Shown here in pieces: positions 1-64,000 of a DNA stretch of 64,000 nt; positions within the stretch are counted from its first letter, which is position 1, and the number at the start of each line of letters is the position of its first letter. The translations under genes and the position numbers were made by a program. The stretch lies in the IMG/VR virus record IMGVR_UViG_3300025887_000013, positions 20,827-84,826 of that record; one strand, written 5' to 3'. This DNA is from a virus. A model generated the notes under the pieces. The model ran no database searches. It was not told where the DNA came from and was given only the letters and a program-made list of their open reading frames with translations.

Positions 1-1
1 A

Positions 2-1138
2 GATCGTACTGCGGTATGTTGTTTGTCGTCTTTGAATCTTGAATACTTTGATGACTGGAAAGATACTAACATTGTGGGTGATATCGTGCGAATGCTCGAT
101 AACGTCCTAGAATACTTTGTAGAGAATGCACCAGACTCGATCAGTCGTGCGAGATACAGTGCACAACGTGAACGATCTATTGGTTTGGGTGCGATGGGTT
201 TCCATTCACTTCTCCAGAAACATGGAGTTGCATGGGAGTCTGATAAAGCACGTGAAATGAATGATGTTGTATTCTCACACATTAATATACAGGCAGTCGC
301 AGAAACACAGAAACTGGCCCTAGAACGTGGCGAGTATCCTGATGGGTTTGGTTCGGGTAGACGTAACAGTCACTTGATTGCGATTGCACCTAATGCATCA
401 TCTGGTGTTATTTTGAGTACAAGTCCTTCTATCGAACCATTGAAGGCATGTGCATATACACACCGTACTCGTGCGGGTAGTTTCTTGGTTAAGAACAAAT
501 ACCTTGATCGACTACTTACCGAGAAGGGTCAGAACAACGAATCGAACTGGACTTCTATTATCACTAATAAAGGTTCGGTACAACATCTTCCGTTTTTGAC
601 CGAAGGTGAGAAGTCTATATTTAAGACCGCACAAGAGTTAGATCAGAACTGGGTAGTACAACACGCAGCTGATAGACAGAAGTATATCTGTCAGGGTCAG
701 TCGGTGAACGTATTCTTCCCTGCTGGTGCACCTAAATCATACGTGAATAAGGTACATCTCAAGGCGTGGAAGGAAGGTCTTAAAGGTCTATACTATCTAC
801 GCACCGAGGCAAAGTCTCGTGCAGAGAATGTATCGGAGAAGGTAGAACGTGTTGCATTACAAGAAGATAGTCGCAGTATAGTATACGGTATTCCCAACTG
901 TCCGTTCTGTGAACTTGCAAAGGAAGAATTGACCTTACGCGGTATTAATTATGACTATATCGATTTGAAAGAAATTGGTAAGTCTGCGGCTGAAGTGACT
1001 GGTCGTAGTGTTAAGACTGTTCCACAGATCTATATCCAAGGCAACTATGTCGGTGGTTACGAAGAACTGATGTTGTTCTTGGGTAATGCGGACTCACCAG
1101 CACAAGAAGATAATGAGTGTAGAGCTTGCGAAGGTTAG
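2..1138 (+). CDS. nrdA: Ribonucleotide reductase large subunit (NrdA), C-terminal part with fused glutaredoxin domain; partial at window edge
   Basis: Class I ribonucleotide reductase catalytic subunit, which reduces NDPs to dNDPs. The gene begins before the window and the reading frame is open from base 2. The first visible residues contain TAVCCLSSLNL, matching the active-site cysteine strand of class I NrdA (C462 region of E. coli). The radical-transfer tyrosine pair is visible as GLYYLRTEA (about base 790). A glutaredoxin domain follows, with CPFC at about base 899 and TVPQIYI (the Grx cis-Pro loop). The protein then ends in CRACEG, which looks like the usual NrdA redox-active C-terminal cysteine pair. 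The Grx therefore sits between the barrel and the tail and could re-reduce the enzyme in cis. It is followed by an SGNH gene and nrdB. Identity is near certain; the function of the fusion is inference. Confidence 0.95.
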   Translation, partial: DRTAVCCLSSLNLEYFDDWKDTNIVGDIVRMLDNVLEYFVENAPDSISRARYSAQRERSIGLGAMGFHSLLQKHGVAWESDKAREMNDVVFSHINIQAVAETQKLALERGEYPDGFGSGRRNSHLIAIAPNASSGVILSTSPSIEPLKACAYTHRTRAGSFLVKNKYLDRLLTEKGQNNESNWTSIITNKGSVQHLPFLTEGEKSIFKTAQELDQNWVVQHAADRQKYICQGQSVNVFFPAGAPKSYVNKVHLKAWKEGLKGLYYLRTEAKSRAENVSEKVERVALQEDSRSIVYGIPNCPFCELAKEELTLRGINYDYIDLKEIGKSAAEVTGRSVKTVPQIYIQGNYVGGYEELMLFLGNADSPAQEDNECRACEG

Positions 1139-1914
1139 TAGTATTTGGAGATAGTTTTGTAGAAGGTTACAATGCCATGCCTGAAGTGAAAGTGACACGT
1201 TTCAATATGTGTCACTTTTTAGAAAGGGAACTTGGTGTAGAAGTTGTCAACTGCGGAAGGAGAGGGGCTGGCAACGCATCTATCGCAAACAAAATATTCA
1301 GATATATACAGTCCAACGATATGACCAACACATCGATCTTGGTGGTTTGGTCTGGGGTAGATAGGTCTATGGAATTGAATCATGAGTATATAACTACTGA
1401 TGACAAGTTCATGGACTTTGATTATCTCGACTATATAGTTGGTGGAACAAGACAGTTCGAGAAAGAAAGACTTGAACTTGAAGAGTATCGAAATATGTCT
1501 ACACTACGATTGCAGTCAGAAATCTCATACCATTCGGTAAGAATGATTTGCCAAGACTATGATGTACCTGTTATAATGACCAATAGTTTCGATAATACTC
1601 TGATCGAAAGGAAACGAATGTATCAGAAAAGAGTCCGAGACATTAATTTTATTCACGGTAAAATAAAAGACTGTTGGATAGAACCAGAACACTCCTCTAA
1701 TACTTTACTTGATATAATTATAGGTGAGTGGTTAGAAGAAATAGATGACAAACCAATGTGGATACCCCAAAGGGTAGAAAGAGCAAAACATATAATTAGG
1801 TCAGACCCTAGTAAATATCCTAATATTACACTTTGTATTCACCCGTCTGATTCGGGTAATGAACTTATAGCAAAAACATTAACACCATATATACTACCAA
1901 TATTACAGGAATAA
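1126..1914 (+). CDS. SGNH/GDSL-hydrolase-like protein
   Basis: A 262-residue protein opening with LVVFGDSFVEG, the GDS nucleophile block of SGNH hydrolases. It continues with GRRGAGNASIANKI (Gly/Asn blocks II-III-like) and VVWSGVDRS. A convincing DxxH block is not obvious near the C-terminus, so an active esterase is not assured. The start is TTG at 1126, overlapping the nrdA end by 13 bases; no in-frame ATG lies nearby because an in-frame TAG stands just upstream. It is inserted between nrdA and nrdB, a position where T4-like phages often carry small accessory genes. The substrate is unknown: a carbohydrate or lipid ester are both possible. Confidence 0.7.
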   Translation: MRRLVVFGDSFVEGYNAMPEVKVTRFNMCHFLERELGVEVVNCGRRGAGNASIANKIFRYIQSNDMTNTSILVVWSGVDRSMELNHEYITTDDKFMDFDYLDYIVGGTRQFEKERLELEEYRNMSTLRLQSEISYHSVRMICQDYDVPVIMTNSFDNTLIERKRMYQKRVRDINFIHGKIKDCWIEPEHSSNTLLDIIIGEWLEEIDDKPMWIPQRVERAKHIIRSDPSKYPNITLCIHPSDSGNELIAKTLTPYILPILQE

Positions 1915-1916
1915 AA

Positions 1917-2912
1917 ATGGCACTACTAGATTTTTCGAAGACGTACAAACCCTTCCAATACCCATGGGCTGTAGAACTGACAAAGAAACACGAAGAGATT
2001 CACTGGGTTGAGGACGAGGCAGAACTGTCCGAAGATATTCAAGACTGGAGAACCAAACTCACCGAACAAGAGAAAGAGTTCATCACTCAGGTACTACGAT
2101 TGTTCACTCAGTCGGATGTGCAGGTAGGCGAGAACTATCACGAACTGTTGATCCCTAAGTTTAAGAACAATGAGATCCGTAACATGTTGTCATCCTTTGC
2201 AAACCGCGAAGGTGTACACCAACGTGCGTATGCATTGTTGAATGATACTCTGGGTCTGCCAGACGAAGAACACTCTGCCTTTATGGAATACAAAGAGATG
2301 GCAGACAAGATTGACTTCATGAAAGAGGGTAACATCAACTCTCACACAGGTCTTGCACTTGTACTTGCACAGTCTGTATTCAATGAAGGTATGAGTCTGT
2401 TTGCATCATTCGTAATGTTGTTGAACTTCCAACGTTTCGGTAAGATGAAAGGTATGGGTACAATCGTTGAGTGGTCTATTCGTGATGAGACTATGCACGT
2501 ACAAGGTAATGCGAAGTTGTTCCGTGAGTTCTGTGAAGAACATCCACGTGTAGTAAACGATGAACTGAAGTCTAAAGTATACGAGATGGCAAAGAATGCT
2601 GTTAAGTTGGAAGATAGATTCATCAAACTTGCATATAAGTCCGGTACCATCGAAGGATTGACTGAAGCAGATGTTAAAGCATATATCCGTCATATCGCAG
2701 ACAGACGTTTGTTGCAACTTGGTATGAAGCCTAACTTCAAGGTCAAGGATAATCCACTCCCTTGGTTAGACTGGGTACTGAACGGTGCATCACATGACAA
2801 CTTCTTTGAGAAACGTGTTACCGAATACTCTGTAAATGGTATGGATGGTGATTGGGATTGGGAAGAAGAACCACAGGTCTGTGGTCTAGACGGCGAGGGG
2901 TGCGCTGCATGA
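1917..2912 (+). CDS. nrdB: Ribonucleotide reductase small subunit (NrdB), class Ia type
   Basis: The radical-generating beta subunit that pairs with NrdA. All expected metal ligands can be placed: D67, E98, H101, E157, E191 and H194. The radical tyrosine is Y105, in the E-x-x-H-x-x-x-Y spacing of E. coli E115/H118/Y122. This indicates a diiron-tyrosyl (class Ia-like) enzyme rather than a Tyr-less class Ic form. At 331 residues it is somewhat shorter than E. coli NrdB (376) and typical of T4-like phage copies. The C-terminal tail that should dock into NrdA is acidic and ends in GEGCAA. Its stop overlaps the next ATG (ATGA), so it is translationally coupled to the zinc-ribbon peptide. Confidence 0.96.
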   Translation: MALLDFSKTYKPFQYPWAVELTKKHEEIHWVEDEAELSEDIQDWRTKLTEQEKEFITQVLRLFTQSDVQVGENYHELLIPKFKNNEIRNMLSSFANREGVHQRAYALLNDTLGLPDEEHSAFMEYKEMADKIDFMKEGNINSHTGLALVLAQSVFNEGMSLFASFVMLLNFQRFGKMKGMGTIVEWSIRDETMHVQGNAKLFREFCEEHPRVVNDELKSKVYEMAKNAVKLEDRFIKLAYKSGTIEGLTEADVKAYIRHIADRRLLQLGMKPNFKVKDNPLPWLDWVLNGASHDNFFEKRVTEYSVNGMDGDWDWEEEPQVCGLDGEGCAA

Positions 2913-3055
2913 AATTAAGATATGAAAACATCTGTCCTATATGTGACATAGAAAGTACTATCATAGTACACTACGTTGACGATAGACCACAACACTGTCC
3001 TATGTGTGGTGAAGATGCGGAATTAGAACAGATTGAAGGAGTTGAAGAAGATTGA
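2909..3055 (+). CDS. Small zinc-ribbon protein
   Basis: A 48-residue protein. Two CxxC knuckles, CPIC and CPMCG, are separated by about 20 residues and should bind one zinc ion as a rubredoxin-like ribbon. The ATG at 2909 overlaps the nrdB stop and has a good ribosome site (GAGGGG) upstream; a longer reading from 2852 would run through nrdB and is not needed. It lies between nrdB and panD in one tightly overlapping unit. Function is unknown; a thioredoxin-like electron donor is unlikely because there is no such fold, and a protein-protein or nucleic-acid adaptor is possible. Confidence 0.75.
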   Translation: MKLRYENICPICDIESTIIVHYVDDRPQHCPMCGEDAELEQIEGVEED

Positions 3056-3393
3056 TTTCTACCTTCCTAAAATCCAAATTGCATATGGGAACCGTCACTG
3101 ACTGTGAGTTATGGTATGACGGTTCTGTTGCTATTGATGAAGATTTGGTTGTTGCCGCAGGGATGCGGGAGTATGAACAAATTGATATCTATAACGCAAC
3201 TAACGGAAAACGTTGGACTACTTACATAATACTTGCGCCCAAGGGTTCGGGCACTATTTCCGTGAATGGGCCCGGTGCGCGTAATGCAATGGTGGGTGAT
3301 CGTGTAGTTCTTTGTACATATGTATCTGTTGATGCGCACATGTTTACCCCCAATCAGATATATCTGAATACAGACAATACCATCATAAGTTAA
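3052..3393 (+). CDS. panD: Aspartate 1-decarboxylase (PanD), pyruvoyl-dependent
   Basis: L-aspartate to beta-alanine plus CO2, the committed source of beta-alanine for pantothenate and CoA. Over 113 residues the family landmarks fall at the same numbers as in E. coli PanD: K9 (KLH), the self-cleavage pair G24-S25 in YDGSVAID, R54 and Y58 in NGKRWTTY, and N72 in SVNG. Ser25 would become the pyruvoyl group after autoprocessing. It lacks about a dozen C-terminal residues of the 126-residue E. coli enzyme. The start is TTG at 3052 inside the preceding TGA (TTGA overlap), so expression is coupled to the nrdB operon. A phage copy is unusual; it is best read as an auxiliary metabolic gene. Identity is confident from conserved residues; activity is inferred. 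Confidence 0.93.
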   Translation: MISTFLKSKLHMGTVTDCELWYDGSVAIDEDLVVAAGMREYEQIDIYNATNGKRWTTYIILAPKGSGTISVNGPGARNAMVGDRVVLCTYVSVDAHMFTPNQIYLNTDNTIIS

Positions 3394-3394
3394 G

Positions 3395-3443
3395 TGTCTT
3401 ATATATAAGTCATTAGACCCCTTAATGGCAGTTATATAAGACA
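3395..3443 (+). promoter_or_regulatory. Long inverted repeat immediately upstream of the GIY-YIG gene start
   Basis: TGTCTTATATA at 3395 is mirrored by TATATAAGACA ending at 3443, directly before the ATG at 3444. The loop is about 25 bases. The start codon has no clear Shine-Dalgarno sequence, so the hairpin could hide or replace the translation start, or serve as a palindromic binding site. There is no T-tract, so it is not a typical terminator. Confidence 0.45.
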
Positions 3444-3902
3444 ATGTGGTACATCAAGAATACAGAATACAATCCTACCGAAGACGAACTCAGCGAATAC
3501 GTTGGGTTCGTTTATCTTATTACAGAACGTGATACCGGAAAGAAATATGTCGGTAAGAAGTTCTTCTGGTCTACTCGCAGACTACCACCATTAAAAGGTC
3601 AGAAACGGAAACGCAAGGTTACCAAACAATCTGACTGGATGGACTACTATGGGTCATCCGAAGAACTCAAATTACTGGTAGAAAAGAAAGGTGGTGAAGC
3701 ATACTACCGAGAGATACTACACCTCTGCAAAACCAAAGGTGAGTGTTCCTACCTCGAAGCTAAAGAACAATTCGACCGTGACGTTCTGTTACGGGACGAC
3801 TACTACAATGCGTTTATTGGATGTAAGATTCACGCAAAGCACCTCCCCAAGACACTAGTCCAATCCGGACATCAAATAGAACCTTGGCACAATCGACCAT
3901 AG
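3444..3902 (+). CDS. GIY-YIG-type endonuclease-like protein
   Basis: A 152-residue basic protein. The N-terminal GFVYLITERDTGKKYVGKKF has the shape of a GIY-YIG core (Y-x-LI ... G-x-x-YVG), with the downstream conserved DYYGSS, REIL and YN blocks seen in T4-like phage GIY-YIG proteins of this size. A DNA-binding tail is short or absent. Members are usually called Seg-like or putative endonucleases; they may cut host or competing phage DNA. It stands alone between a long hairpin and an early promoter. The fold assignment is moderately confident; the role as homing nuclease is not shown. Confidence 0.68.
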   Translation: MWYIKNTEYNPTEDELSEYVGFVYLITERDTGKKYVGKKFFWSTRRLPPLKGQKRKRKVTKQSDWMDYYGSSEELKLLVEKKGGEAYYREILHLCKTKGECSYLEAKEQFDRDVLLRDDYYNAFIGCKIHAKHLPKTLVQSGHQIEPWHNRP

Positions 3903-3939
3903 TTATACCCACTATTCATGAAATAAATGATAATAGTTG

Positions 3940-3968
3940 TTGACTTCTTGTTATGATTATGAGATAAT
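3940..3968 (+). promoter_or_regulatory. Sigma70-like early promoter
   Basis: TTGACT (3940-3945), a 17-base spacer and GATAAT (3963-3968), preceded by TTATGA, which is common to several promoters in this window. It drives the small genes from 4002. Confidence 0.8.
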
Positions 3969-4001
3969 ACTTGTACAGATTGAGTTGAGAGAGATTATAT
4001 T

Positions 4002-4148
4002 ATGAATGACGAACTTGCCGAACTATCCATCCTTTGGAATGACCTCGCTATGTTGCTTGACGCCCAAGAGTGTTACAACGAGAGGTACTATAATTCAGAG
4101 TACAAGAGAATCATTGGTCGCATAAATGAAATTGGAGGTGTGAAATAA
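4002..4148 (+). CDS. Small early protein, unknown (48 aa)
   Basis: ATG at 4002 lies 34 bases after the -10 box of an early promoter, with GAGAGA as ribosome site. The 48-residue product starts MNDELAELSILW and is acidic and helical. It ends in TAATG, overlapping the next gene by one base. It matches no family I recognise. The promoter and the overlapping downstream gene support that it is real. Confidence 0.65.
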   Translation: MNDELAELSILWNDLAMLLDAQECYNERYYNSEYKRIIGRINEIGGVK

Positions 4149-4363
4149 TGAATGTAGATACACTAGAGAAAGTTGTTTATATGTTGATTGCAGCTGCAAT
4201 TGCGGTTCTCACGCTTGTTTATGTGGGTGACAATATTCTGGATCAACCAGACGTGCACTTCAGTAATTCTACTGGCGAATGCGTCAAGGTTATAAACTAT
4301 GGAGATGATGAATACTCCTGTGATAATATACCAAAACGTTATAACCATGTATGGGTCTTATAA
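4148..4363 (+). CDS. Small membrane protein, unknown (71 aa)
   Basis: The N-terminus has one strong membrane helix (about residues 10-28, VVYMLIAAAIAVLTLVYVG), followed by a roughly 40-residue polar segment with two cysteines (GECVK, YSCDN) that may form a disulfide if exported. It is coupled to the preceding small gene and transcribed from the 3940 promoter. It could be an inner-membrane host-takeover protein; a holin role is not supported because only one helix is present. Confidence 0.65.
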   Translation: MNVDTLEKVVYMLIAAAIAVLTLVYVGDNILDQPDVHFSNSTGECVKVINYGDDEYSCDNIPKRYNHVWVL

Positions 4364-4423
4364 CAAATTGTTCTAAAAATAAATGAAATAGTTGTTGCAT
4401 TATTGTTTTAGTTATGAGATAAT
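4360..4423 (+). repeat. Dispersed promoter cassette, copy 1
   Basis: About 64 bases starting ATAACAAA and ending GATAAT; it closely matches 23173-23236 and its upstream half matches 22600-22620. It contains the promoter TTGCAT (4395-4400), 17 bases, GATAAT (4418-4423). It has the same layout as the other early promoters and drives the gene at 4479. Confidence 0.75.
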
Positions 4424-4478
4424 GTCTTTGTTGGTTGGGGAGTGTCCCCGTTGTTTTTACTTTGAAAGAGACTATATT

Positions 4479-5036
4479 ATGAAAAATGAAATGATTGCTT
4501 TGTTCGCGAAACACGACCTTGTTCTTACTATTGACGAAGAACGTTTAGTTGCCAAGTGCGACCGTCCTGCTCCCCGTGCCCGTCTTGGGTTCAAGAATGA
4601 GTACCACGTTCGTTACCGTACTATTGAACGTATGTACGAAGCGCAACAAGAGTTCATTGATAATCGTCTTGCCACTATCGAATACCGTGCCAAAGCGAAA
4701 GAAGAACGCAAAGTCAAGGCAGTAGAACTTGCCGCCAACGTCAAGGTCGGTGACTTGTTCGTTGACTCTTGGGGTTACGAACAGACTCAAGTTGATTGTT
4801 ACCAAGTCGTTGCGAAACCTACAGCGAAAACTGTCATTGTCCGTGAGGTTGCCACCGCAACTGTTGAAGGTAGTGAAGGAATGATGTGTCAAAATGTTCG
4901 TGCGGTTCCCAACTCTTTCGTTGGTGAAGAGATGAAGAAACGAATCGACAACTACGGTGGCTTCAAGACTTCTTCTCATTCTTTTGCTCGTCCTACTACT
5001 GCGGAAGCTACTCACTACAACAGCTGGTACTACTAA
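4479..5036 (+). CDS. Early protein of unknown function (185 aa)
   Basis: The start is taken as ATG 4479 because it lies after the promoter at 4395-4423 and has AAAGAG upstream; a reading from 4392 would begin inside the promoter. The N-terminal half is rich in Arg/Glu/Lys helix. The second half has the block VGDLFVDSWGYEQTQVDCY followed by VVAKPTAKTVIVREV, a small beta-barrel-like pattern found in various phage and plasmid proteins without known role. It ends in a Ser/Thr/His-rich tail. It is likely expressed early and strongly. No function is assigned. Confidence 0.72.
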   Translation: MKNEMIALFAKHDLVLTIDEERLVAKCDRPAPRARLGFKNEYHVRYRTIERMYEAQQEFIDNRLATIEYRAKAKEERKVKAVELAANVKVGDLFVDSWGYEQTQVDCYQVVAKPTAKTVIVREVATATVEGSEGMMCQNVRAVPNSFVGEEMKKRIDNYGGFKTSSHSFARPTTAEATHYNSWYY

Positions 5037-5048
5037 GGAGATTTTAAA

Positions 5049-5189
5049 ATGAGTGATTACGTTTACTACTTAGAAGAGGATGGCGAGTTTCTTGCCGAAA
5101 TGATCTTCGACAGTGAACAGGATGCAATCGATTATGCCGAAGAAAAAGCAATGAAGAACTACAAGATTATTGAGTGGGACTGTGATTAA
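5049..5189 (+). CDS. Small acidic early protein, unknown (46 aa)
   Basis: ATG at 5049 follows a textbook ribosome site (AAGGAG) and sits 12 bases after the previous stop, so it belongs to the same early transcript, which ends at the terminator at 5245. The 46-residue product is rich in Asp/Glu and Tyr (starts MSDYVYYLEEDGEF). It is too short for a confident fold. A DNA-mimic or host-protein inhibitor would fit the composition, but that is speculation. Confidence 0.65.
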   Translation: MSDYVYYLEEDGEFLAEMIFDSEQDAIDYAEEKAMKNYKIIEWDCD

Positions 5190-5244
5190 ACCAACGTTAA
5201 ATTGGTAATGATTCCTGTGAGGGTTTAACCACGTTCGCTCTTTT

Positions 5245-5269
5245 CCCCCGAGAAATCGGGGGTTTTTTT
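5245..5269 (+). terminator. Rho-independent terminator
   Basis: Perfect 7-bp GC stem CCCCCGA / TCGGGGG with a GAAA tetraloop, followed by seven T residues. It closes the early unit 4479-5189. The intergenic stretch 5190-5331 otherwise holds only a small inverted repeat (ACCAA/TTGGT at 5190-5206). Confidence 0.93.
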
Positions 5270-5331
5270 ACATATAGATACTAAGTGAAAACACAAAAAA
5301 CCCTATATAGTTATAGTAAAGGTGAAATATA

Positions 5332-5766
5332 ATGGCCAACAATAGAACCCCCGACATTTTCGAAATCTTCGAAGAGTTTGGGAAACAAACAACTAAAACC
5401 AAAAGAAAGGATGTTCTGTTGAAATATCAGAATGTTGCTGCTTTAACAGATGTCCTCCGAGGCACTTTTGATGATACTCTTCAGTTCATCTTGCCCGCGG
5501 GCACTCCTCCGTATACCCCAAATAGACCTGAGTCAACCCCTTCTAGTCTCCTACGACTACATAAAGAATTCGGTTATTATGTTAAAGGTGGGCCAGGCAA
5601 AGATATGCAGGCGTTTAGACGCGAACTCAAATTCATGCGACTCTTGGAATCAATACATCCAAAAGATGCAGAGATAGTTTTGTCGATGGTGGCAAAAAAG
5701 TCACCAGTGAAATACTTAACCAAAAAACTAGTACAGGAGACCTTTCCAAAACTGATCCAGAAATAA
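5332..5766 (+). CDS. Conserved T4-like phage protein of unknown function (144 aa)
   Basis: ATG 5332 follows AAAGGTG. The protein starts with FEIFEEFGKQTTKTKRKDVL and ends with a pattern common in marine T4-like phages (LLESIHPKDAEIVLSMVAKK then LTKKLVQETFP). I believe this belongs to a phage-only uncharacterised family (DUF6433-like), but I cannot verify the family number. It is all-helical by appearance, with no catalytic motif. It precedes PhoH and lysozyme. Confidence 0.7.
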   Translation: MANNRTPDIFEIFEEFGKQTTKTKRKDVLLKYQNVAALTDVLRGTFDDTLQFILPAGTPPYTPNRPESTPSSLLRLHKEFGYYVKGGPGKDMQAFRRELKFMRLLESIHPKDAEIVLSMVAKKSPVKYLTKKLVQETFPKLIQK

Positions 5767-5796
5767 CCATCCCTTTAACTAACAAACGAGGTGTTG

Positions 5797-5958
5797 ATGT
5801 CAGAAAAACAATTGGAACGCTTGAAGCGAGACCGTCAGGAATTGGATTATTATATCCAACGAATGAAGAAGAAAGGAAGAGATAACTTGGTTTATAAACT
5901 AGCAAAGAAACAAGAGTATCTCAATCAAACTATTGTTGAACAACTAACGACTCAATAA
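5797..5958 (+). CDS. Small coiled-coil protein, unknown (53 aa)
   Basis: ATG 5797 with CGAGG upstream. The 53-residue highly charged helix (starts MSEKQLERLKRDRQELDYY) has heptad-like spacing and is likely a short coiled coil. It falls between two real genes with matching orientation and is followed directly by a GC hairpin. Function is unknown. Confidence 0.55.
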   Translation: MSEKQLERLKRDRQELDYYIQRMKKKGRDNLVYKLAKKQEYLNQTIVEQLTTQ

Positions 5959-5979
5959 GGAAGGTGATCCGTATCTCTT

Positions 5980-6000
5980 CACCCCCCCACTCGGGGGGTG
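5980..6000 (+). terminator. Strong GC hairpin without T-tract
   Basis: CACCCCCC / GGGGGGTG with a 5-base loop. No run of T follows (TCGTATGG), so it may be a weak terminator, a transcript-processing or a stability element rather than a standard intrinsic terminator. Confidence 0.55.
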
Positions 6001-6024
6001 TCGTATGGAAAACAATAATAAATT

Positions 6025-6261
6025 ATGCCAATATATGAATTTAAAGATAATGAGACCGGCGAAGTAATCGAAGTCATGATGAAAATATCAGAGTACGATG
6101 ACTACCGAAAAGATAACCCCCATCTAAATAGATGTTTCACTAAAGCGCCCGGTTTAACATCGGGAGTCAAATCCGCATTGACAATGGCTGGTAGCGATTG
6201 GCAAGAACACCTAGGCAACATTAAGAAAGGTGCGGGTAAAGATAACAACATCAAAACATAG
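6025..6261 (+). CDS. FmdB-like degenerate zinc-ribbon protein (78 aa)
   Basis: MPIYEFKDNETGEVIEVMM resembles the N-terminus of FmdB-type small zinc ribbons (MPIYEYRC...), but the cysteine knuckles are gone; only one Cys (NRCFTKAPG) remains. The ending GSDWQEHLGNIKKG is typical of the T4-like phage version of this family, which is often found beside phoH. It presumably keeps a beta-hairpin fold without metal. Role unknown. Confidence 0.7.
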   Translation: MPIYEFKDNETGEVIEVMMKISEYDDYRKDNPHLNRCFTKAPGLTSGVKSALTMAGSDWQEHLGNIKKGAGKDNNIKT

Positions 6262-6269
6262 AGAACTTA

Positions 6270-6953
6270 ATGCAAAAACCACAAACGTTAAAGATCGATC
6301 ATCTTTTGACAGTCGATCCAATGACTACTGGCCAAGAACAAGTGTTCTCTGCCTACAAGTCTGGTTCGCACTTGGTACTGAATGGATCTGCGGGGACGGG
6401 TAAAACTTTTAGTGCACTGTATCTTGGACTAGAGACTGTACTTGATAAAGGTAACCAGTTTTCATCTGTAGTTATCTGTAGGTCTATCGTACCTACCCGA
6501 GAGATTGGATTCTTGCCAGGAACTCTAGAAGAGAAGATGGATGCATATACCGCACCCTACAAATCAATATGCGCGGAACTATTCGATGATCCGGAAGCAT
6601 ACCGAAAACTTTCGGAGAACAAGACGGTTGATTTTATCTCAACGTCACATATTCGTGGAACTACAATCAACGATGCAGTTATCATAGTGGATGAGATGCA
6701 GAACTTGACATTCCATGAATTAGATAGTATCATTACTAGAGTTGGTCAGAATTGTCGGATCATATTCTGTGGTGATTATTATCAATCAGACTTCGTAAAA
6801 GAAGGTGATAGGAAAGGTATCGTGAAGTTTATCGAGATACTTGAGTTGATGAAGAACTTCACTGTAGTAGAATTTACATGGGCAGATATAGTACGTTCGG
6901 ACTTCGTGCGAGACTATATAATGACTAAAGAACTAATAGAGGAAAAGAAATGA
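6270..6953 (+). CDS. phoH: PhoH-family P-loop ATPase
   Basis: A 227-residue PhoH-like NTPase. Walker A is GSAGTGKT (residues 39-46) and Walker B VIIVDEMQN (137-145), with the CRSIVPTREIGFLPG block (70-84) and the FCGDYYQSD motif that marks the PhoH/PhoL branch. It is very common in marine phages; the bacterial homologue is linked to phosphate stress and RNA metabolism, but the phage role is unsettled. Its stop overlaps the lysozyme ATG by 4 bases. Confidence 0.94.
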   Translation: MQKPQTLKIDHLLTVDPMTTGQEQVFSAYKSGSHLVLNGSAGTGKTFSALYLGLETVLDKGNQFSSVVICRSIVPTREIGFLPGTLEEKMDAYTAPYKSICAELFDDPEAYRKLSENKTVDFISTSHIRGTTINDAVIIVDEMQNLTFHELDSIITRVGQNCRIIFCGDYYQSDFVKEGDRKGIVKFIEILELMKNFTVVEFTWADIVRSDFVRDYIMTKELIEEKK

Positions 6954-7396
6954 ACAGACAAGAAGTATTCGAAACATTAAAAGTGGACGAAGGAGTCGAG
7001 TATGAAATCTATAACGACCATCTTGGGTACGCAACATTTGGTGTCGGGCATCTCGTACTTGAAACTGACCCCGAACACGGACAACCGGTCGGAACCCCAA
7101 TCAGTGAAGACAGAGTTGCCGAGTGTTTTGACAACGACCTCAATACAGCAATCAGCGAGTGTCATGCTTTATACGGACAGGGCGACTTTGATTCGTTACC
7201 AGACGGAGTACAAGGTGTACTTGTCAATATGATGTTCAACATGGGACGTACTCGTTTGAGTAAGTTCAAGAACTTCAATGGTGCAATTGCAGAAGGTGAT
7301 TGGAAACGTGCAGGTGTAGAGGGACGTGATAGTCTCTGGCATCGACAGGTTACAAACCGTGCAGAAAGACTAATGGTAACCTTAGAGAACGTATAA
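6950..7396 (+). CDS. T4-type endolysin (GH24 lysozyme)
   Basis: A muramidase for host lysis. The catalytic triad spacing of T4 lysozyme is kept: E14, D23 and T29, in VDEGVEYEIYNDHLGYATFG. The later NMMFNMGRTRLSKFKNF and WHRQVTNRAERL blocks match the lysozyme fold. At 148 residues it is close to T4 gpE (164). No signal peptide is seen, so it needs a holin; candidate partners are the EF-hand membrane protein at 11218 and the spanins at 17902/18242. Confidence 0.94.
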   Translation: MNRQEVFETLKVDEGVEYEIYNDHLGYATFGVGHLVLETDPEHGQPVGTPISEDRVAECFDNDLNTAISECHALYGQGDFDSLPDGVQGVLVNMMFNMGRTRLSKFKNFNGAIAEGDWKRAGVEGRDSLWHRQVTNRAERLMVTLENV

Positions 7397-7405
7397 GTAA
7401 TTAGT

Positions 7406-7552
7406 ATGGCCAAGTACAGTCGTCACGATAGTAGAAACAAGAAACGTAATAAACATAAACAGATGACCTTGAATGGGAACTCTGATACACGAAAAGTGAG
7501 AGATAATGAGAAACGCGATTTTTCAATACATGATCGTCAACGACAAGGTTGA
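7406..7552 (+). CDS. Small basic protein, unknown (48 aa)
   Basis: ATG 7406; product MAKYSRHDSRNKKRNKHKQM and on, very basic. A similar MAKYSRxDxRNKK peptide is recalled from other T4-like marine phages. It overlaps the next gene by 47 bases in another frame, which lowers confidence, but the start lies just after the lysozyme stop. Possibly nucleic-acid binding. Confidence 0.5.
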   Translation: MAKYSRHDSRNKKRNKHKQMTLNGNSDTRKVRDNEKRDFSIHDRQRQG

Positions 7553-8330
7553 TGAACGTGGTGATATCGAAGGTAGAAAGAGAAGTCAAGTGTATCGAGA
7601 GTGTGCGGATATATCTCGCAATTCATTCTTACAGTACGCAGATCACGTAGATGCGGATTATCACTATTCCGATGAAGCGGTGTATTGTAAGGACGATCAT
7701 TCAACCGGAATATTGTTTGAATGTTTACGCGTAATCTATGACCCGATGTTCGACCAGTACGACAAGGTACTCTTTGCTGATACTGATATTGTAGTAAACA
7801 CCGATGAAAACATCTTCGACATATGTGAAGACGGAGATGTTTTCGGTGTACTTGAGAGTGATATCGTCACCGCTGATGGTGGTGGATATAACTCTTGGGA
7901 TTATAAACAAAGTACCTATCTCGACTTTGTAAACAAGTTCCAGATGCACGGCATTCCGGTCGTGCCTTCTATGCCACCTAGCAGACCATCCAAAATAACC
8001 ATACTGAATACCGGTGTGGTTGTATGGACACGCGAGGCACGTCTACGTGCACGTGAGTTGTTTATGCCTTGGAAAGAATGGTTCTACGCTAAACCCGAAT
8101 TCCATATGTCTGTAATGAATGATCAACCATACATCTCTGGTCAGTTGATGCAACATGAATTTGATCTGGTCACCATAGACCAGACATGGAATGATTCCCC
8201 CCACTACGCCACAGAAGAAGAGTTCTTTGAGAAGGCGAAGTTCTGTCACTATACTGGCGGAGGATGGAAGATCCTCATGCTAGACCACTATCACTCAAAC
8301 AAATTCCGACTATCACCAAAACAAATGTAA
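7506..8330 (+). CDS. GT8-like glycosyltransferase (GT-A fold)
   Basis: A 274-residue putative sugar transferase using a nucleotide sugar. It shows the metal-binding DxD motif as VLFADTDIV (D92-x-D94), the conserved acceptor/backbone strand ITILNTGVVVW (about 165-174), the NDQPYI block (about 205-210) and the late His motif FCHYTGGGWK (H248), all in the order expected for GT8/glycogenin-like enzymes. It is the first gene of an island with many transferases and ends just before a consensus promoter. Acceptor unknown. Confidence 0.78.
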   Translation: MRNAIFQYMIVNDKVDERGDIEGRKRSQVYRECADISRNSFLQYADHVDADYHYSDEAVYCKDDHSTGILFECLRVIYDPMFDQYDKVLFADTDIVVNTDENIFDICEDGDVFGVLESDIVTADGGGYNSWDYKQSTYLDFVNKFQMHGIPVVPSMPPSRPSKITILNTGVVVWTREARLRARELFMPWKEWFYAKPEFHMSVMNDQPYISGQLMQHEFDLVTIDQTWNDSPHYATEEEFFEKAKFCHYTGGGWKILMLDHYHSNKFRLSPKQM

Positions 8331-8337
8331 ATAAGTG

Positions 8338-8366
8338 TTGACATCTTGTTTTAACTATGAGATAAT
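8338..8366 (+). promoter_or_regulatory. Sigma70-like early promoter
   Basis: TTGACA (8338-8343), a 17-base spacer and GATAAT (8361-8366), preceded by CTATGA and followed by the GAGAGAGAGG leader used as ribosome site for the gene at 8399. Confidence 0.87.
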
Positions 8367-8398
8367 GGGTACCTAATTGAGAGAGAGAGGTGTTTATT

Positions 8399-8587
8399 AT
8401 GAATTATGTAGAAACTGGTGCCATTGTTACAAAGATGATCGAACTTATTCGTAAGGATAACGATAATCCAAATTATGCAATCGGTTACCTAGAAGCTATG
8501 ATGAGAACTCTATCTATGAAATATCCCAAAGTTCTCGAAGAATTTATCGAAACTATTGACTATTTAGAAAATAAGGAAGTAAAGTGA
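8399..8587 (+). CDS. Small early protein, unknown (62 aa)
   Basis: ATG 8399 is chosen over an upstream GTG (8390) because the GAGAGAGAGG site ends at 8390. The 62-residue, helical product (starts MNYVETGAIVTKMIELI) is driven by the promoter at 8338. It is joined to the HAD gene by a GTGA overlap, so the two may act together. No known family recognised. Confidence 0.65.
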   Translation: MNYVETGAIVTKMIELIRKDNDNPNYAIGYLEAMMRTLSMKYPKVLEEFIETIDYLENKEVK

Positions 8588-9165
8588 ATAAAGAAAATGT
8601 AATATTAACAGACATCGATGGTGTAGTTCTTAACTGGTTCTACGCATTCGATATCTGGATGAACGAACACGGTCACAAGTTAGCTGACCCAACAAACCTA
8701 GTCTATGATGTCAGTGAAGCCTATGGTGTTGACAAGGAGACTGGTAAGATGTTAGTCCGTGTGTTTAACGAGAGTGCCCATGTCGGGTTCCTTCCACCAC
8801 TACGTGACGCAATGCATTACATGAAGAAGTTGCACGAAGAACATGGTTATGTGTTCCATGCGATTACTAGTCTGAGTGACAATCCTAATGCGCAGAAGTT
8901 GCGTATCCTAAACCTTCAGAAGTTGTTCGGTGAGACTTTGTTTGAGAAGTTCATTATCCTTGGTTGTGGTGATGACAAAGACGAAGCCTTAGAACCTTAC
9001 CGTGACACCGAATGCCTGTGGGTAGAAGATAAGACTGAGAATGCCGAACTAGGTGTTGAACTTGGTCTGGAGAGTGTGTTGATGGAACATGGTTTCAACA
9101 TGAACCACCCAACTATCCCTTGCATGAAGAACTGGAAAGAGATCTACGAAAAACTGGTTGGTTAA
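8584..9165 (+). CDS. HAD-superfamily phosphatase-like protein
   Basis: A 193-residue HAD hydrolase. Motif I is LTDIDGVVLN (D10 nucleophile, D12), motif II is the Thr/Ser in HAITSLSDN (about 95-98), and motif IV is LWVEDKTEN (E148, D149). The size and small alpha-helical cap resemble phage 5'(3')-deoxyribonucleotidases or small-molecule phosphatases. The start is GTG coupled to the upstream early gene. It could trim nucleotides, or sugar phosphates for the glycosyltransferase island; the substrate cannot be read from the sequence. Confidence 0.8.
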   Translation: MNKENVILTDIDGVVLNWFYAFDIWMNEHGHKLADPTNLVYDVSEAYGVDKETGKMLVRVFNESAHVGFLPPLRDAMHYMKKLHEEHGYVFHAITSLSDNPNAQKLRILNLQKLFGETLFEKFIILGCGDDKDEALEPYRDTECLWVEDKTENAELGVELGLESVLMEHGFNMNHPTIPCMKNWKEIYEKLVG

Positions 9166-9180
9166 AATGTGACTAAATAT

Positions 9181-9199
9181 CCTCATACAATCTATGAGG
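9181..9199 (+). promoter_or_regulatory. Hairpin covering the ribosome site of the carbamoyltransferase
   Basis: CCTCATA / TATGAGG, a perfect 7-bp stem with a 5-base loop. The 3' arm contains the GAGG ribosome site 8 bases before ATG 9207, so folding should limit translation initiation. Confidence 0.5.
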
Positions 9200-9206
9200 T
9201 ATATTT

Positions 9207-10703
9207 ATGCGTTACGTTGGTTTCAGTGAGTATTATCACGATGCAGCACTATCAATTATAAACAAGGACGGTACTGTGGAGTTCGCTTCACAGGCCGAAC
9301 GTTTTTCTAAGAAGAAGAACGACCCTATCATTCCCGAAAGTCTCTGGGAATATGTTAACGACAACGATCATGTATCATTCTATGAAGACTATGCACTTCG
9401 AGAAAAATACCGAGATACTTATCGAGGTTTAAAAGGCAAAACACTCCAAAGAGATGTTTCTTCACACGAAGAAATACCAATCGGTGAAAGTCTTGTCTAT
9501 GACAACTTCCACGAACATCACATATCACATTGCGCAACCGCATTCTACACCCGCCCTTGGAAAGACAAAGAAGATACTGTTATGGTGTCTATCGATGGTG
9601 CAGGCGAATATCAAACTGCGGTCATCTACGACCACAACTTCAACCTAATCAAAGAATGGCATTACCCCAAGTCTATAGGACTAGTCTACACTAGTGCAAC
9701 AAAAACGTTGGGTTTACGTCCACTTGAGGATGAGTATGTTGTTATGGGATTGTCATCATATGGTACCGCACCTCCAGAGATGGTACAATGGTTGATTGAT
9801 TGGTGGGAAGATACTCCTGATGTTGCGACCGGAGTAGGTAAAGAGGTTTTACTAGATCATCCGGATAGTCCGGAGTATGTAGGATTTAAGAGGATGCGAA
9901 ATAAACTAATCGACTTCGCTAAACAGTACGGAGATAAAGATTTCGCAGCCGGTATTCAGAGGTTTTCAGAGTATGGTATTATGCAGATCATGCATATTGC
10001 AAAACAACACGGAAACAAGTTAGTGTACTCTGGTGGTTGTGCACAGAATGTTGTTACCAATTCAATGATACACGAACTATTTGATGGTCAAATGCATATT
10101 GCAGTTGCACCTACAGATGCAGGATCTAGTCTTGGTACTGCCGCAATGACATGGGCAAAGGAAACAGGAAAGGATCAATTGATTTGGTCGCCCTATTCTG
10201 GTTACAACATAGATAGAGAGGTAAACGTACAGGAAGTAGTCGATCACCTCTTAGAACACCGTGTGTGCGGTCTGGCGAACGGTAAAGCGGAGTTTGGCCC
10301 ACGTGCACTAGGTAACAGGTCTTTGATCGCAGATGTGAGGTATGACGTAAAGGATACGGTGAATGGTATCAAACGTAGACAGAAGTACCGACCATTCGCA
10401 CCCGCAATCCTAGAGGAACATGCACACGAGTACTTCGAAGGGCCTATGAATGAGTACATGCAATACACCTCTATAGCAAAACATCCTTATACGTCAGTCA
10501 CTCATGTAGATGGTACTGCTCGTGTTCAGATAGTAAAGAAAGATTGTCCGTCTATATTCCGTAAGATTATCGAAGAATATTACGCAAGGACGGGCGTTCC
10601 GATGTTACTAAATACCTCATTGAACATCCGCGGCCGTCCGATGGTCAACGATGAACATGACGCAGAATTGTGGGAACAAAAGTACGGAGTGAAGGTTTTT
10701 TAA
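9207..10703 (+). CDS. NodU/CmcH/TobZ-family carbamoyltransferase
   Basis: A 498-residue O-carbamoyltransferase that would use carbamoyl phosphate and ATP to carbamoylate a sugar or similar hydroxyl. The N-terminal Kae1-like half has HEHHISHCA (metal-site histidines, about 102-110), SIDGAGE, VVMGLSSYG and SGGCAQN (about 275), and the C-terminal YrdC-like half has EFGPRALGNRS (about 362), KYRPFAP and SLNIRGRPM. The domain order is complete. Related genes occur in some cyanophages. It is coupled by TAATG to an oxygenase and sits amid glycosyltransferases, so sugar decoration is the likely job. Confidence 0.92.
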   Translation: MRYVGFSEYYHDAALSIINKDGTVEFASQAERFSKKKNDPIIPESLWEYVNDNDHVSFYEDYALREKYRDTYRGLKGKTLQRDVSSHEEIPIGESLVYDNFHEHHISHCATAFYTRPWKDKEDTVMVSIDGAGEYQTAVIYDHNFNLIKEWHYPKSIGLVYTSATKTLGLRPLEDEYVVMGLSSYGTAPPEMVQWLIDWWEDTPDVATGVGKEVLLDHPDSPEYVGFKRMRNKLIDFAKQYGDKDFAAGIQRFSEYGIMQIMHIAKQHGNKLVYSGGCAQNVVTNSMIHELFDGQMHIAVAPTDAGSSLGTAAMTWAKETGKDQLIWSPYSGYNIDREVNVQEVVDHLLEHRVCGLANGKAEFGPRALGNRSLIADVRYDVKDTVNGIKRRQKYRPFAPAILEEHAHEYFEGPMNEYMQYTSIAKHPYTSVTHVDGTARVQIVKKDCPSIFRKIIEEYYARTGVPMLLNTSLNIRGRPMVNDEHDAELWEQKYGVKVF

Positions 10704-11203
10704 TGCAGTACATACGCAAATATAAAATTGATGATTGGGAAAGTGTTCAGGACAAGATATTACTTGCTATCGAAATGATAAAAGATAACAACGTATGTGA
10801 ATATGCTAACATGTCTCATTCTGATTACAAGGTTGATGCAAAACCTTTGTATTGGGAAGTATTCGAGAATGCTGTTCGGCCAAGTCTAGAGGAATATATG
10901 TCTAGTTGGAAGTGTACCGACATACGCATAGGTAATATGTGGTTTGCAGAATATAGTGAACATGGTGCAGACTTCAACTGGCACACCCATGAAGGTGCGA
11001 ACATGTCCGGTGTCCTTCAAGTAGTATTAGAAGATCCGGAAAACGGAACACAATTATTAGGAACACCAATAGATTTGGAAGAAGGGGATCTTGTAGTATT
11101 CCCTTCGATGTTACCCCACAGAAGTCCTATGATAACCGACAGTAAGAAACTTGTTATCGGTTTTAATTGGGACATACATGGTAGTGAATTACACGAACAT
11201 TAA
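10703..11203 (+). CDS. Putative 2-oxoglutarate/Fe(II)-dependent oxygenase
   Basis: A 166-residue double-stranded beta-helix protein. It shows FNWHTHEGANMSGVLQV (about residues 91-107) and GDLVVFPSMLPHRSPM (distal His about 139), then KLVIGFNW, the layout of phage and cyanobacterial 2OG-Fe(II) oxygenases of the PF13759 type. Start ATG 10703 overlaps the carbamoyltransferase stop by one base; an upstream reading inside that gene is unnecessary. The Fe-binding acidic residue of a classic HxD motif is not certain. It may hydroxylate a sugar, protein or base; the context suggests the modification island. Confidence 0.8.
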   Translation: MQYIRKYKIDDWESVQDKILLAIEMIKDNNVCEYANMSHSDYKVDAKPLYWEVFENAVRPSLEEYMSSWKCTDIRIGNMWFAEYSEHGADFNWHTHEGANMSGVLQVVLEDPENGTQLLGTPIDLEEGDLVVFPSMLPHRSPMITDSKKLVIGFNWDIHGSELHEH

Positions 11204-11217
11204 ACTAGGAGAATAAA

Positions 11218-11571
11218 ATGTCAGAAGAAAAAAAGAAGGTACAACTTACCGCAGACAGTGATGGGTTTTTAGCGGGAGCTGATGCGGACGGTGATGGTCA
11301 CATTACCGAACAAGAACTACAGATGCACTTAGAGTTCAAACGAAAGGAACTCGAAGACGCAGATGCTATGCGAGATGCGCAAAGAAACATGGCCTGGTTT
11401 GCACTTGGCGGAATGTTACTTTATCCCTTCGCTGTAGTACTGGCATCTTTGATAGGATTAGACCAAGCAGCAAATACGTTAGGTTCTATGGCACCGACAT
11501 ACTTTGTATCTGTTGCCGCAATTGTCGCAGCGTTCTATGCGAAGGAAGCTGTCGGTAACAAGAATAAATAA
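11218..11571 (+). CDS. EF-hand protein with two membrane helices; candidate holin
   Basis: A 117-residue protein. A full 12-residue EF-hand loop DADGDGHITEQE (22-33, ligands D22, D24, D26, H28 carbonyl, E33) is followed by a charged helix and two hydrophobic helices (about 59-82 and 91-108). The N- and C-termini are charged, ending KNKNK. Two helices with charged ends is the class II holin layout, and no other clear holin is seen in the window. A calcium-binding loop on a phage membrane protein is unusual. AGGAG ribosome site; stop overlaps the next ATG. The holin function is inference. Confidence 0.65.
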   Translation: MSEEKKKVQLTADSDGFLAGADADGDGHITEQELQMHLEFKRKELEDADAMRDAQRNMAWFALGGMLLYPFAVVLASLIGLDQAANTLGSMAPTYFVSVAAIVAAFYAKEAVGNKNK

Positions 11572-12461
11572 TGGAACTTATTACTTGGCGAGGTACGCCA
11601 GGAGTTGGTGATTTCATGTGGGCACTTAATTGTGCCCATAACTTTTCTTACAAAGAAAACAAGAAAGTTACTTTAGAGTTTCATTGGGAACATGAAGAAG
11701 ACCATCTACACCACTTCGAAGATCCAGAAACAATCATAGAGAGACTAGAGTACATCCATAACTTCTATCATAGAAAGGATGATGTGACGGTCATACACGT
11801 GTATAATGAACGGACACGTTACAGTGATTGGAGATATAACGATGATGTTACCAGAGAGGACGATGGTAGTCTCAGAGTCATGGCCATAAGCCGACCCAAA
11901 AAGAATAGGTTTTGGTTTGAGAGTGGAAAGTATTCGGATGAGGTAGGCGGAGATATTCCCAACAGTGATTGGATATTCCGGAAGGATGCATTCCGAAAAA
12001 TTGACAATAATAAGATTGTTATATGGAGACCGCTGTTTAATGCAGAAACTCCAAAAACATGGAAAAGACAGTTGACAAATGACAAATGGGATGTTATAAT
12101 AAATCAGTTGGTTGCGGCGGGATTACATATAACAGAATTGACCTATAGAACTCCTGTTTCCGAAGCACTCTATCATATCTCTACATGTCGTCAAGTCATA
12201 TGTTATGATGGTATGTGGCATTACATTGCTCGTAACTTATATAGACCTACGATAGTTATAAGTAATGAGGGTATAACGCGTTATCATACGCCTCATTGTG
12301 TACGAACTACACACGATGAAAATGAAGAAATGAATATATTTTGGTGGGTGAATAATATCCCTGAGATGTTAGGTAACACCAAGAGAAAAGCAATAGAACA
12401 TGAAAATAAAGCGAGAGGATTTTACAGTGAAAGAGATCAACATAGACAGAGCGGTAATTGA
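11571..12461 (+). CDS. Putative GT-B-fold glycosyltransferase (GT9/heptosyltransferase-like)
   Basis: A 296-residue protein. It starts with WRGTPGVGDFMWALNCAHNF, resembling the GIGD-type nucleotide-sugar transferase N-terminus of GT9 enzymes. The C-terminal half has SEALYHISTCRQVICYDGMWHYIARNLYRP-type sequence, reminiscent of the donor-site block (here S-T-C-x-x-V-I-x-x-D-G). I therefore read it as a GT-B sugar transferase with modest confidence. It overlaps the radical SAM gene and contains a near-perfect sigma70 promoter sequence at 12072-12100. Confidence 0.55.
   Translation: MELITWRGTPGVGDFMWALNCAHNFSYKENKKVTLEFHWEHEEDHLHHFEDPETIIERLEYIHNFYHRKDDVTVIHVYNERTRYSDWRYNDDVTREDDGSLRVMAISRPKKNRFWFESGKYSDEVGGDIPNSDWIFRKDAFRKIDNNKIVIWRPLFNAETPKTWKRQLTNDKWDVIINQLVAAGLHITELTYRTPVSEALYHISTCRQVICYDGMWHYIARNLYRPTIVISNEGITRYHTPHCVRTTHDENEEMNIFWWVNNIPEMLGNTKRKAIEHENKARGFYSERDQHRQSGN
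12072..12100 (+). promoter_or_regulatory. Intragenic consensus sigma70-like promoter
   Basis: TTGACA (12072-12077), exactly 17 bases, TATAAT (12095-12100). It lies inside the GT9-like gene and points at the radical SAM gene, about 300 bases downstream. A perfect match of both boxes with ideal spacing is unlikely to be accidental, but its use is not shown. Confidence 0.5.
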
Positions 12462-13407
12462 AGTACAGGGCGGCTGTAATTTTGATTGCACAATGTGTCC
12501 TCAAGATAAACGTACCGGAGGTAGACACAAAGGTTTCTTAACCAAGATGTCACTGATCGAGTTCGAAGATAATGTTCAAGACTGTGCACGACATGGACTG
12601 AACGTTGTCAACCTAGATGGTTCGGGTGAAGCAACCATGAATCGTAACCTACCAGAATATATAAAAATCGTTAAGAGGTATGATGCAAAAGCAGTCATCT
12701 TCTCTAATGGTTTTCGTATGCATGGTCAATTCATGAAGGACTGTGTGGACGCAGGATTGGACTTCTTCCGATTCTCTTTCGTTGGTTCTACACCAGAGAA
12801 GTATCAAGAGTGGATGAATAACACTCGGGGTAGCACTTATGAGTTGATAAAGAAACATGTAAAAGAAATGATGGACTATGTAAAAGAGTCTGGATCTGAT
12901 TGTGTTGTGGAGACATACCACCTGATTACAGACAATGATAATATTGAACAAGAACTAGAACAGTACAAGGCCTTAGTAGAAGAACTTGGTTGTAAGACCG
13001 AGATCTGGAAAATGCACAACTGGTCTGGTGCATATGATATAGGTGAAACAAATGCTAGAACTGGTAATGTCAAAACTTGTGGTCGTCCTTTTTCTCCTGA
13101 CGTTGTTATCCGTGCTGGTGGGGTGGATGGTCATCGGGGTGCAGTTCATCCGTGCTGTCAAGTACTTGGTCGGGATGAAGAAGCAGTTCTCGGACATACA
13201 TCCGTCAATACGATAGAAGAAATTATTCGAGGTGAAGAGTACTCTGCATTACGCGAGTCTCATAGAACTGGAGAATACACGGATTATTGTAGAGATTGTG
13301 ATTTTCTACTTGACACTCCGGAGACATTGGTGTATACTAATAACTCAAGATCAGAAATGAAAATGATTGGAACTTCTTTCGATCTTAATGATTATAGGAA
13401 CGTTTAG
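12427..13407 (+). CDS. Radical SAM enzyme with SPASM-like C-terminal cysteines
   Basis: CNFDCTMC (CxxxCxxC) binds the SAM-cleaving [4Fe-4S] cluster; a GSGEATMN block follows (SAM-binding GGE-like). The C-terminal third carries several cysteines (KTCGRPF, HPCCQVLG, YCRDCDF) in the layout of a SPASM/twitch auxiliary cluster domain. I prefer GTG 12427, preceded by GAGAGG, over ATG 12400, which overlaps the previous gene by 62 bases. SPASM enzymes modify peptides, proteins or sugars; here, in the transferase island, the substrate could be a glycan precursor or a virion protein. Substrate unknown. Confidence 0.87.
   Translation: MKEINIDRAVIEVQGGCNFDCTMCPQDKRTGGRHKGFLTKMSLIEFEDNVQDCARHGLNVVNLDGSGEATMNRNLPEYIKIVKRYDAKAVIFSNGFRMHGQFMKDCVDAGLDFFRFSFVGSTPEKYQEWMNNTRGSTYELIKKHVKEMMDYVKESGSDCVVETYHLITDNDNIEQELEQYKALVEELGCKTEIWKMHNWSGAYDIGETNARTGNVKTCGRPFSPDVVIRAGGVDGHRGAVHPCCQVLGRDEEAVLGHTSVNTIEEIIRGEEYSALRESHRTGEYTDYCRDCDFLLDTPETLVYTNNSRSEMKMIGTSFDLNDYRNV
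13310..13338 (+). promoter_or_regulatory. Intragenic sigma70-like promoter
   Basis: TTGACA (13310-13315), 17-base spacer, TATACT (13333-13338), near the end of the radical SAM gene and about 70 bases before the next start codon (13409). Confidence 0.45.
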
Positions 13408-13408
13408 T

Positions 13409-14005
13409 TTGAATGACTCTAAACCACCAGTGTGGATGATCGTGATGAGTGGGAATCCCATTTCCGATTACTATAGAAAACTTGCATTACCTTCTTGGTT
13501 GAAAGCTGGGTTCGATGTTAATTTTTTCGAAGGTGTTACACCCGAGACTTACAAAGATCATTTTGATTTGCTCTTTGGGAACAAACATAGTAAAAGCACT
13601 CCGGATGGTGTAATGTTCACTGTCTCTGAAAAGTGTGTGTGGTACGGTCATTACTATCTTTGGAAAAAATGTATTGATACTGACACTCCTATGATAGTGT
13701 GTGAACATGATATTGAATTGGTTATGGATATTCAACCTTCAATATACACTACACCTATGGCGTGTTTGGCTCACGATCCTCCGGACATACGCAAAGAGAA
13801 ACGTACATCTCTTGCGGGTGGTGCATATTATATAACACCAGATGTTGCAAAGGTGTTAATAAGAATAAACGAGGATCGTATTAGAATCAACTCTGATGGT
13901 TGGGTCTGGGAAGTGTGTAAGGCGCATGGATACTTTCATTATGACAAGTGTTCACATATAAAAGATTATTCTGTCGGATTTACGACCAAACATAACAAGA
14001 GTTAA
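13409..14005 (+). CDS. GT25-like glycosyltransferase
   Basis: About 198 residues from TTG 13409, preceded by AGGA and lying just after the radical SAM stop; the longer reading from 13367 overlaps that gene. It has the GT25 (LPS galactosyltransferase LgtB-like) landmarks: an early INFFEG-type strand (VNFFEGVTP), a helix ending in GHYYLWKK equivalent to the SHxxxW block, and MIVCEHDIELV in the place of the ED/DxD metal motif. The late LAGGAYYITPDVAKVL strand-helix is also typical. One of three similar genes here (15551, 16540). Acceptor unknown. Confidence 0.72.
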   Translation: MNDSKPPVWMIVMSGNPISDYYRKLALPSWLKAGFDVNFFEGVTPETYKDHFDLLFGNKHSKSTPDGVMFTVSEKCVWYGHYYLWKKCIDTDTPMIVCEHDIELVMDIQPSIYTTPMACLAHDPPDIRKEKRTSLAGGAYYITPDVAKVLIRINEDRIRINSDGWVWEVCKAHGYFHYDKCSHIKDYSVGFTTKHNKS

Positions 14006-14008
14006 ACA

Positions 14009-14197
14009 ATGTATAACATAACATTCAAACACTATCGTACTGGCGTTGAACTCACCTTGACTGGGTACCCAATGGATGACTATAATAAACGCAAAGATTC
14101 TGAGATGTTCATATTCTATGATACTCTCAATGAACGAATCGAAGCCATTATAAGGTCATCCATTGTGTCCATGTTGGCATATGAGGATGAGTTGTGA
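14009..14197 (+). CDS. Small protein, unknown (62 aa)
   Basis: ATG 14009, 3 bases after the previous stop; its own stop overlaps the following GTG start (GTGA). The sequence begins MYNITFKHYRTGVELTLTGYP and looks like a short beta-rich N-terminus plus a helix. Its tight position inside the glycosyltransferase operon is the main support. No function assigned. Confidence 0.6.
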   Translation: MYNITFKHYRTGVELTLTGYPMDDYNKRKDSEMFIFYDTLNERIEAIIRSSIVSMLAYEDEL

Positions 14198-14988
14198 AAA
14201 GACTGATATATCAGGTTTGTCTGGGAAAACAGATAGATTCTAAGTTGTATGCGAAATGTATCGAAAGTGTTTCTAATTATTGCCAAAAGCATGATATTGT
14301 ACATTATACGCAACAAATTCCCAAGTTAAAAATTAAACCCGATCCGTTCACAAGTAACCGTAGTACCGAGAGTTGGCAGAAACACGGTGGGTTCTTACCT
14401 ATCTATGAGAAAGAGAATGCGTTTGATCTGTTAGACGAATACGATCAGATTGCAATCATCGATGCGGACATTTATATCCGTGAAGACGCTGAGAATATCT
14501 TTGACCATATGTTAGACGAATATGCGTTTGGTTGTGTGTTTGAACGTGAGATGCCTATCACCGCTAAGTATGCAGAGAAAATCAGAAACTACTCTCGTAT
14601 GCAGTACGAACAATTACAGAACTATAATCGTACACAATTTAACCCTAATCATCTGGGTTATGAGTTTGCCAACATGGGTATGATTGTGTTAAACTGTAAG
14701 AACTTCAAACCGTACTTGCAAGGTCAGACCGCAAAAGAGTTTCTGACTCGGATGGAGTTCAAAGACTTTGTTGATGGTATAGGCCCTTGGAAGTGGTCAA
14801 CAGACCAAACTTTGTTGAATTATTTTCTGAAGAAGTATGATGTACCAACTCAATCATTACACTGGAAGTGGAATGGACTATATGGTGCAAACACTAAGAT
14901 CGAAGAGTGTTCCTTCATACATTTCTTCTTGAAAGACTTGTTACCAAATCAAGGAGAGAACGTAGAGGAGTTAATGAAGAAGATATGA
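14194..14988 (+). CDS. GT8-like glycosyltransferase
   Basis: A 264-residue GT-A enzyme. DxD appears as IAIIDADIYI (DAD). ANMGMIVLN is the conserved middle strand, WSTDQTLLNYFL matches the donor/acceptor block, and CSFIHFFLKDLLP provides the C-terminal His-Lys region that holds the nucleotide diphosphate in GT8 enzymes. The start is GTG, coupled to the upstream small gene. It shares its architecture with 7506 and 17190 but is clearly diverged, suggesting different donors or acceptors rather than recent duplication. Confidence 0.75.
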   Translation: MKRLIYQVCLGKQIDSKLYAKCIESVSNYCQKHDIVHYTQQIPKLKIKPDPFTSNRSTESWQKHGGFLPIYEKENAFDLLDEYDQIAIIDADIYIREDAENIFDHMLDEYAFGCVFEREMPITAKYAEKIRNYSRMQYEQLQNYNRTQFNPNHLGYEFANMGMIVLNCKNFKPYLQGQTAKEFLTRMEFKDFVDGIGPWKWSTDQTLLNYFLKKYDVPTQSLHWKWNGLYGANTKIEECSFIHFFLKDLLPNQGENVEELMKKI

Positions 14989-15554
14989 AGTTGTATGATT
15001 ATGAAAATTACAAAGAGTATCGAGAACTACAGATAGAAGCGAACAAACAAAAGTTACATGCTGTCTGGTGTAGTGAAAGTACTGTTGAAAAGGTGTGCGA
15101 GATGTACCCCAACAGTAAGAATATATTGTGTCACGGTGCACGTAATGGTAGAGAAGTTGAATGGTTTATTAAGTATTTCCCTGATGCGACTGTGACAGGA
15201 ACCGACATATCTCCGACAGCGAATGAATTTTCTAATATGTTTGAGTGGGATTTTCATGACAGAAAGGAAGAGTGGGTTGGTAAGTTTGATCTATTGTACT
15301 CTAACTCATTCGATCATTCTTACTATCCAGAAAAGTGTTTGAAGACATGGACAGATCAACTGACCGAGGAAGGTATTCTTTGTGTGGAGTTGATGGTTGG
15401 GGACAACAATGTTTCATCTCGCATGGATCCCCTACAGATAAGTAAAGGTGAGTTTCTGGGGATTATAGATGACTTAGGATTCGAAGAGGTTGTTGCCTTC
15501 AACGTGACAGCTAAACATGGTTACAGTAGAGTAGTGGTGTGTAAAAGAAAATGA
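14985..15554 (+). CDS. SAM-dependent methyltransferase-like protein
   Basis: A 189-residue class I methyltransferase-like fold. ILCHGARNGREVEWF is the motif I loop (G-x-R-N-G in place of G-x-G-x-G), followed by VTGTDISPTA (acidic residue for SAM ribose) and KFDLLYSNSFDH (motif IV-like). Start ATG 14985 overlaps the previous stop (ATGA). It ends with a strand GYSRVVVCKR common in these enzymes. Placed between two glycosyltransferases, it may methylate a sugar or provide a chain cap. Substrate unknown. Confidence 0.78.
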   Translation: MKLYDYENYKEYRELQIEANKQKLHAVWCSESTVEKVCEMYPNSKNILCHGARNGREVEWFIKYFPDATVTGTDISPTANEFSNMFEWDFHDRKEEWVGKFDLLYSNSFDHSYYPEKCLKTWTDQLTEEGILCVELMVGDNNVSSRMDPLQISKGEFLGIIDDLGFEEVVAFNVTAKHGYSRVVVCKRK

Positions 15555-16264
15555 CTAAAGCATATGTGATAAGAATTGATGGACAAGAGAAGTTAGTTGA
15601 GAGGTTGTCCGAGAGTATCGTCAAGACCGAAAGTGATATCGATCTGAACATCTTCGAGGGAACTGTACCGAAGACCATACAGTCTCACCTAGAACGAGAG
15701 TTCACGTCTTTCGATACTTCTAACTATAGATGGAACTGGCCCAAAGATCCTTCGGAAAACCACATGGATTTGCGGACTGGTATAATGAAGACTGCGTATC
15801 TCGCATCGAATCAAGAGAAAAAAGAGGCATGTTCGATCAGTCATATGCGTCTATGGGATCTATGTCTGACTATCAACGAACCTATAATTATATTTGAATC
15901 GGATGCCCTCATGACTCGAAAGTTTGATGTCAGTGACGTGGAAGGATATAAACTGGTTGGGTTGAATGATCCTAGAGGTGCGACAAGACGAGCAGGATTG
16001 TTTCACCAGATCGTTGCTTCTACACCAGATGTCCAACCCGCACCACGTATTAATGATCTAGGTGAGATGTCTCCCCAAGGTATTGCAGGTAACAGTGCAT
16101 ACTATATAGAACCAGATGGCGCATCTATGTTACTTGAGAAGGTCAAGGAATATGGAATGTGGCCCAACGATGCGTATATGTGTCGTGAATTATTTCCTTG
16201 GATACGAGTGGTGTATCCATATTATACTAAGGTGCAGGGAACTGCATCTACAACAACAAGGTGA
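15551..16264 (+). CDS. GT25-like glycosyltransferase
   Basis: A 237-residue protein. AYVIRIDGQEK opens the fold, EACSISHMRLWDLC is the characteristic GT25 S-x-x-H-x-x-x-W helix, and PIIIFESDALM stands for the metal-binding acidic motif (ESD). GIAGNSAYYIEPDGASMLL is the downstream turn. ATG overlaps the methyltransferase stop by 4 bases. It is a paralogue-like partner of 13409 and 16540, but identity is low by eye. Confidence 0.78.
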   Translation: MTKAYVIRIDGQEKLVERLSESIVKTESDIDLNIFEGTVPKTIQSHLEREFTSFDTSNYRWNWPKDPSENHMDLRTGIMKTAYLASNQEKKEACSISHMRLWDLCLTINEPIIIFESDALMTRKFDVSDVEGYKLVGLNDPRGATRRAGLFHQIVASTPDVQPAPRINDLGEMSPQGIAGNSAYYIEPDGASMLLEKVKEYGMWPNDAYMCRELFPWIRVVYPYYTKVQGTASTTTR

Positions 16265-16269
16265 TTTGA

Positions 16270-16539
16270 ATGAAAGTTTTACACGATAATGTTTTATTGA
16301 CAGAAGATGATGCAAAAGAAACAACTACTGCCGGTGGACTGATTCTTTCCGCAGATATTACGACAGGTAATAAACCTGCTCGTGTTGTTGCGATGGGACT
16401 AGAAGTTGCAAATAAGAAAGAGATTGCAGCAGGTGATAAGGTATATTGTAATTGGTCAGAAGCAATGCCAGTAGAGATTGATGGTAAGAAGATGGCGATT
16501 ATTAAGTACGAATTTATCCGGTTGAAAGTGGACGGATAA
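16270..16539 (+). CDS. GroES-like co-chaperonin (functional analogue of T4 gp31)
   Basis: An 89-residue Cpn10. It starts MKVLHDNVLL as GroES proteins do, has a flexible mobile loop around AKETTTAGGLILSAD (residues 15-29) that would contact host GroEL, then KPARVVAMG, GDKVYCNWSEAMPVEIDGK (roof and barrel) and a final strand. T4 needs gp31 with GroEL to fold its capsid protein gp23. Finding it in the middle of the glycosyltransferase operon is unusual. Short gaps on both sides show that it is co-transcribed. Confidence 0.9.
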   Translation: MKVLHDNVLLTEDDAKETTTAGGLILSADITTGNKPARVVAMGLEVANKKEIAAGDKVYCNWSEAMPVEIDGKKMAIIKYEFIRLKVDG

Positions 16540-17193
16540 ATGAAGTCTCTCGTTATTACGATTGGAGACAATCACCTATCCCAACAAGCTGCGGATAGGT
16601 GTATTGCAAGTGCCAAACGATACGGTATCAAAGTTGAGAAGTGGTATGCAGTAACACCTAGACATCCAGACTTCGAGTCTATGGTCAAGGATGCGGGTCT
16701 TCAAGTTCATATGTTTCAGGGCGGTTATTCCAAGACCGAGAATGCACTTGCGTGTTTCCTTTCACATATGTCACTATGGAAGTATTCAGTCGAGACCAAA
16801 CAAGATGTGATGATATTAGAACACGATGCAATATTCACTGGTCGTGTTCCGGTATTGTTTGGATTCCATAAGTGTGTCACAATTGGACAACCTAGTTACG
16901 GTAAGTTTAAGACACCGATGACACTAGGTACGTCTCCGTTAGTACAGGCAGATTATTTTAAGGGTGCACACTCTTATATTGTCAGACCTTCTGGTGCAGA
17001 AGAGTTTCTAGAAAAGGTCTCTGACTATTCTCGACCCACAGACATCTATCTTAATATAATGAACTTCCCTTGGTTAGAAGAGTATTACCCATGGCCTGTA
17101 GTGGTCGATGATTCTTTCAGTACTATTCAGAATCAACAGGGTTGTTTAGCAAAACACAACTATGGAAAAGGGATACACTTGGTAGAAGCATGA
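16540..17193 (+). CDS. GT25-like glycosyltransferase
   Basis: A 217-residue protein starting directly at the base after the co-chaperonin stop codon. NALACFLSHMSLWKYSVE is the GT25 S-x-x-H-x-x-x-W helix and VMILEHDAIF replaces the ED motif (EHD, as at 13409). KGAHSYIVRPSGAEEFL is the typical later strand. The C-terminal DSFSTIQNQQGCLAKHN is also GT25-like. Probably transfers a hexose; acceptor unknown. Confidence 0.78.
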   Translation: MKSLVITIGDNHLSQQAADRCIASAKRYGIKVEKWYAVTPRHPDFESMVKDAGLQVHMFQGGYSKTENALACFLSHMSLWKYSVETKQDVMILEHDAIFTGRVPVLFGFHKCVTIGQPSYGKFKTPMTLGTSPLVQADYFKGAHSYIVRPSGAEEFLEKVSDYSRPTDIYLNIMNFPWLEEYYPWPVVVDDSFSTIQNQQGCLAKHNYGKGIHLVEA

Positions 17194-17912
17194 TTAACTT
17201 AATTACTGTATGTACAGATCAATATCCTATGGAGTATGCCCGCAAGTTGATCACTCGATTCAAAGAGTTGAGTGGTTACAAAGTGGAGGCATGGTGCATC
17301 ACCGACCGACCAGATGAGATTTCGGATATCGCAAATACCATCGAACCAGCTTTTGGTGCAGGTAAAGGTTGGTGGAATAAGATGAAAGCATACGATTCAT
17401 TCTATGATGGATATGCTGTCTATCTTGATATCGACACTGTTTTAATCAAGAACTTTGATGATGAGATACGAGAGGCAATCCTTGCACTAGAGAGTGAAGT
17501 TGTTAAGGTCGCATGTGTATCCGATGCCATTGGTTGGAAAAATAACAAGTTTAGTTCTTCGATGATGGTTCTGAAGAGTGGTAAGATGCAAGAAGTGTAT
17601 GACATCTTCTCACTAGAAAGTTTGAGATCGTTTGAATATGAATATGATGGGGGTGACCAAGTATGGACGGGTCGTCTACTCGAAGAGTGGAAACCAGGCG
17701 GTTACTCTGAGATCTACTATATGGACGAAGAGTTCAATCAAAACCTCAAACTCAATCTGAAATTCCATCTAGGAAGTAAGGTATTGGGTAATTGGATATT
17801 CCCTAAATATATCCCAAGTGGGTGCAAGATTGTAGATTGTGGTGGTAAACCAAAACCACACGAACTAGAATACTTACCGTATATAAAAGAGGCGTGGCAC
17901 GATGTTCAGTAA
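17190..17912 (+). CDS. GT-A glycosyltransferase (GT8-like)
   Basis: From ATG 17190 (overlapping the previous stop, ATGA), 240 residues. VYLDIDTVLIKNFDD gives the DxD motif (DID), preceded by GWWNKMKAYDSF; SSSMMVLKSGKM is the middle strand, GGDQVWTG the DQ block and LKFHLGSKVLGNW the C-terminal part. It resembles short phage and protist nucleotide-sugar transferases. It closes the main run of transferases before the spanin genes. Confidence 0.75.
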   Translation: MINLITVCTDQYPMEYARKLITRFKELSGYKVEAWCITDRPDEISDIANTIEPAFGAGKGWWNKMKAYDSFYDGYAVYLDIDTVLIKNFDDEIREAILALESEVVKVACVSDAIGWKNNKFSSSMMVLKSGKMQEVYDIFSLESLRSFEYEYDGGDQVWTGRLLEEWKPGGYSEIYYMDEEFNQNLKLNLKFHLGSKVLGNWIFPKYIPSGCKIVDCGGKPKPHELEYLPYIKEAWHDVQ

Positions 17913-18297
17913 AATATTATTAGGAGTGGTACTTTGTATGGGTATCACGTTTGCAGGATTCTATCAGTTCATACACAAACCTTTGTTGGGTCAAGTTGTA
18001 CAACAACAGGTACTTCTTGCGGCACAAGAGTTACGTGAACAAGAACAAGTAAAGACGATAGAAGCGTTACAGAATAACCTACAGAAGACTTCCGAAGCAT
18101 TGAATGCGATGTCCTCTCGTAATGCAGAGATTGAGGCAGAGTCTAAACGATACCTTGCAATCTTTGCACGACATAACCTATCACGACTTGCAGCTGCAAA
18201 ACCGACTCTGATAGAAACAAGAATCAACCGAGGAACTAAAGATGTATTCGACAGTATCGAAAACGACACTGCTGTTATTGATAACACTGATAAGTAG
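17902..18297 (+). CDS. Rz-like inner-membrane spanin (i-spanin)
   Basis: A 131-residue protein with one N-terminal membrane helix (about residues 4-20, KILLGVVLCMGITFAGF) and a long periplasmic coiled coil rich in Gln/Glu/Ala (about 30-85). This is the layout of lambda Rz. Its 3' end overlaps the start of a small lipoprotein gene in another frame, the classic Rz/Rz1 arrangement. It would fuse inner and outer membranes at the end of lysis. Confidence 0.8.
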   Translation: MFSKILLGVVLCMGITFAGFYQFIHKPLLGQVVQQQVLLAAQELREQEQVKTIEALQNNLQKTSEALNAMSSRNAEIEAESKRYLAIFARHNLSRLAAAKPTLIETRINRGTKDVFDSIENDTAVIDNTDK

Positions 18298-18658
18298 TGG
18301 TTGTACAACACTAGGTAACTGGGGTAAAGTACCAGAACCTATACCAGTAGAGATTAAGACGGTAGAGATAAAGGTTCCTATTATACATCCCCCAATGCCT
18401 AGACAGATTGACCTCAAAGATCCTCGGTGGTATGTGGTCAGTGACAAGAACATTGACACTTTTCTAGAAGATATTACGAAACGACACGAAGGTCAGTTGG
18501 TCTTTATTGCAATGTCGGTAGGTGATTATGAGTTGATGTCGTATAACATGCAGGAACTAAAACGATATATAAATCAACTAAAAGAAGTTGTGATATACTA
18601 TCGCACTATGAATACAGATGAACCAGAGGTTGTAGAGAATGAGAAAACAGATAATTGA
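18242..18658 (+). CDS. Rz1-like outer-membrane spanin lipoprotein (o-spanin)
   Basis: A 138-residue protein with a signal peptide ending in a lipobox-like LISSGC (lipidated Cys about residue 21), then Pro/Val-rich KVPEPIPVEIK and IIHPPMP, as in Rz1-type proteins, followed by a longer helical tail than in lambda Rz1. It starts 56 bases inside the i-spanin gene. Together they form a two-component spanin and indicate a host with an outer membrane. Confidence 0.78.
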   Translation: MYSTVSKTTLLLLITLISSGCTTLGNWGKVPEPIPVEIKTVEIKVPIIHPPMPRQIDLKDPRWYVVSDKNIDTFLEDITKRHEGQLVFIAMSVGDYELMSYNMQELKRYINQLKEVVIYYRTMNTDEPEVVENEKTDN

Positions 18659-18836
18659 GTCGTTGACATCCCATGCGGTGGGTAAGATTAACAAACATAA
18701 AATGAACGTGGAAGTTTACTTGGCCAATCCTACCGGTATTGGTGAACATCCTGATGTGATGGGAGCGATAGAACACGAGTTGAAGATCATTGCGGACTAC
18801 CATGAACAGTTAGAGATTTTGGAGAGGTACTTTTAA
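18639..18836 (+). CDS. Conserved T4-like phage protein, unknown (65 aa)
   Basis: Starts MRKQIIESLTSHAVGKINKH and contains ANPTGIGEHPDVMGAIEHEL, a pattern recalled from many marine T4-like phages. Predicted all-helical; ends with LEILERYF. It starts 20 bases inside the spanin gene and its stop overlaps the nuclease ATG, so it is part of this operon. Function unknown. Confidence 0.75.
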   Translation: MRKQIIESLTSHAVGKINKHKMNVEVYLANPTGIGEHPDVMGAIEHELKIIADYHEQLEILERYF

Positions 18837-19264
18837 TGTATGAATATTCTTGCAAAATTGTTAGAGTTGTTGATGGGGATACTGTGGATATTGATATCGA
18901 TCTCGGTTTCGGTATTATTTATGCTAATCAGCGTATTCGTCTGTACGGTATTGATACTCCCGAATCTCGTACTCGTGATGCTGTCGAGAAGAAGTTTGGT
19001 AAACTCGCCGCCAGATTCCTTGCGGAATCACTGGGAGAAACATGTGTCCTCCGTACAAGACTCGACAGTAAAGGAAAGTACGGCCGAATCCTCGGAGAGT
19101 TCCTCGTCTATGACGCAAAAACCGACCGACAAATGACTGTTAATGAGATTATGATTCGAGACCATCTTGCGGTTGCGTACCACGGACAATCCAAGGATGA
19201 TATCGAAGATGAACATTTGCGTAATCGTAAAATATTAATTGAACAATATGGATTCGAAGCATGA
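18836..19264 (+). CDS. Thermonuclease-like (SNase) protein
   Basis: A 142-residue staphylococcal-nuclease fold. VRVVDGDTVDID is the first strand pair with Ca-site aspartate, RLYGIDTPESR carries R35, D40, T41 and E43 (the same numbers as in S. aureus nuclease by coincidence), and KYGRILGEFL carries the second arginine (R84, equivalent to R87). No signal peptide is seen, so it acts in the cytoplasm. Possible role: degrading host nucleic acid for nucleotide recycling. Start TAATG-coupled. Confidence 0.88.
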   Translation: MYEYSCKIVRVVDGDTVDIDIDLGFGIIYANQRIRLYGIDTPESRTRDAVEKKFGKLAARFLAESLGETCVLRTRLDSKGKYGRILGEFLVYDAKTDRQMTVNEIMIRDHLAVAYHGQSKDDIEDEHLRNRKILIEQYGFEA

Positions 19265-19890
19265 GATGGAATGTCTTAGGTAATGGCGATAATGCCTTTC
19301 AGTATGAGAGAGGTACGCCGGGTAAACTTCTTATTTGTAATATGCCCCCATTCGAGATTCCTAACAATGAAGTCTTTGCTACATGTATGGTTGACTATAA
19401 GATGATGGTTGCACTTGCTAATAAACATATCAAGTTGGATATGTACGATTGGATACTGGGTACCCGTCCACGTCACTGGATGGAAATGCAACCACAATTC
19501 TATCTGAAGTATGCGCAGAAGATCAAGGCAATGCACACACATATCCCGTCTTATGCGAAACTACAAGGACAGAACGAAGCACAGGCTGCGACAAATTACT
19601 CGTGTGGTCATATGGCAGTAGACTACGCATGTCGTGTACAGAAGGCGACTGAAGTCCACATCTACGGATTCGACTCGATGTTCGATACAAGTCTCCGTAG
19701 TTATACCGACTTGTTATTAGAATCAGATCGAAGTTCTCAGAACACACATCGTCTCGCAAATAACTGGAGACCTATTTGGACAAAGATGTTCGAAGAGTTT
19801 GACAATACACAGTTTTTCCTGTATCATAGTCATAGTAAACTGAAATTCCCTGTAGGGGATAATGTCAAAATAGTTGTGGAGAAAAAATAA
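19261..19890 (+). CDS. Putative sialyltransferase/DUF115-like glycosyltransferase
   Basis: A 209-residue protein. WNVLGNGDNAFQYE is an N-terminal Gly/Asn nucleotide-sugar-type loop, CNMPPFEIP and TCMVDYKMM follow, and SCGHMAVDYACRVQKATEVHIYGFDSMFD resembles the S-G-x-x-A ... E-I-x-x-x-G-x-D block of bacterial sialyltransferase (GT42) and DUF115-type enzymes. I read it as a sugar transferase with modest confidence. ATG overlaps the nuclease stop. If true, it would cap glycans built by the other enzymes. Confidence 0.5.
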   Translation: MRWNVLGNGDNAFQYERGTPGKLLICNMPPFEIPNNEVFATCMVDYKMMVALANKHIKLDMYDWILGTRPRHWMEMQPQFYLKYAQKIKAMHTHIPSYAKLQGQNEAQAATNYSCGHMAVDYACRVQKATEVHIYGFDSMFDTSLRSYTDLLLESDRSSQNTHRLANNWRPIWTKMFEEFDNTQFFLYHSHSKLKFPVGDNVKIVVEKK

Positions 19891-20039
19891 TGCCTAGTAT
19901 AGATGATGTGATAGAAATCAGTAAAAAGTTCGGTGAGTTTATAAAGTACACTTGTGTTGATTTTAAAGCTGTTTGGGAGTTCCGACCCAACGTACTTATT
20001 TGGTGTGGTATTGCATTCTTGATTGCCTGTTTTGTATAA
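19890..20039 (+). CDS. Small tail-anchored membrane protein, unknown (49 aa)
   Basis: ATG 19890 overlaps the previous stop (TAATG). The first 30 residues are a charged helix; the last 16 (VLIWCGIAFLIACFV) are a membrane anchor. The stop codon lies within a late promoter. Function unknown; a lysis-timing or membrane role is possible. Confidence 0.65.
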   Translation: MPSIDDVIEISKKFGEFIKYTCVDFKAVWEFRPNVLIWCGIAFLIACFV

Positions 20040-20042
20040 ATA
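20035..20042 (+). promoter_or_regulatory. T4-type late promoter TATAAATA
   Basis: Exact TATAAATA, 35 bases before ATG 20077 and overlapping the stop of the preceding gene. It should be read by host polymerase with the phage sliding clamp, sigma55-like protein and gp33. Confidence 0.8.
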
Positions 20043-20076
20043 CACTTATAAAATAACATTCGGGAACATAATTTAA

Positions 20077-20949
20077 ATGCAATCTTTTAACACATTCTTA
20101 AAAGAAGAGACCTTCCTCTCAGAAGAATCGGAAGCGTTACTTGAAAAACTCATTACCTTTGGTGGTAAAGCATACCCTAAGTTTGGTAACATTGTTATCA
20201 TGGCCGGTGGTGCGGGTTCTGGTAAAGGATTCATTCTGAGTAATCTGGTAGGTATCGAAGGAAAGACTTTCGATGTGGATGAGTTGAAGAAACTTGCAGC
20301 TAAGACACCTGCGATCCAGAAACGAGTCAAGGACGAACTCGGTGTGGACATTTTTAAATTGTCACAGAACCTAAAAGACCCCAAGAACGTAGAGAAACTT
20401 CATGAAATCATTGGTATCTATCTAAAGACTGATAAGTCCAAAGAGAGGTTATTCTATCGTTCTGTATTGACCGCACCTGTTGATCGTAAACCAAACATTA
20501 TCTTCGACATGACCTTCAAGGAATTGTCTAAGTTGGAGAAGGTTGCGAATGATGCGTCTAAGTTAGGTTACGATAAAAAGAACATCCATATCGTATGGGT
20601 TGTGAATGATATCGAAGTTGCGAAGGCACAGAATGCGAAACGTGCACGTGTTGTACCTACCGAGATTCTTGTCAATACTCACCGTGGTGCAGCTAACACT
20701 ATGGGTGATATCATCAACATGGGTAACAAACTCAAGAAGTATATGGATGGGGATATCGTATTCGCATTCAACAAAGTTGGTGTAGATGCGAATCTGGAGA
20801 AGTCTGGTAAGGGTGGTTCATACGTCAAAGACGCAAACTACTTCTATGTCAAGAGAGCAGGTAAACCACCTACTCCCGTTGACCAATTAGATAAAGATAT
20901 TCGTTCTAAGATTGCAGGTTATGTACCTAAGAACGTAGACTGGAACTAA
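20077..20949 (+). CDS. Zeta-toxin-like P-loop kinase, late expressed
   Basis: A 290-residue protein. IVIMAGGAGSGKGFIL holds the Walker A (about 45-51), DVDELK follows at the usual zeta/AAA kinase position, and IIFDMTFK, IHIVWVVNDIEVAKAQNAKRARVVP match the zeta-toxin/polynucleotide kinase-like fold. Homologues in T4-like marine phages are called kinase or zeta-toxin-like. It has its own late promoter, implying a function late in infection or in the virion. It converges with the minus-strand gene at 20946 (4-base overlap of the two ends). Substrate unknown. Confidence 0.75.
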   Translation: MQSFNTFLKEETFLSEESEALLEKLITFGGKAYPKFGNIVIMAGGAGSGKGFILSNLVGIEGKTFDVDELKKLAAKTPAIQKRVKDELGVDIFKLSQNLKDPKNVEKLHEIIGIYLKTDKSKERLFYRSVLTAPVDRKPNIIFDMTFKELSKLEKVANDASKLGYDKKNIHIVWVVNDIEVAKAQNAKRARVVPTEILVNTHRGAANTMGDIINMGNKLKKYMDGDIVFAFNKVGVDANLEKSGKGGSYVKDANYFYVKRAGKPPTPVDQLDKDIRSKIAGYVPKNVDWN

Positions 20950-21821
20950 CCTTTGTGACACCGGATCATGTCATTGAGTATCGAATATTCAATGGCACGA
21001 TCCTCTTCTGACATTTCTCTGAACTTACTGTCCCAAATAGAACGGTTCACAAACACCTGATTCAACCATTCACTATTCTCTTCTATCGCGCCTTCGATAT
21101 ACTTTGCTTTGTCTGGGTCTTGATAATTGATATCTATTATATCAAAAGATTCATCACAGTACGGTGCGAATACTGATTTCACATGATGATAAGTGAAAGC
21201 AGTATCTTCGGTCTCTTTGGGAACACCTGCAAGTATAACACAATCATATGATGTATCTGGTGGTGGTGATAGTCCAATAGTTTCTTGGCCACCTTTGTAT
21301 TGTTTATCTGCCGGTATCAAATCGATTTCATATCTTTTATATAAAGAGTGCATCAATTTTCTATGTCTGAGTTCGGTTGGTACTACAGTATGCATTTCTA
21401 TGTTATATTTGTATTCCATCTTAACAATGGGAATAAACTGTGTCCACACGTTGGGATCTACCATAGTATCTTCGAGAGACTTCACTGAAGGAGTCTTATG
21501 TATCTGGCGATCACTACCACGTTGGAATGTCCAACTAGTCTGTGCCGAATTGTAATGACCGACAAACAGTATCTTACGGTAACCCTTTAGTGCGATATAG
21601 TTTAATATCATAGGGACATAGTTAAACACGTCATTGACAGTATTTGCATCCGCGTCATGCCATCTCAGGTTCAAATCGTTTTTTCTAACTTCGCCCCCTA
21701 TCAGAAAGTTGAGTCTACCCCACACATCCTTTTTCATGTCACGGTGAATATATCTACTCATAGATGTACTGTTCACTCTAGGTGAATTGATAACGAGCTC
21801 GTTTGCTGTCCTATAATACAT
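20946..21821 (-). CDS. Unknown late protein (291 aa)
   Basis: It starts at 21821 with AAAGGG upstream and is transcribed with the 21825-22088 gene from a late promoter on this strand. Parts such as NYIALKGYRKILFVGHYNS and DCVILAGVPKE look like Rossmann-type beta-alpha units, and the C-terminus is acidic and helical. It matches no family I recognise; a nucleotide- or sugar-processing enzyme is possible. Codon use is like its neighbours. Confidence 0.72.
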   Translation of the reverse strand: MYYRTANELVINSPRVNSTSMSRYIHRDMKKDVWGRLNFLIGGEVRKNDLNLRWHDADANTVNDVFNYVPMILNYIALKGYRKILFVGHYNSAQTSWTFQRGSDRQIHKTPSVKSLEDTMVDPNVWTQFIPIVKMEYKYNIEMHTVVPTELRHRKLMHSLYKRYEIDLIPADKQYKGGQETIGLSPPPDTSYDCVILAGVPKETEDTAFTYHHVKSVFAPYCDESFDIIDINYQDPDKAKYIEGAIEENSEWLNQVFVNRSIWDSKFREMSEEDRAIEYSILNDMIRCHKG

Positions 21822-21824
21822 GGG

Positions 21825-22088
21825 TTACCCTTTATAAATGTTTTGTATATGGTCTTCGAATTGTTCTATTTTCTCAAGACGATTAGGCCACAGAATATAA
21901 TCTTTCTGGGGATTCTGTTTCAAGTTGTTTAGTAGAGGTTGTACCGCATTGAACAGATTGTCTAAACGTTTTTCGAGTTCGCTAACAGTTGTAGAATTCT
22001 CATTGGCGGCTGTCTGCGCCTCTTGAACCGCATCCAGTTCATCCTCGTCAACTATAGTGAAACCGAAATCAAAAATGTCGTCACTCAT
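21825..22088 (-). CDS. Conserved T4-like late protein with coiled coil (87 aa)
   Basis: The start is placed at 22088 (MSDDIFDFGFTIVDEDEL), not at the upstream in-frame ATG 22109, because the late promoter TATAAATA at 22124-22117 would begin transcripts near 22111, leaving 22109 without a ribosome site while 22088 has AAAGG. It has a central helix with heptad pattern (VSELEKRLDNLFNAV) and ends QNPQKDYILWPNRLEKI, a pattern seen in other marine T4-like phages. Function unknown, presumably virion or assembly. Confidence 0.75.
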   Translation of the reverse strand: MSDDIFDFGFTIVDEDELDAVQEAQTAANENSTTVSELEKRLDNLFNAVQPLLNNLKQNPQKDYILWPNRLEKIEQFEDHIQNIYKG

Positions 22089-22116
22089 ATTTATACCTTT
22101 ATTTTTCATTTTCTTT

Positions 22117-22124
22117 TATTTATA
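22117..22124 (-). promoter_or_regulatory. T4-type late promoter (minus strand)
   Basis: TATTTATA on the plus strand, read TATAAATA on the minus strand, driving 22088-20946. It is only two bases away from the -35 box of an opposing sigma70-like promoter. Confidence 0.78.
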
Positions 22125-22126
22125 TG

Positions 22127-22155
22127 TTGCCTTACCTACAGAAATACTATATAAT
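22127..22155 (+). promoter_or_regulatory. Sigma70-like early promoter
   Basis: TTGCCT (22127-22132), 17 bases, TATAAT (22150-22155). It drives the early cluster from 22182 and stands back to back with a minus-strand late promoter. Confidence 0.75.
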
Positions 22156-22181
22156 TATCTAAGATAACTGAGGAAAGTATT

Positions 22182-22370
22182 ATGTCTGCAATGGGTACAT
22201 TAGTATTAGAAATTCAAGAGTTTGTAGATCCACTCGTCTATATGGGTGCAACAAACGAAACTATCATGGAACAGTTCGAAGCTCTCTTTAAGAACCATCC
22301 ACACTACAACTACATGAAAGAAACAATTCAGAGTCAGATCGGTGTTAGACAATTCTTGAGAGAGGGTTAG
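22182..22370 (+). CDS. Small early protein, unknown (62 aa)
   Basis: ATG 22182 with GAGGAAAG upstream, 26 bases after the -10 box. Acidic and helical, it starts MSAMGTLVLEIQEFVDPLVY. First gene of the early cluster. No known family; presumably a host-takeover protein. Confidence 0.65.
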   Translation: MSAMGTLVLEIQEFVDPLVYMGATNETIMEQFEALFKNHPHYNYMKETIQSQIGVRQFLREG

Positions 22371-22375
22371 GAGGT

Positions 22376-22555
22376 ATGAGTAAGTGGTGGAGAATATGGG
22401 CGAAGAGTCTAGGTGAAAAGGTCGGAGAAACTGATACCCAAGCTAATACTGTTGCTGGCATTAGGACTGTGTGGTGGTGTACTCATATGGCGACTTGTAT
22501 CGTTATCATCCTCAATGCTATAGCGAATCACGGGTGGGGTCTCATTGGACTTTGA
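22376..22555 (+). CDS. Small membrane protein conserved in T4-like phages (59 aa)
   Basis: ATG 22376 with AGGAGG directly upstream. The sequence MSKWWRIWAKSLGEKVGETD followed by a membrane helix (MATCIVIILNAIA) resembles small proteins seen in other T4-like genomes. One membrane helix with a Trp/Arg-rich amphipathic N-terminus. Function unknown. Confidence 0.65.
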   Translation: MSKWWRIWAKSLGEKVGETDTQANTVAGIRTVWWCTHMATCIVIILNAIANHGWGLIGL

Positions 22556-22599
22556 CGTTGAAACTATTATCGTTCCATATTCGAAAAGGTTATAAGCAT

Positions 22600-22679
22600 A
22601 TAACAAAATGTTCTGAAAAAGGGGTTGTGCGATACATAGAATGGTGGTATAATAGTACCCTATTGAGATGAGAGAGAAA
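22600..22679 (+). repeat. Dispersed promoter cassette, copy 2, with sigma70-like promoter
   Basis: The upstream part ATAACAAA...TTCT matches copy 1 (4360), and the last 31 bases (22649-22679, covering the -10 box and leader) are identical to 23232-23262. The promoter is TTGTGC (22625-22630), 17 bases, TATAAT (22648-22653) with a TGG extension. The GAGAGAG leader acts as ribosome site. Confidence 0.75.
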
Positions 22680-22685
22680 ATGATT

Positions 22686-22868
22686 ATGATTAAAGTTGGT
22701 GAGAAAGTCTACTGTAACTGGGGTGCGATGCATCCGACCGAAGAACGTACTGTCTTAAAGATCGAAGGTGATCGTATGTGGTGTGACGAAGGTTTCACTA
22801 TGTTACTTGCCGACTTACGTGACATGAACGAGAACTACAGAAGTCCTATCGGGGTTTATCAGTTATGA
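22686..22868 (+). CDS. Small early protein, unknown (60 aa)
   Basis: Three in-frame ATGs stand close together (22668, 22680, 22686); I choose 22686 because its distance from GAGAG is best and the same ATGATTAAA follows the same leader at 23266. MIKVGEKVYCNWGAMHPTEE suggests a small beta-barrel (SH3-like) opening. Coupled by ATGA to a tiny membrane peptide. Function unknown. Confidence 0.6.
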   Translation: MIKVGEKVYCNWGAMHPTEERTVLKIEGDRMWCDEGFTMLLADLRDMNENYRSPIGVYQL

Positions 22869-22942
22869 GAGAAGTGAGTAGATTTTTATTTCAGTTGACA
22901 ATCATAGTGATAGTGAGTGTCCTCGCCCTTCAATATCTATAG
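22865..22942 (+). CDS. Tiny membrane peptide (25 aa)
   Basis: ATG overlaps the previous stop (ATGA). The product, MREVSRFLFQLTIIVIVSVL and five more residues, is a single membrane helix with a basic N-terminus. The coupling is the main support; it could be spurious. Confidence 0.4.
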   Translation: MREVSRFLFQLTIIVIVSVLALQYL

Positions 22943-22952
22943 AGGATATGTT

Positions 22953-23162
22953 ATGAGTAAAACAATTAAAAAGTTTATAGCAAGAGCTGATCATGGCGGT
23001 TGTTACTTTGAAGTTGAAGCAGAGACATTTGATGAAGCAAGAGAACTACTCAAACATGATGGATTCAGCGGTTACTTGTACGAAGAAACATATCAACTGA
23101 TTAGCACAACACCGCATATAGTTGGAGAAGTAGAAAAATCGTTCGCACAATATAATTATTAG
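22953..23162 (+). CDS. Small early protein, unknown (69 aa)
   Basis: ATG 22953 with AGAGGA upstream; a longer GTG reading from 22917 would run through the tiny membrane peptide. FIARADHGGCYFEVEAETFDEARELL has the beta-alpha-beta pattern of a small ferredoxin-like or DUF-type domain with a repeated E-A pattern. No known function. Confidence 0.62.
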   Translation: MSKTIKKFIARADHGGCYFEVEAETFDEARELLKHDGFSGYLYEETYQLISTTPHIVGEVEKSFAQYNY

Positions 23163-23172
23163 GTATATGCAT

Positions 23173-23262
23173 ATAACAAATCGGTATAAAAATAAGTGAA
23201 ATAGTTGTTGCATTATTGTTTTGGTTATGAGATAATAGTACCCTATTGAGATGAGAGAGAAA
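23173..23262 (+). repeat. Dispersed promoter cassette, copy 3, with sigma70-like promoter
   Basis: The first 64 bases nearly repeat 4360-4423 and the last 31 are identical to 22649-22679, so this copy joins the two halves. The promoter is TTGCAT (23208-23213), 17 bases, GATAAT (23231-23236). Confidence 0.78.
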
Positions 23263-23265
23263 GTT

Positions 23266-23409
23266 ATGATTAAATATGTATTGAGAAACGTTGTTAATGA
23301 CCAGTTAATAAACTGTAAGATGTTCGACACTATGGTCGATGCCCTTAACTACAGACATACTTATCTTGAACGTGATGTTGCTTGGGTCGATCAGGTGGAG
23401 GTGAAGTAA
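23266..23409 (+). CDS. Small early protein, unknown (47 aa)
   Basis: ATG 23266 directly after the conserved promoter-leader. Product MIKYVLRNVVNDQLINCKMF and on, mixed alpha/beta with a helix DALNYRHTYLERD. Ends TAATG, coupled to the next gene. Unknown function. Confidence 0.6.
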   Translation: MIKYVLRNVVNDQLINCKMFDTMVDALNYRHTYLERDVAWVDQVEVK

Positions 23410-23576
23410 TGGTGCTCTTAAAAGTTTTCTTAACTATTGTACTGATTATTATCTTTTGTGTTATCGCTATAGGTGGTTCTCTGGCTGCGATGTATGAAAG
23501 AGACGAAATTCGAAAAGGTATGCGTGAAGGTAAAAACGACTACTATGGTAATAAAATTGAAGAGGAAGATGAATAA
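23409..23576 (+). CDS. Small membrane protein, unknown (55 aa)
   Basis: ATG 23409 (one-base overlap with the previous stop) is preferred to 23382. One strong helix, VFLTIVLIIIFCVIAIGGSL, then an acidic tail ending EEEDE. Single-span protein; coupled to the next gene. Confidence 0.6.
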   Translation: MVLLKVFLTIVLIIIFCVIAIGGSLAAMYERDEIRKGMREGKNDYYGNKIEEEDE

Positions 23577-23935
23577 TGTTTAATAATTATACTTGTAATG
23601 TTGTGTACGGTTCTACTGGTGAACGTTCTATGTTCATGGGAATGGACTTAACTTGTGACTTCAAAGTCTCTCATGCACTTGGTGAACGCCCTGTCGTTGA
23701 CAAAGAGATCCAACTCGGTCGTGAAAAATATAAAGTTGGTGAACTTTTGAATTCCGCAATTGGTTTGAAGTATGACTTGATCCTCCGCATGATGATGCGT
23801 GACGGAACTATCGATTACGACACGGTTGTTCGTGTTGGTTATGTTGGTCGTCTCCGTGAAGTCTACGTTGTGAAAGACGAAGAAGCATACCGCATCTTTG
23901 GTAAGACTTACTATGGGTTGTATAACAATGATTAG
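23576..23935 (+). CDS. Early protein, unknown (119 aa)
   Basis: TAATG-coupled ATG. It begins MFNNYTCNVVYGSTGERSMF and has mostly beta-pattern sequence with VGELLNSAIGLKYDLILRMM helix in the middle. No motif of catalysis is visible. The Met-rich helix (LRMMMRDG) is odd. Not recognised. Confidence 0.65.
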   Translation: MFNNYTCNVVYGSTGERSMFMGMDLTCDFKVSHALGERPVVDKEIQLGREKYKVGELLNSAIGLKYDLILRMMMRDGTIDYDTVVRVGYVGRLREVYVVKDEEAYRIFGKTYYGLYNND

Positions 23936-24032
23936 TGGTGAGTTTCTTTTTTCTGATATTATTTCTCTTGCCATATTCTGTTTACTTATGGTAGTATGGT
24001 GGGAGATAAAGGGGATGGGGGATGACGAATAA
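23928..24032 (+). CDS. Tiny membrane protein (34 aa)
   Basis: ATG 23928 overlaps the previous gene by 8 bases. A single membrane helix (ISLAIFCLLMVVWW) and a short charged tail ending GDDE. It is the third single-span peptide of this early cluster. Supported by coupling only. Confidence 0.45.
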   Translation: MISGEFLFSDIISLAIFCLLMVVWWEIKGMGDDE

Positions 24033-24195
24033 AAAGAAACATGGATTGGGTAAGACCTCCAATCCTGTCGCTAAGTTCGCTAAACGTTTCAACAAGTCTG
24101 CGGTTATGGTTGACCGAAAGAAAGAAGAGAGACGTACTGGCGGACGTTGGAACCTTGATGATGGTTTTTATGATTCCGATGGAGGAAAAGAATAG
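24022..24195 (+). CDS. Small basic protein, unknown (57 aa)
   Basis: ATG 24022 with GGGGATGGGGG upstream, overlapping the previous gene by 11 bases. MTNKKKHGLGKTSNPVAKFA is strongly basic; the C-terminus is acidic. The next gene starts at the following base. Possibly RNA or DNA binding; unknown. Confidence 0.6.
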   Translation: MTNKKKHGLGKTSNPVAKFAKRFNKSAVMVDRKKEERRTGGRWNLDDGFYDSDGGKE

Positions 24196-24741
24196 ATGAA
24201 TGTATTTCGATTAGATGATGATCCCGTGAAAGCTGCGCAGTTGATGTGTGACAAACATGTAGTCAAGATGGTTATCGAGTATGGTCAACTACTGTCTACC
24301 GCACACCGAGTCATAGACGGTACCATGTACCTCGGTAAGACTAAGAATGGTCGTAACATCAAACGATGGAGACTCGATGGTACAGCGCAAGAGGAGGTCT
24401 TATACAAGGCATCTCACGTGAATCATCCATCAAACATCTGGTGTCGTGAGAATGACAAGAACTATCGTTGGTTATACAAACACTTTGTGGCCTGCGCAAA
24501 AGAATATCAACATCGTTATGGACGTGTACACGCGACCTTCGATAAACTCAATGGGTTTGTGTGGTTCGCACCTCGCAAAATCAAACAGACCGCTCACGAG
24601 TCCGTGATGCCACAGTGTATGCCTGACGAATGTAAGCGGGATAGTGTGGTTGAAGGATACCGTACCTACTACGTACAGGAGAAAAAGTACTTTGCCAAAT
24701 GGACAAAACGCGAGACACCAACTTGGTTTGTATCTCCTTAG
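24196..24741 (+). CDS. Conserved phage protein of the CDKHVVKM type (181 aa)
   Basis: FRLDDDPVKAAQLMCDKHVVKM followed by HVNHPSNIWCRENDKNYRWL, RYGRVHAT, MPDECK and YRTYYVQEKKYFAKW is a conserved order found in many unrelated phages, with several invariant His/Asp/Cys residues that could bind metal or catalyse. I know no established function; some databases may carry nuclease or glycosylase names that I cannot confirm. ATG 24196 directly after the previous stop. Confidence 0.72.
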   Translation: MNVFRLDDDPVKAAQLMCDKHVVKMVIEYGQLLSTAHRVIDGTMYLGKTKNGRNIKRWRLDGTAQEEVLYKASHVNHPSNIWCRENDKNYRWLYKHFVACAKEYQHRYGRVHATFDKLNGFVWFAPRKIKQTAHESVMPQCMPDECKRDSVVEGYRTYYVQEKKYFAKWTKRETPTWFVSP

Positions 24742-24745
24742 AGTG

Positions 24746-24856
24746 ATGTTAATATTTTGGTTGGCGTTTAGTGTAGACAATGAGGATGACCTATATGGAG
24801 TGATGTCGAGTATTCGTAGATTGAATGAATGTAAAAAAGTGGTAAATTTAACTTGA
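24746..24856 (+). CDS. Possible small protein (36 aa)
   Basis: ATG 24746, 4 bases after the previous stop; hydrophobic N-terminus MLIFWLAFSV then an acidic and basic helix. The stop overlaps the -35 box of the next promoter. It may be real or chance; no family. Confidence 0.35.
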   Translation: MLIFWLAFSVDNEDDLYGVMSSIRRLNECKKVVNLT

Positions 24857-24881
24857 CAGTGATAAGGAAATGATATATAAT
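24853..24881 (+). promoter_or_regulatory. Consensus sigma70-like promoter
   Basis: TTGACA (24853-24858), 17 bases, TATAAT (24876-24881): a perfect match. Its -10 box overlaps an ATG (24880), so transcripts starting near 24888 would serve the gene at 25008 with a roughly 120-base leader. Confidence 0.85.
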
Positions 24882-25050
24882 GTCTAAACAAATGAGATAT
24901 CTTAAACTCAGATCTGCGCAACAAAGATTAGAGAGTCAAAGAAGATCACGAAGAATGCTAATTATGCATGAACAAGAAATTAATAAAATTGAAGGAGAAG
25001 ACCCGTTATGTCCTACACAGAAAAGCAGTTCAAAGAAGACGTTGAAGTAA
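24880..25050 (+). CDS. Possible small basic protein (up to 56 aa)
   Basis: The frame is open from ATG 24880 to 25050, but this ATG lies in the promoter -10 box; from the predicted transcript only ATG 24892 or later could be used, near leaderless. It is very basic (RSAQQRLESQRRSRRM). The last 43 bases overlap the next gene. Could be a leader peptide or spurious. Confidence 0.35.
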   Translation: MSKQMRYLKLRSAQQRLESQRRSRRMLIMHEQEINKIEGEDPLCPTQKSSSKKTLK

Positions 25051-25328
25051 CTAAACGTATTCTGAAAGACACTTATGTCAATAACATCATTTACGTCCAA
25101 GAACGTATTAAAGATGGTGCTGATGAAAGTGAGTTAAAAAACATCGAAGATCTTATCATTGCAAACGAACGATTAATCGTTTACTTTGATGAAGGTGATG
25201 ATTGGGTAAAACAACTACATGAAGAGGCCTCAGGGTCAGGAGATGATAATGGAACAAGCAGTGAACGAACTAACACCGGAGATGATGAAGAAGCAGTCGC
25301 TCGAATTGAAGAAGCAAGGAATAGTTGA
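25008..25328 (+). CDS. Early protein, unknown (106 aa)
   Basis: ATG 25008 with GGAGAAG upstream. The first 70 residues form charged helices (VTKRILKDTYVNNIIYVQER and ELKNIEDLIIANERL); the last 35 are low-complexity Gly/Asp/Ser/Glu and are read in a region that also encodes the start of the next gene in another frame. Unknown function. Confidence 0.65.
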   Translation: MSYTEKQFKEDVEVTKRILKDTYVNNIIYVQERIKDGADESELKNIEDLIIANERLIVYFDEGDDWVKQLHEEASGSGDDNGTSSERTNTGDDEEAVARIEEARNS

Positions 25329-25557
25329 TGCTTTGAAACAGGGTCTTGTCCACCTACAATTCAAGAAGGTGAACGGTGATCTTCGTAATATGATTGGTAC
25401 TTTAAGTCCCGAACATATTCCAGAAGACAAAGTACCCGAAGAAGGTAAAGAGCGTAAGAGTAACGAAGAACTTGTTGTTCTGTTCGATGCCGAAGTCAAT
25501 GACTGGAGATCTTTCCGTACCGAAAACCTTGTAGAATATCGGTGTGACGCATGGTAG
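25249..25557 (+). CDS. WYL_2/Sm-like SH3-fold protein (DUF2693-like)
   Basis: ATG 25249 has a strong AGGAG site and is preferred to the upstream reading from 25219. After a helical N-terminus, GIVDALKQGLVHLQFKKVNG and ELVVLFDAEVNDWRSFRTEN match the small SH3-like beta-barrel family (WYL_2) common in T4-like phages, where the final strand reads W-R-S-F-R. 102 residues. Probably nucleic-acid or ligand binding; role unknown. It overlaps the previous gene by 80 bases. Confidence 0.75.
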   Translation: MEQAVNELTPEMMKKQSLELKKQGIVDALKQGLVHLQFKKVNGDLRNMIGTLSPEHIPEDKVPEEGKERKSNEELVVLFDAEVNDWRSFRTENLVEYRCDAW

Positions 25558-26114
25558 TAAAACGCAAACGTAAACCAATGTCCGAAGAGCAACGTGCAGC
25601 TGCGAGTGAAAGACTCGCAAAAGCACGGGAAGCTCGAGGTCACGATGGTTCCAAATCTGTCCATCCTTTATTGTTGGATATGGATGAGGATAGTCCGATA
25701 CATTGGAGAAAGGTTCGCGAGTGGGTCAAAGAGATAGGTGTGGAACTTCGATCCAAGAAGGCACAACGACTGTCGAAGGATTCTAAGGAAAGACATGAGT
25801 ATCAGACACTAGAGGTATATCTCGGAAACCTGAAAAGGTATCTTGACTCTAGTATCTGGTTAGATGCACGTTATGGAAGACATCGAGAAGGTAAGATGGG
25901 TACTGTCGTTCATGCTATTGCATACTTTCCTAGTGGTCGTCCCAAGAGAGTTGTGGGATGGTTTTATAAAGATATCGGTGAATACACCGAGGAGATGAAA
26001 GAGAATGACGATAGAATTTACGGTACCGAATCTGAGTACCGAAGAGACGAACACAAGCGAAAACTTCATGAACAAGAAGAGGTTCTCGAAGATGGTGGAG
26101 AGGACGGTACGTAG
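25551..26114 (+). CDS. Conserved T4-like phage protein, unknown (187 aa)
   Basis: A basic N-terminus (KRKRKPMSEEQRAAASERL) is followed by SVHPLLLDMDEDSPIHWRKV and a conserved helix SIWLDARYGRHREGKM, then a strand VVHAIAYFPSGRPKRVVGW. It is found next to gene 33 in related phages as far as I recall. The last 110 bases overlap the gp33 gene in another frame. Function unknown; DNA binding is plausible. Confidence 0.72.
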   Translation: MVVKRKRKPMSEEQRAAASERLAKAREARGHDGSKSVHPLLLDMDEDSPIHWRKVREWVKEIGVELRSKKAQRLSKDSKERHEYQTLEVYLGNLKRYLDSSIWLDARYGRHREGKMGTVVHAIAYFPSGRPKRVVGWFYKDIGEYTEEMKENDDRIYGTESEYRRDEHKRKLHEQEEVLEDGGEDGT

Positions 26115-26277
26115 TTCCGGACTTAACTATATGGACTCGATTGTTCATATGTGCGAGAAGAATAACATGGAAGTTGAAGATGTTAAGAAGTACTTGACGC
26201 CTTCAATTATAGATTGTCTTGAAACCGAGGCGATGAATTTGAACTTCCTAGAGAAAACTAATTCTCTGGATGTTTAA
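26005..26277 (+). CDS. 33: gp33-like late promoter co-activator
   Basis: A 90-residue protein. The C-terminal part, KMVERTVRSSGLNYMDSIVH, then PSIIDCLETEAMNLNFLE, follows T4 gp33 (KMVEEFGMSYLEAT... and PSGIIEKIQSEAI.. blocks). gp33 binds the RNA polymerase flap and sliding clamp and is needed for late transcription, which fits the many TATAAATA sites here. It lies directly upstream of gene 32, as in T4, but gene 59, which is between them in T4, is missing. A shorter start at ATG 26068 is possible and would reduce the 110-base overlap. Confidence 0.75.
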   Translation: MTIEFTVPNLSTEETNTSENFMNKKRFSKMVERTVRSSGLNYMDSIVHMCEKNNMEVEDVKKYLTPSIIDCLETEAMNLNFLEKTNSLDV

Positions 26278-26284
26278 ATAACAC

Positions 26285-26313
26285 TTGACTTATGTGTATA
26301 AATAGGTTAGAAT
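26285..26313 (+). promoter_or_regulatory. Overlapping early and late promoters of gene 32
   Basis: Sigma70-like TTGACT (26285-26290), 17 bases, TAGAAT (26308-26313); inside its spacer lies an exact late promoter TATAAATA (26297-26304). A third -10-like element (TGGTACAAT) follows near 26318. This fits expression of gp32 through most of infection. The leader up to 26402 is about 90 bases and A-rich. Confidence 0.65.
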
Positions 26314-26402
26314 ACTATGGTACAATCAAGAAACAATTGAAAATACGCTGTGTAAAAAAACTGTAAATAAACTGAAAACGCTGAACATACTGGAGAAAAC
26401 AT

Positions 26403-27323
26403 ATGTCTTTTGCAAACCTAAAAAGTCGTTCTACCGACATTTCTAAATTAGTATCTGCCGCTCAAGAAGCATCTGGTACTAACACCAAAACCAATAAGTA
26501 CGATGACGAACGTAAGTGGAAACCAACCGTTGATGATAACGGCAATGGTTACGCAGTAGTCCGTTTCCTTCCTGCAATGGAAGGTCAAGATATGCCTTGG
26601 GTACGATATTGGGATCACGGATTCAAAGGCCCTCAAGGTCAATGGTACATCGAGAAATCGTTGACTACCATCGGTCAGAAGGATCCTGTATCCGAACTGA
26701 ATTCACGTCTGTGGAACTCGGGTATCGAAGATGACAAAGAAACTGCACGTAAACAGAAGCGCCGTCTTCACTACGTGTCCAATATCCTTGTGGTAAACGA
26801 TCCTGCAAACCCATCGAACAATGGTAAAGTATTTTACTATGAGTTTGGTAAGAAGATCTTTGACAAAATCATGGATCTGATGCAACCACAATTCCCTGGC
26901 GAAACTCCTATCAACCCATTTGATTTTTGGAATGGTGCTGACTTCGAACTGAAGATTCGTAATGTTGCGGGTTACCGTAACTATGATAAGTCGGAGTTCA
27001 AGTCCACTTCTGCATTGTATGAGTCGGACGAGACTAAACTCGAAGCCACTTATAATCAACAGTATGACTTGGGTGAGTTCGTAGATCCTGCTAACTTTAA
27101 AACCTATCAGGAATTAGAGTCACGTCTGGAATTGGTATTGGGTACTGCGGTAGGTGCTAACACCACTATCCGTAATGAAGCATTAACTCAGACTGCGGAA
27201 TCGAACGTTGGACGTTCTGCACCACAACCTGAGATCGTTTCTGCTCCTGCACCAAAGGTAGGTGCTGTCGCGGAGGAAGATGACACACTATCTTACTTTG
27301 CGCAGATGGCACAGGAAGACTAA
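26403..27323 (+). CDS. 32: Single-stranded DNA-binding protein (gp32)
   Basis: A 306-residue T4 gp32 homologue. KWKPTVDDNGNGYAVVRFLP, DHGFKGPQGQWYIEKS, VSNILVVNDPANP, GKVFYYEFGKKIFDKI and the FDFWNGADFELKI block align along the OB-fold core. The T4 zinc site (H-x12-C-x9-C-x2-C) is not kept: the His remains but the cysteines are absent, so it folds without zinc. The acidic C-terminal tail (EEDDTLSYFAQMAQED) for protein partners is present. Ribosome site GGAG. Followed by a strong terminator. Confidence 0.95.
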   Translation: MSFANLKSRSTDISKLVSAAQEASGTNTKTNKYDDERKWKPTVDDNGNGYAVVRFLPAMEGQDMPWVRYWDHGFKGPQGQWYIEKSLTTIGQKDPVSELNSRLWNSGIEDDKETARKQKRRLHYVSNILVVNDPANPSNNGKVFYYEFGKKIFDKIMDLMQPQFPGETPINPFDFWNGADFELKIRNVAGYRNYDKSEFKSTSALYESDETKLEATYNQQYDLGEFVDPANFKTYQELESRLELVLGTAVGANTTIRNEALTQTAESNVGRSAPQPEIVSAPAPKVGAVAEEDDTLSYFAQMAQED

Positions 27324-27329
27324 AGATTA

Positions 27330-27353
27330 GGGGGACGAAAGTCCCCCTTTTTT
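27330..27353 (+). terminator. Rho-independent terminator of gene 32
   Basis: GGGGGAC / GTCCCCC with a GAAA loop and six T residues. It lies between gene 32 and the convergent minus-strand gene, whose stop codon overlaps the T-tract. Confidence 0.93.
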
Positions 27354-29448
27354 ATGATAAAGCATAAGTCCTATCGTTCTGATCAACTGTCGGTTGATTC
27401 TGTGACATAATCGCAGCAGTACTTGAGTTGTTATTATTAGTAACTGAATTAGAACTCGGTGCATTTACTAATACTGCATTAGCACCTTGTTCTGATTTTA
27501 ACTTAGTGTTCTCACTTTGTGCCTGGGTAAGACCATTGTCTCTAGGTGATCTCATTGATCTCGAAGAAGATCTTTCGACATTAATTTCTGGTGATAACTT
27601 GGTGACCTCAACCTTTGGTTCTGGTTTAGATACACTTTCAAGTTTATCAATTTGTGCTTGAGTCTTGTCTATATTCAATGCAGCAGATGCGGTACCTGTT
27701 TTCTCAAAACGTGCTTCTGCTCTTTCGAGTTTCCTTTCTAAATAAGCAAGACGTTCCGCATCTCTGGATTGCACCACAACTTCTACTTCTTCTTTGACTT
27801 GTGGTTTATCGACAACTTGCAAGACTTCTTCTTCCTTATCGGCAACGGTAGGTGTATCAGGTAGAACAGGCACTTCTGAATATGGTTGAGTACTTGGAGT
27901 AGTTTGTTGTTTGGTTGTTCCACCATCGTCACCATCAAATCCGAAGAAATTTCCTACGGATTCTAATGCACCAGATGCCATATTCTTGATATCATCCATA
28001 CTAGGAATCAACCCCATGACAAACTCCTTGATATCAGTAATCATTTGATTGATAGGTTCCATCAAGTAACCAATCGGATCTTCGCTCTCCATGAAACCAT
28101 TCCAGAACTCTTTGATACCTTCGATCATGGAAGTGACTTTGTCTGGTATAGCACGTATCATCGACTCCATATTCATCATAACTTCACTGAACATCTCTGA
28201 GAACGAGAAACTGTCCAAGAAAGTAGAGAAGTTTTCGAAACCCAACATACCTGATATCCAAGAGATACCGTCTTTTAGGAGATCTACTAAACTCAATACT
28301 GCACCATTGATCGCACCGGTCATGAATGCGTATACGCCACCGATGATATCACCTGACTTGAATTTACTCAGAGATGCTTTAATACCTTCGTACAAACCAA
28401 TAGCGATTGTGAGTGGCCAACCAAAGAATCTACCTAGTGCACCAAACACTTTGAAGATATTAGGCGCAATTCCTCGCATGTACGCGACGACATCCTTCAT
28501 TGGTTTTACTATCTTACTAAAGGAATCTTTGATACCTCCTGCGAATTTACCCACACTAGCAAATGATTGACCTGCTGATCTGAATGCTCCAATAACTGTC
28601 TGGAATCCAGTTGTGATAGATGTACCGACACTCTTGACGAACTTTACAGAATCGGTAAAGATTTTACCCATACCTCTGAATGTCTTTTCGAACATATTCA
28701 GAGAACGGAAAGTACCGGTTACAGATTGTGATAGTCCCTTGACACCATTCATACCTGCTTTGAATGCATTAGATATATTACTGAAGGCGTTAGTGATAGG
28801 TTTTACAAAATTCTTAAAACCATCAACATATAACTTCACCCCTATCTTAATATCAGTGACAAGTGATTTGATGCCAGTACCCAAGTCTTTAAAGACCTTG
28901 ACCACACTAGAAGCAAAGTCGGTAACCGGTTTGAAAACATCCTTCAATTTCTTCACGATATTACCACTTGCAAGTTTAACAAGATCGGAAATTTTTTTTC
29001 CTAATGGAGCGAAGAAGTTTGTAATAGGACGTAATAGAAACTTGACACCCGACAGAATAGTCTTGAAGGTTCCTGATATAACATTCTTTATAAGTTTTGC
29101 GGTGTCTGTAATAGCCTTCATCCATCCTATCGCAAGACCTTTAGCAAAACCAAGAACCATGGTAGGAATACCGATGAGTAAATCTAAGATACCGCCAGTC
29201 TTCTTATCGAGATCTGGACGTTCGGGCCCGGTTCCTCCACCTGTAGGAGATGTTCTACCAGAATCTCGACGGGCCTCTTCTCTGTCACCAGCCTGACCTC
29301 TGAACTCGCCCAGAAGATCCTTCATAGTTTTCTTTAGGTCATCAACACCTTCACTTGTTGTTGCAGTGTTCTTGATGACCTGATCAGATTGTTTCGCATT
29401 CTCTTCTCTTAGAAGTTGAATCGAGGTTTGTAGTAAAGCATCTGCCAT
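27352..29448 (-). CDS. Tape-measure-like tail protein (gp29 counterpart)
   Basis: A 698-residue late protein. After a charged, Gly-rich N-terminus come long amphipathic helices rich in Lys/Phe/Val with repeated hydrophobic spans (for example IPTMVLGFAKGLAIGWM, WPLTIAIGLYEGIKASL), the hallmark of tape-measure proteins. The C-terminal 180 residues are Pro/Gln/Ser-rich with a charged helix. It follows gp26 and gp51-like genes on the same strand, where T4 has gp29. T4 gp29 has 590 residues, so a tail somewhat longer than T4's is expected. The gp29 assignment is by position and composition. Confidence 0.75.
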   Translation of the reverse strand: MADALLQTSIQLLREENAKQSDQVIKNTATTSEGVDDLKKTMKDLLGEFRGQAGDREEARRDSGRTSPTGGGTGPERPDLDKKTGGILDLLIGIPTMVLGFAKGLAIGWMKAITDTAKLIKNVISGTFKTILSGVKFLLRPITNFFAPLGKKISDLVKLASGNIVKKLKDVFKPVTDFASSVVKVFKDLGTGIKSLVTDIKIGVKLYVDGFKNFVKPITNAFSNISNAFKAGMNGVKGLSQSVTGTFRSLNMFEKTFRGMGKIFTDSVKFVKSVGTSITTGFQTVIGAFRSAGQSFASVGKFAGGIKDSFSKIVKPMKDVVAYMRGIAPNIFKVFGALGRFFGWPLTIAIGLYEGIKASLSKFKSGDIIGGVYAFMTGAINGAVLSLVDLLKDGISWISGMLGFENFSTFLDSFSFSEMFSEVMMNMESMIRAIPDKVTSMIEGIKEFWNGFMESEDPIGYLMEPINQMITDIKEFVMGLIPSMDDIKNMASGALESVGNFFGFDGDDGGTTKQQTTPSTQPYSEVPVLPDTPTVADKEEEVLQVVDKPQVKEEVEVVVQSRDAERLAYLERKLERAEARFEKTGTASAALNIDKTQAQIDKLESVSKPEPKVEVTKLSPEINVERSSSRSMRSPRDNGLTQAQSENTKLKSEQGANAVLVNAPSSNSVTNNNNSSTAAIMSQNQPTVDQNDRTYALS

Positions 29449-29449
29449 T

Positions 29450-29614
29450 TTAGTTTCTCATCTGTTCTTGTTTAATACGATCGTTTTCTTCTTTAACATA
29501 TTCAACTAACATAGCAACGTAGATCTCCCTCTCCCACGGCAACATCATTTCAATTTCAGTCAAACTATAACTATGATGTTGTATCAGTGAAAAATTAGTT
29601 TTATAATAATTCAC
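29450..29614 (-). CDS. Small baseplate-cluster protein (cyanophage gp51-like position)
   Basis: The start is taken as GTG 29614, giving 54 residues (NYYKTNFSLIQHHSYSLTEI and on); a TTG reading from 29689 would overlap gp26 by 55 bases. MLPWEREIYVAMLVEYVKEE is typical of the small chaperone-like proteins following gp26 in marine T4-like phages and many other tailed phages (the second, frameshift-like tape-measure chaperone type). It probably assists assembly of the hub or tape measure. Confidence 0.62.
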   Translation of the reverse strand: MNYYKTNFSLIQHHSYSLTEIEMMLPWEREIYVAMLVEYVKEENDRIKQEQMRN

Positions 29615-29634
29615 TAGACTATCATGAGAAAGGT

Positions 29635-30339
29635 TTAGGATAAAAAATCCTGCATACCTTTCAAAGTCACACTGTTCTGTTCCCCACAACCTTCACACGC
29701 AAATGTCTCGGTGTGTATCATTGCGGGCATTGCTTCAAGAAATTCACCTAACTTCCTGAATTGTCCTTGGGTCATAGACTCGATGAAATCCATTAGTTCT
29801 TCCTTCGATGTGTCACTGGAAGAGACTCTTTCTTCTTCGGTCAAGATTGCATTGATACATGTGGCAACCAAGTTAAAACCTACTGTAAGTTCATCTCCGG
29901 TCAAATCACTTGACTGGATATCAACATACGATGGATATTTCATTTCAACACTAACACTGTCTGTCAATTCTATGACGTTACTGAGTTCACTAGTAGACAC
30001 ATCAATTGAACCAATATCGATAGATCTTTCGTTCTTATGATCACAACTAGAACATTTCAACAACACTGTCGCGGATTCGCCCACAGACTTCGATCGTATC
30101 TGAGTAAACAGATATTCAATATCGAATGTTGTCAATGCATTAACATCGATTTCATTTTGAATACAAGCGTCTAATGTGTTGACAATTGCATTCAGTGCTT
30201 CTTTTTGATCGCCAGTTTCAAATGCGATCATCAATACCTTTTCTTCTTTGACCAAGTAAGGTCTATAAGAAACAACTTCTTTAGTAGAAGGAATCTTACA
30301 TGAATACTGCGGTGATGTATTTAACTTAGGTAATGCCAT
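29635..30339 (-). CDS. 26: Baseplate hub protein gp26-like
   Basis: A 234-residue protein. YRPYLVKEEKVLMIAFETGD near the N-terminus, the TTFDIEYLFTQIRSKSVGE block and MDFIESMTQGQFRKLGEF match the T4 gp26 baseplate family. Two CxxC knuckles (CSSCDHKN and CEGCGEQN) should form a zinc ribbon. Start ATG 30339 with GGAGA upstream. It is part of the minus-strand late operon. Confidence 0.82.
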   Translation of the reverse strand: MALPKLNTSPQYSCKIPSTKEVVSYRPYLVKEEKVLMIAFETGDQKEALNAIVNTLDACIQNEIDVNALTTFDIEYLFTQIRSKSVGESATVLLKCSSCDHKNERSIDIGSIDVSTSELSNVIELTDSVSVEMKYPSYVDIQSSDLTGDELTVGFNLVATCINAILTEEERVSSSDTSKEELMDFIESMTQGQFRKLGEFLEAMPAMIHTETFACEGCGEQNSVTLKGMQDFLS

Positions 30340-30368
30340 TATATTCTCCAGTGTTTTTAATAATTTAT

Positions 30369-31097
30369 TTAACCAAATAATTTTGAGAAGATTCCACCGA
30401 TCGCTCCACGAGCGATGTTCTCTCCGTCTTTTGTGTAGTCTCCGACTTCACTTTCCCAATCAGTAAATGATAGTTGTACACTCAATTCCAATACACCTTC
30501 TTCACCATTACCTAATTGTTGATCAGTCAACGATGTTGGATAACACTCCAACAAAGTACATTGATATGTTTTCTTCATTTGAAAAGAAGCACCTGCATCA
30601 AGTTCTCCTTGTGCGAGATCTATAGGCCCTACTTTCGGTAATCTGTTTTTCAGGAAGGATGGGATCTTATCCGTAAACCCTAACTGTTTCTTGATTATAG
30701 AAAGTCTCAGACCTCTTTCCATAGTAGTTATTGTTACAGGATATGTATAATCATCGAAGTACCCTACTGTACGATTCAATTGATTATGCGCTTCGTTCTG
30801 CCAGTTCTCGAAGTACTGACGAACCAGATGATTGTTTGCAACCAAAAACGTCATTGTCATATCTGTGGTAGCATATCCATTTGCGAACTTTCGGTTGGTC
30901 GTACCAATCGCATGATCTATAGACATTATCTGTCTACCCGGCAACGTTGCAACAGTACAAAATAGATTCAACTCTCGTGCGTCCATTTTGAAACTTTCTA
31001 TTTGGGGTAGGGTGACCATGAACTGATTACCCTTGGCAAGTCCACCTGAACCACCTATTTGACCCTTTAGGTCTTCGATTGAAAATCCTGAACTCAT
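30369..31097 (-). CDS. Tail-tube-like protein (gp19/gp54 family)
   Basis: A 242-residue protein. FMVTLPQIESF, CTVATLPGRQI, YATTDMTMTFLVANNHLVR and FENWQNEAHN are the tube-protein signature (beta-barrel with the F-x-x-W helix). Its position beside gp26 and the tape measure, away from any sheath gene, suggests the baseplate tube initiator (gp54 role) rather than the main tube gp19. The C-terminus ends in an amphipathic helix GAIGGIFSKLFG. Its start overlaps the upstream gene's stop (ATGA on this strand). Confidence 0.75.
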   Translation of the reverse strand: MSSGFSIEDLKGQIGGSGGLAKGNQFMVTLPQIESFKMDARELNLFCTVATLPGRQIMSIDHAIGTTNRKFANGYATTDMTMTFLVANNHLVRQYFENWQNEAHNQLNRTVGYFDDYTYPVTITTMERGLRLSIIKKQLGFTDKIPSFLKNRLPKVGPIDLAQGELDAGASFQMKKTYQCTLLECYPTSLTDQQLGNGEEGVLELSVQLSFTDWESEVGDYTKDGENIARGAIGGIFSKLFG

Positions 31098-31678
31098 CGT
31101 ATCATCTGCCTACTATCGTAATGAACCTTATAACTGTTTCGTTTGCGGAACTGTGCGGTTGGCAGAAAGATTGCAATCTCCCATTCTGGTGCAGGTACTT
31201 CCGCAAAACGACTGGTAACCTGAGAATTCAAATAATGTTTAACACATGGTTTGAAGTATCTCAGATTCGAAGATTTCTTTAACATTCTATATGTCAAAGA
31301 AAACTTATCATCTTCACTCAACTTACTACCTTGGATATCCATGATGTTCGCAAAGAACTGCATCCTCAACTTGGGTGGCAGATAGTGTAGATTCAATCCT
31401 AAGAATCCACCCTTCGCAGGCCCAAGAACAATCACCAATGGAAATGCATCATAGTATGGTAGTTTGTCTTTATGTTTAGGATCATAGGTAAACATGAACA
31501 TACCACCAATGATCTGTTTAGATCTTGCCTTGATGGGTTCTTCCTTCATCAAAGACTCTCGATTGATACCCCGCATATTCTGTGCTTTCTTCAGAAACCA
31601 CGCACGACTTTCCTTCGTCCGAGGTGTAATACCCGCACGGAATGCCTGTCGTTCTAATCTATTGAATATGTCAGACAT
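31094..31678 (-). CDS. Conserved T4-like late protein, unknown (194 aa)
   Basis: Contains GGMFMFTYDPKHKDKLPYYD and GPAKGGFLGLNLHYLPPKLR, a strongly conserved block I recall from T4-like marine phages without assigned function. Basic overall, beta-rich centre. A late promoter lies at 31713-31706. It sits in the structural cluster, so a virion or assembly role is likely. Confidence 0.72.
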   Translation of the reverse strand: MSDIFNRLERQAFRAGITPRTKESRAWFLKKAQNMRGINRESLMKEEPIKARSKQIIGGMFMFTYDPKHKDKLPYYDAFPLVIVLGPAKGGFLGLNLHYLPPKLRMQFFANIMDIQGSKLSEDDKFSLTYRMLKKSSNLRYFKPCVKHYLNSQVTSRFAEVPAPEWEIAIFLPTAQFRKRNSYKVHYDSRQMIR

Positions 31679-31704
31679 GTGTCTTCCTGTTAAAATCCAT
31701 GTCT

Positions 31705-32307
31705 TTATTTATATAGTTTGCCATGACGCCCCCAATCTTTTTCTTTGAGTATAAAGTCTGGTTTGACGAAATTGATCAACTTCGATATGTGGTCGGTACT
31801 GAGGTTCCATTCAAGGAAATTTGCATACTTCTTGTTTGTAAAAAAAGAACGAACATTATCTTCATGTTCTTCTCGATCATTGCGAAACCACTCCAACATC
31901 TCATCTGGCTCTAGGTCATGATATTCACAACAACGTCTCATATAATCACCGTCCTTGTGTCTACGTTTACTGTCCAACCAGTCTTCCATATCACGAGTCT
32001 GTAATATAAAATAAGCATTTGGATTATTATTGTAGAGTTTGTCGAACCACTTGACGCCATCTACCCACGCATAATCACGATGGAAAAACAAATCACTATA
32101 GACCTGTGCATGATCAATACTTTTCATCACATATTTATTTTCATCAACATTCTGTCCCATCTGTTGTGCGAGTACCAACGGTTCCATAGTAACTTCGTCC
32201 ATGCAGGAATAATGCCATGACCGGTATCCTGATGCTTTAAATAACTCGTGGAATGACGTGGTTGCAATCTTGTTCATTCCTATAAAATATACTTTCTTGT
32301 CAATCAC
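31705..32307 (-). CDS. Sulfotransferase-like P-loop protein
   Basis: A 200-residue protein. KVYFIGMNKIATTSFHELF is the 5'-phosphosulfate-binding loop (as in G-x-x-x-x-x-T-T-S of PAPS sulfotransferases), and YFILQTRDMEDWLDS matches the 3'-phosphate binding region (R-D...W/S). Between them is the DHAQVYSD strand-helix. It would transfer sulfate from PAPS to a sugar or protein. It is inserted between gp4 and a conserved late gene on the minus strand and is therefore co-expressed with virion genes. Substrate unknown. Confidence 0.8.
   Translation of the reverse strand: MIDKKVYFIGMNKIATTSFHELFKASGYRSWHYSCMDEVTMEPLVLAQQMGQNVDENKYVMKSIDHAQVYSDLFFHRDYAWVDGVKWFDKLYNNNPNAYFILQTRDMEDWLDSKRRHKDGDYMRRCCEYHDLEPDEMLEWFRNDREEHEDNVRSFFTNKKYANFLEWNLSTDHISKLINFVKPDFILKEKDWGRHGKLYK
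31706..31713 (-). promoter_or_regulatory. T4-type late promoter (minus strand)
   Basis: TATTTATA on the plus strand, TATAAATA on the minus strand, 28 bases upstream of the start at 31678 and overlapping the end of the sulfotransferase gene. Confidence 0.78.
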
Positions 32308-32810
32308 TTCTTTCTCTTATACGGTTTCATTTTCTTCAATGGTTTAATTGGTTTCTTTCCTAATGGTTTGGGTAGTATCCCCATAGCCCTTAGTTTGTGT
32401 TCATCCCATATTTCAAAGTGCCATCCTCTATCAGCAACATACTTCTCGGTCGCTGTCCACTTACTTATGTTTTTAATATATGTCAATGTTTCACTAAGTA
32501 CTTGTCTTCGAGGTCTTCCTTGTCCGGTCTTGGGTTTGATTGTCTCTTTATGCGGTTTGACTTCGATCAGTACAGTGCGTCCATCCTTGTACTTGACCAT
32601 AAAGTCCATGAAATAACGATGGGGACGCTTGTCAGTCTCGCAAATATATGGTATAATAACTTCTTCACTTACCCAACCAACCACATTGGGATTGTCGTCA
32701 CACCATATCATGACAGCCTTTTCCCATCCCGAACGATACACCACATTCTTGGGATCACCAAGATACTTGGATTCATTCCGGATTTTGTATTTTCCTTTGT
32801 AAGTTTTCAT
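32304..32810 (-). CDS. 4: Head completion protein gp4-like
   Basis: A 168-residue protein. YKGKYKIRNESKYLGDP, NVVYRSGWEKAVMIWCDDNP, WVSEEVIIPYIC, RYFMDFMVKY and VLIEVKPHKET match T4-like gp4, which carries a restriction-nuclease-like core (E, D, E-x-K). It completes DNA-filled heads before tail joining. The C-terminus is very basic (PIKPLKKMKPYKRKK). In T4, gene 4 is next to gene 53; here gp48 and gp53 follow divergently. Confidence 0.88.
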   Translation of the reverse strand: MKTYKGKYKIRNESKYLGDPKNVVYRSGWEKAVMIWCDDNPNVVGWVSEEVIIPYICETDKRPHRYFMDFMVKYKDGRTVLIEVKPHKETIKPKTGQGRPRRQVLSETLTYIKNISKWTATEKYVADRGWHFEIWDEHKLRAMGILPKPLGKKPIKPLKKMKPYKRKK

Positions 32811-32817
32811 ATAAATA
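32810..32817 (+). promoter_or_regulatory. T4-type late promoter (plus strand) for gp48 operon
   Basis: Exact TATAAATA, 45 bases before ATG 32862. It overlaps the start codon of the divergent gp4 gene. Confidence 0.78.
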
Positions 32818-32843
32818 GTTTTAAAGTTTTAAAGATTTTAACC

Positions 32844-32851
32844 TATTTATG
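32844..32851 (-). promoter_or_regulatory. Late promoter-like site (minus strand) for gp4 operon
   Basis: Reads CATAAATA on the minus strand (one mismatch), 34 bases upstream of gp4. Divergent and interlocked with the plus-strand late promoter. Confidence 0.5.
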
Positions 32852-32861
32852 GATCGGATAA

Positions 32862-33977
32862 ATGCCTGATAATATATATGACGTAAAGGTCGGAGATAAA
32901 CTCACTCCGGAACAGATTCAACTAGCAGTTGCACGAGGTGGAAAACAAAAACCACGGGCAGTACCTGTCGGAGTACCTGTGGGCGGTGAGAGTTCTATTA
33001 GACAACTCAAGTACCCACTAGAAGATACTGATTACAAGGCACGGGTAATTTTCAGTTTAAATGAAGATAAACCCACCGGCGCAAATAGTAACAACGTCTT
33101 CGCCTCGCAGACCAAAAAGTTGAAAGGTGATTTGGAAGTTCTGAAGAAAAGAGCTAACGAGATTGCAGCCGAAGGTGATGAAGAAGAACTTGAGAAAATT
33201 ATCGATGAATCAAAAAAACTCACCGAACAAATAAGATCATATGAAGGACTTGAGAAACAGTCAAATTCTACCAGACAAAGTATTCCCATAACTACTAGTT
33301 CAATTAGTTTATACCTCCCTTTGGGTCTTGCCTTCCGTGATAATGTGACATATGAGAACTTTGATCTGGGTGCCGCAGGTGCATCTATGGAAGCTGGATT
33401 AGGTTTCGCAGAATCTATGGTCAAAGGATTGGGTTCATTTGTAAGTCAACTTACTAGTGGAGATAATGGAGATCTTGCAAAACTCGCAGGTGTTCAACTT
33501 GCATCTCAGTTTGGGTCGTATGGTGCAGAGGCACAAGCAGCTTCGAAACTTGCCGGTGGTGTTACACTGAACCCCAATTCACGCATATTGTTCAAACAAC
33601 CGAACATTCGTGAGTTTACATTCGCATTTAAGATGATTGCAAAGTCTAAAAAAGAAGCAAGAGAGATTAATGAAATCATCAAACTGTTGCGAACCGAATT
33701 GTATCCGGATGAGATTACTGCGAATGTTGGTGATGCTTCAATATCATTAGGTTATAAGTTCCCTAACAAATTTAACATAGCATTCGAATATGACGGTGAT
33801 AAGATTCCTGGCCTTGCCAAGATCAAACCGTGTTATCTTCGTGATGTATCTACAACATTTAACGCATCTCAAATGGCAATGCACGAGGATGGTAACTTCA
33901 TGGAAGTTGACATGACCTTGAGTTTCCAAGAGACGAAAGCACTAGTACGCAAAGACGTATCTGAAGGAGGTTTCTAA
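32862..33977 (+). CDS. 48: Baseplate tail-tube cap protein gp48-like
   Basis: A 371-residue protein. The C-terminal half has IREFTFAFKMIAKSKKEARE, LLRTELYPD, GYKFPNKFNIAFEYDG and CYLRDVSTTFNASQMAMHEDG, the T4 gp48 pattern. The N-terminal half has a coiled coil (about 80-130). It caps the baseplate hub and starts the tail tube. First gene of the plus-strand late run, with one-base overlap to the next gene. Confidence 0.83.
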   Translation: MPDNIYDVKVGDKLTPEQIQLAVARGGKQKPRAVPVGVPVGGESSIRQLKYPLEDTDYKARVIFSLNEDKPTGANSNNVFASQTKKLKGDLEVLKKRANEIAAEGDEEELEKIIDESKKLTEQIRSYEGLEKQSNSTRQSIPITTSSISLYLPLGLAFRDNVTYENFDLGAAGASMEAGLGFAESMVKGLGSFVSQLTSGDNGDLAKLAGVQLASQFGSYGAEAQAASKLAGGVTLNPNSRILFKQPNIREFTFAFKMIAKSKKEAREINEIIKLLRTELYPDEITANVGDASISLGYKFPNKFNIAFEYDGDKIPGLAKIKPCYLRDVSTTFNASQMAMHEDGNFMEVDMTLSFQETKALVRKDVSEGGF

Positions 33978-35041
33978 TGTCATATTTCTATAACTTCAGA
34001 CCAACACTTTATCGGTTTGGTGACGAGACTTCTCTTTCTGTCGCGACCAATCTAACACAATATGTCGATGCTATTGACCAGATAAAGTCACGTGATTTAC
34101 TTGTTACCGACTATACTATACCTGCCAACGAAAGACCTGACCAAACATCATTTCGTTTTTACGGAACTACGGATTATTATTGGACATTCTTTCTCATGAA
34201 CGATCATATCCGAGAGGGTGGTTGGCCACTGACCTTGTTAGAGGTTCATAGTGCTGCACAGAAAAGATACCCACACCGAATGGTAACGGTACAGTTGCAA
34301 CAAGAAGATGTTATTGATTACTATGATGATGACAACCAACCAATCTATCGTACTAAAATTATAGGTACCGCACCTGATCAATTTGAAGTTGGTGCTATCG
34401 TAACGGGTAACGTATCCGGTACCAGAGGACGGATCATCAAAAGAGATCTATCACTCGGAACGTTTATTATCGATACTATCAATGTTGTATTGACTTCGGA
34501 AGTAAGTGAAGAGGTTGTGACTCCGGACTCTAATGGTATTATAAACCTAGAGAGGACAGATGCATTAGGGGCAGAAACCTTTACTCAACCCCTTACATGG
34601 GTGTTATTGAAAGATGGTTTACAAGTATCTTCGTATGAAACAACATTAGATCCTTTCGAGAGAAAAGCAACCATCACCAATGTCGCATTCGATCCTACTT
34701 CAGAATATAAGTTGACGTATTATATTAATACCAAGAACTTGACTGACGGATCTTTTCAAACCGGAGAAGAGTTGTCATATACCAATCCTGCGGGCACTGT
34801 GACATCAATGTTGGTATATGGTGAACAACCTCAGTATTTGGGGACGCATCACTACGAAGATGTTGATGGTAACTGGATAGATATTAATCCACTGACCCAA
34901 GTCAAACCGGTGGGTGCTGTCGAAGTGACCATGAAAGACTATCTGTCGAATGTGAACGAGAGTCTCCGTCAAATCAAACTCATTAAACCCAATTCTATAA
35001 AGGGTATTGTGAATGAGTTCTCTGCACTGATGGGTCAATAA
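33977..35041 (+). CDS. 53: Baseplate wedge protein gp53-like
   Basis: A 354-residue protein. YDAIDQIKSRDLLVTDYTIP-type start, RPDQTSFRFYGTTDYYWTFF and REGGWPLTLLEV match gp53, and the C-terminal LNESLRQIKLIKP-like block (here VNESLRQIKLIKPNSI) closes the wedge domain. T4 gp53 has 196 residues; an extra beta-rich insertion of about 150 residues in the middle explains the size. TAATG-type overlap on both sides. Confidence 0.85.
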   Translation: MSYFYNFRPTLYRFGDETSLSVATNLTQYVDAIDQIKSRDLLVTDYTIPANERPDQTSFRFYGTTDYYWTFFLMNDHIREGGWPLTLLEVHSAAQKRYPHRMVTVQLQQEDVIDYYDDDNQPIYRTKIIGTAPDQFEVGAIVTGNVSGTRGRIIKRDLSLGTFIIDTINVVLTSEVSEEVVTPDSNGIINLERTDALGAETFTQPLTWVLLKDGLQVSSYETTLDPFERKATITNVAFDPTSEYKLTYYINTKNLTDGSFQTGEELSYTNPAGTVTSMLVYGEQPQYLGTHHYEDVDGNWIDINPLTQVKPVGAVEVTMKDYLSNVNESLRQIKLIKPNSIKGIVNEFSALMGQ

Positions 35042-36399
35042 TGGAAAGACAATCACAGTTTAAATATAAAGTCGCCGAGATAACTTCGGACAGGTTACCG
35101 GATTTCATTGTCGATGTTCGTTCTCTGATCGTAGAATTGGTGTTCTTTGAGAATCTAGACAAACCATATATCAGTGGTCAAGTCATAATATCTGATGACC
35201 AAGGAATATTTGACAGTTTAGGATTCAGTGGAACCGACAGACTGCATATTAAAATGTTAAGTGAAATGAGTAAGACCGAATCCGAAGAAGTTGTTATGGA
35301 TCGTTCTTTCTTATTGACCGGTATCGACAACATCGTCAAGTCCTCTAACTCAGGCAATTCTTCTCTATACGTATTTAGTTTTATGGACGAACACGCATTC
35401 GTGAGTAAGACCAAAAACATTTCACGTGCAATACGAGATGACTTGAGCACTGAAATAATAAAACTGTGTCAGAACGAATGTGGTAAGAATGTGGATATTT
35501 CTTATGCAGGAGAATCTGTTCAGAGTAACTTCAAAGGTATCATTCCATATATGCACCCCCTTGAGGCTGCAACTTGGTTGACTAACAAGGCAACCACATC
35601 TTTGGGTATGCCATTCTTTCTATATGCGTCTATCCATGATCAAGATCTAAGACTCGCAAGTCTGGATCGTATGTTGTCAGAACCCGCATGGAATAAACAG
35701 ATTCCTTTCATCTTCTCTCCTGCTAACACACAGGCACAAGAAGAGATCGGAAGTATAAGTCATCAATATTTTCAAGTCCAGTCGATGAAGACTAGTAAGT
35801 TACAAAACACACTCAATCAACTTATGTCTGGTGGTATAGGTTCATTATATACTGTGACCGATATTAGTAATGGTCGTACAACCGCACAACACTTTAGTCT
35901 AGAATCACTATTATTGAAGTCTAGTGAACAAGGGTTTATAAACTATGCAAAACAAAATGTTTATGATGCATCGTATAAAACACCGGATTTCGTTAATGTG
36001 AACATCGAAGGGGATCACCTACATAATACCAATGCAAAGATATTCCATAGTGTAGTATCTCGGGGTGTTTACCATGACAAGAAAAGTATTCATGACGAAG
36101 TGAGTCCTTCTATGTTCCTCAAGAAGATTGAGAACCTTGCATTCCGAAACGCCATATTCAAAAACATGATGGATGTTACGGTGCCGGGGCCAGGTTTCAT
36201 TGCTTCGGGTGGTTCGGTAGGTGACAAGATCCGCATTAATGTTTTGAACGATGATAATAATCCCGAGAGTCCGGATCAACTCGATGCATTAAAGAGTGGT
36301 GACTTTCTTATTTACAATACAAGACATACCTTTAGAGATACTCGACATGATGTTGCAATGACAGTATTCAAACTAGAGAAGGGGCCAAACATTGATTAA
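35041..36399 (+). CDS. 27: Baseplate hub protein gp27-like
   Basis: A 452-residue protein. The opening two beta-barrels (FIVDVRSLIVELVFFENLDK, GQVIISDDQGIF) and a central PLEAATWLTNKATTS region fit gp27, the trimeric hub that holds gp5. The C-terminal domain, GDKIRINVLND and GDFLIYNTRHTFRD, is a second barrel. It is followed directly by the gp5 N-terminal gene (8-base overlap), the T4 interaction partner. T4 gp27 has 391 residues. Confidence 0.78.
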   Translation: MERQSQFKYKVAEITSDRLPDFIVDVRSLIVELVFFENLDKPYISGQVIISDDQGIFDSLGFSGTDRLHIKMLSEMSKTESEEVVMDRSFLLTGIDNIVKSSNSGNSSLYVFSFMDEHAFVSKTKNISRAIRDDLSTEIIKLCQNECGKNVDISYAGESVQSNFKGIIPYMHPLEAATWLTNKATTSLGMPFFLYASIHDQDLRLASLDRMLSEPAWNKQIPFIFSPANTQAQEEIGSISHQYFQVQSMKTSKLQNTLNQLMSGGIGSLYTVTDISNGRTTAQHFSLESLLLKSSEQGFINYAKQNVYDASYKTPDFVNVNIEGDHLHNTNAKIFHSVVSRGVYHDKKSIHDEVSPSMFLKKIENLAFRNAIFKNMMDVTVPGPGFIASGGSVGDKIRINVLNDDNNPESPDQLDALKSGDFLIYNTRHTFRDTRHDVAMTVFKLEKGPNID

Positions 36400-37261
36400 T
36401 TATTACGGTGATAAGGTTCGTTGGTTTGTTGCTGACGTAATCGACACATCCCCTCCTTATGGTTTGGAGGGTCGTGTACGTCTGCGTATCCATGGTATCC
36501 ATAACCCATCTACTCGTGAAGTGAGACAGAATGATCTCCCGTGGGCGCAGGTAGTATTACCTACCACCGAGGGTGGTGTGTCTGGATTGGGTTCTACTCC
36601 AAGACTTGAGGCAGGTTCTTTTGTTTTTGGTATGTTTATGGATGGTACTGAGTCTCAGGTTCCTATCGTGATAGGATCATTACCCCGTACAGAATATCCA
36701 ACTTCGATTCAAAAACAAGTTGCATTCGATAGTTTACTTGAGAGAATAAGTCCAGACCAAGAGTTCTATAACCAATCAACAGGTTCTATCGATGAGTCCT
36801 CGAAAGCATTGAAGAATGAAGTCAGAAACTTCCCTATCGACGAGTTCACTTCGAAGTTGCGCAGAGATGTTGCTGTTAAGTTCTTCCTTTCTACCGGATA
36901 CAGTATCAAACAAGCTTGTGCGATAGTAGGTGCAATCTCACGTACTAACAGTAGTTTTGATACCACATACACAAATGTGGGTGGTACCGGTCTGATGGGT
37001 TGGAGTGACGTTAGGTTTACTCGTCTGAAGGCCTTCAGTAATGAATGGTGGCATTTCAGTACACAATTAGCATTCATATCATATGAACTAAATACTACTC
37101 ACGTAGATGCAAACATTCGCATTTTGAATTCAGATATTATTGACAAGTCAAAACCAAGATCTCTGGGTAAAATTATAGGTCGTCATTATGCTCCTATTCA
37201 AGATGATTACAACAGTGAAGTAAAAAGAGTATATGAAATATATGCGAATAAGAAGGTATAG
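36392..37261 (+). CDS. 5: Baseplate spike base protein: gp5 OB-fold domain plus degenerate tail-lysozyme-like domain
   Basis: A 289-residue protein. Residues 1-110 form the gp5/VgrG OB-fold (GRVRLRIHGIHNPSTREVRQ, WAQVVLPTTEGG, GSFVFGMFMDG, PIVIGSLP). Residues about 160-220 look like the phage tail lysozyme domain (FFLSTGYSIKQACAIVGAIS then GLMGWSDVRFTRL), but the expected Glu after the IVG helix is not seen. The T4 gp5 beta-helix is missing and is encoded separately at 39222. The hub position is certain; cell-wall activity of this gene is doubtful. Confidence 0.83.
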   Translation: MINYYGDKVRWFVADVIDTSPPYGLEGRVRLRIHGIHNPSTREVRQNDLPWAQVVLPTTEGGVSGLGSTPRLEAGSFVFGMFMDGTESQVPIVIGSLPRTEYPTSIQKQVAFDSLLERISPDQEFYNQSTGSIDESSKALKNEVRNFPIDEFTSKLRRDVAVKFFLSTGYSIKQACAIVGAISRTNSSFDTTYTNVGGTGLMGWSDVRFTRLKAFSNEWWHFSTQLAFISYELNTTHVDANIRILNSDIIDKSKPRSLGKIIGRHYAPIQDDYNSEVKRVYEIYANKKV

Positions 37262-37263
37262 AA

Positions 37264-39225
37264 ATGTCTAATCTCCAAAAACTTAATGATGGTCTCAAGG
37301 CAAAGGTCGTATCAACTGCAAACTTGGATGTCCTCAATGCGCAAGTCGTAAAGTCTCAGGACGCTAACATACTAAATTCTTCTACTGTACTCGGTAAGAA
37401 TGTGGAAGTTGATGTGAACGGATTCAAGAGTTTAGACAACAACTCTAAGGGTGATACAACAAGTTCACTGTCGCAAATACTTCCTACTGCGGGAGTATAC
37501 CCCAAAACAGATCCATCCAAGATGATAACTGATGTTGGTGTTCCTAGTGTCGCAGTGACAAATGTAGCAACACAAATAACAGAATTTGTTTTAGACGGAT
37601 CGGGATTACCCACCGAAGACTCCTCGGGTAACCCTATTACCCAACTAGTCGATGGCGCATTAGTACCTACTGTAGTACAGACCGGAGAAAATTTACCGAG
37701 TACAATTCCTGAGATTACAAAATCTTTGACAGGTATTGTACCACCCGTCGAAAGTATTACTATTGTTTCATTAGGAGGTTCCGCACTCGATGAACTTGCC
37801 GGTGCAATCGAAGATGCATCCGAAAGAAAAGGTACGTTATTAAGTTCTATCAAGGCAACCGCATCCGCATCTAAAGCCGGTGGTGATGCACTAGGTGATT
37901 CTATAACCGAAGGTATAGGAAATGTACAGAGTAAATTAGATGAAGTTGCCGATAAGGCAAAGAGTGGTAGTTTACTGACTGAAGTTGCAAGTGCAGTATC
38001 CGCAGTCGAGGGTGTGGGTAATTCTATTGCCTCTGCGGCCGCATCTGTTACCGGAACACTTACTTCTGCATTAACGACTGGACTCGATGAAGCAAAGAGT
38101 ATAATCTCGGATGGATTCGGTTCTATTACGAGTAGTATAGGAAGTGCGGTAACGGATCTTGTTAGCGGAGTTTCTTCGGATATAAATTTAGGATTTGGTA
38201 CTGCACAAGACCTGTTCGAAGATTTGACCGGTTCGGTTGGTAGTGCTCTTACTGGATTGTTCGGTGCGGGAGAATCTCTCGATAAAGATTTTCTCTCGGG
38301 TATAATGAACGATGTTATGTCTGGGGGAGACATCAATTTAAGTAAAGCAATGAAAGCACTTACCTTGAAGGATAAGTCTTTGTCGCCAGAGATGCGGAAG
38401 GTCATTCAGGAAACTGAAGCTGGTAGTGTCGAAGAATTCAATCAAACGATAAACAGTAAAGCAAGAGCTGCGGGAATATCCGAGTCTGAATTACAAAACT
38501 TTAACAATCAGACCACTAAGATTGAGAATGCACTTAGTCTAGTGGACACCACAATAGCAGGAAGTGTTGTATCTGAAGCAGGTGAATTCTACACAGAAGA
38601 TCTGGATCTACTAGAACTTTCTAAACGATACTCTGCCGGATACATTAGAGAATTTAGTTATGTAGATTCTAAAGAAGAACTTGGTCTAGAATTTGTTAGA
38701 ATGACCAGAGAGGTATCTGAAGTTATTATTCACGCAAGTGAAACTTATACTAATGCGAACATTGGTGCAGAAGAAATTCAACTAAGACATAATGATGCGG
38801 GTCATCTTGGTATCCAGTATCACTTTGTAATTAGACGTGATGGTACTATGCAACGCGGGTTACCTGTAGATAATGTTGCACAAGCAAGCGACATTAACAG
38901 ACACAAGTTCAACTGTATTGACGTATGTCTGGTCGGTGGTGTGAACGTTCCCTCTGAAGCTGACAACCCACTACTGAATCTATCTGCGAGTTCGTTCACT
39001 ATATCTCAGATGAAGACATTAGAAACACTCCTTGAACTGTTTTACCAAACCGTTCCGGGCGGTCAAGTACTGGGTCACAATGATATTGATATCTCATCTC
39101 AAGATCCATACTTCGATGTTATATCTTTTGTTGAGAATAAGTTTGGTAAGAAGACAGTATACTCAGATCCGTTGACAGAAACATCATTAGACCGAAATGG
39201 TCTGAAACTGAAGAAGGCCGTATGA
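37264..39225 (+). CDS. Tail-associated N-acetylmuramoyl-L-alanine amidase (PGRP/T7-lysozyme-like) with long coiled N-terminus
   Basis: A 653-residue protein. Residues about 150-400 are low-complexity Ala/Ser/Gly/Asp helix with no catalytic motif. The C-terminal domain (about 470-640) is Amidase_2/PGRP-like: VIIHASET (H490), HLGIQYHFVIRRDGT, NRHKFNCIDVCLVGG, VLGHNDIDISSQDPYFDV (H605, D614). H490/H605/D614 can bind zinc as in AmiD-type enzymes. The Lys next to the third ligand in T7 lysozyme is Ser here. Between gp5-OB and gp5-spike genes, it likely digests peptidoglycan during entry. Confidence 0.82.
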   Translation: MSNLQKLNDGLKAKVVSTANLDVLNAQVVKSQDANILNSSTVLGKNVEVDVNGFKSLDNNSKGDTTSSLSQILPTAGVYPKTDPSKMITDVGVPSVAVTNVATQITEFVLDGSGLPTEDSSGNPITQLVDGALVPTVVQTGENLPSTIPEITKSLTGIVPPVESITIVSLGGSALDELAGAIEDASERKGTLLSSIKATASASKAGGDALGDSITEGIGNVQSKLDEVADKAKSGSLLTEVASAVSAVEGVGNSIASAAASVTGTLTSALTTGLDEAKSIISDGFGSITSSIGSAVTDLVSGVSSDINLGFGTAQDLFEDLTGSVGSALTGLFGAGESLDKDFLSGIMNDVMSGGDINLSKAMKALTLKDKSLSPEMRKVIQETEAGSVEEFNQTINSKARAAGISESELQNFNNQTTKIENALSLVDTTIAGSVVSEAGEFYTEDLDLLELSKRYSAGYIREFSYVDSKEELGLEFVRMTREVSEVIIHASETYTNANIGAEEIQLRHNDAGHLGIQYHFVIRRDGTMQRGLPVDNVAQASDINRHKFNCIDVCLVGGVNVPSEADNPLLNLSASSFTISQMKTLETLLELFYQTVPGGQVLGHNDIDISSQDPYFDVISFVENKFGKKTVYSDPLTETSLDRNGLKLKKAV

Positions 39226-40658
39226 CAACTATAACGAATAAAAAAACGATAGGTGATAATCCTGCAATTGAAAATACCGAAGGTGTTCCAATTGATGGTT
39301 TCCAAGATCCTACAGGAGAATTCCCCAAGAGGGAATATCATTACGGGTCGTCATTAAACAGATCTGCACGTGGTCTCAAGGTAGAGAATCTTTATCTTGG
39401 GGGTGGTACCGAAGGAACTGACTTGGATCTCGAAGACCAAGAACCTTCTCGATTCCCCTTCAACCAAGTAAAGGAAACTGCATCGGGACATATCATCTCC
39501 TATGATGACACGCCTGGCGGAGAACGTATTCTTATCAAACATCGTAAGGGTGCAGGTGTAGAAGTACGTGCAGACGGGTCTGTAGTCATCTCTGCGGTCA
39601 ATAACAAGGTTGAGGTTACTGGTGGTGACCATACTGTTATTGTTGAAGGTAACGGTAAGTTGGTGTATAATGGTAACCTAAACTTAGAAGTGACGGGTGA
39701 CTATAATGTCAGTGTTGGTGGCGATTACAATGTCAACGTTGATGGTAATACTAATACCGAAATACGTAAGAACAATACCACAACGGTAGGACTGAACACC
39801 GACTACACAACCAAAGGTACTGCGGTAAACAAAACAATCGAACACAAATCTGATATTGTTTTGGGTAACTGTTATGGTACAATCAAAGGTCACTGGAAGA
39901 ACAACGTAGGTGCCGAGATTGAAATGTTCACCGGTAATCGTTTCCATGTGTCTGCCGAAGAAGAATTTGTAATGACAGCATTACAGGGTAATATTTCTGC
40001 AACTGAAATCTCGGTACTTGGTATGAAAGGTGCGATTGGGGGTGAACAAGTCGAGTTTACTGGCCCAGTTTATATGGGGCCTCAAGGTGCGGTACCATTT
40101 ACTTCGGGAGCATCATTCTATGGTTCTTTCCATGGCCAGGCGCTCGAAGCGATAAAGTCTAAGTTTGCACATAAAGCAGAGAACGCTAAGACTGCGCAAC
40201 TAGCATCCAAGGAAAAGGGTGGACAACCAAGTGGTGGTGCGCCTGATGTTCCTACTAATATGGAATCATTATCTCCACTGAAACCAATACCTAAGACAGA
40301 TGCCGTTGCAGGTCTTTTGTCCGATGGACACTTGTCTATACGTGCAATATCAATTGATAGTAAGGATGCTATACGAAATCATGTATTGTTACGTGATGAC
40401 TATGCGGGTCTATTTGAAAAGGAACCCACTATAAATGAAATCCGATCTACAATGCGAGACGAAGCCAACCGAACCATCCTCAACGAGAAGGGTATATCAT
40501 TCCCTGACGCACTGATAAAGAATGGTATGATTGCCTCTGACTGGACAAATCCTTTGCCTCCGAAGGTGGGACGTATTGCCAAAAAACAGACATCTCCAAG
40601 ATTTGGTTATACTCCACTTGGTAACTCAGTGAAAAATAGAGGTAAGAGATTCAAATGA
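39222..40658 (+). CDS. Baseplate spike beta-helix protein (gp5 C-terminal/VgrG-like)
   Basis: A 478-residue protein. ASGHIISYDDTPGGERILIKH and VEVRADGSVVISAVNNKVEV, then repeated G-D-Y-N-V (VTGDYNVSVGGDYNVNVDGN) correspond to the triple-stranded beta-prism needle of gp5/VgrG. A linker region with Ala/Lys/Gly follows (300-345) and then a helical C-terminal domain (about 390-478), absent in T4 gp5. With 36392 and 37264 it makes a three-gene version of gp5. ATG overlaps the amidase stop. Confidence 0.82.
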   Translation: MTTITNKKTIGDNPAIENTEGVPIDGFQDPTGEFPKREYHYGSSLNRSARGLKVENLYLGGGTEGTDLDLEDQEPSRFPFNQVKETASGHIISYDDTPGGERILIKHRKGAGVEVRADGSVVISAVNNKVEVTGGDHTVIVEGNGKLVYNGNLNLEVTGDYNVSVGGDYNVNVDGNTNTEIRKNNTTTVGLNTDYTTKGTAVNKTIEHKSDIVLGNCYGTIKGHWKNNVGAEIEMFTGNRFHVSAEEEFVMTALQGNISATEISVLGMKGAIGGEQVEFTGPVYMGPQGAVPFTSGASFYGSFHGQALEAIKSKFAHKAENAKTAQLASKEKGGQPSGGAPDVPTNMESLSPLKPIPKTDAVAGLLSDGHLSIRAISIDSKDAIRNHVLLRDDYAGLFEKEPTINEIRSTMRDEANRTILNEKGISFPDALIKNGMIASDWTNPLPPKVGRIAKKQTSPRFGYTPLGNSVKNRGKRFK

Positions 40659-41272
40659 TAACAATTGTACCGGATCAAAAATACAATCCAGCTTTGGTTG
40701 ACGCGAAGGACATTACCTCTTTTACTAAACTCTCGCCTGGAGTATCACTCTCGAAGTTTCTTGGTAGTAAAGGAAACCCGTGTAGTTTATCGACCATAGA
40801 CAAATACCAAAATAGTCCGTATGAAAGACAACAACTCGCGTTCAATCTTTATTTACACGCAGAGTTGTTCCGTAGAATCAATGGTAACATTGACATGTTC
40901 AAAGATGTACGTCTTATTGTCTCGGAGGGGGTTTACCGTGGTGGCCCTCTTGAAACAGTTGCAGGAGAAAATCTTCTAAAACAAGACGGACAAATGGTAA
41001 GTTACAAAGTTGTGGATGAACAGGGTCAGATAGATTACGAAAGAACATTTGATCTTGCTGAGTATATCAAGGACTATGTTGGTTACGAGAAACTTATTCT
41101 AGAGTATGATAAGTGGGATCCAACAGGAAAACTCAATGCGCAAGTGACCGTTGTAATGCCGAAAGTCGATGGTATTACTTGGAGAGTGTATTATAAAAAA
41201 CAATTAGAAACAAGATACAACGGGACACTTTTTGCAAAGAATGAGTTAGTAGAAGTTCTCGAAGACGTATAA
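40655..41272 (+). CDS. Baseplate-cluster protein, unknown (205 aa)
   Basis: ATGA overlap with the spike gene. SFTKLSPGVSLSKFLGSKGN and ERQQLAFNLYLHAELFRRIN faintly recall the N-terminus of M15-type peptidases, but no catalytic His/Asp set is visible, so a structural role is more likely. Its position between gp5 and gp25 is occupied by unknown proteins in related marine phages. Late promoter for gp25 overlaps its end. Confidence 0.65.
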   Translation: MITIVPDQKYNPALVDAKDITSFTKLSPGVSLSKFLGSKGNPCSLSTIDKYQNSPYERQQLAFNLYLHAELFRRINGNIDMFKDVRLIVSEGVYRGGPLETVAGENLLKQDGQMVSYKVVDEQGQIDYERTFDLAEYIKDYVGYEKLILEYDKWDPTGKLNAQVTVVMPKVDGITWRVYYKKQLETRYNGTLFAKNELVEVLEDV

Positions 41273-41275
41273 ATA
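41268..41275 (+). promoter_or_regulatory. T4-type late promoter
   Basis: Exact TATAAATA, 27 bases before ATG 41302 of gp25. Confidence 0.8.
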
Positions 41276-41301
41276 GAATTATAATATTTTAGGAAAGACA
41301 A

Positions 41302-41751
41302 ATGGCTAGAGCATTTTCTATAGAAGACGGTGGATTACAACAATTCTCCACTATCAAAGCGACATCGAACAGTGAGTATATCGATATTGACCTTTCGTTT
41401 GCAGCGAAGGGTGCCGGTGACGTGTATAAGAAAACTGCGGTATCATCTGTCATGCAATCTTTAAAAAACTTATTGATGACAAACCGAACCGAGAAACCCT
41501 TTGCTCCATACTTTGGTGCAAACCTCCAGAGTTACCTCTTTGAGTTGATGGATCAAGGTACAATGAATCAGATGGAAAATGCGATTATACAGAACATTCG
41601 TGCTTTCGAACCAAGAATAAATTCCGAAACTCTACAAGTAATTCCCGAAGTAGATGAGAACGGAAACAGTGTTACACTTACGATAATTTTTAACATCGTA
41701 AATTCTAATCAATCCGTAGAATTTACAACCAGACTGAATAGGTTACGATAA
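41302..41751 (+). CDS. 25: Baseplate wedge protein gp25
   Basis: A 149-residue gp25-like fold. SSVMQSLKNLLMTNRTEKPFAP, YFGANLQSYLFELMD and AIIQNIRAFEPRI are the T4 gp25/type VI TssE signature, including the EKPF motif needed for contact with the sheath. Start with AGGAAAG ribosome site; one-base overlap with gp6. Confidence 0.92.
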   Translation: MARAFSIEDGGLQQFSTIKATSNSEYIDIDLSFAAKGAGDVYKKTAVSSVMQSLKNLLMTNRTEKPFAPYFGANLQSYLFELMDQGTMNQMENAIIQNIRAFEPRINSETLQVIPEVDENGNSVTLTIIFNIVNSNQSVEFTTRLNRLR

Positions 41752-43598
41752 TGGCAACGACTATTAATTCCTCATCTTTAGATTTTGATGCGATCAAAAA
41801 CAATCTAAAGACATATCTAAAACAACAGTCGGAGTTTTCGGACTATGACTTCGAAGCGTCTGGTATATCTAATCTATTGGATGTATTGGCTTACAATACG
41901 CACATCAATGGTTTAACTGCAAACATGGCGTTGAACGAGTCTTTCTTGAATACTGCACAGTTGAGATCTTCGGTCGTATCACACGCAGAGACATTGGGTT
42001 ATGTACCTCAGTCAAAAACTGCATCACAAGCTACTATCAATATGTCCTTCAACATCGGTATCGACCAAGCAGATGTACCTGAGACTTTACAGATTGCATC
42101 TGGATATAAGTTTAATGCATCTATTGATGATGCATCCTACACATTCCAGACTAAGGAATTGATTCAGGCTACTAATGACGGTAACAACTTCTTCCAGTTC
42201 ACAACACTGTCGGGTTCTACCAGTATCCCTATTTACGAAGGTATTGCAAAGACTAAAACTTTCTTTGCAGGGGAAGATGCAGAAGAAACTATGTACATCA
42301 TTCCCGATCTTAACCTTGACCGTGCAACTGCGATAGTTAGAATATATGAGAGTTCAACTTCTGATGACTTTACTACTTATGTTAATCTAGAAACTGCAAC
42401 TAATATAACTGCAACCACTCCTGCATACATTCTAAAGGAAGCACCAAATGGTTACTATGAGTTAACCTTTGGTAATGGTTCCACACTTGGTGCGGTACCT
42501 AAAGCTGGTGCAAAGATCACAGTTGAGTATCTCTCGGTAGATGGTGCGAATGCAAATGGTGGACGATTATTCGAACCCCTTAATACGGTAGAAGTGACCG
42601 AACCGACTAGTGGTAGTGGTCTACAAAGATTACCTGTAGTATCGACAGTCAATAGATCGGTCGGTGGTACTAATAAAGAAACATTGGATTCTATTAGACG
42701 AAATGCGCCATTCCGATATGCAACACAGAACAGAATGGTAACACACGTTGATTATGCTAACTTGGTGTTACGTTCATATGGTTCATTGATTGACGACATC
42801 ATTGCTTGGGGTGGAGAAGATAATCTTCAACCCGAGTATGGTCAGACTTTCTTATCAATAAAATTCAAAGGGGACGTTACACAATCCTTAGAAGATATCA
42901 CTAAAGACGATATCAGAGTGTTGGTCGATCAACTCTCTATTGCTTCGTTTGGATTACAATTTACTGATCCGGTAGAGACTTTTGTCGAAACCAATGTCTT
43001 CTTCCAATACAATCCGGACTATACTAACTTGTCGATCAATGCACTTCAAGAACAAGTTAAAGGTGTAATGCTAGATTACTTCTCGACCAATACCGGTAAG
43101 TTTGGACAGGCATTCCGTAGGTCTAACTTATTGACTTTGATAGATGACGTGAGTCCTGCTATTCTATCATCTCGCGCAGATGTGAAGATGCAACAACGTT
43201 TCACGCCTTCGGCTGGTGTAGAACAGGATTTCAAATTTAGTTTTCCTTCTTCTATCGCCAATCCGGATGATGTGAACTTCATTATAGAATCTTCTACGTT
43301 CAAACGTACCTTTGGTGGACAATCATTAAACTGTAAGATTAGAAATCTTCTGACCACAAACAAACTCCAGATCATTGATGTTGGTACAGGTGACGTGAAG
43401 TCCGACAACATCGGTTTCTACGAATCCGGTTCTGGTATCATCAATCTTGTAGGATTTAAGTCGGACGAATCGAAGTTGATCAAACTTTCATGTACTCCTG
43501 CTAACGCAAGTGCTATAGTACCACAGAGAGAATACATTCTAGATTATGATAATACGAGATTAAGTGCGAAAGGTTTACGTACCACAGCGAGTAACTAA
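41751..43598 (+). CDS. 6: Baseplate wedge protein gp6
   Basis: A 615-residue baseplate J/gp6-like protein. DFEASGISNLLDVLAYNTHING and NMALNESFLNTAQLRSSVVS at the N-terminus, NGYYELTFGNGSTLGAVPKAG in the middle, and the downstream TQNRMVTHVDYANLVLRSYG block are highly typical. gp6 forms the ring that links baseplate wedges. Coupled to gp25 and to the next gene by one-base overlaps. Confidence 0.94.
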   Translation: MATTINSSSLDFDAIKNNLKTYLKQQSEFSDYDFEASGISNLLDVLAYNTHINGLTANMALNESFLNTAQLRSSVVSHAETLGYVPQSKTASQATINMSFNIGIDQADVPETLQIASGYKFNASIDDASYTFQTKELIQATNDGNNFFQFTTLSGSTSIPIYEGIAKTKTFFAGEDAEETMYIIPDLNLDRATAIVRIYESSTSDDFTTYVNLETATNITATTPAYILKEAPNGYYELTFGNGSTLGAVPKAGAKITVEYLSVDGANANGGRLFEPLNTVEVTEPTSGSGLQRLPVVSTVNRSVGGTNKETLDSIRRNAPFRYATQNRMVTHVDYANLVLRSYGSLIDDIIAWGGEDNLQPEYGQTFLSIKFKGDVTQSLEDITKDDIRVLVDQLSIASFGLQFTDPVETFVETNVFFQYNPDYTNLSINALQEQVKGVMLDYFSTNTGKFGQAFRRSNLLTLIDDVSPAILSSRADVKMQQRFTPSAGVEQDFKFSFPSSIANPDDVNFIIESSTFKRTFGGQSLNCKIRNLLTTNKLQIIDVGTGDVKSDNIGFYESGSGIINLVGFKSDESKLIKLSCTPANASAIVPQREYILDYDNTRLSAKGLRTTASN

Positions 43599-44707
43599 TG
43601 TCAATATTCGATAAAACACATAAAGATACTACAAGACGTGACATCAATCTGAGAGCGGATCAGATCGAGTCCGTCTTACCTTCGCATATCCTTGCAGAGT
43701 ATCCTAAGTTTGTAAGTTTCATCAAGGCCTACTTTGACTTTGAGAATCAAGAAGATTCGTTGACTCGTTTTTTGAACAACATGTTCGAGACGCGAGATGT
43801 GTCACAAACAGATTTGGATCTTCTTACTTATTTTGAAGATGAGTATCTGTTAGGTCAGAATTACTTTCAAGGGTTTGTTGATAAAAGAACCGCAGTAAAA
43901 TACTCAAGTTATCTGTATCGTGCCAAAGGTACTAGATACAGTATTCGACAATTCTTTAAAACTTTCTTTGACATTGAACCAGATGTTGTTTACACAAAAC
44001 AATACATATTCAAGTTGAATGAGTCTAAGGTTGGTGCAGAGAGTGCAAGGTACCTTACTGACAATAAACTATATCAAACCTACGCAATACAGATTAGATC
44101 AGAACTTTCTCTTGCGCAATGGCGTGATGCATATAAACTCATGGTGCATCCTGCCGGTATGTACCTTGGTGGTCTCACTCAAATCGTAGGTACTGCATCA
44201 ATAGATCAGTTACAGTATGATCCGGGCGAAGCAATCAAACCACCGATTGTATTGGAAGGTATTGGTGGATTATCACCACTTGGTTTCCAACAACATACCG
44301 CACTATTCGACTTTGGTGCGACCGATGAAGGAGGAACTTTGAAGTTCCGAACAAATATGGGTAGTAGTGCAGGTCTGGCCAGAGACTCAAGTGAATTGTA
44401 TCTGGGTATACCTATGGGTAATGACCTGAATGACGTGCAAGATCTTACAATCGATAACCTCGATAGACTGTATTCAAGTCTTGGTGAATACCTCACGCCT
44501 GATTCCCCAACGTTGGATGATGATAGTGACGGTTCAACTACTTACTCTGGATTCGATTTATCATCTACAGAAAGTATAGATCAAGAAACCTTCACGTGGA
44601 ACCCACAGGTTTCTCGTATAGATTCTGATAATAATCTATTCCAGACTCCGGTCGGAGATTCTGATGGAGAAATTTCTCTCCGTGAAGTAATAGAAAGTAA
44701 TAGATAA
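43598..44707 (+). CDS. Baseplate/tail structural protein (position of gp7)
   Basis: A 369-residue protein. LPSHILAEYPKFVSFIKAYF, NMFETRDVSQTDLDLL and RAKGTRYSIRQFFKTFFDIE form a conserved block in marine T4-like phages at this place, where T4 has the much larger gp7. The C-terminal 130 residues are acidic and Ser/Asp/Thr-rich, ending with SDGEISLREVIES. Probably a wedge component; not an evident homologue of T4 gp7. Confidence 0.68.
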   Translation: MSIFDKTHKDTTRRDINLRADQIESVLPSHILAEYPKFVSFIKAYFDFENQEDSLTRFLNNMFETRDVSQTDLDLLTYFEDEYLLGQNYFQGFVDKRTAVKYSSYLYRAKGTRYSIRQFFKTFFDIEPDVVYTKQYIFKLNESKVGAESARYLTDNKLYQTYAIQIRSELSLAQWRDAYKLMVHPAGMYLGGLTQIVGTASIDQLQYDPGEAIKPPIVLEGIGGLSPLGFQQHTALFDFGATDEGGTLKFRTNMGSSAGLARDSSELYLGIPMGNDLNDVQDLTIDNLDRLYSSLGEYLTPDSPTLDDDSDGSTTYSGFDLSSTESIDQETFTWNPQVSRIDSDNNLFQTPVGDSDGEISLREVIESNR

Positions 44708-44717
44708 CAATTATTAG

Positions 44718-44725
44718 TATAAATA
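44718..44725 (+). promoter_or_regulatory. T4-type late promoter
   Basis: Exact TATAAATA between the stop at 44707 and ATG 44754. Confidence 0.8.
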
Positions 44726-44753
44726 GAACATATAATCTTTAGGTAAAAAGAGA

Positions 44754-45755
44754 ATGACTAGACAAGTATTAAACAGAGGCACAATCGCGAACGATGGTAC
44801 GGGTGATACACTTCGTACTGCATCGTTGAAGATTGAACAAAACTTCCAAGAGATCTACAGCAAACTTGGAGATGGTGCATCTCTGATGGCGTTGATCGAC
44901 TTTGACTCTTCGGGTATTATATTCGAAGGATCTGTCGAGAACAATTTTGAGACTCGTTTGCAAGTCGCTAACCCAACAGCAGATAACACGGTTACAATAC
45001 CGAACTATTCTGGTGCATTGGTTATGGACTCTGCAACACAAACATTGTCTAACAAGACTTTACTAAGTCCTATTTTGACTACCCCACAGATTAATGACAC
45101 TTCATCGAATCACAGATATGTGGTTGCAGTGAATGAGTTGGCTGCGAATAGAACAATTACATTACCACTGTTGGGTGCGGCAGATACTTTTGTATTTAAT
45201 AACCACACCGCAATATTAAAGAACAAGACACTTCAGAATCCTACTCTTAACTCTCCGGTTATCGGTAAAGAGATTCTTGATAGTGCGGGTAACGAATTAA
45301 TACAATTCCAAGACTCCGGTTCTGCAACAAACTTTATTCGAATTGGTAACTCCCCCACTAACGTACCTGCAATAGTGCAAGCTGCGGGTGAAGCAAACTC
45401 CGCACTATCACTCAAGGGTTCGGGTAATGGTGGAGTTAAAGTTGACTCTAAATTTGTATTAAAAACACAGGGTATTTCGACAGGTGGTGGTACTGTAAGT
45501 GCAAATTCACCAATAACATTATTCACCAATGGTACTACCGGTGCACACAGTTTAGCAAGTGGTACATCTGGACTAAATGGTGAAGTTAAATATCTTGTTA
45601 ATAAAGGTGCGGGTACGCAAACTATTAACGAAACTTCAAGTAATCTTGCTGCGTATGCAAGTCTTATACTACCACAGAACGAATCTGTTACTTTGATGTG
45701 GTTTGGGACTCAGTGGATTGTGATAAATAAAACTGATAACGTAACAACTTCGTAG
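44754..45755 (+). CDS. Tail fibre-like structural protein (333 aa)
   Basis: MTRQVLNRGTIANDGTGDTL is the common N-terminus of marine T4-like phage fibre or structural proteins (the N-D-G-T-G-D-T-L-R block, here followed by ASLKIEQNFQEIYSKL). The remainder is beta-rich Thr/Asn/Gly sequence, including QTLSNKTLLSPILTTPQIND and NKTLQNPTLNSPVIG, a repeated strand motif also seen in long fibres. The C-terminal part (TINETSSNLAAYASLILPQN, WFGTQWIVI) resembles collar-like capping. Role: fibre or baseplate decoration. Confidence 0.72.
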   Translation: MTRQVLNRGTIANDGTGDTLRTASLKIEQNFQEIYSKLGDGASLMALIDFDSSGIIFEGSVENNFETRLQVANPTADNTVTIPNYSGALVMDSATQTLSNKTLLSPILTTPQINDTSSNHRYVVAVNELAANRTITLPLLGAADTFVFNNHTAILKNKTLQNPTLNSPVIGKEILDSAGNELIQFQDSGSATNFIRIGNSPTNVPAIVQAAGEANSALSLKGSGNGGVKVDSKFVLKTQGISTGGGTVSANSPITLFTNGTTGAHSLASGTSGLNGEVKYLVNKGAGTQTINETSSNLAAYASLILPQNESVTLMWFGTQWIVINKTDNVTTS

Positions 45756-45768
45756 GAATATATAAAAA

Positions 45769-47139
45769 ATGCCAGTAATTACCGATCAATTTAAAAAACA
45801 GGTCTTAGATGATCTTCTTACGGACTTAGACTCTTCTTCTGTAAGATACTATGCGGCCATTGGTAGATCCGAAGATTGGAATGCTTCTGATCTTGCGACT
45901 GTTCCTACTAATGATTCACGTTCTGTCAGACAGGCAAGAAGTTCTTTGCAATCTGCAAAACTCATCGAAGATGCCTCATATGTAATTCCACGTAGAATAT
46001 GGGTTGCTAACCTTATCTACTCTGCATATGATGATAACGATGTAGGTTTCCCCGAGAATCCTTTCTATGTAATCAACTCGAATAACGAGATTTACATCTG
46101 TTTGGAACAGGGTAAGAAACAGGATGGTTCTTCGCAGTTATCTACCAACCAACCTACTGGTAACACTACCGGTACACCATTCCGTACTGCGGATGGTTAC
46201 ACGTGGAAGTTCCTTTACTCTATCGGTGCATTACGTGCAGATAAGTTTTTGTCATCTGCATATATGCCTGTAAGATTTGTTGGTTCAACCGACTCGGATT
46301 CTCCTGCCGAAGATCTACAACAACAACTAGTCCAGAACGCTGCGGTAAAAGGACAAATCGTTGGTTATAAAGTAACTAATGGTGGATCTGGTTATACATC
46401 TCCACCTTCGGTAAGTATCGTGGGTAATGGTACTGGTGCGATTGCTTATGCGGTACGTGCGGGTGAGACTATCGTAGACATCAAGGTCAAGGCCGACTCT
46501 GCGGGTAACTCGGGCAACTCTTACTTTGGTAGTGGTTACGACTATGCAAACGTATTAATTTCTGGTGGTGGTGGTGACTCTTGTATTGTTCGTCCTGTAT
46601 TGGGACAAGCATCTGGTGTTGGATCTAATCCTGTTATTGACCTGAAGGCAAATGGTGTTATGTTTAACTCCAAACCAGATGGTATTGAAAACGGTGACTT
46701 TATTACTGGTGACGAGATATTCCGTCAAGTATTATTGGTACGCAATCCAAGAGTTGATAGTGCAGAAGGTGTTTTACTTACATCTACTTCCGCCCTGGCA
46801 CTTAATAGTATTATACACGATGGATCAGGATTTGTCAAGTCTATTGTGCAAAAATCTCAGATTCAAGGTGTTACTTCTGGCGCAGTTGCAATCATCGACA
46901 ACACTAATGATTCGGATACAATCTGGTATCATCAAAACGAAACAACTGGATTCACTTCCTTCCAAGTTGCAGAAGAAATTCAGGTGGTAGGTAACACAAA
47001 TATTAACGGTTCGATAACCAGTAAAGTAGACGGTGAGTTTAATCCGTACACTGGGGATCTACTATATATTGATAACCGTTCAGCTGTAACGCGATCCACC
47101 GATCAAACCGAAGACCTGAAAATCGTAATTACTATCTAG
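45769..47139 (+). CDS. 8: Baseplate wedge protein gp8-like
   Basis: A 456-residue protein. YYAAIGRSEDW near the N-terminus, YVIPRRIWVANLIYSAYDDN, NNEIYICLEQG and YTWKFLYSI are the conserved gp8 blocks; an inserted Gly/Ser-rich domain with GGSGYTSPPSVSIVGNG (about 205-220) occurs in the middle. T4 gp8 has 334 residues, so it has additional domains. Located just upstream of the giant structural gene. Confidence 0.8.
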   Translation: MPVITDQFKKQVLDDLLTDLDSSSVRYYAAIGRSEDWNASDLATVPTNDSRSVRQARSSLQSAKLIEDASYVIPRRIWVANLIYSAYDDNDVGFPENPFYVINSNNEIYICLEQGKKQDGSSQLSTNQPTGNTTGTPFRTADGYTWKFLYSIGALRADKFLSSAYMPVRFVGSTDSDSPAEDLQQQLVQNAAVKGQIVGYKVTNGGSGYTSPPSVSIVGNGTGAIAYAVRAGETIVDIKVKADSAGNSGNSYFGSGYDYANVLISGGGGDSCIVRPVLGQASGVGSNPVIDLKANGVMFNSKPDGIENGDFITGDEIFRQVLLVRNPRVDSAEGVLLTSTSALALNSIIHDGSGFVKSIVQKSQIQGVTSGAVAIIDNTNDSDTIWYHQNETTGFTSFQVAEEIQVVGNTNINGSITSKVDGEFNPYTGDLLYIDNRSAVTRSTDQTEDLKIVITI

Positions 47140-47148
47140 GATTAAGAA

Positions 47149-50100
47149 ATGCCAAACACATTTACAGAACAAACATTCAGATCAACCTACAAGGATGATC
47201 ACGCGGATAGTGATAATTACTCACGTATCTTGTTCAATGCCGGTCGTGCATTGCAAGCACGTGAACTTACACAGATGCAGACCATCATCCAAAAAGAAAT
47301 TAAAAGGTTTGCTGATAACATATTCCAAAAGGATGGTGTTCCTACTAAAGCTGGTGGTGTTGCACCTAACAACCATTATGCGTTCATCAAAATAGAGAAC
47401 GATCAAAATAACTCTTTTGATACTGTAAGTGCATTGAAGGGTGTCGTGTTAACTGGTGCGGATTCGAGTATCAAAGTCAAGATCTATGAAGCAGTTGCTT
47501 CTGTGAACAGTGACCCTGATACTCTTTTTGTCCAGTACTTGGACAATCCAAATACACAGAGTCCTAGTCTACCACTTACTACTAGTACCTTTGTTACGCC
47601 TGGCGAAGTACTCTCCAACGGGTCTAACATTAACTTAACAGTTCAAACAATCAACACATCTACCAATCCGGCAGTCGGATATGGTTCTCAGGTTGAAGTT
47701 GGACAATCAGAATTTTATGTTCAAGGACACTTTGTATTCTGTCCTAAACAGAGTCTATTCCTTGATAAGTATAAGAATTTCCAGACAGCAGATATTGGTT
47801 TTAAAGTTATTCAAGACATTATAACAGTATCCGATACTGATGCACTGTATGACAATCAAAATGTAACTCCTAACCGTGCTTCGCCTGGCGCAGACCGTTA
47901 TCGTATCCGACTTGTTCTTACTAGACGAGACCAGATGGTGACCGGAGATACCTTCGTGTATTTCGGTCGTATCGAAGGTGGTAGATTAGTCGATCAACAA
48001 TCTGATGATGAAGGTTTCAATAGAGTCCGGAATCACGTTGCTACACGTGTCCGAGAGATTAATGGAGACTTCATCCAGAAGTATTGGAAACTTCGCGTAG
48101 AACCTAATGGTACAAACGCATCATCTACATTGATGTTGAAGGTAGATCCAGGCACAGCATATATCGATGGATATAGAGCTGCAACTACTTCTACTCGCAA
48201 TATACCGATTCCTAAAGCAAGAGACACTATTGCAAGAGAAGAAGAACAGATTGGTATCGACTACGGGAACTACTACTATTTCGATAGTGGTGTTGGTATG
48301 TTGGATATTGATACTTGCGAAGAGGTGACATTATATGCGGGTTTTGATGGTGCAGATAGTGCAATCGGTACTGCACACATTCGTGCATTGACCGAAGGTT
48401 CCACAGGACTTCGTACTGGTGGATACACCTATGTGAGACCACCTTTATACAAGGCACATTTATTCGACATCCAACGAGATAACTATAATTATAGTTTACG
48501 TGATGTCAAATCTATTAAATCTTCGACCAATACTCACTACATAAACCTTGTTCAAGTAACAGGTAATGGCGGAAGTATTGTACATGAACCTAAGAAAAAT
48601 GCTTTACTGTTTGATACTCCATTAAGACGACCCAAGTCTTTCACTGATGTCACTATGACATTTATGAAGAAGTACAACTTTACGGCTTCTGGTACTAGTC
48701 ACACAATCACACTGACCGATGCTGGTGAACGTTTTGTTAATGAAAGTGATATCCTTGTTGCTTCTGCAACTGAGTTTGCACCTTCAAGTGTTGCATCAAA
48801 TATCCAATCCGGAAACACAGACATTTTGTTCAGTGGGTTGTCGAATGGTGTTGCATATGAAGCAATTGTATTCATAAGAAAAACTAACGCAAGTGTTAAA
48901 ACAAAGACACTGACCGAAACCGTGGTAACTGCTTCATTAGACTCTGATGGCGCAGGTGTATATTTCCTTCCTCTCGGTAAATCTGATGTCTATAGTATTC
49001 AACGTGTATCTCTTAATGATTCTGATGGTGAAGATGTATTCACCAGTTTCTTATTCGATGCGGGTAACCGTACTACTCACCAAGATGACAGTAGATTAAT
49101 CTATTCTGGTGGTGGTTTTGATAGTGCAGGTCAATCCGTATTTGTACGATATAAGTATTTCGAACCTTCGGTAAGTGGGCAGTTCTATGCTGTGAACTCT
49201 TATGATGGTCAATTGGATTATCTTAAAGTTCCTGGCCAGAAATTGCCTGATGGTGGTCTTCTGTCACTACGTGATGCAATCGACTTCCGTCCTTCAACTG
49301 ATGGCTCTGGTTCATTTTCTGCTGGTTCAATTTGTCCTCTTCCGGTACCTACCGATACTATCACTACAGATGCCGAATACTACTTACCTCGTGCAGACCG
49401 TCTGGTAATATCTAAACAAGGTGAACTTCGTTATATCACCGGTTCTTCTTCGTTGAGTCCGAAATACCCTGATGTTCCTGTGGATTGTATTGATCTTTAT
49501 AAACTGAAACTGAATGCTAATACCATGCACACTCAGGATTTGAGAACAACTCTTATTCCACGTAAGGGTTATACGATGCAGGACATCAACAAACTAGAAG
49601 AAAAAGTTGATCGTCTTGAAGAAATGACTACATTGTCACTTCTCGAATTGAATACTAAAATGATGAATGTTTTGGATTCTGCGGGTAATGATCGTGCTAA
49701 GTCTGGATTCTTTGTGGACAACTTCAAGTCACATTCTCATTCTCAAACTAAGTCTCCTGAATATCGTGCTGCGATTGACAAGAGAGGTAAACTGTTACGT
49801 CCTACTTTTGTAGAAGACTGTGCAGATCTTTTCTATGACAGTGATCATGTCGGTCAACTACGTACCGGTGTATTCGGTGACTTCGTTATGTTGAACCATA
49901 CCGAAATTGCATATGAAGCGCAAGAACTCGCTTCTGGTACAGAAAACCTCGCACCTTTCTATGTTCCTACCATTGTCGGTAGTGTAGAACTTTCTCCGGA
50001 AACTGATTCTTGGAAAGAGACTCAGAAGATTGGTGAAACTGTTGTGGGTCGTTCAAGTGAATTTGACCTCAAACACGCATTGAACTGGAACAACTCCGAG

Positions 50101-53031
50101 AACGAATGGTTTGGTGTAGATCCTTCTGACCTAGAAGCTGGTGATGCTGCAACTTCATTTGTAAGTGGTACATCAACTTCGATAACACACAATAGTTCGG
50201 ATCCTGTTCTTATTGGTACCGAGACAACCGAAACTCTCGGTGAGTGGGTTGAAGTCGGTCATGTGACCGATGTGGAAACTCTTTATACCGAAACTGTAGA
50301 AGTATCACGTGAACGTGAAGAAGAAATCTCACGTACAGTAATAGATTCTTGGTGGAACAATAATTATTGGGGTGGTTGGACTGGTAACTGGTCTGGTTCT
50401 TACTTTGGCTTAGGTGGAACAGGTTCTTATTCATATGGTTATTACAACCCTTGGACTGCCGAACAAATTACCACTGATATGTGGGATGTTGTTACTACCG
50501 AAACTAGAGATAAAGTTAAGACTGTTAACACATCTACTTATGAAACCACACGCACAATCGAAACTGAAAATGCGTATGAGTCTACTACGGATACCACAAC
50601 AACAACAACAACTTCCAATACAGTAAACCGTATTGCGAGTGAATCAACTATCCGTGACGTAGTTGGTAAAAAGGTTATCGATGTATCGGTCATTCCTTTC
50701 ATGCGTTCGATTGATATTCAATTCAAAGCTGAAGGTCTGCGTCCTAATACACAGTACTTCCCATTCTTTGATGGTTCTAACGTATCTTCTTTCTGTAGGG
50801 AACAGAATAAGTTCAGTACTTGGGCTCAACGCAATTACCTTGCATCTAAAAGTACTGAAGATGGTGAAGGTGTTCAACGTACTACCCAAGAACATAGTTC
50901 TGGTAAGACCAACCTTATATCTGACGCAGAAGGTAGTATTATTGGTTCGTTCGAAGTACCTAACAACCAAGCAATGCGTTTCTACACAGGGCCTCGTGAG
51001 TTTGCATTACTTGACGTAAATGTCAATGACTTCAGTGCTGCAATGTCTTATGGTAGAGCAATGTTCCACTCTAGAGGTGTTCTCGAAGAGTATGAAGATG
51101 AAGTCGAAGTAACTCGCGTACTTAAAATCGTAGGTAACAGTACCAGTGATGTTGATAGAACAATTGCTTCAAGTTCAACTGTATGGACTGAATCTGTTAT
51201 CTCGACAGAAATTGCTACAGATGTAGTATCTACCGAAACATATTCTACTCTGGTCGGTGATACCACATCATCTACAGAACATGTTGGTGAAACTTCTGAG
51301 GTAAATTATCTCAACCAAATCACTCCGGTAGATCATGTAACAGACACTACAGTTCCTCCGGGCGGTGCGGTGACTGATGCCGACCTAACTCCAGTAGAAA
51401 GAACTACTCGACGGGGTAAAGCTGGTGCCCTTTACAGACATACCAATAATAGACTAGAATATAACGATCCAATCGCGCAGACCTTCTTGGTTAAACAAAT
51501 TGCCGGTGTATTCATTACATCTGTTGATGTTTACTTTGCAAGTAAGTCTTCTTCTGCTCCTGTATTCTGTGAGTTGAGACCTACTGTGAATGGCGTTCCG
51601 TCTTCAAGTAAGATTATTGCAACTAAGAAATTATCTGCAAGTCAAGTATCTCTTGTTCCAGAAGGATCTACCAACAAACAAATGTTGCAGAATGCTACTA
51701 CGTTTACATTTGATCATCCGGTATTTGTTGCGGGTGGAGAGTATGCACTCGTACTAAGACCGGGCAACAATGATCCGGACTATAACGTATATGTTGCAAC
51801 TGTCGGTGAACACCAATTGAACTCTAACGAAGCGTTCATCTCACAACAAACAACTCTGGGTGGATTCTTTAAATCTCAGAATGCTAAATTGTGGGAACCT
51901 TCTAGTGGTCAAGATCTTTCATACAGAATCAATGTTGCTAAGTTTGAAACCTCTGGTAATGCTATCCTTGAGAATGCAAACATACCTCCAGTATCTTTGT
52001 CTAAAGATCCTTTGGTAGTGGATTCTGGATCTAACGCAGTACGTGTTATGTTCAAAGGTCACGGCCTTAGAGATGGTGATAAGACTTGGATTCGAGGTAT
52101 CGACTCTGCAACTGACTTTGGTAACGGTTTGACCGGTGCAGATGTTAATGGGGTACGTACTGTTATCGATTTTGATAACTCTGGTTACACCTATGCTGCA
52201 ACTTCATCTGCGACCTCTCGTAAGTGGTTCGGTGGTTCTTCTGTAACTTCTCAGAGAAACATGAACTTCGAAGTATTGAGACCCGAGATTGATATCAAAC
52301 AACCAGGCGAGACTAACTACACTATGTCGATTAAGACTACTAGTCAGTCCGCATTGGCAGGAAGTCAAGTTCGATTTGTTAAAGATGGTTCATATAACAT
52401 CATTGAGAACAAGAAGAATAATGAGTTCACAAATCCTCGTGCACTATTTAACAGACGCACCGAGAATCTGTCAACCGCAGGTAAACTCAATGGCGAGAGA
52501 TCTACTACTGTACAGTTAACATTGAAGACAACCAATCCATACTTGTCTCCAGTCATTGATTTACAACGTTGTAAGTTGAACACTATTCACAACATGATCT
52601 CTAGACAAGATTCTTCGTCTACGGATGGTTTCAATGTACCATTATCTTATGTCGGTGAGACTAACCCTCTATATGGTACTGAGTCTGCAAAACATGTTAC
52701 TAAAATAACAACTCTTACCGAACAGGCTGTTGGACTGAAGATCTTACTTGCTGCGAATAGACCTCCTGAGTCAGACTTCCAAGTTTATTGGAAAGTCGCA
52801 AGTGCGGGTGATGACATTAAGAGATCCGCATGGACTCTGGTTAATTCCGAAACCGTTCTACCAGTTGATACTAACAAGAACGTGTTCCGTGAATACCGTT
52901 ATCTTGTAGGTGGTGATGGTGGTACTATGTCACCATTCACACAGTTCCAAGTTAAGATTGTTATGAGATCGACCAACAGTGCGAAAGTACCTACATTCCG
53001 TGACTTGAGAATTATATCACTGGCAGTATAA
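47149..53031 (+). CDS. Giant virion structural protein with DUF4815-like N-terminus (1960 aa)
   Basis: The N-terminus, NYSRILFNAGRALQARELTQ and IQKEIKRFADNIF, is the DUF4815 type found in large marine phage baseplate/fibre proteins. Long beta-rich segments follow. Around residues 1065-1105 there is a Trp/Tyr/Gly/Asn-rich segment (WWNNNYWGGWTGNW, YFGLGGTGSYSYGYY), then a Thr-rich run (about 1135-1165). A middle region about 1400-1600 has VFITSVDVYFASKSSSAPVF, common in gp10/receptor-proximal proteins. The C-terminus, RDLRIISLAV, is typical. Probably a baseplate-peripheral protein that anchors fibres (gp7/gp10-like role); exact part unknown. Confidence 0.75.
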   Translation: MPNTFTEQTFRSTYKDDHADSDNYSRILFNAGRALQARELTQMQTIIQKEIKRFADNIFQKDGVPTKAGGVAPNNHYAFIKIENDQNNSFDTVSALKGVVLTGADSSIKVKIYEAVASVNSDPDTLFVQYLDNPNTQSPSLPLTTSTFVTPGEVLSNGSNINLTVQTINTSTNPAVGYGSQVEVGQSEFYVQGHFVFCPKQSLFLDKYKNFQTADIGFKVIQDIITVSDTDALYDNQNVTPNRASPGADRYRIRLVLTRRDQMVTGDTFVYFGRIEGGRLVDQQSDDEGFNRVRNHVATRVREINGDFIQKYWKLRVEPNGTNASSTLMLKVDPGTAYIDGYRAATTSTRNIPIPKARDTIAREEEQIGIDYGNYYYFDSGVGMLDIDTCEEVTLYAGFDGADSAIGTAHIRALTEGSTGLRTGGYTYVRPPLYKAHLFDIQRDNYNYSLRDVKSIKSSTNTHYINLVQVTGNGGSIVHEPKKNALLFDTPLRRPKSFTDVTMTFMKKYNFTASGTSHTITLTDAGERFVNESDILVASATEFAPSSVASNIQSGNTDILFSGLSNGVAYEAIVFIRKTNASVKTKTLTETVVTASLDSDGAGVYFLPLGKSDVYSIQRVSLNDSDGEDVFTSFLFDAGNRTTHQDDSRLIYSGGGFDSAGQSVFVRYKYFEPSVSGQFYAVNSYDGQLDYLKVPGQKLPDGGLLSLRDAIDFRPSTDGSGSFSAGSICPLPVPTDTITTDAEYYLPRADRLVISKQGELRYITGSSSLSPKYPDVPVDCIDLYKLKLNANTMHTQDLRTTLIPRKGYTMQDINKLEEKVDRLEEMTTLSLLELNTKMMNVLDSAGNDRAKSGFFVDNFKSHSHSQTKSPEYRAAIDKRGKLLRPTFVEDCADLFYDSDHVGQLRTGVFGDFVMLNHTEIAYEAQELASGTENLAPFYVPTIVGSVELSPETDSWKETQKIGETVVGRSSEFDLKHALNWNNSENEWFGVDPSDLEAGDAATSFVSGTSTSITHNSSDPVLIGTETTETLGEWVEVGHVTDVETLYTETVEVSREREEEISRTVIDSWWNNNYWGGWTGNWSGSYFGLGGTGSYSYGYYNPWTAEQITTDMWDVVTTETRDKVKTVNTSTYETTRTIETENAYESTTDTTTTTTTSNTVNRIASESTIRDVVGKKVIDVSVIPFMRSIDIQFKAEGLRPNTQYFPFFDGSNVSSFCREQNKFSTWAQRNYLASKSTEDGEGVQRTTQEHSSGKTNLISDAEGSIIGSFEVPNNQAMRFYTGPREFALLDVNVNDFSAAMSYGRAMFHSRGVLEEYEDEVEVTRVLKIVGNSTSDVDRTIASSSTVWTESVISTEIATDVVSTETYSTLVGDTTSSTEHVGETSEVNYLNQITPVDHVTDTTVPPGGAVTDADLTPVERTTRRGKAGALYRHTNNRLEYNDPIAQTFLVKQIAGVFITSVDVYFASKSSSAPVFCELRPTVNGVPSSSKIIATKKLSASQVSLVPEGSTNKQMLQNATTFTFDHPVFVAGGEYALVLRPGNNDPDYNVYVATVGEHQLNSNEAFISQQTTLGGFFKSQNAKLWEPSSGQDLSYRINVAKFETSGNAILENANIPPVSLSKDPLVVDSGSNAVRVMFKGHGLRDGDKTWIRGIDSATDFGNGLTGADVNGVRTVIDFDNSGYTYAATSSATSRKWFGGSSVTSQRNMNFEVLRPEIDIKQPGETNYTMSIKTTSQSALAGSQVRFVKDGSYNIIENKKNNEFTNPRALFNRRTENLSTAGKLNGERSTTVQLTLKTTNPYLSPVIDLQRCKLNTIHNMISRQDSSSTDGFNVPLSYVGETNPLYGTESAKHVTKITTLTEQAVGLKILLAANRPPESDFQVYWKVASAGDDIKRSAWTLVNSETVLPVDTNKNVFREYRYLVGGDGGTMSPFTQFQVKIVMRSTNSAKVPTFRDLRIISLAV

Positions 53032-53032
53032 T

Positions 53033-53266
53033 ATGAAAAAGAGACAATTGGTACACGTAAAAGATGAACCCGATTTTGCAAGAGATGCAGAGTCGGGTGC
53101 CATTATTAATATAAATAGAAGTGAAATACAACTTGCACGGGAACAGAAGAAACTCCGTAAACAAAAGATGCAAGATGAAAAGAATCTTAAAGTAAAGGTT
53201 GATAGACTAGAGTCAGATATCCATGATATCAAATCCTTACTTTCACAACTAGTAGAGAAACTATAG
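53033..53266 (+). CDS. Small coiled-coil protein conserved beside fibre genes (77 aa)
   Basis: KKRQLVHVKDEPDFARDAES then IININRSEIQLAREQKKLRK and a final heptad helix (DRLESDIHDIKSLLSQLVEK). Similar small proteins occur beside structural genes in marine T4-like phages. It starts one base after the previous stop and ends at the base before the next ATG. Possibly an assembly chaperone or fibre connector. Contains a late promoter sequence inside. Confidence 0.75.
   Translation: MKKRQLVHVKDEPDFARDAESGAIININRSEIQLAREQKKLRKQKMQDEKNLKVKVDRLESDIHDIKSLLSQLVEKL
53110..53117 (+). promoter_or_regulatory. T4-type late promoter inside a small gene
   Basis: Exact TATAAATA within 53033-53266, about 150 bases before the repeat-fibre gene at 53267. 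Position fits an extra promoter for that gene, but the match could be incidental. Confidence 0.5.
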
Positions 53267-56200
53267 ATGTCAAGACCATTTACGAAACTAAGTGACTCGT
53301 TCAAGACAATGCGAGACAACCAGAACACTGTCTCTTATAATGTTGGCGATCCGGTGGATCTTCTCACTCACGGTGATAGTGATGTGGTCATGGCCATCAA
53401 CGAAATCGAAAGGGTGTTTGACGCATCTTCCGGTGAAATCATTTATCCTACGGGAAATGCCCTCCAAGGGGAAACTCAAACTCGTTTACTAATCAGTACT
53501 AATCAAGCAAGTGGTACTGATGTACAATTCAATGTCGGTGCAAACTTCAACGTTGATGCGGTAGGTGATATTAATTTAGATGCCGGTGGATCTAACATCA
53601 ACTTCCTTGATGATTCGGTCAGTCGTATTGCATTCACATTAGGTACCACTAACACAGTTGGTGTGACTGGTATCCTTGATCTTGATATTTCTTCTAACTT
53701 AGATATCGATGTATCTGGTGATACAACTCTTACCTCTACCGGTGCAACTAGAATAGAAACGACCACATACACTGTCGATGCGTCCGGAGATATTATCCTT
53801 GATGCTGATGGTGGTAATGTCACATTCAAAGATGCTGGTGTCACAGAGTACGACTTTGCTACTGACGGTACAGTTTCTCGTACCGGAAACTTGACATTTG
53901 ACATCTCGGGTGATATAATCTTCGATGCAGATGGGGCAAACATTACATACAAAGATGGTGGTGTTACTCGTATTGCATATACGATGGGTACCACTAACAC
54001 CGAAGCCGTAACTGGCAATTATACTCTTGATGTGTCTGGTAATATTATACTAGATGCGGACGGTGGAAACATCGACCTAAAAGACGGTGGAGTATCTAGA
54101 TTTGAATACGGACTTGGTACATCTAATACCTTAGACATTACAGGTAATCTAACTCAAACCGTCTCAGGCAACTTCTCAGACAGTGCAAATGGTACTCGTG
54201 ACATCACCTCAACTGGTGCGATGTCTCATACCACTCTTGGTACTCTCACCACAACATCATTGGGACAAACCCATAATGTGGCGGGAAACTTCACTGTTGA
54301 TGCATCTGGAGATATTACTCTCGATGCTGATGGTGGACAACTATATCTAACAGATGGTGGTGCCAATAAGGTAACATATAATTTCGGTACGAATCAAGAG
54401 ATTGATGTTGTCGGTTCTTTGATCTTTGATGTTGCCGATGATATTGTATTGGATGCCGGTGGTGGTGACATTGACCTCAAACAAGCTGGAACGACTCGTT
54501 TTGCTTACGGACTGGGTTCAGCAAATACTTTAGATGTTACAGGTACACTCACTACTACTACTTCGGGTAACAACACCCTTACAGTGGCAGGAGATCACTC
54601 TGACAGTGCTTCTGGTACTCGTGACATCTCTTCGACTAACGGTATTAATATCGACACTCGTGGCCCGATGACGAATACTGCGGGTGGTGCGTTCAATCTT
54701 GTTACTGAATCAAACATGGGTCTTACCGCTGGTGGTAACCTAACCGCAGATGTTGAGGGTGATATTAACCTTGATGCAAATGGCGGTAATGTTACACTTA
54801 AAGATAATGGGGCGATCAGATTCGACTTCGTTATGGGTGCGAATCAAGAGATTGACGTACCCACCGGCAACTTAACTGTCGATGTGGCAGGTGATATAGT
54901 ACTGGATGCAGACGGTGGAGACATCGACTTCAAAGATGCAGGTACTTCTCGTTTCTCATATGGAATGGGTGCGTCAAACACTTTAGATGTTAACGGTAAT
55001 CTTACACAAACTGTATCAGGTAACCAATCTGATAGTGCTGGTGGTACTTACTCAGTTACTTCTAGTGGTGCAATGTCTCATACTACTTTGGGTACATTGA
55101 CCACAACATCATTGGGACAAACCCATACAGCAGACGGTAATTACTTGATCGATGCTTCTGGTGATATTACACTTGACGCAGATGGAAACGACATTTACTT
55201 CAAAGACGGTGCATCCACACGCATCCGTCATCAATTAGGTGCAACAAACAACATCACTGTTACCGGAGATTATAATATATCGGTAAGTGATTCTGCATCT
55301 TTGTCTACTACAAATGGTTATAGTCTAACTATTGGTGGTTCGGTAAAAGAGAATATTACCGTAAACAAAACTACTACTGTTGGTGGCACATTAGTAAATG
55401 CTATCATCGGTGCATTAAATGATAGTGCGGACTCGTATGGTCTGACTACTACAGGTAGTATTGTACAGACTGCCGGTGGATCTACATCTACTACCGCAGG
55501 AACAACTGCAACCATCAATGCAGGAACAAATATTCTTCTTGATGCAGAAGGTGATATTACACTTGACGCGAATGGCGCGGACATCTTCTTCAAGGATGGC
55601 GGTGTCACTAAGTTCACCTATAACCTTGGTACAAACCAAGAAGTTGATGTTGTAGGAAATCTGACGTATGATGTCTCCGGTGATATTATACTTGATGCAG
55701 ACGGTGGTAATGTATTCCTTAAAGATGCAACCGTTCAGTTTGGTGAATTCCGAAACTCTGGCAATTATCTGGACATTTATTCTGGTACTGGTCTTGCAAT
55801 CGAAATGGATTCAGATAAGGTAGAGATACATGGTCGTGCATTCTACACTGACGAAGATCTAGACACTACCGCACAAGATGTCGCGGGTGGTATCAATGAA
55901 CTTCATTTGCAACTAGATAGTGCAGTTACCGAGATAGAGTCCGAGAAACTTATAACCCGTGCGCATCTGGACATTATACAGTCCGGTGGTACAACTGCGA
56001 ACATGTCAGGAACAGGTATCTCCACACTGGATACAACAAGTAAGTTTATTGTTCCGGCTATCAATGAGATCCACACCCAACTGGATAGTGCGGTTGGTGA
56101 GATTGAAGTTGTAAAGGGTAGAGTTACAAGTAACGATACTGACATTCTTAACTTGAGTAATCGAGTGGGACAGTTGAATCAACTTGATAGTTCTGCGCCA

Positions 56201-56308
56201 GGCAACTTCTTCGAAGGTATAAATAATGATAGTATTGTTAAAGCGTTAAATGAACTGGCATCTAGAACTGTCTTAATCTATGACGAAAACGGTACTCTTC
56301 TAAACTAA
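53267..56308 (+). CDS. Tail fibre with tandem beta-strand repeats (1013 aa)
   Basis: After a 95-residue head (SYNVGDPVDLLTHGDSDVVM), the protein has about 11 copies of a unit with core SGDIILDADGGNVTFKD, each followed by R-x-x-Y-x-(L/M)-G-x-x-N-T/Q-x-x-V-x-G. Two copies of SHTTLGTLTTTSLGQTH separate blocks. Such periodicity suggests a beta-helix or stacked trimeric beta-roll shaft. The C-terminal 200 residues (SAVTEIESEKLITRAHLDII and SAVGEIEVVKGRVTSNDTDI) form helical coiled coils and end NELASRTVLIYDENGTLLN. Likely a fibre shaft or connector. Confidence 0.82.
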   Translation: MSRPFTKLSDSFKTMRDNQNTVSYNVGDPVDLLTHGDSDVVMAINEIERVFDASSGEIIYPTGNALQGETQTRLLISTNQASGTDVQFNVGANFNVDAVGDINLDAGGSNINFLDDSVSRIAFTLGTTNTVGVTGILDLDISSNLDIDVSGDTTLTSTGATRIETTTYTVDASGDIILDADGGNVTFKDAGVTEYDFATDGTVSRTGNLTFDISGDIIFDADGANITYKDGGVTRIAYTMGTTNTEAVTGNYTLDVSGNIILDADGGNIDLKDGGVSRFEYGLGTSNTLDITGNLTQTVSGNFSDSANGTRDITSTGAMSHTTLGTLTTTSLGQTHNVAGNFTVDASGDITLDADGGQLYLTDGGANKVTYNFGTNQEIDVVGSLIFDVADDIVLDAGGGDIDLKQAGTTRFAYGLGSANTLDVTGTLTTTTSGNNTLTVAGDHSDSASGTRDISSTNGINIDTRGPMTNTAGGAFNLVTESNMGLTAGGNLTADVEGDINLDANGGNVTLKDNGAIRFDFVMGANQEIDVPTGNLTVDVAGDIVLDADGGDIDFKDAGTSRFSYGMGASNTLDVNGNLTQTVSGNQSDSAGGTYSVTSSGAMSHTTLGTLTTTSLGQTHTADGNYLIDASGDITLDADGNDIYFKDGASTRIRHQLGATNNITVTGDYNISVSDSASLSTTNGYSLTIGGSVKENITVNKTTTVGGTLVNAIIGALNDSADSYGLTTTGSIVQTAGGSTSTTAGTTATINAGTNILLDAEGDITLDANGADIFFKDGGVTKFTYNLGTNQEVDVVGNLTYDVSGDIILDADGGNVFLKDATVQFGEFRNSGNYLDIYSGTGLAIEMDSDKVEIHGRAFYTDEDLDTTAQDVAGGINELHLQLDSAVTEIESEKLITRAHLDIIQSGGTTANMSGTGISTLDTTSKFIVPAINEIHTQLDSAVGEIEVVKGRVTSNDTDILNLSNRVGQLNQLDSSAPGNFFEGINNDSIVKALNELASRTVLIYDENGTLLN
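53560..55725 (+). repeat. Array of about 11 coding repeats (fibre shaft)
   Basis: Repeating DNA encoding the GDI-x-LDA-x-G-x-x-(I/V)-x-(F/L)-KD core; unit length varies, from about 50 residues upwards with insertions. The DNA is diverged at third positions, so the array is old rather than a recent expansion. Confidence 0.8.
56218..56225 (+). promoter_or_regulatory. T4-type late promoter at end of fibre gene
   Basis: Exact TATAAATA about 100 bases before ATG 56323, inside the preceding gene. Confidence 0.6.
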
Positions 56309-56322
56309 TAGTAGGAAAGAGA

Positions 56323-59300
56323 ATGTCAGATAATAAGACATTACCGTTAAAATTAAAAGACATTAATGGTAATCTCCAACAGATAAATGCAACCGAGAAA
56401 AATTATGTTGCCTACCTCGCAGGACTACAGAACGCAATTGCGGACAGTAGCGATGTAGGGCTTCTTACGCTCAGTGCAAGTGGAAATAGGTCTCTTGGAT
56501 CTCTGACGGATACCTATTATCCAGAACCCGTTGGAACTCATCCATATAATGCCCAATCGGTTATTACCACCACAACAAATTTACATCAGATCAATGGTAC
56601 CGCACTAGAGAATGATAGTGATTGGAGAAAACCAGTCGGACATTATGAAAGTAATGTATATGAAATGTCGGATAATGATCTGAACACTTTCATCGATGAT
56701 ATCAATGGTCGTATCGCACTATCTGACTATCCAGGCTCTCTCAAGTTGTCTTCGACCAGACCTAGTGCAGACTATGACATTCTAGTCCCTAGTGTTTTGC
56801 ATGATCAACGTGCTGACTCTTCGGGGAACCCATATACTGTAAATGACTATAGTATATGGCGTAGAACTGCAATGACTGCTCCAACTTCGGTCACTCTCGC
56901 GGGACTGAAGAGAAGTAGTGGCGACAGTGGTGATTATCAAGGACTTCAAAAGTTAACTGATCGTCAAGTTCAAGTGACTATTGGTCAACGTGCAAAGACT
57001 AGACGTGCAATTGATGGCGCGGTCGGATCATATGAACTTAGAACTTCTTCGCAGGGTATACCTGTCGGTGGCACTTGGAAGAATGTAGGTAGTGCTGCAA
57101 ACACCATTCGTGTTGTCAGTGAACAGAACTATACTCGCACACGAGCATCTTTATACACGAGAACTAGACCTTCGGCTTACGCTGATGATTACACTCGCAC
57201 AGGGACAGTTTCATATGCCGGTGAATTCACAGGCAATTACACCAGAGAATTTATAGGAGACTATACCAGAGAATTTACGGGCAATTATACCGGTGATTTT
57301 ACTGGCGACTATTCTAGAGACTTTGCGGGTAACTATTCTAGAGACTTTGCGGGTAACTATAGTGGAAATTACACAGGTGACTACCTTCGCCACTTTTCAC
57401 GTACCTTTTTTAGAGATTTCATAGCGACACGTATCAGTTCATATGCCGGTAACTATGCTGGCAATTATACCAGAGACTTCACACGGACTCGGGAATCGGC
57501 TTATGGTAGAATCCGTACATCTAGTTATTCCAGAGACTTTGCAGGCGAATATACTAGATCGTTTCTTGGCAACTATGCTGGTAACTATGTAGGTGAATAT
57601 ACACGCATCTCGACACGTGAGAGACCATCTACCTATACCAGAACAAGAATAGTAAGTAGAAATTCCAGTTACACTGGCGATTATACCAGACTTTTCTCTG
57701 GACAATATGCACGTGACTACACCAGAATTAGGGCATCAACTTACACTGGCGATTATACCAGAGATTTCTCTGGACAATATGCACGTGACTTTACTAGAAT
57801 TAGGGGATCAACTTACACTGGCGATTATACTGCCACATATATTGGTGAATATGCAGGTGACTTCACAAGAGATAGGGAATCAACTTACACTGGCGATTAT
57901 ACTGCCACATATATTGGTAACTATGCACGTGACTTCACTAGAATTAGAATTTCTTCATACTCCAGAAGCTTCATTGGTAACTATGCACGTGACTTCACAA
58001 GAGATAGAAGTTCAGCATATCTTAGATCCTTTGTTGGTGAATATGCACGTGACTATACAAGAAATAGAATTTCTACATATAATAGAAACTTCAGCAGAAC
58101 TCGTTTCTCAACATATATTGGCGACTTCACTCGAATATTAAACTTTACACGCACTTCGACATCCACATATGGTGCTGTTAGAGTAAGTAATTATACACGA
58201 GATCGTGTAGAATACCTAAAAAATACTTTTTACTTTACTGGTGATTACATAAGAGAGTTTGTGGGTGCTGGTTATTTGGGATTGCCGGGAGAATATACTC
58301 GTAACCGTACATCTACTTTTGCAGGATTTGTGAATTCTGTCAGATACGACAAATCGGGTGGTGGTCTTTACTTTGCTGGCCCCGCTACGTATACCGGTGA
58401 CTTTATAGCTACTAGGACGGTTCCTTCATACATTGGTGATTTCACAAGAGTCAGTTCATATTTGAAGGGATCCGTTCGCGAATTTACTAGGACTCGGGTA
58501 TCTACTTATTCTAGAGAGTTTGCTGGGGAATACTCAAGAAACTTCGAAAGAGCCAGAGTATCAAGTTATAATAGATTGTTTGTTGGCGAATACTCAAGAA
58601 ACTATGAAAGAACTAGAAATTCGAATTACAACAGATCGTTTGCTGGGGAATATGCAAGAGACTTTACCAGAAATAGAGATTCTAGTTACATAAGAGTTAG
58701 ATCTTCTATTTTTGCGGGAGAATATGCGAGGGACTTTACCAGAAATAGAGATTCTAGTTACATAAGAGTTAGATCTTCTACTTTTGCGGGAGAATATGCA
58801 AGAGACTTTACCCGAGAAAGAAACAGTAATTATATACGGACTAGGTCTTCTACTTTCTCGGGACAGTATGCAAGAGACTTTACCCGAGAAAGAAACAGTA
58901 ATTATATACGGACTAGGGTTTCACTCTATACTGGTAACTATACCGGTGAATATACGAGAGACTATACCGGTAACTATACCGGTGATTATGCAGGTCTATT
59001 TACCAGAGTTAGATTAAATGATCGTGATTCGACATATATCAGAACTCGGGTATCGTCTTACCTTAAAGCGTTTGCTGGGGATTATACAAGAGATTTTGGC
59101 GGCAACTATACCGGAGGTTTCCTACGAATATCAACCAGAACAAGGTTCGATTCTTTCAGTAGAGCTCGGGTTTCGTCATACACAACTTTTAGAGGATCTT
59201 CATACGCTGGAGTTTATGCTGCGGATTATGTCGGTGATTATACTGGTGAGTTTACCAGAGATAGAAACTCCAACTATACCCGAGAAAGAAACAGTAATTA

Positions 59301-59526
59301 TATAAGAAATCGTGATTCCACATACACCAGAACTAGAGGATCTTCATATACTAGAGAGTCTACTCGAACAAGAACTGTAGATTTTGGCGGCAACTATATT
59401 GGTAATTATAGTAGAAACTTTGCCGGTAATTATTCCAGAGACTTTGTAGGAGACTACGTGGGTCAGACTATTAGGGATACTACATTCTCAGTTGAAACAT
59501 ATACTCTGTATGTAAGAACCGCATAA
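56323..59526 (+). CDS. Giant fibre A with four-residue aromatic/Arg repeats (1067 aa)
   Basis: N-terminal domain of about 265 residues (LPLKLKDINGNLQQINATEK, NDSDWRKPVGHYESNVYEMS, RIALSDYPGSLKLSSTRPSA, GSYELRTSSQGIPVGG) is shared with the next gene. The remaining roughly 780 residues are made almost wholly of [NDE]-[YF]-[TSAI]-[RG] tetrads such as NYTREFIGDYTREF, alternating with longer R-x-R-x-S-x-Y units. Cys, Trp and Met are nearly absent and Pro is rare. Net positive charge is very high. It ends in a short non-repeat tail (TFSVETYTLYVRTA). A receptor-contacting or polysaccharide-binding fibre is likely. AGGAAAGAG ribosome site. Confidence 0.85.
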   Translation: MSDNKTLPLKLKDINGNLQQINATEKNYVAYLAGLQNAIADSSDVGLLTLSASGNRSLGSLTDTYYPEPVGTHPYNAQSVITTTTNLHQINGTALENDSDWRKPVGHYESNVYEMSDNDLNTFIDDINGRIALSDYPGSLKLSSTRPSADYDILVPSVLHDQRADSSGNPYTVNDYSIWRRTAMTAPTSVTLAGLKRSSGDSGDYQGLQKLTDRQVQVTIGQRAKTRRAIDGAVGSYELRTSSQGIPVGGTWKNVGSAANTIRVVSEQNYTRTRASLYTRTRPSAYADDYTRTGTVSYAGEFTGNYTREFIGDYTREFTGNYTGDFTGDYSRDFAGNYSRDFAGNYSGNYTGDYLRHFSRTFFRDFIATRISSYAGNYAGNYTRDFTRTRESAYGRIRTSSYSRDFAGEYTRSFLGNYAGNYVGEYTRISTRERPSTYTRTRIVSRNSSYTGDYTRLFSGQYARDYTRIRASTYTGDYTRDFSGQYARDFTRIRGSTYTGDYTATYIGEYAGDFTRDRESTYTGDYTATYIGNYARDFTRIRISSYSRSFIGNYARDFTRDRSSAYLRSFVGEYARDYTRNRISTYNRNFSRTRFSTYIGDFTRILNFTRTSTSTYGAVRVSNYTRDRVEYLKNTFYFTGDYIREFVGAGYLGLPGEYTRNRTSTFAGFVNSVRYDKSGGGLYFAGPATYTGDFIATRTVPSYIGDFTRVSSYLKGSVREFTRTRVSTYSREFAGEYSRNFERARVSSYNRLFVGEYSRNYERTRNSNYNRSFAGEYARDFTRNRDSSYIRVRSSIFAGEYARDFTRNRDSSYIRVRSSTFAGEYARDFTRERNSNYIRTRSSTFSGQYARDFTRERNSNYIRTRVSLYTGNYTGEYTRDYTGNYTGDYAGLFTRVRLNDRDSTYIRTRVSSYLKAFAGDYTRDFGGNYTGGFLRISTRTRFDSFSRARVSSYTTFRGSSYAGVYAADYVGDYTGEFTRDRNSNYTRERNSNYIRNRDSTYTRTRGSSYTRESTRTRTVDFGGNYIGNYSRNFAGNYSRDFVGDYVGQTIRDTTFSVETYTLYVRTA
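58502..58935 (+). repeat. Tandem 60/72-bp coding repeats in fibre A
   Basis: Six successive units of 20 or 24 residues ending in GEY/GQY/GNY: two of 60 bp, then four of 72 bp. A 48-base stretch at 58660 is identical at 58732, and a 47-base stretch at 58799 is identical at 58871, both at exactly 72 bp distance, indicating recent duplication. Similar units without exact identity occur at 57660-58090. Confidence 0.85.
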
Positions 59527-59533
59527 ATAAACT

Positions 59534-59541
59534 TATAAATA
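59534..59541 (+). promoter_or_regulatory. T4-type late promoter
   Basis: Exact TATAAATA 34 bases before the GTG start of fibre B; a near copy CATAAATA at 59522 overlaps the stop of fibre A. Confidence 0.8.
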
Positions 59542-59574
59542 GAAATAAGTTTAATAAATTAGAGAAGTGAATTT

Positions 59575-62500
59575 GTGGCCGCATCTGATATCCCACTAAA
59601 GTTAGAAGGTACGAATGGTGATCTGAAGGAGATGACTCCTACGGAAGAGAACTATCTCGCCTATCGTGCAGGTATTCAACTAAAGAATTCTTCGGGTTCT
59701 TCTGCGGGAGACTTGCATCTCTCTAGTGGCACTATCATTGGTTCTTTCGTTGATACTTTCTACAATGAACCTGATGGTACCCATCCCGCATCATCTATCA
59801 CTTCCGGCACAACTACGACTAATCTAAGACAACTATCTAATGATGCGAACTATACTGGTAGTTTTTATAACAGACCGGTTGGTTGGAACACTTCGGGTGA
59901 TGTAGGTATTCATGAATTTACTGATGTAGATATGGATACCTTATGTACTCGTCTGAATGCACGTATTGCAATATCTGATTATCCAGGCACCTTTTACCTC
60001 GGTTCTTCTGCACCTAGTGCGGACTATGGTACATTTATCCCCGCTGTATACACAGATACATTAGGTAACGGAACTTCTACAGTATACAATATCTACCAAC
60101 GTGATGCAATGACTGCACCGACAGCCACGTCTCCGATTGGTATGATTGGGTCAGGTTCTGCCGCCAGTTTTGGTGGATTACAAGAACAATCTGTTAACCA
60201 GATTACTTACACTTATGGACAACACTGTAAAACTCTTAGGGGAAAGGTGGGTAATATTGGTTCTTACCAATTAAGATCTGCGACTCAGGGAACTCCGGTA
60301 AGTGCGGGAACTTGGGCCGCAAAAGGTACTGCGACCAATACTAAAAGAACAACTTCAGAACTTGCATATGTTCGTACTCGTGCATCTTCTTATACTCGTG
60401 ATCGTTCATCCGCATACGCAAGAACAAGAACTTCACTATACACTCGTAATAGCACAAATACGTTCACCCGAGGTTTTGGTGGAAATTATATTGGCAACTA
60501 CACTCGAAACTTTTCGGGACAATATACCAGAGATTATGTGGGTGAGTATGTCGGTAATTACGTAGGTGAGTACACAAGAAACCGTGCTTCAACTTTCACT
60601 AGAAACAGTACTGATACTTTCTCTCGTGACTTCTTGGGTAACTATGCCCGCAATAGAGTATCATCATATACCAGAGATAGTATCAATACTTTCACCGGTA
60701 ACTTTGTAGGCAATTATTCTAGAACAAGAGTATCTGCATACAGTAGAAATAGTATTCGCAACAGGTTGAGTACATATACTCGTAACAGAACATCTACATA
60801 CGCAACCGTATTTTCGGGAAACTATATTGGTAATTTTGTTGGGGATTATTCCCGTACTAGAGTATCCGCATACGCAGGAACATACTCACGTAATCGCATA
60901 TCAACATATTCGCGAACCCGTACCAGTGCATATATTCGTGATCGAGTAACATCATTTATTGGCGACTTTACTGGTAACTATGCACGTAACAGAGTATCAT
61001 CATACTCTAGAATAAGTACGCGTACTCGTATCTCCGCATATACCCGAACTAGAAACTCCACATACACCAGAGATCAACTAACGACTTTTACCGGTAACTA
61101 TGTTGGTAACTACGGCCGTACTCGTATCTCTGCATACGCAAGAATTCGTGTTTCTAATTATGCAGGTAATTATACAGGTAATTATACACGCACGAGAATA
61201 TCCGCATATACACGTGATCGAGTAACAGACTTTACCGGTGACTATATTGGTAACTACACTCGTGGCCGAGTTTCCAATTATATTCGGGATAGACTTGTAA
61301 CTTTTACCGGTGACTATGTTGGTAACTATAATAGAACATATGTTGGTAACTATAATAGAACATTTATAGGTAACTATTCACGTGGGTTTGCGGGTGACTA
61401 TACCGGCAACTATTCTCGTATATCAACACGTATTAGTGCAAGAACAAGAGGTTCCAACTACACTCGTATTTCTTCACGGAATTCATTGGTAACATATACT
61501 CGCGACAGATTCCAAGGATATGTCGGTAACTTTGGTGGTAATTACGCAAGAACATTTGTCGGTAATTATGTCGGCGACTATGGTAGATCATTTGCTGGTA
61601 ACTTTACCGGAAATTATAACCGTGCGTTTGCTGGCGATTATACTGGTAATTACAATCGTGGATTTGTCGGTAATTATATCGGCAACTATACCGGAAATTA
61701 TAACCGTGCGTTTGCTGGCAATTATACTGGTAATTATAATAGAGGGTTCGTAGGAGAATATGGCCGTACTCGTCCCTCTAACTATACCAGAAACAGCACA
61801 CGTATTTCGACTCGTATACTCAACTATATCAGAACAAGTCTCCGAACTTCGGTTCGCACACTCAACTATATCCGAACGAGTCTCCGGACTAGCACTCGAA
61901 TTTTAACATATACTCGTGATTCGACCTATGCGGGTAACTACACGGGCAACTATGAACGTGTAAGAATTGCAACTGGTGACTATATCAGAACCAGAATTGC
62001 GACCGGAACATATATCAGAACCAGAATTGCGATCGGAACATACATTCGTACCCGAATTGCGACCGGAACATATATTCGTACATCAATAAGAGACAGACAA
62101 GACACACTGTACTACGGACGTACAAACTATTTTGCAGGTAATTTCACAGGTAACTACACTCGTACATTGTATTATGTTGGTAATTTCACAGGTGACTACA
62201 CTCGTACATTGTATTATGCTGGTAATTTCACTGGTAACTACACTCGTACATTGTATTATGTTGGTAATTTCGCAGGTAACTACACTAGAATAGTTAACTA
62301 TGTAGGTGACTATAGTCGAATAGTTAAACAGACAGTGTATTATACCGGTGATTATTTAAATACAGCTGCGTTCCTGAGATATTCTGCAAGAACCAGAACT
62401 GCGACCGGATATTATATCAGAACATCTACACGTACTAGAACTGCGACCGGAAATTATATCAGAACATCTATACGTACTAGAACTGCGACCGGTACGTACA

Positions 62501-64000
62501 TTAGAACAAGTCTCCGTGATTCGTCTCGATTCGATAACTATTCCCGAACTGGATATTATATAGGTAACTATACAGGTAACTATACCCGAACTCTATATTA
62601 CACTGGTAACTATCAGCGTACCTTATATTATACTGGTGACTATACTCGAACTCTATATTACACTGGTAACTATACTCGTACATTGTATTATACAGGCGAC
62701 TATACTCGCATATCTATTCGTAATAGAATAACTCCATTATACTTTACTCGCATTGGATATTATGCAGGTGACTTTACGGGCGACTACACTCGCATTGGAT
62801 ATTATGCAGGTGACTACATAGGCGACTACACTCGCATTGGATATTATACCGGTGATTTTACTGGCGACTATGGTAGAACTTTTGTCGGAGACTATTCGCG
62901 AACTCGCATCTCTTCATATACTAGAATATCTACACGTAATAGAATTTCTGTATATATTCGTATATCAACAAGAGACTCGATGAGAGAGCGCATCTCCACA
63001 TATACTCGTATATCGACCCGTAGTAGAATTTCTGCATATACTCGTATATCTACACGCAGCAGACCTAGTAATTACACAAGAACTCGTATCCAAAACAGAA
63101 GTTCTACGTATACTCGTACATCAACTCGTGATAGTATTGTGTCATATACATCTGGTGGTGGTGCACGTTACTCAGATCAATCTGATTTGTTGTGGCAGAA
63201 CTTTCCAGAGTGGACAGTAGGTACCGGTTCTGCGACAAACTATGGTCAGAACGGTGACGGTAACTCACGTATTGTAGATGCGTCTCCGAAAGGTCAAGAT
63301 ATTGTTTGGGACGTATCAAACCAAGATGCCACCTCTAACGCAGACGGTGGTTGGAACTCATCACAGTTTGTGATTGATCATACTAAAAAATATCGATTCT
63401 CTGTCTGGGTAAGACGTAAAACGATTGGTAACGGTAATTTTTACCTTGGTACTAGGGGTTATAATAGTGCCGGTACTAACGAAGGTGTGCTTAGAAGAAG
63501 TACTGGTGCAGGTACGACCAACCCATACTTCGAAGTAAACGCAAACTGGAACGAATGGGGTGGAGCGGGATCAGAAGGAGAGTGGTTCCTTGTTGTTGGT
63601 CACGTCTGGCCATCTGGTTCAGGTACAGGTGCCTTTGATGCGGAGTCTGGTATTTATAACATAGCGGGTGAGAAAATAGATACTCTTGAACACGACTATG
63701 TATGGTATCCTACGACTACAAAGGCAGTTCACAGATCATACATGTACTCCTCAACGGACACTAGCACAAACCAACAGTTCTGGGAACCTCGTGTAGACGA
63801 TACGACTAATGCATTATGTCCAAGTGTTGCTGATATGATCACACAATCATCGAACTATACTCGCACGTTCGCAGGTAACTTCACTGGTGACTATACACGG
63901 GGATTCGCAGGAAACTACACCGGAAACTATACCGGTGAATATACTCGTATATCGACCCGTAGTAGAATATCCGCATATATACGTACTCGTGCATCTTCTT
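59575..64000 (+). CDS. Giant fibre B, paralogue of fibre A; partial, runs off window
   Basis: GTG 59575 with AGAGAAG eight bases before; the frame stays open to base 64000 (at least 1475 residues). The first 260 residues (IPLKLEGTNGDLKEMTPTEE, RPVGWNTSGDVGIHEFTDVD, RIAISDYPGTFYLGSSAPSA, GSYQLRSATQGTPVSAG) are paralogous to fibre A. About 920 residues of tetrad repeats follow, with a local variant YTRTLYYTGNY at 62100-62700. A non-repetitive module of about 230 residues (63150-63850) contains YRFSVWVRRK, EWFLVVGHVWP and YMYSSTDTSTNQQFWEPRVD, resembling carbohydrate-binding jelly-roll modules of phage fibres. Repeats then resume. Confidence 0.82.
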   Translation, partial: MAASDIPLKLEGTNGDLKEMTPTEENYLAYRAGIQLKNSSGSSAGDLHLSSGTIIGSFVDTFYNEPDGTHPASSITSGTTTTNLRQLSNDANYTGSFYNRPVGWNTSGDVGIHEFTDVDMDTLCTRLNARIAISDYPGTFYLGSSAPSADYGTFIPAVYTDTLGNGTSTVYNIYQRDAMTAPTATSPIGMIGSGSAASFGGLQEQSVNQITYTYGQHCKTLRGKVGNIGSYQLRSATQGTPVSAGTWAAKGTATNTKRTTSELAYVRTRASSYTRDRSSAYARTRTSLYTRNSTNTFTRGFGGNYIGNYTRNFSGQYTRDYVGEYVGNYVGEYTRNRASTFTRNSTDTFSRDFLGNYARNRVSSYTRDSINTFTGNFVGNYSRTRVSAYSRNSIRNRLSTYTRNRTSTYATVFSGNYIGNFVGDYSRTRVSAYAGTYSRNRISTYSRTRTSAYIRDRVTSFIGDFTGNYARNRVSSYSRISTRTRISAYTRTRNSTYTRDQLTTFTGNYVGNYGRTRISAYARIRVSNYAGNYTGNYTRTRISAYTRDRVTDFTGDYIGNYTRGRVSNYIRDRLVTFTGDYVGNYNRTYVGNYNRTFIGNYSRGFAGDYTGNYSRISTRISARTRGSNYTRISSRNSLVTYTRDRFQGYVGNFGGNYARTFVGNYVGDYGRSFAGNFTGNYNRAFAGDYTGNYNRGFVGNYIGNYTGNYNRAFAGNYTGNYNRGFVGEYGRTRPSNYTRNSTRISTRILNYIRTSLRTSVRTLNYIRTSLRTSTRILTYTRDSTYAGNYTGNYERVRIATGDYIRTRIATGTYIRTRIAIGTYIRTRIATGTYIRTSIRDRQDTLYYGRTNYFAGNFTGNYTRTLYYVGNFTGDYTRTLYYAGNFTGNYTRTLYYVGNFAGNYTRIVNYVGDYSRIVKQTVYYTGDYLNTAAFLRYSARTRTATGYYIRTSTRTRTATGNYIRTSIRTRTATGTYIRTSLRDSSRFDNYSRTGYYIGNYTGNYTRTLYYTGNYQRTLYYTGDYTRTLYYTGNYTRTLYYTGDYTRISIRNRITPLYFTRIGYYAGDFTGDYTRIGYYAGDYIGDYTRIGYYTGDFTGDYGRTFVGDYSRTRISSYTRISTRNRISVYIRISTRDSMRERISTYTRISTRSRISAYTRISTRSRPSNYTRTRIQNRSSTYTRTSTRDSIVSYTSGGGARYSDQSDLLWQNFPEWTVGTGSATNYGQNGDGNSRIVDASPKGQDIVWDVSNQDATSNADGGWNSSQFVIDHTKKYRFSVWVRRKTIGNGNFYLGTRGYNSAGTNEGVLRRSTGAGTTNPYFEVNANWNEWGGAGSEGEWFLVVGHVWPSGSGTGAFDAESGIYNIAGEKIDTLEHDYVWYPTTTKAVHRSYMYSSTDTSTNQQFWEPRVDDTTNALCPSVADMITQSSNYTRTFAGNFTGDYTRGFAGNYTGNYTGEYTRISTRSRISAYIRTRASS
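60350..63120 (+). repeat. Tetrad-repeat array of fibre B
   Basis: Long coding array of [NDE]-[YF]-x-[GR] tetrads and R-x-x-(S/T)-x-Y units. The DNA shows many near-copies (for example the segment encoding TRTLYYTGNY at 62160-62700) but third bases vary widely. Confidence 0.8.
63151..63850 (+). other. Non-repeat beta-sandwich-like module inserted in fibre B
   Basis: Translated in the fibre B frame this is a compact domain rich in Trp, Gly and Asn with SDLLWQNFPEWTVGTGSATN at its start and FVIDHTKKYRFSVWVRRKTI in the centre. Such domains in marine phage fibres bind sugars. It is flanked on both sides by repeats, marking a domain insertion. Confidence 0.65.

Follow-up and report, generated by a model that had tools for sequence, protein, structure and literature searches.

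Vitamin B5 and coenzyme A (CoA) are built in part from beta-alanine, the product of aspartate 1-decarboxylase (PanD). Most bacterial PanDs belong to class II, and the maturation of these enzymes is independent of PanZ. E. coli PanD cannot bind PanZ without its residues 119–126 (KAIPVQVA), which organisms with PanZ conserve (PMC4410942), and variation in this tail has been proposed as a predictor of which PanD zymogens require PanM/PanZ (PMC4537548). In isolated phages the gene is rare. A search of viral databases with a phage PanD had been proposed in an earlier note on the DNA studied here; when we ran tblastn against 50,697 phage records it gave 15 matches, of which two are genuine panD genes lying among true phage genes, gp87 of phage Jace and the panD of Achromobacter phage 2-1, both already annotated. 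The annotation of three further matches, on Acinetobacter ‘phage MD-2021a’ contigs and a Salmonella genome, shows them to be bacterial DNA, and unannotated ‘phage’ clones from Listeria, Staphylococcus, Enterococcus and E. coli were taken as probably bacterial. The PanD family is absent from PHROGs, so phage annotation pipelines based on PHROGs miss this group; the PanD fold was not found in BFVD at E 0.001, and no paper discussing a phage PanD was found in the open literature searched.

Metagenomic viral contigs give another picture. At least 96 IMG/VR contigs carry a PanD relative confirmed by alignment search, 80 of which were retrieved, and at least 10 PanD records outside the group studied here also hold a terminase or a T4 major capsid gene. 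Four (L046, L047, L049 and L089) look cellular in the PanD tree. As a rough control, a PanC search of IMG/VR returned only 4 contigs, a number not strictly comparable since the search patterns differ from those used for PanD; cellular carry-over is therefore not a likely cause of the PanD matches. The statement of the earlier note that this is not a usual phage function should be amended: the gene is rare in phages, yet recurrent. Phage PanD has been annotated before, and its recurrence across phage types is the interesting part. Annotated panD genes occur on plasmids too, several of them from E. coli and Salmonella and about 120–130 kb in size (matches H93–H100 in the plasmids collection).

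The window analysed in this work is a stretch of 64,000 nucleotides from a marine T4-like phage whose IMG/VR record is 84,826 bases long. The features around its panD are the following:

2..1138, + strand: 3′ part of nrdA, the window beginning inside the gene; C-terminal glutaredoxin domain (PF02867, PF00462)
1126..1914, + strand: SGNH/GDSL-type hydrolase between nrdA and nrdB (PF00657, E 3.7e-6)
1917..2912, + strand: nrdB, ribonucleotide reductase small subunit (PF00268, E 1.7e-73)
2909..3055, + strand: zinc-ribbon peptide of 48 aa, an nrdB companion in this phage lineage
3052..3393, + strand: panD, aspartate 1-decarboxylase zymogen of 113 aa with a TTG start (PF02261, TIGR00223, PDB sequence and fold matches)
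about 3121–3126, + strand: codons of the Gly24-Ser25 cleavage bond of PanD
3395..3443, + strand: hairpin from the panD stop to the segE start (-18.8 kcal/mol)
3444..3902, + strand: SegE-like GIY-YIG protein, closing the cargo slot on its downstream side (PF19835, E 2.8e-37)
5959..6024, no strand: junction that carries a different panD in sister T4-like phages and is empty in the window (5958/6025), by comparison with L050, L054, L062, L067, L081 and L093

The genes are tightly packed: the zinc-ribbon ATG overlaps the nrdB stop (ATGA), and the panD TTG start overlaps the zinc-ribbon stop by 4 bases (TTGA). NrdA is intact (660 aa) in the related contig L006, where the hairpin of about 49 bases between panD and segE is identical. 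Lying just ahead of the segE start, this hairpin might control segE translation or mark the end of the nrd transcript. Smaller hairpins are seen at the same junction in panD-less relatives (L145, L160, L192), and larger ones in the panD phages.

The identity of the window ORF as PanD, proposed in the earlier note, is near certain. The protein covers the whole PF02261 model (E 4.3e-36, 123.7 bits against a cut-off of 25) and with TIGR00223, the NCBIfam panD equivalog, it reaches 118.9 bits (cut-off 106). With phmmer it matches the E. coli PanD precursor 1PPY at E 1.7e-26, free of indels to residue 93, so that K9, H11, Y22, G24, S25, R54, T57, Y58 and N72 carry the same numbers as in E. coli. 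Aligned with one another, 26 PanDs of viral and cellular origin gave the same result: K9, H11, Y22, G24, S25, D29, E42, N48, G52, R54, T57, Y58, G73 and D83 do not vary, and N72 is at least 90% conserved. The placement of K9, G24-S25, R54, Y58 and N72 at the E. coli positions, also claimed in that note, is confirmed. The window protein thus keeps the catalytic residues K9, R54, Y58 and N72, the Gly24-Ser25 processing site and Thr57, which a published study (PMC3975893) describes as needed for PanD activation. An AlphaFold model, built from the window PanD together with related loci, has a pLDDT of 95.6; its best PDB matches are E. coli PanD precursors (TM 0.92–0.97, with 0.96 to 1PQE/1PPY), and the predicted fold is the PanD-type double-psi beta-barrel. 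A PanD function is probable on these grounds, and we infer that the protein would cleave itself and decarboxylate aspartate.

The window PanD stops at residue 113, equivalent to E. coli 116, so that the 118/119–126 tail that marks class I is absent. Since the KAIPVQVA segment is missing, the enzyme should neither need nor obey PanZ, and the suggestion that its short C-terminus might free it from host maturation control was a reasonable guess. Such freedom would not be special, class II bacterial PanDs being PanZ-independent as well; an IPxQ-like tail is present in only 15 of the 38 cellular PanDs sampled, and its absence here is an ordinary feature.

The location of panD in a phage genome is certain. 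The same gene with the same TTG overlap occurs in three more IMG/VR contigs at 99% identity and in four at 91%, the 8 kb around it match contig L004 at 99.96%, and the flanking gene order follows that of the complete phages C48C1 and Melnitz. Being a homologue of a cellular metabolic enzyme inside a genuine phage genome, it can be classed as a putative phage auxiliary metabolic gene.

What would a phage gain from a PanD of its own? We propose that a PanD zymogen is translated from an nrdA-nrdB-zinc-ribbon-panD transcript, would fold as the usual double-psi barrel and would cleave itself between Gly24 and Ser25, with no need for PanZ, to form the pyruvoyl cofactor. The mature enzyme would then convert aspartate to beta-alanine, which would pass to the host PanC and relieve the beta-alanine step of pantothenate/CoA synthesis during infection, with the largest effect expected in hosts that lack PanD and possess PanB and PanC. 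The host PanC is the expected destination because no PanB or PanC was found in the PanD phage records searched, the window record and most of its relatives being fragments; this absence is what one would expect of a phage that supplements one step and does not bring the pathway itself. Four weak PanC matches considered as signs of a pantothenate cluster have short frames like those of another nucleotidyltransferase, and the two that were translated look by eye like a TagD-type cytidylyltransferase. As for hosts, a PF02261 match was present in 124 of the 249 Pseudomonadota genomes sampled and in none of the other 125. Three Pelagibacter genomes have been tabulated with PanB and PanC and without aspartate decarboxylase (PMC7142369), and Melnitz, the closest named phage whose host is known, has been placed in a group that includes pelagiphages HTVC008M and Mosig (PMC9004378); in a Pelagibacter-type host a phage PanD would supply the missing beta-alanine step ahead of the host PanC. 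Flow into CoA, a benefit to the phage and a host lacking PanD would each be expected if this explanation, which as a whole we regard as moderately probable, is right.

Phages keep panD in several places. In the window type (a) it follows nrdB and the zinc ribbon. In the six sister T4-like phages compared at 5959..6024 (type b), whose PanDs are 39–44% identical to that of the window by alignment, it lies 3 kb away from the window position, in the order nrdB, segE, further genes, DUF6433, a small gene, panD, a small gene, phoH. An AMP-binding enzyme near this second site was discarded as a partner, being present also where panD is not. In marine T4-like contigs L024–L044 (type c) the order is gp45 sliding clamp, panD, gp44 clamp loader, with a dCMP deaminase nearby. 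In type (d), comprising Jace, L048, L065, L074, L084 and L088, an ABC-ATPase/GNAT fusion (phrog_11143) comes first and panD after it, and in Achromobacter phage 2-1 (type e) panD stands beside DNA polymerase and RNase H. In types (a), (b), (c) and (e) the gene is found among replication or nucleotide genes. Some observations concern single records. In L028 (5082–7377) and L041 (5077–7365) panD is inside the core replication operon, between gp45 and gp44; in the record of L041 a terminase match (G006:C1:26688–28427) crosses two TGA codons that lie in frame and might reflect an insertion or an intron. In the T4-like L069 (4626–6507) panD directly follows a gene of the beta-eliminating lyase family (tryptophanase/tyrosine phenol-lyase type), and the near relative L085 has no panD at that spot.

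The strongest rival to CoA supply, an unlikely one, is that beta-alanine serves another use, for example to modify DNA, protein or a small molecule in a way specific to the phage. It draws on the six type (d) loci, where phrog_11143 precedes panD and a CoA-transferase-III-like gene follows in five of the six records, with a ParB-like protein ahead of the cassette in Jace and some others; two marine T4-like contigs, L035 and L032, also have the ABC-GNAT protein one gene from panD. The cassette (ABC-GNAT/PanD/CoA-transferase-like) lies at 4347–7019 in L074, at 3974–7039 in L088 and at 1847–4612 in L011 (Jace). However, phrog_11143 is a family of no assigned function, and neither it nor the CoA-transferase III is present in the window record or in most T4-like PanD phages, so that this cassette was rejected as an explanation for the window panD.

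We surveyed the 80 nearest NrdB loci in IMG/VR (L143–L222), 77 of which have segE downstream. The gap between nrdB and segE holds the zinc ribbon alone (187 bases or fewer) in 43 of the 77 and panD in only two, the window type and L196; the remaining cargo resembles, by names read from sequence, dCMP deaminase, 2OG-Fe oxygenase, FkbM-type methyltransferase and NodU-type carbamoyltransferase. The zinc ribbon follows nrdB in most panD-less relatives as well, which makes it a companion of nrdB, rules it out as a PanD partner and leaves panD as one of several cargoes. The earlier description of panD as overlapped by TTGA with the zinc ribbon, within the nrdB unit, is correct in its overlap and position; the zinc ribbon, however, goes with nrdB and not with panD, and the hairpin parts panD from segE. 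Since the cargo is so varied, the position of panD says little about its role. The proposal that coupling to ribonucleotide reductase ties CoA to dNTP synthesis is not supported: panD elsewhere stands beside the clamp loader, phoH or DNA polymerase, and adjacency to the reductase genes is not good evidence for such a link.

As to descent, in a tree of 81 PanDs the deep forks were not separated. In a reduced tree, from which long branches were left out, a choice made after the first tree had been seen, the window PanD and the gp45-panD-gp44 type share a purely viral clade of 12 rows (support 100/98), nested on the side of the gamma/beta-type cellular PanDs, and the type (b) PanDs group with other cellular PanDs. 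The trees thus favour two separate acquisitions of panD in related T4-like phages, but AU tests reject neither a single clade of window and type (b) PanDs (p 0.079 and 0.139) nor one clade of all viral PanD rows (p 0.318 and 0.166), and a cellular origin of the phage gene is accordingly a possibility. The panD of L196 (6284–6625), 54% identical to that of the window and in the same slot, joins the window pair with support 84/90, a grouping that would fit an old insertion kept in the slot. The L196 protein has R in place of N72, as does that of L060, at a residue otherwise nearly invariant.

Another reading, that an insertion hotspot holds panD as neutral or passing cargo of no lasting benefit, would agree with a slot so often empty or filled with unrelated genes, but we think it improbable. 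The frame is intact with all catalytic residues, and between the window panD and that of L006, a relative at 91%, dN/dS is about 0.35 (20 changes in all), as expected under purifying selection; the divergent L196 gene in the same slot also groups with that of the window, and panD occurs in at least two placements and in several phage types. A drift of the protein to another substrate or to a non-catalytic role is more doubtful still: the tail is lost and N72 is replaced in L196, but the window PanD keeps K9, R54, T57, Y58 and N72. Cellular contamination or an assembly chimera can be dismissed as having practically no chance, for although several ‘phage’ records with PanD are truly bacterial DNA, the check for a chimera indicated none, the gene, its place and its flanks being shared with seven other viral contigs from other metagenomes and the flanks being syntenic with the complete C48C1 and Melnitz.

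We return to a self-maturing PanD feeding the host PanC. In its favour are the identity and fold of the protein, the low dN/dS, the recurrent carriage of the gene, mostly without other pantothenate genes, the lack of the PanZ tail, the sampled Pseudomonadota and tabulated Pelagibacter genomes without PanD, and the grouping of Melnitz with pelagiphages. Against it count the varied cargo of the slot and the fact that panD is less constrained than either nrdB or segE, which show 0 and 1 amino-acid changes in the comparison with L006. Finding panD in many phage lineages that are not related to each other suggests that a supply of beta-alanine is of value to an infecting phage. If the enzyme is active, phages would be seen to reach into vitamin B5 and CoA supply, at a step that Pelagibacter and other abundant marine bacteria lack. 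Because panD recurs at several places within the replication and nucleotide modules of phages of different kinds, a limitation of phage growth by beta-alanine or CoA becomes directly testable with this one small, self-maturing enzyme. A general viral beta-alanine strategy, opening a CoA bottleneck in PanD-less hosts and feeding an undescribed DNA or protein modification in the phages with the ABC-GNAT/CoA-transferase cassette, is a speculative prospect with low odds.

Compared with known systems, the closest named phages are C48C1 and Methylophilales phage Melnitz (Kyanoviridae), by NrdB (82% and 69%, respectively) and by gene order. Both lack panD; the nrdB-segE slot of C48C1 holds a phosphoribosyltransferase and a phosphorylase-family protein, and that of Melnitz holds nothing. 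Rhodococcus/Gordonia phage Jace gp87 (NC_047974) is likewise an annotated aspartate decarboxylase of an isolated phage, but it is 141 aa long and 41% identical, and lies in the ABC-GNAT/PanD/CoA-transferase-like cassette of an actinophage. The annotated PanD of the isolated Achromobacter phage 2-1 (OQ974181) is 36% identical, sits on a very long branch and belongs to an unrelated phage type. The uncultured marine T4-like L024–L044 carry the nearest PanDs in the reduced tree, but these are 50–57% identical to that of the window, occupy a site in the core replication operon and in most cases have an IPTQ-like tail. With the class I PanD of E. coli and Salmonella and with class II PanDs, the window protein shares the fold, the G24-S25 site and K9, R54, T57, Y58 and N72; it is 46–48% identical to E. 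coli PanD in the fold alignment, and at 113 aa against 126, missing the PanZ-binding KAIPVQVA tail, it resembles class II.
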